Shown piece after piece: positions 1 to 13,949 of a stretch of 13,949 bases of DNA. The position numbers and the translations under genes are program-made. The stretch comes from Draconibacterium sp. GTDB taxonomy: Bacteria; Bacteroidota; Bacteroidia; Bacteroidales; Prolixibacteraceae. Every line of letters begins with the position of its first letter. The stretch's first letter is position 1. The stretch lies in NCBI GenBank assembly GCA_015493625.1, contig WGCT01000516.1, positions 1 through 13,949 of the forward strand. Direction: 5' to 3'. The notes under the pieces are model-generated. The model saw only the letters and a list, made by a program, of their open reading frames with translations, did not search any database and was not told the origin of the DNA.

Positions 1-797
1 CCAATCCAAGGCGCGGGCAATTTATTATTTTTGATAAATACAGCCGTCCAAAGATCAATCGAATTTTCTTGCCGATTCCTACGGCAAAGACCAAAGGTGT
101 TTTGGTTGCACCAACAATTTTTGGCAATTTAATTGCAGGTCCAACAGCCGAAGATTACCCGCATGATTATGAATCGATTTCCGAGACGACAACTGAAAAA
201 TTAGAGGGGGTACTGGAAGATGCCTCTAAACTTTATCCCGAATTAAAGAAACAACCACCCATAGGTATTTATGCAGGAGTGCGTTCCAATTGCAGTCAGG
301 GAAGTTACTGGATACGAGCCAATGATAATCACTCCGGCATTTTAACTGTGGCGGGAATACGTTCCACCGGGTTCACATCGTCTCCTGCACTGGCGGATTA
401 TCTGACAGACAAGTTACAGAATGAAATGAATTTATCTTTGGAGCCCAATCCCGAAGCATGCGACACCAGAGACGAAGAGAGTTGGCCGGGATGGTGGAAG
501 CGAAGTTATGATGATGAAAAGCGGGTAAAAGAAAACCCGGACAATGCAAAAATTGTCTGCTTTTGCGAGCAGATTACACGAGGCGACATAATCCGCCAAC
601 TGGATTCGCCTTTAAAGCCAAGAACTCTGGATGCCATTAAACGAAGGACTCGTGCCCAGATGGGCCGTTGCCAGAGCTTTGATTGCATGGTAAATATTGC
701 CGGGATTATTTCAGAACATTGCGAAATTCCATTGAACAAGATTACAAAAAAAGGATCCGGTTCAGAAATCGTTTCCACTTCATCGCAACAACAATAA
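1..797 (+). CDS. GlpA-like FAD-dependent dehydrogenase with C-terminal [2Fe-2S] domain (5' partial)
   Basis: The frame is open from the first complete codon (base 3) to TAA at 795-797, so the gene begins upstream; the TTG at 69 is internal. About 264 residues are visible, roughly the C-terminal half of a 480-500 residue family. The first part matches the end of a DAO-type FAD domain of anaerobic glycerol-3-phosphate dehydrogenases (PRRGQF, LPIPTAKTKGVLVAPT, GNLIAGPTAED, later AGIRSTGFTSSPALA near the FAD site). It is followed by a BFD-like [2Fe-2S] domain with cysteine codons at 558, 564, 669 and 684 (CxC-x34-CxxxxC) and the typical RTLDAIKRRTRAQMGRCQ stretch. Family members oxidise sn-glycerol-3-phosphate or a similar polyol phosphate and pass electrons through FAD and the cluster. 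It leads an operon with a second flavoprotein, a permease and a sugar-alcohol kinase. The exact substrate is uncertain, because the kinase and transporter are atypical for glycerol. Confidence 0.88.
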   Translation, partial: NPRRGQFIIFDKYSRPKINRIFLPIPTAKTKGVLVAPTIFGNLIAGPTAEDYPHDYESISETTTEKLEGVLEDASKLYPELKKQPPIGIYAGVRSNCSQGSYWIRANDNHSGILTVAGIRSTGFTSSPALADYLTDKLQNEMNLSLEPNPEACDTRDEESWPGWWKRSYDDEKRVKENPDNAKIVCFCEQITRGDIIRQLDSPLKPRTLDAIKRRTRAQMGRCQSFDCMVNIAGIISEHCEIPLNKITKKGSGSEIVSTSSQQQ

Positions 798-798
798 C

Positions 799-804
799 AG
801 GAGG
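799..804 (+). promoter_or_regulatory. Strong Shine-Dalgarno sequence
   Basis: AGGAGG lies 6 bases before the ATG at 811 and fixes that start. The other genes in the window have A-rich leaders without such a site, as is usual in Bacteroidota, so this one stands out. Confidence 0.7.
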
Positions 805-810
805 TACACT

Positions 811-1809
811 ATGAGTTCAACACAAAAATATAAAGTTATTATTATTGGTGGCGGACCGGCAGGAATCGGTGCTGCTATAAAACTGCACAAAAATGGGATT
901 AGACAAATTTTAGTAATCGAGAGGAATCAATCAGTCGGTGGTATTCCTTCATTTTACAAAAGAAAAAAAGGCGGAGTTAGAACATTTGTAAGATGGTCGC
1001 GTGGTGGAATCCCTGTTTTTGGTCAGGATTATGCCAAATATCTAAAGAAAAAGATTACAGATACCGGTGTTGAAATAAAGCTAAATAGCCACGTAATTGA
1101 AATTAATACCAAACAAAAAGAAGTAACCTGGGTTAGCCCAGGCGAAGGAAAAGTAACGGCAGAAGCAGAGGCAGTTGTTTTTGCAACCGGAGGAAGGGAA
1201 AAAACAATACCCGAAAGAAAATGGATTGCCGGGGCAAGAGGATCGAGAGTGATGTTTACAAAGCATTTGCTTGGCCTGTCCGATCTCAATAATTTGCATC
1301 CTGTAAATCAACCCCTGATTATTGGCTCCGATGTTATTGCCTATGCTGCTGCGGCTAAACTCAGAACCGGGGGAGCTCAAAATGCAAAAATAGCAGATAA
1401 TAAGAGTTTCCCTGATACACCATTTTACGAAAGGCTATATTTCAGGTTGTTTAGTAAGCCGTCGTTCCGGGGGAAGCAGACCAGCTCCGCTGAAATTAAA
1501 GGGAGCATAGCGGCGAACGGGGTCAAAATCAATGACCGATTCATGGATGCCGACGGAGTAATCATCAGCGGTCAGCTAATCCCCAACAGCGAACTGGCTT
1601 TGATGGGCAGTCTGGAAGTTAATATTCCTTCAAGAATCCCCGTACTTGACAATAATTTTCAACTGTCAGAACAGGGGTGGTTTGCTACAGGCAATGTCAT
1701 TGGAGGATTTCATGGTGCAGAGTGGTGCTATTATAATGGAAAGCGGGTTGCGAACTCGGTCACTAAATATCTTTCAAAACAAAAATTACTGGCTACAACA
1801 AAAAAATAA
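811..1809 (+). CDS. FAD-dependent oxidoreductase, short divergent GlpB-like subunit
   Basis: This is a 332-residue pyridine nucleotide-disulfide-type flavoprotein. An N-terminal Rossmann motif GGGPAG (residues 13-18) is followed by the ribose-binding acid E37 in LVIERN. An ATGG motif sits at 125-128 and the second FAD motif WFATGNVIGG near 290-299, as in the GlpB/HcnB-like partners of [2Fe-2S] glycerol-3-phosphate dehydrogenases. The middle dinucleotide-binding region is degenerate (IIGSDVIA, 170-177) and the protein is about 80-90 residues shorter than typical partners of about 420, mostly in that region. It starts 13 bp after the GlpA-like gene and lies 5 bp before the EutH-like gene, so the two flavoproteins probably form one complex that re-oxidises the dehydrogenase. 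A role in NAD(P)H turnover is doubtful given the weak second Rossmann motif. The FAD fold is clear; the partner assignment rests on context. Confidence 0.8.
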   Translation: MSSTQKYKVIIIGGGPAGIGAAIKLHKNGIRQILVIERNQSVGGIPSFYKRKKGGVRTFVRWSRGGIPVFGQDYAKYLKKKITDTGVEIKLNSHVIEINTKQKEVTWVSPGEGKVTAEAEAVVFATGGREKTIPERKWIAGARGSRVMFTKHLLGLSDLNNLHPVNQPLIIGSDVIAYAAAAKLRTGGAQNAKIADNKSFPDTPFYERLYFRLFSKPSFRGKQTSSAEIKGSIAANGVKINDRFMDADGVIISGQLIPNSELALMGSLEVNIPSRIPVLDNNFQLSEQGWFATGNVIGGFHGAEWCYYNGKRVANSVTKYLSKQKLLATTKK

Positions 1810-1814
1810 AAAAT

Positions 1815-2891
1815 ATGGAATTTGAAACTATAATCATTTGGCTTATGGCCATCGGTATTCTTGTTGGCGGAATTGATAGGATTATTGGGAATAAACTGGG
1901 ACTGGGGGAACAATTCGAAGAGGGCTTTAATGCCATGGGGCCTCTGGCTTTAGGAATGGTTGGTATTGTTACATTGGCACCAGTAATATCTAAATTACTA
2001 GGCCCTGTTATTATCCCGATATTCACGTCCATAGGTGCCGACCCCGCAATGTTTGCAAGCATACTGGCAAACGACATGGGAGGATACCCTTTGGCTATGG
2101 AACTTGCTCAGAATCCCGATGCAGGCTTATTATCGGGTTTAATTGTTTCTTCTATGATGGGCTGTACCATTGTTTTTTCAATTCCTGTTGGCTTGGGACT
2201 GATTCAGGAAACTGATAGACCCTATTTTGCAAAAGGCTTATTAATAGGGTTGATAACAATTCCTTTTGGTGGAATTGTAGGAGGATTGGTTGCGGGATTC
2301 GATACGGTCATGGTTATAAAAAACAACTTTCCTATATTAATCCTATCTGCTTTTTTGGTTACCGGCTTACTATTTTTTCAAAAAGGCATGATTAAAGGGG
2401 CTATTCTGTTTGGAAAATTTATAGTAATTGTTATTACAATCGGATTAATTGCTTCAGCTTTTCAGGAGTTAACAGGTGTGGTCATTATTCCTCACATGAC
2501 ACCCATTATGGAAGCCATGAAAATTATTGCTACAATTGCTATTGTGCTGCTGGGTGTCTTTCCTGTGGTAACATTAATTACAAAATTCCTGAAGAAACCT
2601 TTAACTGCACTCGGGAAGAAATTGGGAATGGATGCTACTTCTACTGCCGGTATAGTTATTACGATGGCAAACAGTATTCCGGTTTATAAAATGATGAAAG
2701 ATATGGAACCGAGAGGGAAAGTCATCAACACTGCCTGGCTTGTTCCTGCAACCGCAGTATTAGGCGATCATCTTGGATTTACAGCAGCTGTAAACTCTGA
2801 AATGATAACACCGGTTGTTTTGGGAAAATTCTCAGCAGGAATTCTGGCTGTTGTGCTGGCTCTATTATTTACAAAAACAAAAAAAGCATGA
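1815..2891 (+). CDS. eutH: EutH-type small-molecule permease
   Basis: This 358-residue protein is almost wholly hydrophobic, with about ten membrane segments, and sits in the inner membrane. It carries the EutH family hallmarks: FNAMGPLALGMVGIVTLAP near 39-57, ANDMGGYPLA at 85-94, ANSIP at 285-289 and GDHLGFTA at 317-324. E. coli EutH is about 400 residues; the shorter length resembles forms from Gram-positive bacteria. Characterised EutH proteins facilitate ethanolamine entry. Here no ethanolamine ammonia-lyase, microcompartment shell protein or other Eut gene is present. Instead it lies between GlpB-like and GlpK-like genes and overlaps the kinase by ATGA, the slot where GlpF would be expected. 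The inferred role is uptake of the operon's substrate, a small polyol or amino alcohol. Family membership is well supported; the substrate is not known. Confidence 0.87.
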   Translation: MEFETIIIWLMAIGILVGGIDRIIGNKLGLGEQFEEGFNAMGPLALGMVGIVTLAPVISKLLGPVIIPIFTSIGADPAMFASILANDMGGYPLAMELAQNPDAGLLSGLIVSSMMGCTIVFSIPVGLGLIQETDRPYFAKGLLIGLITIPFGGIVGGLVAGFDTVMVIKNNFPILILSAFLVTGLLFFQKGMIKGAILFGKFIVIVITIGLIASAFQELTGVVIIPHMTPIMEAMKIIATIAIVLLGVFPVVTLITKFLKKPLTALGKKLGMDATSTAGIVITMANSIPVYKMMKDMEPRGKVINTAWLVPATAVLGDHLGFTAAVNSEMITPVVLGKFSAGILAVVLALLFTKTKKA

Positions 2892-4378
2892 AATATTTTT
2901 TAGGTATTGATCAGGGAACCACAGGAACAACATCAATTATTTTTGATGAAAAATGGAATATCTGTGGTAAGGGGTATTTTGAACACAAACAATACTATCC
3001 GCAACCCGGTTGGGTAGAACACAATCCGGAAGAAATCTGGGATAAAACAAAAGAATCAGTAGCAGAGGCATTAAACCATGCAAAAATTAATGCGAAAGAA
3101 TTAGCTGCTATTGGATTGGATAACCAGGGTGAAACCTGTATGATTTGGGACAAAAAAACCGGAAAGCCTGTATATAATGCCATTGTATGGCAAGACAGAA
3201 GAACATCAAAGCAGGCTGATGAATTAAAAGATGAGTATGGCGACCTGATTATGCAAAAAACAGGGTTGACAATTGACGCCTATTTTTCTGCATTAAAAAT
3301 TAAATGGATACTGGAAAACGTACCAGGAACAAAAGAAAAAGCAGAAAAAGGTGATCTGCTTGTTGGCACCTTAGACACATGGCTTTTATGGAAAATGACC
3401 GGAAAAAAAGTCTATATCACTGATTCTTCCACCGCTTCCAGAACCATGTTATTTAATATTCACACCAATAAGTGGGACGATGAAATACTGAATTTCATTG
3501 GAATTCCGGCATCAATTTTACCCGAAATTAAAACCAGTTCTGAAATATACGGTTACACAGACCAGTGTTTTCTCGATGCCCGTGTTCCTATCGCAGGAAG
3601 CGTTGTCGATCAGGCAGCTGCACTATTTGGCCAAGCTTGTTTCGATAAGGGTACCGTAAAAACTACTTATGGTACGGGCTGCTTTATGTTGATGAATACA
3701 GGAGAAAAACCGGTTTATTCAAATAATGGGTTGCTTACAACTGCTGTTTGGAGTTTAGATGGAAAAATAACATATGCTTTAGACGGAGGAGTATACATTG
3801 GCGGCGCTGCAGTTCAATGGCTACGCGATGGAATAGGAATTATTAATAATGCAAGTGAAACTGAAGCATTAGCGAAGTCAGTTCCCGATACTTCCGGGGT
3901 CTATTTTGTTCCTGCTTTTTCGGGTTTAGCTGCTCCTTATTGGGATCAATATGCGAGAGGCACAATGGTTGGAATTACCGGAGGAACAAATAAGGCACAC
4001 ATTGTTAGAGCGACTTTAGAGGCAATCGCTTATCAGGTTGCCGAAAACCTGGAGGTGATGGAGAAAGATTCCGGTATTAAAATCGAAACAATGCGTGTTG
4101 ACGGTGGTGCTGTGGCAAACTCATTTCTAATGCAATTTCAGGCAGATATTCTTGGGATTCCTGTTGATGTGCCTGTTATCACAGAAACAACTGCCTTAGG
4201 TGCTGCGTACCTTGCTGCGCTGGGAGTTGGGGAATTAGATTCTGTCGATTCTATTAAAAATGTCTGGAAATTAAATAAGAGATATATGCCTCAAACTAAC
4301 AAGAATCAAAGAAAGACGATGATGGAACAGTGGAAAAAAGCTGTCGCAAGGTCGAGAAACTGGATTGATAAGGAGTAA
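2888..4378 (+). CDS. GlpK-like FGGY-family kinase, substrate pocket altered
   Basis: At 496 residues this has the normal length of glycerol kinase and is clearly GlpK-like along its full length: phosphate motif GIDQGTTGTT (6-15), KPVYNAIVWQDRRT, YGTGCFMLMNTGE (261-273), GAAVQWLRDG, and the FGGY signature MRVDGGAVANSFLMQFQADI. FGGY kinases transfer phosphate from ATP to a sugar alcohol in the cytosol. Of the E. coli GlpK glycerol contacts (R83, E84, Y135, D245, Q246, F270), the equivalents E82, Y132, D241, Q242 and F266 are present, but the arginine is Gly81 (codon GGT at 3128). The usual GDQQAAL is also VDQAAAL here. Its start overlaps the stop of the EutH-like gene, indicating translational coupling. 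It may phosphorylate glycerol weakly, or a related compound such as another polyol or an amino alcohol. The symbol glpK is withheld for that reason. Confidence 0.88.
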   Translation: MKYFLGIDQGTTGTTSIIFDEKWNICGKGYFEHKQYYPQPGWVEHNPEEIWDKTKESVAEALNHAKINAKELAAIGLDNQGETCMIWDKKTGKPVYNAIVWQDRRTSKQADELKDEYGDLIMQKTGLTIDAYFSALKIKWILENVPGTKEKAEKGDLLVGTLDTWLLWKMTGKKVYITDSSTASRTMLFNIHTNKWDDEILNFIGIPASILPEIKTSSEIYGYTDQCFLDARVPIAGSVVDQAAALFGQACFDKGTVKTTYGTGCFMLMNTGEKPVYSNNGLLTTAVWSLDGKITYALDGGVYIGGAAVQWLRDGIGIINNASETEALAKSVPDTSGVYFVPAFSGLAAPYWDQYARGTMVGITGGTNKAHIVRATLEAIAYQVAENLEVMEKDSGIKIETMRVDGGAVANSFLMQFQADILGIPVDVPVITETTALGAAYLAALGVGELDSVDSIKNVWKLNKRYMPQTNKNQRKTMMEQWKKAVARSRNWIDKE

Positions 4379-4385
4379 CCATACT

Positions 4386-4414
4386 AAAATAGGTAAATCT
4401 TCCACCTTTTTTTT
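4386..4414 (+). terminator. Possible weak terminator after the kinase operon
   Basis: AGGT (4391-4394) can pair with ACCT (4404-4407). The stem extends through one mismatch into A/U pairs and ends in an eight-base T run, 8 bases after the kinase stop. The position suits an operon terminator, but the stem is short, with only two G-C pairs. Confidence 0.35.
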
Positions 4415-4904
4415 CTCTACATATCAATAAGAGTTTGCTTTTGTTCCTTGTAAAAGTATCGTTGATAAATTTAACCGCGTCAGAGGATTGACTTTTGTAA
4501 CAACATTGAACAAGTTCCCCGAACACAATAAGCCATCTACAGGCATCGGAGTAAACGCATCAATGTAGGGTCGCGAATTTATATCAGCCAGACAAAAAAG
4601 GTGGTTGAAGGCAAAATTTGTCGGACAGGGAATCTGGCACCAATTTAAATACTATAGAACAGCACCTGAGATGTGGTTAGGGTTAGATAAAATAACGGAG
4701 GCTATACGCCCCCAAAAATCATGAGAAACGAATAAGACATTGAAGTCCTATAAGAAAAATGAAAGTTAAAACACCATACAATACTGTAAAAAATGGCACG
4801 AATTAAGCCATCGAAATATTTAAAGAAAATCCTCTGTACTTTAAAACTAAATTATTAACATTGTACAGTAAGGAGATTACAAGATGTATTGAACAACCTT
4901 GTGA

Positions 4905-5144
4905 AACTCAACAGGTATCCACATAAAAAAAGTTGCCTATTCGGGAACTTGTCTACCACAGTTTGCTGATAAAACAGGTTGGACACTCGAAGAGTTTCTT
5001 GGTCATTGTGCCTACGATAAGGCGAACATTGGGTGCGATGGTTGGAAAGATGCAGAGATATTTACTTACAAGGCAATAGATTTTAGAATGATTTATATTA
5101 ATAACACAGAGATACAGAGATTTATTGTAAGATTAATCGAATAA
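4905..5144 (+). pseudogene. Start-less open frame, unrecognised gene remnant
   Basis: After a TGA at 4902-4904, 79 codons stay open to TAA at 5142-5144. The product looks protein-like (for example LPQFADKTGWTLEEFLGHC, then YDKANIGCDGWKDAEIF), with a plausible mix of acidic, aromatic and glycine residues, but there is no ATG until near the end. I do not recognise the family. The 3' end runs into the CACAGAG repeat, so the last residues are probably not original coding sequence. It is most likely the tail of a lost gene; a chance open frame is the alternative. Confidence 0.3.
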
Positions 5145-5166
5145 TAGTTCCCGGTGTCTTTGTATT
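5104..5166. repeat. ACAGAGAT tandem repeat with imperfect inverted partner
   Basis: ACAGAGAT occurs twice in tandem at 5106-5121. The segment 5106-5115 can pair over 10 bases, including two G-U pairs, with GTGTCTTTGT at 5154-5163, around a loop of about 38 bases. It ends 15 bases before the metallophosphoesterase start. It resembles the scattered CACAGAGACACAGAG-type intergenic repeats I recall from many bacterial genomes; that likeness is from memory and was not searched. Confidence 0.45.
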
Positions 5167-5181
5167 CAAATACTTATTAAA

Positions 5182-6057
5182 ATGAACAGACGTAATTTTA
5201 TAAAAACCTCTTCGGTAGTTCTTACGGGAACAGTTATATTTCCGGGTTGTGGAATGGGAAAGAGCAATGAATTGAGATTCGGGTGGGTGACCGACATTCA
5301 CTATGCGTTGGCAAAACCCAGGGAGAATAAGTACTATACTGAAAGCTTGACAAAGTTAAAGGAGGCAATCGATTTGTACCGCATGTCTGATTTGGATTTT
5401 GTTATTGAATTGGGAGATTTTGTAGATGAGAACAAAATACCGGTATTTGAAAAATCATTACAATATCTGCACAGTGTTGAAGCAGAGTTTTGCAAATATG
5501 AAGGAGATAGGTATCATGTTTTAGGCAATCACGACATGAATAGTTTGTCAAAGAGTGATTTTTTGAATGCTATTGAGAACACTGGGATTTCTAACGAACA
5601 CTCTTTCTATAGTTTTCAAAAAAATGGTTTCAAATGTATCGTTCTTGATGCTTGCTATCGGTCTGATGGCGTTGTTTATGACAAGGGTAATTTTGAATGG
5701 ACAGATACAATTATTCCCGATGCTCAGCTGAAGTGGTTGAAAGAGGAGCTGAATAAAAGCAATAGCCCCATTTTGATTTTTGTACATCAACTGCTCGATG
5801 GTAAGGGAGATCTCTATGTGAATAACAGCGTTCAGGTTAGAGAGATATTGGAGGAGTCGGGAAAAGTATTTGCTGTTTTCCAGGGGCATCAACACAAAGG
5901 GCAATACAATAAAATCAACAATATTCACTATATCACCGAGAAAGCACTAGTTGATGGTAGTGGAGCTGAGAATAACAGCTATTGCATTGTTACGGTAAAA
6001 GGAACGGACCAGATTGTAATTGACGGTTATCGCAGAATGGAGGATATGAAGCTATAA
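5182..6057 (+). CDS. Secreted metallophosphoesterase (calcineurin-like)
   Basis: This 291-residue protein has the ordered metal-binding motifs of calcineurin-like phosphoesterases: DIH (38-40), GDFVD (78-82), GNHD (115-118), VHQ (201-203) and GHQH (235-238), which together build the two-metal site. The N-terminus has a twin-arginine-like RRNFIK (3-8), a hydrophobic run, and FPGC with Cys23 at a lipobox-like position. It is therefore probably exported, perhaps by Tat as a lipoprotein, and acts outside the cytoplasm on a phosphoester or phosphodiester. The substrate cannot be read from sequence; similar proteins include nucleotide-sugar or CDP-alcohol pyrophosphatases and alkaline phosphatase-like enzymes. 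It stands alone, flanked on both sides by gene-poor decayed DNA, with an A-rich leader (TTATTAAAATG) and no Shine-Dalgarno site. Confidence 0.88.
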   Translation: MNRRNFIKTSSVVLTGTVIFPGCGMGKSNELRFGWVTDIHYALAKPRENKYYTESLTKLKEAIDLYRMSDLDFVIELGDFVDENKIPVFEKSLQYLHSVEAEFCKYEGDRYHVLGNHDMNSLSKSDFLNAIENTGISNEHSFYSFQKNGFKCIVLDACYRSDGVVYDKGNFEWTDTIIPDAQLKWLKEELNKSNSPILIFVHQLLDGKGDLYVNNSVQVREILEESGKVFAVFQGHQHKGQYNKINNIHYITEKALVDGSGAENNSYCIVTVKGTDQIVIDGYRRMEDMKL

Positions 6058-6067
6058 GGTGGGTTCT

Positions 6068-6114
6068 AAAAATTAGGAAATGTAAATTGAACTCTGTCTG
6101 ATATTTCCTATTTT
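6068..6114 (+). terminator. Hairpin after the metallophosphoesterase gene
   Basis: TAGGAAAT (6074-6081) and ATTTCCTA (6103-6110) form a perfect 8-bp inverted repeat with a 21-base loop, flanked by A-rich and T-rich runs, 16 bases after the stop. It may act as a terminator, but the loop is long and the T tract (TTTTC) short. Confidence 0.4.
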
Positions 6115-6181
6115 CAAAGTAGAATTTTACTCATATCCAATTCTTTAAACTTGCTTATCATTGCTTTTCAGTATTGGATAT

Positions 6182-6351
6182 TTACAAATCTCTTTTCATC
6201 CTATCCACAATTTTATGCATAGGTGCGAGATTGTTAAGTCCCAGTTTTAAAGGGGCTGCATCCTTTTTTTTAATATATTTTCGGTTGTCAGATAAATCAG
6301 TTTAACAAAATCATATCGCTGGAGAAAACCCCTTTTGTTTTGGTTCCAAGA
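6182..6351 (-). pseudogene. Possible frameshifted 3' relic of an unknown gene
   Basis: On the minus strand an open frame from 6351 (RGFLQRYDFVKLIYLT and following) ends at the TAA at 6249-6247. An overlapping frame carries on from 6301 (DNRKYIKKKDAAPLKLGLNN, ending IVDRMKRDL) to TAA at 6184-6182. Both cross the same A8 run, so the halves can be joined by a single shift and read like a protein C-terminus. I do not recognise the family. The upstream half overlaps the start of the plus-strand T9SS relic, so at most one of the two is coding there. Confidence 0.25.
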
Positions 6352-6755
6352 TTACTCTTGATGGAATAGACACAGCCTCTACAACAAACTTTTTCACAAA
6401 TGAAACTGCCGGAATAGTTCTTAATAACACACTCACTGTTAATATTGGCCACTACAACAATGTTCATTGGGTTTTAGAATGACACGATAATAGTACTACT
6501 ATTCCCAAAACCAATCCGACCTCCATCAAGATCTACCCCAACCCGGCAACAAATTATATCTATATTAATTCTTCCAAAACACCTTTAAATAAAAGTGAAA
6601 TTATTAATATTACAGGTACAATAGTTAAAAATATCTTATTTTCTGAAAATAACAGTGCGGCCATAAATATTTCAAACCTTGCCAAAGGGGTTTATTTTAT
6701 AAAAACCTATACAACAGATAATGAAGTTACGGTTACCAAGGAAATAATTAATTAA
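6306..6755 (+). pseudogene. Relic of a T9SS-exported protein (C-terminal sorting domain)
   Basis: This frame has no start codon and one internal TGA (6480-6482), with TAA at 6753-6755. After the TGA it encodes a typical type IX secretion C-terminal sorting domain: SIKIYPNPATNYIYI near the beginning, then EIINITGTIV, INISNLAKGVYFIKTYT, and a basic end. Before the TGA, residues such as TNFFTNETAGIVLNNTLTV and GHYNNVHWVL look like the end of a beta-rich cargo domain. In Bacteroidota such domains send surface or secreted enzymes and adhesins through the T9SS. Only the tail remains, so the cargo cannot be named. A recent nonsense mutation alone would not explain the missing 5' part; deletion or rearrangement is inferred. 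Confidence 0.75.
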
Positions 6756-6805
6756 AAGGCAAAAACGGCTTCGGCCTATATTGAACAGAAAAAAAAATTA
6801 AATAT

Positions 6806-8239
6806 ATGATGATGAAAAGAAACAGTTGTCTTAATAGGAGGAGTTACATTATTCTTATAATCATTATGCTCACAGGAGTTTCTAATACTTCCTCCGGTCA
6901 GCAGTACGTTTCATTTAATTTTGCTCACAAAGAGGACAAGATTAAAGCACTAAACGGGATAAATGTTGGTACAGAGAGAAGACTGGCCGGTAACACTGAT
7001 TATATGATCCGCACTTATGCCGATTTGAAAATCCCGATTACTCGTTTGCACGATTGTCAATTTACCAACCACGGTGTTGTGGACATTCCGGCTATTTTCC
7101 CTCTTTTCCATCTCAATGCTGATGACCCTGAAAATTACAACTTCAAAAAAACTGACGATTATATTTTAGATATCCTGAAAAGTGGTTCTAAAATTAGTTA
7201 CAGGTTAGGAGTAGATATAGAACATACAAAAAACAAATACCACATCTTTCCTCCCGAAGATTTTGATAAATGGGCCAAAATATGCGTAAACATCATACGT
7301 CATTATAATGACGGTTGGGCCAATGGATACCACATGAATATACAATACTGGGAAATTTGGAATGAACCCGGTGGAAAGGATGAGATGTGGATGGCTGATA
7401 TTGAACGATACTACAAATTGTATGAAACTGCCGTGAAGGCCATTAAAAAATATGACCCGGAACTAAAGGTAGGCACTGCCGGCATCGGCCCTTACCGGAC
7501 CGGCCCGGGATTGGTCAAGTACTGCAAAGAGCATAAGCTCCCAATAGACTTTTTCCCTTGGCACATGTACACATCAAGTATAAAATTTGTAGACTCTACA
7601 GCTTATTATGTGCGGAAGTTGCTCGACGACAACGGATATAAAAACACAAAGATACATCTGAACGAGTGGAATTATTTTCCTGAGGGTGGCGATTGGGGAA
7701 AACTTTTTAAAGACAAGATTTATTGGAAAGACCTTGCACGGAACAAAATAGGAGGGATGGAAGGTGCTGCCTTTACCGCTTCCATGCTTATCGATATGCA
7801 AGACCTGCCAATCGATTTGGCTTGTTATTATAGTGGCGATTGGACAATCTTTGGTTTATTTGATGAATATGGCATAACTAAAAAACCTTTTTTTGCCTAT
7901 AAAGCGTTCTCCATGCTACTTAATACCCCCAACAGGATAAAATGTGACAAGCAACAGCTGCCGGAAGGTATGTTTGTCATTGGTGGTGTGAATAGCTCCA
8001 ATAACCTGGCAACTATCATGCTCAGCAATTACACTTCCAAGCAAGACTCATTGGATATGAATATCTCAGGGCTTCCATGGGAGGAAGAAACACGAACTGA
8101 GATTTTTGTGCTGAATCATGAAAATAACCTAACCCCGGTAGCCAATGAACAGGTAATGCAGGGAAACTCTTTTGAAATAAAAGAACATGTACCCGCCCCA
8201 TCGGTTATGCTTATCAGGTTTTACCCGGTTAAAGAATAA
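6806..8239 (+). CDS. GH39-family glycoside hydrolase, secreted
   Basis: This 477-residue protein has an N-terminal signal sequence (basic start, hydrophobic YIILIIIMLTGV, predicted cut near SSGQ around residue 32). A TIM-barrel follows with WEIWNEPGG, giving the likely acid/base Glu187, and IHLNEWNY, giving the likely nucleophile Glu287. The roughly 100-residue spacing, N-terminal RLHD strand and FFPWHMY motif match GH39, whose known members include beta-xylosidases, alpha-L-iduronidases and exopolysaccharide hydrolases. These are retaining enzymes. The C-terminal 110 residues form a small beta domain. Three consecutive ATG codons (6806, 6809, 6812) make the exact start ambiguous by two residues. 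It lies 323 bp before the GH78 rhamnosidase on the same strand. A role in releasing xylose, uronic acid or a similar residue from a rhamnose-containing polymer is inferred. No T9SS domain is present. Confidence 0.85.
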   Translation: MMMKRNSCLNRRSYIILIIIMLTGVSNTSSGQQYVSFNFAHKEDKIKALNGINVGTERRLAGNTDYMIRTYADLKIPITRLHDCQFTNHGVVDIPAIFPLFHLNADDPENYNFKKTDDYILDILKSGSKISYRLGVDIEHTKNKYHIFPPEDFDKWAKICVNIIRHYNDGWANGYHMNIQYWEIWNEPGGKDEMWMADIERYYKLYETAVKAIKKYDPELKVGTAGIGPYRTGPGLVKYCKEHKLPIDFFPWHMYTSSIKFVDSTAYYVRKLLDDNGYKNTKIHLNEWNYFPEGGDWGKLFKDKIYWKDLARNKIGGMEGAAFTASMLIDMQDLPIDLACYYSGDWTIFGLFDEYGITKKPFFAYKAFSMLLNTPNRIKCDKQQLPEGMFVIGGVNSSNNLATIMLSNYTSKQDSLDMNISGLPWEEETRTEIFVLNHENNLTPVANEQVMQGNSFEIKEHVPAPSVMLIRFYPVKE

Positions 8240-8260
8240 CCTTATTTTAAACTGTTAAGA

Positions 8261-8274
8261 TTGTGAAATCACAA
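8261..8274. promoter_or_regulatory. TTGTGA-AA-TCACAA palindrome
   Basis: This perfect 6-bp inverted repeat with a 2-base spacer lies 22 bases after the GH39 stop. The half-sites resemble those of CRP/FNR-family regulators (TGTGA/TCACA), but the spacer is 2 rather than the usual 6 bases, so it may instead be a small unrelated palindrome or a short hairpin. Confidence 0.3.
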
Positions 8275-8336
8275 CGGAATCTCCCCGGAACCGCTTCAAT
8301 TTAAAGAAAATGCTCAATAGAATTAAAGCCCAAATT

Positions 8337-8357
8337 GTTTTTAACCTGTTTAAAAAC
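8337..8357. repeat. Perfect AT-rich hairpin GTTTTTAA-CCTGT-TTAAAAAC
   Basis: Eight-base arms are fully complementary around a 5-base loop, 98 bases after the GH39 stop and 206 bases before the GH78 start. It could be part of a terminator or an operator. There is no clean T run after it, and with one G-C pair per arm the RNA stem would be weak, so an operator-like role is at least as likely. Confidence 0.4.
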
Positions 8358-8562
8358 TTAACTTTTAGGGAACAATTTTATTCGGAAATTAAAATCTCAA
8401 AATATTGGGCCTTTTCAGGTTTGACTATTTAACTTTAAACTTCATAATCTGTAAAGAAAACGTCGCTTGTATTTTGATTTTTTATACCTTACCGATTCAA
8501 ATTCGAGTTATAAAAACATGGGGTTTCACATACCGCTAACATAAACAACTAAACTTACTGAA

Positions 8563-11340
8563 ATGAAAAAGTTTCTTTTTTACATCACTGTTTTTTTTCT
8601 GTTTTTTTCGTGCAGCAATGCCAATAAAAAGGCTGAGGTTAATAAATTAATTTGCGAATATTGTACAAATCCAACCGGTATCGACATACAAAAACCACGC
8701 TTTTCGTGGAAAGTTATTTCTAAAGAGCGCGGTATTTACCAGCAGTCGTACCGGATAATTGTTGGCAAAAATTTAAGCGAAATTAAAAACAAAAATGGGA
8801 AATACTGGGATTCGGGAACAACGAAATCGGACAACACAGTAAACATTGAATACAACGGAACAAAACTGGAAAGCAACACCGATTATTTCTGGAGAGTTCT
8901 CACTGTTTTAACCGATGGAACAGCCGTTTGGAGTAATCCGGCAATTTTTCACACGGGCCTGTTTAATAAATCCGACTGGAAGGCAAAATGGATTACCACA
9001 GAGGAAGAGATAGAACACGAAAGTCCGCTTTTAAGGAAAAATTTCAAAATTAAGAAAGAGATAAAACAGGCATTTGCATTTACTACGGCAGGCGGAAACT
9101 ACGAATTTTACATTAACGGCAAAAAAGTGGGTAAAGGTGTTTTAGAACCGGCAATTACCAATTACAAAAAAACGGTTTTATATTCAGCATTCGATGTAAC
9201 AAAACTGTTGCAAAAAGGGGAAAACGTTGCCGGGGCAATGTTGGGAAACGGCGCATACAATATGCGTAAAGTGAACGATAGATACAGCTGGGGACAGAAG
9301 GGTTCAACCTTTGGAAACCCCTGTGTGCTGGCACAAATAAATATTACCTTCACCGACGGAACCCAAACGGTTATTAAAACCGATGCATCGTGGAAGTATT
9401 CGCCCGGGCCAATTACTTTTAATAATATTTACGGTGGCGAAGATTACGATGCCCGAAAGGAAATAACGGGCTGGTCGACACCGGATTATTCTGCAGAAAA
9501 CTGGAAAAATTCAGTTTTGGCACCTGCTCCGGGTGGAGCTTTAAAGGCACAACTTATGCCACCTGCAAAAGTAATTGCTACCCTTAAACCGGTTACTCAT
9601 ACAAATCCATCGCCGGGTGTTTACCTGTACGATTTAGGCCAAAATATTTCGGGCTGGTGGCGAATAAAAGTAAAAGGAACTCCCGGACTTACAATCCGGG
9701 TTCGTGGCGCGGAGACACTTAACGACTCTCTCTTTTCTGAACCTTTAAAAGAGGGCGATAAACTAAGTACAAAGTTTAACTACCACGCACAAGTATGGAC
9801 CGACTACACCACAAAAAGCAGCAATACGGAGACTTATGAACCCCGTTTTTTCTACACCGGATTCAGGTACATCGAAGTTGTAACTTCAAACAAAAAGAAC
9901 CTGAAGAATATTACTGTTGAAGGGAGGGTTGTTCATACGGCACTTCAACGCAACGGCACTTTTGTCAGCTCCGACTCGCTGTTAAACCGGATTCACCGTG
10001 CAGGATTGTGGTCACAAATCGGGAATACTGTAAGCTACCCCACCGACTGCCCACACCGCGAGAAAGGCGCCTACAACGGCGACGGAGAGATAATTGCCGA
10101 AACGTCGATTCACGATTTTCAAATGGCAGCTTTTTATACAAAATGGCTAAACGATATGAACGATGCACAGGAAGTAAATGGTAGAATACCCAACACCTCA
10201 CCAACGTTGGTTGGCGGAACAGGCGGAGGAATTGCATGGGGAAGTGCCTACATTCTCGTTCCGTGGTGGATGCACAATTACTACAACGATACACGAGTGC
10301 TAAGCAACCACTACAAAAGTATGAAAAGGTACATTGGCTATCTGAGAAATCTGGCTAAAACCGACGCAAACCCCGATGAACCGCTAATTATAAACGACTT
10401 CGAAAGCTACTGGTATTCGTTGGGCGAGTGGTGTGCCCCCAATGAGCGAGACGGGCCAAATCATCCGGTGGTAAATACATTCTATTTTTTCTCCAACACT
10501 TTATTGATGGCAAAAATTGCAAAAACACTTGGTAAAACCAGCGATGCTAAATATTTTACCGCCCTTTCCGATTCAGTAAAAACCCAATTCAACAAAACCT
10601 TTTTTAATACAAAAACGTATCTGTACGGAACTTCAGAGACCTATCAAACCTACCAGTTACTGGCACTTATCGGCCAGGTTGTTCCAGCCCAATTCAGAAA
10701 AGATGTATATAAAACGGTTGTTGATGATATTGTAAAAACACACAATGAACACCTAAATACGGGGATTATTGGAACAAAATACCTGTGGCCGGTGCTAGTA
10801 AACGGCGGAGACCACGAACTGGCTTATAAAATTGCTACACAAACCACATTCCCCAGTTACGGTTACTGGATTGAAAATGGTGCCACAACATTGCTCGAAG
10901 AGTGGTCGGGAGTGCATTCGCACAACCACGAAATGTTTGGAAGCGTGGTTGAGTATTTTTACAAATTTCTGTCCGGAATACAGTCGCCTTTGGAAGGAAA
11001 TACGTCAATCGGGTACAAACACATTCATCTTCAACCTTACATACCCCAAAAGTTAAACCACGTAAATGCTTCGGTTGAAACAGTTGCCGGCAAAATTGTA
11101 TCGAATTGGAAAAACAACGACAACAAATTAATTTACAATGTTGAAATTCCGGCAAATACAACGGCAACGGTTGTGCTTCCACTGTTTATTAAAAATGCAA
11201 CACTAACCGAAAGTGGTTCGGTAATTTGGAAAAACGGAAGTTACAAAAGCGGAACAGACGGAATCTCAGAAGTAAAAGCTGATAATAAACAGATATCAAT
11301 ATCGATAAAGTCGGGGAGTTATAATTTCGAATTACAATAG
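8563..11340 (+). CDS. GH78 alpha-L-rhamnosidase, lipoprotein
   Basis: This 925-residue protein starts with a lipoprotein signal peptide (LFFSC, Cys17). It then follows the GH78 layout: an N-terminal Ig-like region (about 25-130), the Bac_rhamnosid_N beta-sandwich with NGKKVGKGVLEPAITNYKK and MLGNGAYN (about 160-330), a concanavalin-like domain with YDLGQNISGWWRI (about 345-450), an (alpha/alpha)6 barrel (about 460-830) and a C-terminal beta domain. In the barrel, PTDCPHREKGAYNGDGE (493-509) carries the probable general acid Glu500 and Asp507, and ATTLLEEW (774-781) the probable base Glu779. These are inverting exo-enzymes that remove terminal alpha-L-rhamnose. The N-terminus predicts attachment to a membrane, periplasmic or outer. 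It is 20 bp upstream of the SGNH hydrolase gene, so the two act together, probably on an acylated rhamnose-containing glycan. Confidence 0.93.
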   Translation: MKKFLFYITVFFLFFSCSNANKKAEVNKLICEYCTNPTGIDIQKPRFSWKVISKERGIYQQSYRIIVGKNLSEIKNKNGKYWDSGTTKSDNTVNIEYNGTKLESNTDYFWRVLTVLTDGTAVWSNPAIFHTGLFNKSDWKAKWITTEEEIEHESPLLRKNFKIKKEIKQAFAFTTAGGNYEFYINGKKVGKGVLEPAITNYKKTVLYSAFDVTKLLQKGENVAGAMLGNGAYNMRKVNDRYSWGQKGSTFGNPCVLAQINITFTDGTQTVIKTDASWKYSPGPITFNNIYGGEDYDARKEITGWSTPDYSAENWKNSVLAPAPGGALKAQLMPPAKVIATLKPVTHTNPSPGVYLYDLGQNISGWWRIKVKGTPGLTIRVRGAETLNDSLFSEPLKEGDKLSTKFNYHAQVWTDYTTKSSNTETYEPRFFYTGFRYIEVVTSNKKNLKNITVEGRVVHTALQRNGTFVSSDSLLNRIHRAGLWSQIGNTVSYPTDCPHREKGAYNGDGEIIAETSIHDFQMAAFYTKWLNDMNDAQEVNGRIPNTSPTLVGGTGGGIAWGSAYILVPWWMHNYYNDTRVLSNHYKSMKRYIGYLRNLAKTDANPDEPLIINDFESYWYSLGEWCAPNERDGPNHPVVNTFYFFSNTLLMAKIAKTLGKTSDAKYFTALSDSVKTQFNKTFFNTKTYLYGTSETYQTYQLLALIGQVVPAQFRKDVYKTVVDDIVKTHNEHLNTGIIGTKYLWPVLVNGGDHELAYKIATQTTFPSYGYWIENGATTLLEEWSGVHSHNHEMFGSVVEYFYKFLSGIQSPLEGNTSIGYKHIHLQPYIPQKLNHVNASVETVAGKIVSNWKNNDNKLIYNVEIPANTTATVVLPLFIKNATLTESGSVIWKNGSYKSGTDGISEVKADNKQISISIKSGSYNFELQ

Positions 11341-11360
11341 AATTTTAACAAAAAAATAGT

Positions 11361-13454
11361 ATGCGTTTTTTTCATCTTATTGTTTTGCTGGCTTTTGCCG
11401 TTCAGTTAAATGCACAAAACAGCAACACACAGCAACAAAAAACTCCACCATCAAAAAAAGGAATTGTCTTAGCGGGCAGTTCAATTACTTGGGGCGATGG
11501 AAGTATCTTGGGGCACTTCTCCGGACAGGTAGTTGATTATATTCAAAACGAACTGGCAACAACAGTTTTATGTACCGGAATGAATTTTACTGCCGGTGTT
11601 GCTGATTTTAAAAACCCGTTGCAATACAAAGGCATCGGGAAAAAGATTTCGGGAATAAATTCGAAAGTTGAATTCGATTTATATGGCGATGAAATTGCAA
11701 TTTGCCAGACAAAATTAAGAACCCCCGATTTTGCTGTTTTACAAGTAAAAGCCGATGGCGAAATAATCGGAACATTTACCAACCACAACAAAAATATTGG
11801 TAACGAAATTCAACATTTTACCGGCAATGGGGAAACGGTAAAGTTTATGCTGAATCATCCGGCTACCTGGTTGCACCGGGTAACAATTAACGGCAACACA
11901 GTTGAAGGGGAAATTTACACCGGCGGCTGGTCGCGAAAAGTTCCCGAGAATCCGGGATTTCTTATCATCCGCAAACTCGACAACAACCAGCAACCGAAAC
12001 ATTTTATCTGGTTTAAAACAGCTCCCGCAAAAGGGGCAAATATTGAAGTTGCCTATCGGTACGGCAGAATTGTTGCTTTCGAGAAATCGACAGTGGGGCA
12101 GCTTGCCAATGCCGAAAAAAACGAGACTCCCTACGGCGAAGGAACGGTTTCTTTCGACCCTGCAAACCCTGCCGTTCTTTCTTCCGGCCTCGAATACCGG
12201 TCGATTGACAGGGATGCCTTTTGGATTCATAAATTTACCACGGCAAAAAAACGCCATTACGAGGTAGAAATTATTGGAGGTAAGAATCCCTATTTTATTA
12301 TCAATTTTGCATCGAATAGATTTCATAATTTTATGAATGCCGGAATTGGCGGATGGAAACTTGCCAACCTGCTCGATAACGATGGCATTAACGATTATAA
12401 CGGTTTTTTCGAAAAATTTATACCCGACATTTTGGTTAACGAGAGTGCCACAAACGACGACTGGGCTTTTGGCGAACGAAAAGTGAAACGCACAGTTACC
12501 GGATTAACCGAAAAAGAGGTAAAACAACTTTGGGCACTTGAACTCGACAAAATTACCTACAACAAAAAAAGCAACGACTATACCGTGCGGTTGTGCAGCG
12601 GAATAATTTCGTCGGCCGGAAGGTTTTCGTTAACCTGCCCGCAAATTGTCGGGTCAGATGTTGCTCCCGGCGATATTATTCGAATTGGCACCTACCACGG
12701 CGATAACCGGCAGGTGGTTTGCCGGGAAATAGAAACCGTTGATTTGCAAAGCGGAAAAGTTACCTGGCTCGAACCTCTCACGCCCGAACAGATTTTAAAC
12801 GTAAACAGTTACAGCGATTTAACCGGTGCCGAATGTGCAGTACGCAATTTGTCGAGCTACAAAAAACAGTACAAAGAACTTATTACAAATCTTCAAAAAA
12901 TAGCACCGCAAACTCAACTGTTAATTGCCCAGCCCGGCTTATCGAATTACCGGCGCCGTGCGCTGTGGGGGTACAATATTATTCACAGGCAACTGGCAAC
13001 CGAATTCCATAATGTAAGCACCATCGAAGTTACCGACTGGCTTTACGATTATCAACAGGGAAATATTTCGGGAAAAAGTTTTGTTGAAATTGAGGCCACC
13101 GGCAACAACGAATATACGCTACCGTGGAGCGGCCACTGGCAAGGGTTCGAAGTGTGGGTAAACAATAAAAATGTTTACGGAACCGACTGCTATATTGAAT
13201 GTGGTTGGGGCTATTCGGTAAATCAGGAAGGAACAGGCAGCCAATTAAATATTGAAAAGAGTTACGATAAAAGTCATTCGGTAAAACGAAAGATGAAACT
13301 TGTATTTACCAGAAATAGCCCGCAAAAAGGAAAAATAAGAGTGGTTCGGGCCGATTCGGTCTGGTCGCCCGATTTTTGCCATACCACCGTAAAAGGGGGT
13401 TATGTTTACGGGCAAATTTATATTAGCCGATTAAACGATTTTATTGGAGAATAG
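11361..13454 (+). CDS. Large secreted SGNH/GDSL-type hydrolase (probable carbohydrate esterase)
   Basis: This 697-residue protein has a signal peptide (MRFFHLIVLLAFAVQLNA, cut after Ala18). SGNH blocks are recognisable but far apart: block I LAGSSITWGDGS with Ser41, block II NAGIGGW (326-332), block III VNESATNDDW (359-368) with Asn365, and block V SPDFCHTTVKGG with Asp671 and His674. A normal SGNH enzyme needs about 200-250 residues. Here a roughly 280-residue beta-rich region separates blocks I and II, and further beta-rich pieces lie near 380-470 (VAPGDIIRIGTYHGD) and 575-660. The catalytic set is complete, so activity is expected. Ester removal (acetyl or similar) from a polysaccharide in the periplasm or outside is inferred from the adjacent GH78 rhamnosidase 20 bp upstream. 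The exact ester is unknown. Confidence 0.82.
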   Translation: MRFFHLIVLLAFAVQLNAQNSNTQQQKTPPSKKGIVLAGSSITWGDGSILGHFSGQVVDYIQNELATTVLCTGMNFTAGVADFKNPLQYKGIGKKISGINSKVEFDLYGDEIAICQTKLRTPDFAVLQVKADGEIIGTFTNHNKNIGNEIQHFTGNGETVKFMLNHPATWLHRVTINGNTVEGEIYTGGWSRKVPENPGFLIIRKLDNNQQPKHFIWFKTAPAKGANIEVAYRYGRIVAFEKSTVGQLANAEKNETPYGEGTVSFDPANPAVLSSGLEYRSIDRDAFWIHKFTTAKKRHYEVEIIGGKNPYFIINFASNRFHNFMNAGIGGWKLANLLDNDGINDYNGFFEKFIPDILVNESATNDDWAFGERKVKRTVTGLTEKEVKQLWALELDKITYNKKSNDYTVRLCSGIISSAGRFSLTCPQIVGSDVAPGDIIRIGTYHGDNRQVVCREIETVDLQSGKVTWLEPLTPEQILNVNSYSDLTGAECAVRNLSSYKKQYKELITNLQKIAPQTQLLIAQPGLSNYRRRALWGYNIIHRQLATEFHNVSTIEVTDWLYDYQQGNISGKSFVEIEATGNNEYTLPWSGHWQGFEVWVNNKNVYGTDCYIECGWGYSVNQEGTGSQLNIEKSYDKSHSVKRKMKLVFTRNSPQKGKIRVVRADSVWSPDFCHTTVKGGYVYGQIYISRLNDFIGE

Positions 13455-13534
13455 AGAGTTGTTCGTGCACTTATTATTGCTGAACTTCTTTCTATGACAA
13501 TTTCCCTATACCAAGTATTACACGTTGAAGTTGA

Positions 13535-13949
13535 TTAAAGTTCAGGAAACTCTTTTTCTATCGTCTCTTTTGCTGAATTGTATTCCGAAACTAAATTTTG
13601 CATAATTTCTGAAACGGGGATAATATCGGTAATTTGTGCCGAAACCTGACCAATTCCTAGTGCCCCGTTTTCTATATCTCCTTCAAAAATTCCTTTTTTA
13701 CTTCTCCCCTTTCCGGCTATTTTAAACAATTCGCGCGCCGATTTTCCTTGATTCTCCGCCTCTTCAACCAAGTTAAAAAAAGTATTTTTTACCAGTCGCG
13801 ACGGAGCCAGTTTTTTTAAGGTCAACTTCGTATCGCCCTCTCCCAGTTGAGTAACTAACTTTTTAAAATCGGGATGTGCCGACGACTCTTTTGCAACGGC
13901 AAACAGCGACCCGATTTGAACAGCCTCGGCACCAAGAACCATTGTGGCA
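13535..13949 (-). CDS. Nitronate monooxygenase / 2-nitropropane dioxygenase-like flavoprotein (5' partial)
   Basis: The gene reads leftwards and enters from the right edge. Its stop is TTA (complement) at 13535-13537 and the frame is open to the window end, so the ATG at 13942 is internal. About 137 residues are visible, the C-terminal third of a family of about 310-360. ATMVLGAEAVQIGSLFAV matches the FMN phosphate-binding strand and loop of NMO/FabK-like TIM-barrel enzymes, and GQVSAQITDIIPVSEIM matches their usual C-terminal segment. Family members oxidise alkyl nitronates with FMN; FabK relatives are enoyl-ACP reductases. The visible part does not separate these. It converges on the SGNH hydrolase gene with 80 bp between stops and is probably unrelated housekeeping or detoxification. 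Confidence 0.82.
   Translation of the reverse strand, partial: ATMVLGAEAVQIGSLFAVAKESSAHPDFKKLVTQLGEGDTKLTLKKLAPSRLVKNTFFNLVEEAENQGKSARELFKIAGKGRSKKGIFEGDIENGALGIGQVSAQITDIIPVSEIMQNLVSEYNSAKETIEKEFPEL

Follow-up and report, generated by a model that had tools for sequence, protein, structure and literature searches.

A cluster of four genes in a 13,949-nucleotide stretch of Draconibacterium sp. DNA (the window) serves, in our reading, the breakdown of a small amino alcohol, for which serinol (2-amino-1,3-propanediol) is the likeliest candidate, a proposal to which we give a probability of about 0.5. That the substrate is an amine is probable; serinol specifically falls just short of an even chance. 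The amine would be imported by an EutH-family permease, or in other lineages by an APC permease, and phosphorylated by a GlpK-family kinase (K) in a glycerol-like site minus the arginine that contacts the substrate hydroxyls. The phosphorylated amine would then be deaminated to a glycolytic triose phosphate, via a flavoprotein pair (A/B) in the window and via a class-V aminotransferase in other bacteria; were serinol the substrate, either route would lead to DHAP. We infer both the order of the steps and their products, and import, phosphorylation and flavin oxidation, the sequence of events in an initial annotation of this DNA, is the likely order.

Organisation of the gene cluster

The features discussed here are as follows.

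3..797, + strand: A, GlpO/GlpA-like, the C-terminal portion of an FAD dehydrogenase of the DAO family that carries a BFD-like [2Fe-2S] domain (Pfam, NCBIfam); the ORF (3-797) lacks a start codon, its 5' end being cut by the contig start
811..1809, + strand: B, an FAD/pyridine-nucleotide oxidoreductase-like flavoprotein, the partner of A (Pfam Pyr_redox_2)
1815..2891, + strand: EutH-family permease of the kinase-linked clade (Pfam PF04346, NF011666, tree)
2888..4378, + strand: K, GlpK-family FGGY kinase with an altered glycerol site (TIGR01311; signature NQGET / VVDQ / ALDGGVY)
3128..3130, + strand: codon for Gly81 of K, the counterpart of E. coli GlpK Arg83 (alignment; motif match 3119-3151)
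5182..6057, + strand: calcineurin-type phosphoesterase (Pfam Metallophos) with a start that looks Tat/lipoprotein-like by eye

The close packing of A, B, EutH and K reported initially, with gaps of 13, 5 and -4 bp, is borne out by the ORF coordinates. A comprises the C-terminal part of a DAO domain plus Fer2_BFD, B a Pyr_redox_2 domain and K the FGGY_N/FGGY_C pair. EutH does indeed stand without other Eut genes: searches of nine window proteins against Pfam and NCBIfam (for B, the best 25 of 86 NCBIfam families) gave no match to a further Eut family. The window spans an entire contig (C516) of its assembly, G000, and thus no sequence lies to the left of A on that contig. The absent N-terminal part of A is probably found at G000:C154:4437-5146, judging by its match to profile positions 2-205; A in the window begins at position 225.

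Recurrence of the gene set

The gene set is found again in Bacteroidota, Ignavibacteriota, Bacillota and one actinomycete, refuting the possibility, raised at the outset, that the EutH-kinase pair is not conserved in other genomes. When the EutH sequence alone was used as query, a GlpK-family kinase was adjacent to EutH or one gene off in 21 of 49 loci; a 22nd (L009) is cut within such a kinase and 27 have none. With a kinase beside EutH in 21-22 of 49 loci, the layout exceeds chance.

To count gene substitutions around K we took 28 distinct loci with at least 3 kb on either side of K (the window was retained with 2.9 kb) and scored genes up to 6 kb away; many of these loci are closely related, which makes the counts non-independent. 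Left out for having less than 3 kb on one side were, among others, L010 (aminotransferase), L013, L018 and L049 (A), L008 and L009 (cut), L185 (neither) and L194/L198 (APC, cut); L124 was omitted as a copy of L002. The partner enzyme is A in 23 loci and a class-V aminotransferase in five, with no locus having both or neither. The permease is EutH in 19, APC in seven and neither in two, one of which (L183) has a different AA_permease-family gene immediately upstream. Taken together, the exchange of EutH for APC and of A/B for an aminotransferase points to an amine. The only further enzyme families that return in at least three loci beyond a single species group, counting genes up to 6 kb from K, are PHP-domain proteins, CoxG-like proteins and PhoD-like phosphatases (six loci); over the same distance neither an isomerase nor an aldolase turns up in as many as three loci. 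Kinase and deamination together should thus reach central metabolism.

Among the closest known arrangements is the clostridial glp operon (L125, L133), which likewise has A, B and a DUF1667-like protein together with a GlpK-family kinase; one genome, G499, holds both this operon (L125) and an EutH-kinase operon (L006). The K-type sets differ in having EutH or APC for GlpF, a DeoR-family regulator alongside, NQGET rather than NQRET in the kinase and 11 group-specific sites in A. The initial description of EutH in place of GlpF misses the changed kinase site and both the permease and the partner-enzyme exchange.

The permeases

The window EutH scores 457 bits against PF04346 (cut-off 25) and 507 against NF011666 (cut-off 482), and is the only PF04346 match in its genome. 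It thus shares a family with the permease of the Eut system but belongs to a separate kinase-linked clade, and the window yielded no Eut enzyme. This clade has 26 rows with support of 99/98; 25 are kinase-linked (L009 counted) and one is not, and the L017 and L187 rows are an identical gene. In a Tepidanaerobacter assembly (LFSJ01) a kinase-linked EutH (L013) coexists with another that has no linked kinase (L022), which argues for distinct substrates. APC amino-acid-type permeases replace EutH in two lineages, and the kinase tree nests the APC-bearing L121 and L122 among loci that have EutH. Initially EutH was called a channel; its AlphaFold2 model (pLDDT 88) instead bears a weak predicted likeness to elevator-type transporters.

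The kinase

K scores 683 bits against the TIGR01311 glycerol kinase model (cut-off 590) and the solved structures nearest to it are glycerol kinases, which sets it apart from EryA; in the EryA/EryB erythritol pathway an FGGY kinase is followed by a GlpD-like dehydrogenase. The position of GlpK Arg83 is Gly in all 35 K-type kinases and Arg in all 43 others, the two groups being labelled by the motif at this very site; six more sites change together with it, and the groups part at a single branch (support 100/98). Gly is also present at this position in the kinases of all 22 EutH loci, the window included (21 NQGET, one NEGET), and in 119 of the best 120 database homologues, the motif not being located in the other. 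The kinases of all 29 relatives with a fetched locus have NQRET.

Passages of PMC3245297 and PMC2680290 describe a role for Arg83 in glycerol binding, and the former gives a five-residue GlpK signature (Arg83, Glu84, Tyr135, Asp245 and Phe270), of which K in the window has lost Arg83, to Gly, and kept the remaining four. Across the K-type kinases the pocket Glu, Trp, Asp and Phe are conserved in 35 of 35 and Tyr in 34, indicating that a glycerol-like frame persists. PMC2680290 also reports an interdomain Arg83-Glu306 bridge in PfGK. We locate the Glu of this bridge by the E-G-S motif around it; 34 of the 35 K-type kinases have Asp there, so that the bridge is altered at both ends. The residues thus set K apart from ordinary glycerol kinases and argue against the ordinary glycerol specificity envisaged as one outcome in the initial annotation.

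The flavoprotein pair

The best family for A is type 2 glycerol-3-phosphate oxidase, GlpO, ahead of GlpA, with scores under both cut-offs: 49.7 bits for the window fragment and 96.8 for its full-length relative in L002 against TIGR03377 (GlpA, cut-off 552.8), and 257 in L002 and 276 in L006 against NF033460 (GlpO, cut-off 460), which no protein in 23 genomes exceeded. The first assignment of A as a GlpA-like [2Fe-2S] dehydrogenase is to be corrected in this respect. When aligned to 4x9m, the A proteins of L002 and L006 retain His51, Ser47, Lys258, Arg320 and Ser348, the last four of which we take to be catalytic residues of Mycoplasma GlpO. The catalytic His is retained in 18 of 18 operon copies of A. 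Since this residue abstracts hydrogen from the C2 hydroxyl in GlpO, according to an extract of PMC10726252, its retention means that the group which A oxidises may be an alcohol and not an amine.

Eleven sites in A, three of them flanking catalytic residues, set the operon copies apart, with one residue found in at least 20 of the 22 and never in the seven other copies; only four of the seven adjoin GlpF or an NQRET kinase, the remaining three (L167, L169 and L171) being judged ordinary from their neighbour genes. A relative of B accompanies A in all 23 A-bearing loci counted, and the 25 top-scoring of the 86 NCBIfam families for B include no GlpB model.

The aminotransferase and C. difficile

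The aminotransferase is adjacent to K in three lineages, on one strand and 21 bp (L182) or 38 bp (L183) apart. In L183 it lies 3' of K, and this locus is placed among three A-bearing relatives in the kinase tree. Its nearest relatives are 2-aminoethylphosphonate aminotransferases (PhnW), but the L010 protein scores 273 bits against a TIGR03301 cut-off of 360.8, and the Arg of the PhnW FRIGN motif, presumably the functional Arg of PhnW, is Gln in six of six copies. PhnW acts on the primary amine of a two-carbon phosphonate; the amine of serinol is on C2.

An exclusive link between aminotransferase and K was rejected: two of three genomes encode an additional copy elsewhere than at K, and other operons, with no K-type kinase, contain paralogues that share 66-67% identity with the one in L183. 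Among 391 Clostridia genomes, four encode an aminotransferase at least 64% identical to the L183 copy; three of these are among the seven with an NQGET match and the fourth has no such match. A hand calculation that ignores relatedness puts the chance of this co-occurrence at around 1e-5. Three further Clostridia genomes have copies at 33-36%.

In C. difficile the same kinase-EutH pair is found with an aminotransferase instead of A/B, as CD630_07400, glpK1 (CD630_07410) and eutH (CD630_07420; names as in PMC9210968 and PMC8803604), annotated as a glycerol kinase and an ethanolamine protein. No GlpO-like A was found in three C. difficile-like genomes (G501-G503; best score 44 bits versus at least 232 for complete operon copies), and the C. 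difficile-homologous loci L010-L012 and L184 include a DeoR gene. An extract of PMC8803604 reports glpK1 as the gene most enriched in the wild type relative to a toxin-less strain, with the adjoining CD630_07400 (a PLP aminotransferase) and CD630_07420 (an ethanolamine utilization protein) rising with it; neither this extract nor that of PMC9210968 sets out a pathway. Our analysis suggests a role for this unexplained trio.

Identity of the substrate

Of the three options offered initially—glycerol, another short polyol such as erythritol, or an amino alcohol—the last is best supported, and neither glycerol nor erythritol is now favoured. For serinol there is precedent in the transaminases RtxA and Cj1437, which convert DHAP to serinol phosphate according to PMC3222319 and PMC11800397, respectively. 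These are biosynthetic; the proposed pathway would run in reverse once a kinase has acted, and would use a flavoprotein or another type of aminotransferase. A single receptor binds both ethanolamine and serinol, as stated in part of PMC12410723.

Another amino alcohol handled by the same logic of phosphorylation and deamination is a lesser but real contender, the amine arguments applying equally. Ethanolamine would pass via O-phosphoethanolamine to glycolaldehyde phosphate, 3-amino-1,2-propanediol would give glyceraldehyde 3-phosphate, and alaninol is a third candidate; EutH is the ethanolamine permease family and the aminotransferase resembles PhnW, a primary-amine enzyme. However, K retains the residues holding the three-carbon glycerol frame. 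For ethanolamine in particular, glycolaldehyde phosphate lies outside central metabolism, yet most sets have no additional recurrent enzyme next to them, and linked and unlinked EutH occur together in LFSJ01.

Plain glycerol is unlikely. Ordinary use of glycerol or sn-glycerol-3-phosphate, with EutH as a glycerol transporter and Arg to Gly merely tuning the affinity of K, would fit the TIGR01311 score, the GlpO catalytic residues of A and the Clostridium operon mirroring a glp operon of A, B, DUF1667-like protein, GlpF and GlpK (L125). It would also fit the lack of another GlpK above cut-off in 11 of 23 genomes with a K-type kinase, G000 among them (draft gaps are possible). The substrate Arg is lost in all aligned copies, however, and the aminotransferase and APC substitutions tell against it, glycerol-3-phosphate being of no use to a transaminase. 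Moreover, 12 of 22 genomes with a K-type kinase have a second, higher-scoring GlpK, with NQRET in all 11 fetched. No canonical GlpK was found in G000, but that this genome relies on K for glycerol is not favoured: its GlpD-GlpF genes lie at the extreme edge of a contig (C33), and five same-genus genomes (GlpD 80-83% identical) carry an NQRET GlpK there.

A nitrogen-free polyol (erythritol, threitol, 1,2-propanediol or dihydroxyacetone), with aminotransferase and APC permease as unrelated neighbours, is improbable: FGGY kinases use many sugars and polyols (PMC3245297, in part) and aminotransferase copies occur in other operons, but three lineages have the aminotransferase right next to K, the two go up together in C. 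difficile, amines or amino acids are the cargo of the EutH and APC families, and a recurrent isomerase or aldolase is missing near K.

If the substrate is, as we favour, an amino alcohol, public annotation is wrong across a whole clade: K scores above the cut-off of the public model for glycerol kinase, and glpK1 of C. difficile is interpreted in terms of glycerol. The compound would be a new source of nitrogen and carbon for gut and anaerobic bacteria, the expression signal of toxigenic C. difficile would acquire a chemical meaning, and the kinase would have changed from polyol to amino alcohol through loss of one Arg. Among the papers listed from the open-licence literature, none puts forward a function for the EutH-kinase pair or a serinol kinase.

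Source genome and accessory genes

Misassignment of the contig to G000 is not favoured: a GH39 gene is 87% identical to its counterpart in the same-genus genome G021, the only strong match besides G000 itself among 12 of 41 genomes matched. No kinase more than 55% identical to K was among the matches listed in the other 100 genomes searched, and the operon therefore looks recently acquired. Plasmid records searched with K gave 455 matches, all below 60% identity; the single record inspected, an Acetoanaerobium plasmid, has no annotated feature at the match. Viral contigs searched with the APC permease gave no relative.

The fullest form of our proposal, which we advance tentatively and at somewhat under even odds, is an undescribed serinol pathway in four of the phyla sampled. 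It would combine EutH or APC import, a serinol kinase arising by Arg loss and a flavin or transaminase route to DHAP, and would account for the glpK1-eutH-aminotransferase genes whose expression C. difficile increases during toxin production; in Bacteroidota and Ignavibacteriota, an organophosphate antiporter and PhoD-type phosphatases, of which some have secretion signals, would serve to obtain serinol phosphate from phosphodiesters. PhoD-like proteins are encoded near K in six related loci of these two phyla (L002, L003, L004, L020, L121 and L122), the family assignment being backed by profile in L002 and L121. In the window, the phosphoesterase at 5182..6057 sits some 800 bp 3' of K; its membership of the system is uncertain.

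Gene content

The window comprises the whole of C516, a contig from the draft genome G000. Four plus-strand genes fill its left end, with gaps of 13, 5 and -4 bp between them, the tight packing already described in the initial annotation:

3-797 (+), A, DAO-family FAD dehydrogenase, cut at its 5' end
811-1809 (+), B, flavoprotein
1815-2891 (+), EutH, PF04346 permease
2888-4378 (+), K, FGGY kinase of the GlpK family

Searches assign A to DAO plus Fer2_BFD, B to Pyr_redox_2 and the others to EutH and the FGGY kinases, with both EutH and K passing curated cut-offs. A had been called a GlpA-like dehydrogenase; it is indeed a [2Fe-2S] DAO enzyme but resembles type 2 glycerol-3-phosphate oxidase more than it does GlpA. 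B, previously GlpB-like, looks like a general flavoprotein, no GlpB model standing among the best 25 of 86 NCBIfam families. A gene fragment that ends another contig of the same genome (G000:C154:4437-5146) probably supplies the missing 5' part of A; upstream of it are a sulfatase-like gene and SusC/SusD-like genes, named by eye.

Conservation of the operon

The operon is a conserved variant of the glycerol pathway, probably misannotated, and comparison of sequences makes an amino alcohol its most likely substrate: the permease would import this compound, K would phosphorylate it and either A and B or a class-V aminotransferase would remove the nitrogen. A EutH scan of named genomes gave 49 loci, 27 of them outside the gene-by-gene annotation, and in 21 of the 49, as in the window, a GlpK-family kinase adjoins EutH or lies one gene away; a further locus (L009) ends inside such a kinase. 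The EutH–kinase pair singled out by the initial annotation is thus conserved across several phyla, its carriers being Bacteroidota, Ignavibacteriota (Melioribacteraceae), Bacillota and one actinomycete. The usual order in Bacillota is DeoR regulator, EutH, K, A, B and a protein that we take to be DUF1667-like; in Bacteroidota (the window apart) and Ignavibacteriota it is GlpT-like antiporter, A, B, permease, sometimes a PHP gene, K and PhoD-like phosphatases. One Synergistaceae EutH (L041) falls within the kinase-linked clade yet has no kinase nearby, and a 7-kb contig (L185) carries K and a PHP gene with neither A nor aminotransferase.

The substrate site of the kinase

Excerpts of PMC3245297 list Arg83, Glu84, Tyr135, Asp245 and Phe270 as the GlpK signature among FGGY kinases, identical among the clusters analysed there. 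The Arg83 of P. falciparum GlpK touches the hydroxyl groups of glycerol and forms a bridge to Glu306 (PMC2680290, in part). Glycine occupies this position (K residue 81, third letter of the NQRET motif) in K and in all 22 EutH-locus kinases, the window included (21 NQGET, one NEGET); of the 120 best database homologues, 119 share it and no motif was found in the remaining one. Kinases of the window's relatives are at most 55% identical to K among the matches listed, and all 29 with a fetched locus have NQRET. Six more sites switch between the two types, while Glu82, Trp101 and Asp241 are fixed in both.

Kinase sites that differ between 35 NQGET/NEGET and 43 NQRET sequences (rows were sorted by motif, which makes site 81 circular but not the sites below)
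Residue, NQGET/NEGET, NQRET
13, Gly (34/35), Ser (40/43)
33, His (32/35), Phe (39/43)
182, Thr (35/35), Asn (43/43)
240, Val (34/35), Gly (43/43)
299, Asp (34/35), Glu (43/43)
303, Tyr (35/35), Phe (40/43)

A single branch (support 100/98) divides the two types in a maximum-likelihood tree of 36 and 43 rows, in which the kinase of the window appears twice. The NQGET-type kinase is rare: a DNA pattern for the motif matched 3/395 genomes of the window's phylum, G000 included, 7/391 in the class of G499 and 8/398 in that of G508, the last two genomes having been picked as search centres because they carry this kinase; the reversed pattern gave 0, 0 and 1 matches, respectively. Another divergent GlpK-like kinase (L131:9418-10917, L134:13735-15219), 41-42% identical to K and with NQRET, sits on a long branch of the tree, beside two genes (313/305 and 273 residues) resembling, by eye, the halves of a transketolase.

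Exchange of permease and enzyme

In two Bacteroidota genomes (L121, L122) an APC amino-acid-type permease replaces EutH in an otherwise identical operon, as one 473-residue protein in L121 and two adjoining ORFs in L122, and in a Bacilli lineage (L195-L197, L199, L200) a 52-53% identical permease adjoins the NQGET kinase. A class-V aminotransferase adjoins K in C. difficile-like genomes (L010-L012, L184), L182 and L183, where A and B were not found near K; between these three lineages the enzymes are 60-65% identical. Across 28 distinct but non-independent loci (near-identical species included; at least 3 kb each side of K, with the window admitted at 2.9 kb and L124, a copy of L002, left out), the 6 kb around K hold EutH in 19, APC in seven and neither in two, and A and B in 23, the aminotransferase in five and both in none. 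Besides PHP-domain, CoxG-like and PhoD-like proteins, this span shows no additional enzyme family in three or more loci beyond a single species group. A GlpO-like A was not found in three C. difficile-like genomes (G501-G503; best 44 bits), the L182-L184 genomes lying outside this search.

Since the aminotransferase-bearing L183 groups in the kinase tree with A-bearing L007, L014 and L049, and the APC-bearing L121 and L122 with EutH-bearing L020, each swap looks like the substitution of a functionally equivalent part, and only on an amine can an aminotransferase and a flavin oxidase be equivalent. Expression data from C. difficile independently support the gene grouping: in a comparison of wild type with a toxin-less strain, the strongest enrichment in the wild type was that of glpK1, and the adjoining genes CD630_07400 (PLP-dependent aminotransferase) and CD630_07420 (ethanolamine utilization protein) were enriched along with it (PMC8803604). 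PMC9210968 also names glpK1 and eutH together, and the available excerpts of both papers propose no pathway for these genes.

The K-linked aminotransferase lacks the PhnW arginine in 6/6 copies. Copies at least 64% identical to that of L183 occur in 4/391 Clostridia genomes, three of them among the seven with an NQGET match and the fourth without one; in two of the three, a further copy lies in a different operon, together with a DeoR regulator, an ABC transporter and a presumably MlrC-like gene. The copies in other operons and the genome lacking an NQGET match rule out an aminotransferase tied to K alone. Such paralogues, which may use related amines, lie with DeoR regulators, ABC transporters and a 508-510-residue protein, MlrC-like by eye, at L215:8919-11593 and L216:4350-9777 (the latter operon also holding a distant FGGY kinase), and with ABC transporter genes on a short contig at L217:5258-7749. 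Upstream of the kinase–aminotransferase pair of L182, on the same strand, 9686-17533 encodes two iron alcohol dehydrogenases, a TRAP-type transporter, a DHDPS-family protein and an FAD oxidoreductase.

Candidate substrates

Serinol, an analogue of glycerol that carries an amino group on C2, is the leading candidate on sequence grounds. K keeps the residues that hold the three-carbon glycerol frame and has lost the arginine. At eleven sites of A, 20 or more of the 22 operon copies share a residue that is absent from all seven other copies, four of which adjoin GlpF or an NQRET kinase; three of these sites are Thr54, next to the catalytic His53, and Arg341 and Thr343, which flank the position that we take to be the equivalent of GlpO Ser348. 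A also keeps the GlpO catalytic histidine, to which an excerpt of PMC10726252 gives a role at C2. One deamination of serinol phosphate, by flavin pair or aminotransferase alike, would yield DHAP with no further enzyme needed, and the reverse transamination, of DHAP to serinol phosphate, is known (PMC3222319 and PMC11800397, both in part). The similarity of the aminotransferase to enzymes acting on primary amines keeps ethanolamine and 3-amino-1,2-propanediol as rivals to serinol. An ethanolamine-family permease could plausibly carry serinol too, given that one bacterial receptor binds serinol and ethanolamine in the same pose (PMC12410723, in part). The structure of EutH is predicted reliably (pLDDT 88); it resembles, with low confidence, elevator-type transporters more than the channel initially suggested.

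Coexistence with glycerol use

The K system operates beside ordinary glycerol use. A second kinase scores at least 731 bits for GlpK in 12 of 22 genomes with the NQGET type, and all 11 stronger-scoring GlpKs fetched have NQRET; the other ten, and G000, gave no second GlpK over the cut-off. Clostridium peptidivorans (G499) holds both systems, its glp operon (L125) carrying GlpF whereas its other operon (L006) carries EutH. In G000, GlpD-GlpF start 48 bp inside contig C33 and in five same-genus genomes with 80-83% identical GlpD an NQRET GlpK precedes GlpD, so the canonical GlpK was probably lost in an assembly gap.

Neighbouring genes and genomic setting

Six Bacteroidota/Ignavibacteriota loci have PhoD-type phosphatases after the kinase (among them L121:6011-9330 and L002:11709-16759, each with a type IX secretion sorting domain on one copy), and a GlpT/PgtP-like organophosphate antiporter precedes A. 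A PHP-domain protein stands just before the kinase at L002:9164-10069 (profile-confirmed), L003:5877-6782 and L185:3523-4320, with a more distant relative within 6 kb of K in L011, L012 and L184. An amino-alcohol phosphate is the substrate of PHP histidinol phosphatases, and by analogy these neighbours would fit an amine substrate.

In the window K is followed by a phosphoesterase, a GH39-type protein, an alpha-L-rhamnosidase and a 697-residue secreted-looking protein (11361-13454), the last without Pfam or NCBIfam match and with a GSSITWGDG stretch resembling, by eye, SGNH hydrolases. As one same-genus genome contains an 87% counterpart of the GH39 gene and the NQGET-type kinase was not seen among the matches listed for the other 100 relatives searched, the operon looks recently acquired and placed beside polysaccharide-use genes. 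The segment around the GH39 start (6647-6874) recurs at 83% in a different place in a same-genus genome (L205:10999-11225), and C154:4202-4342 likewise matches L205:84-222 at 82%.
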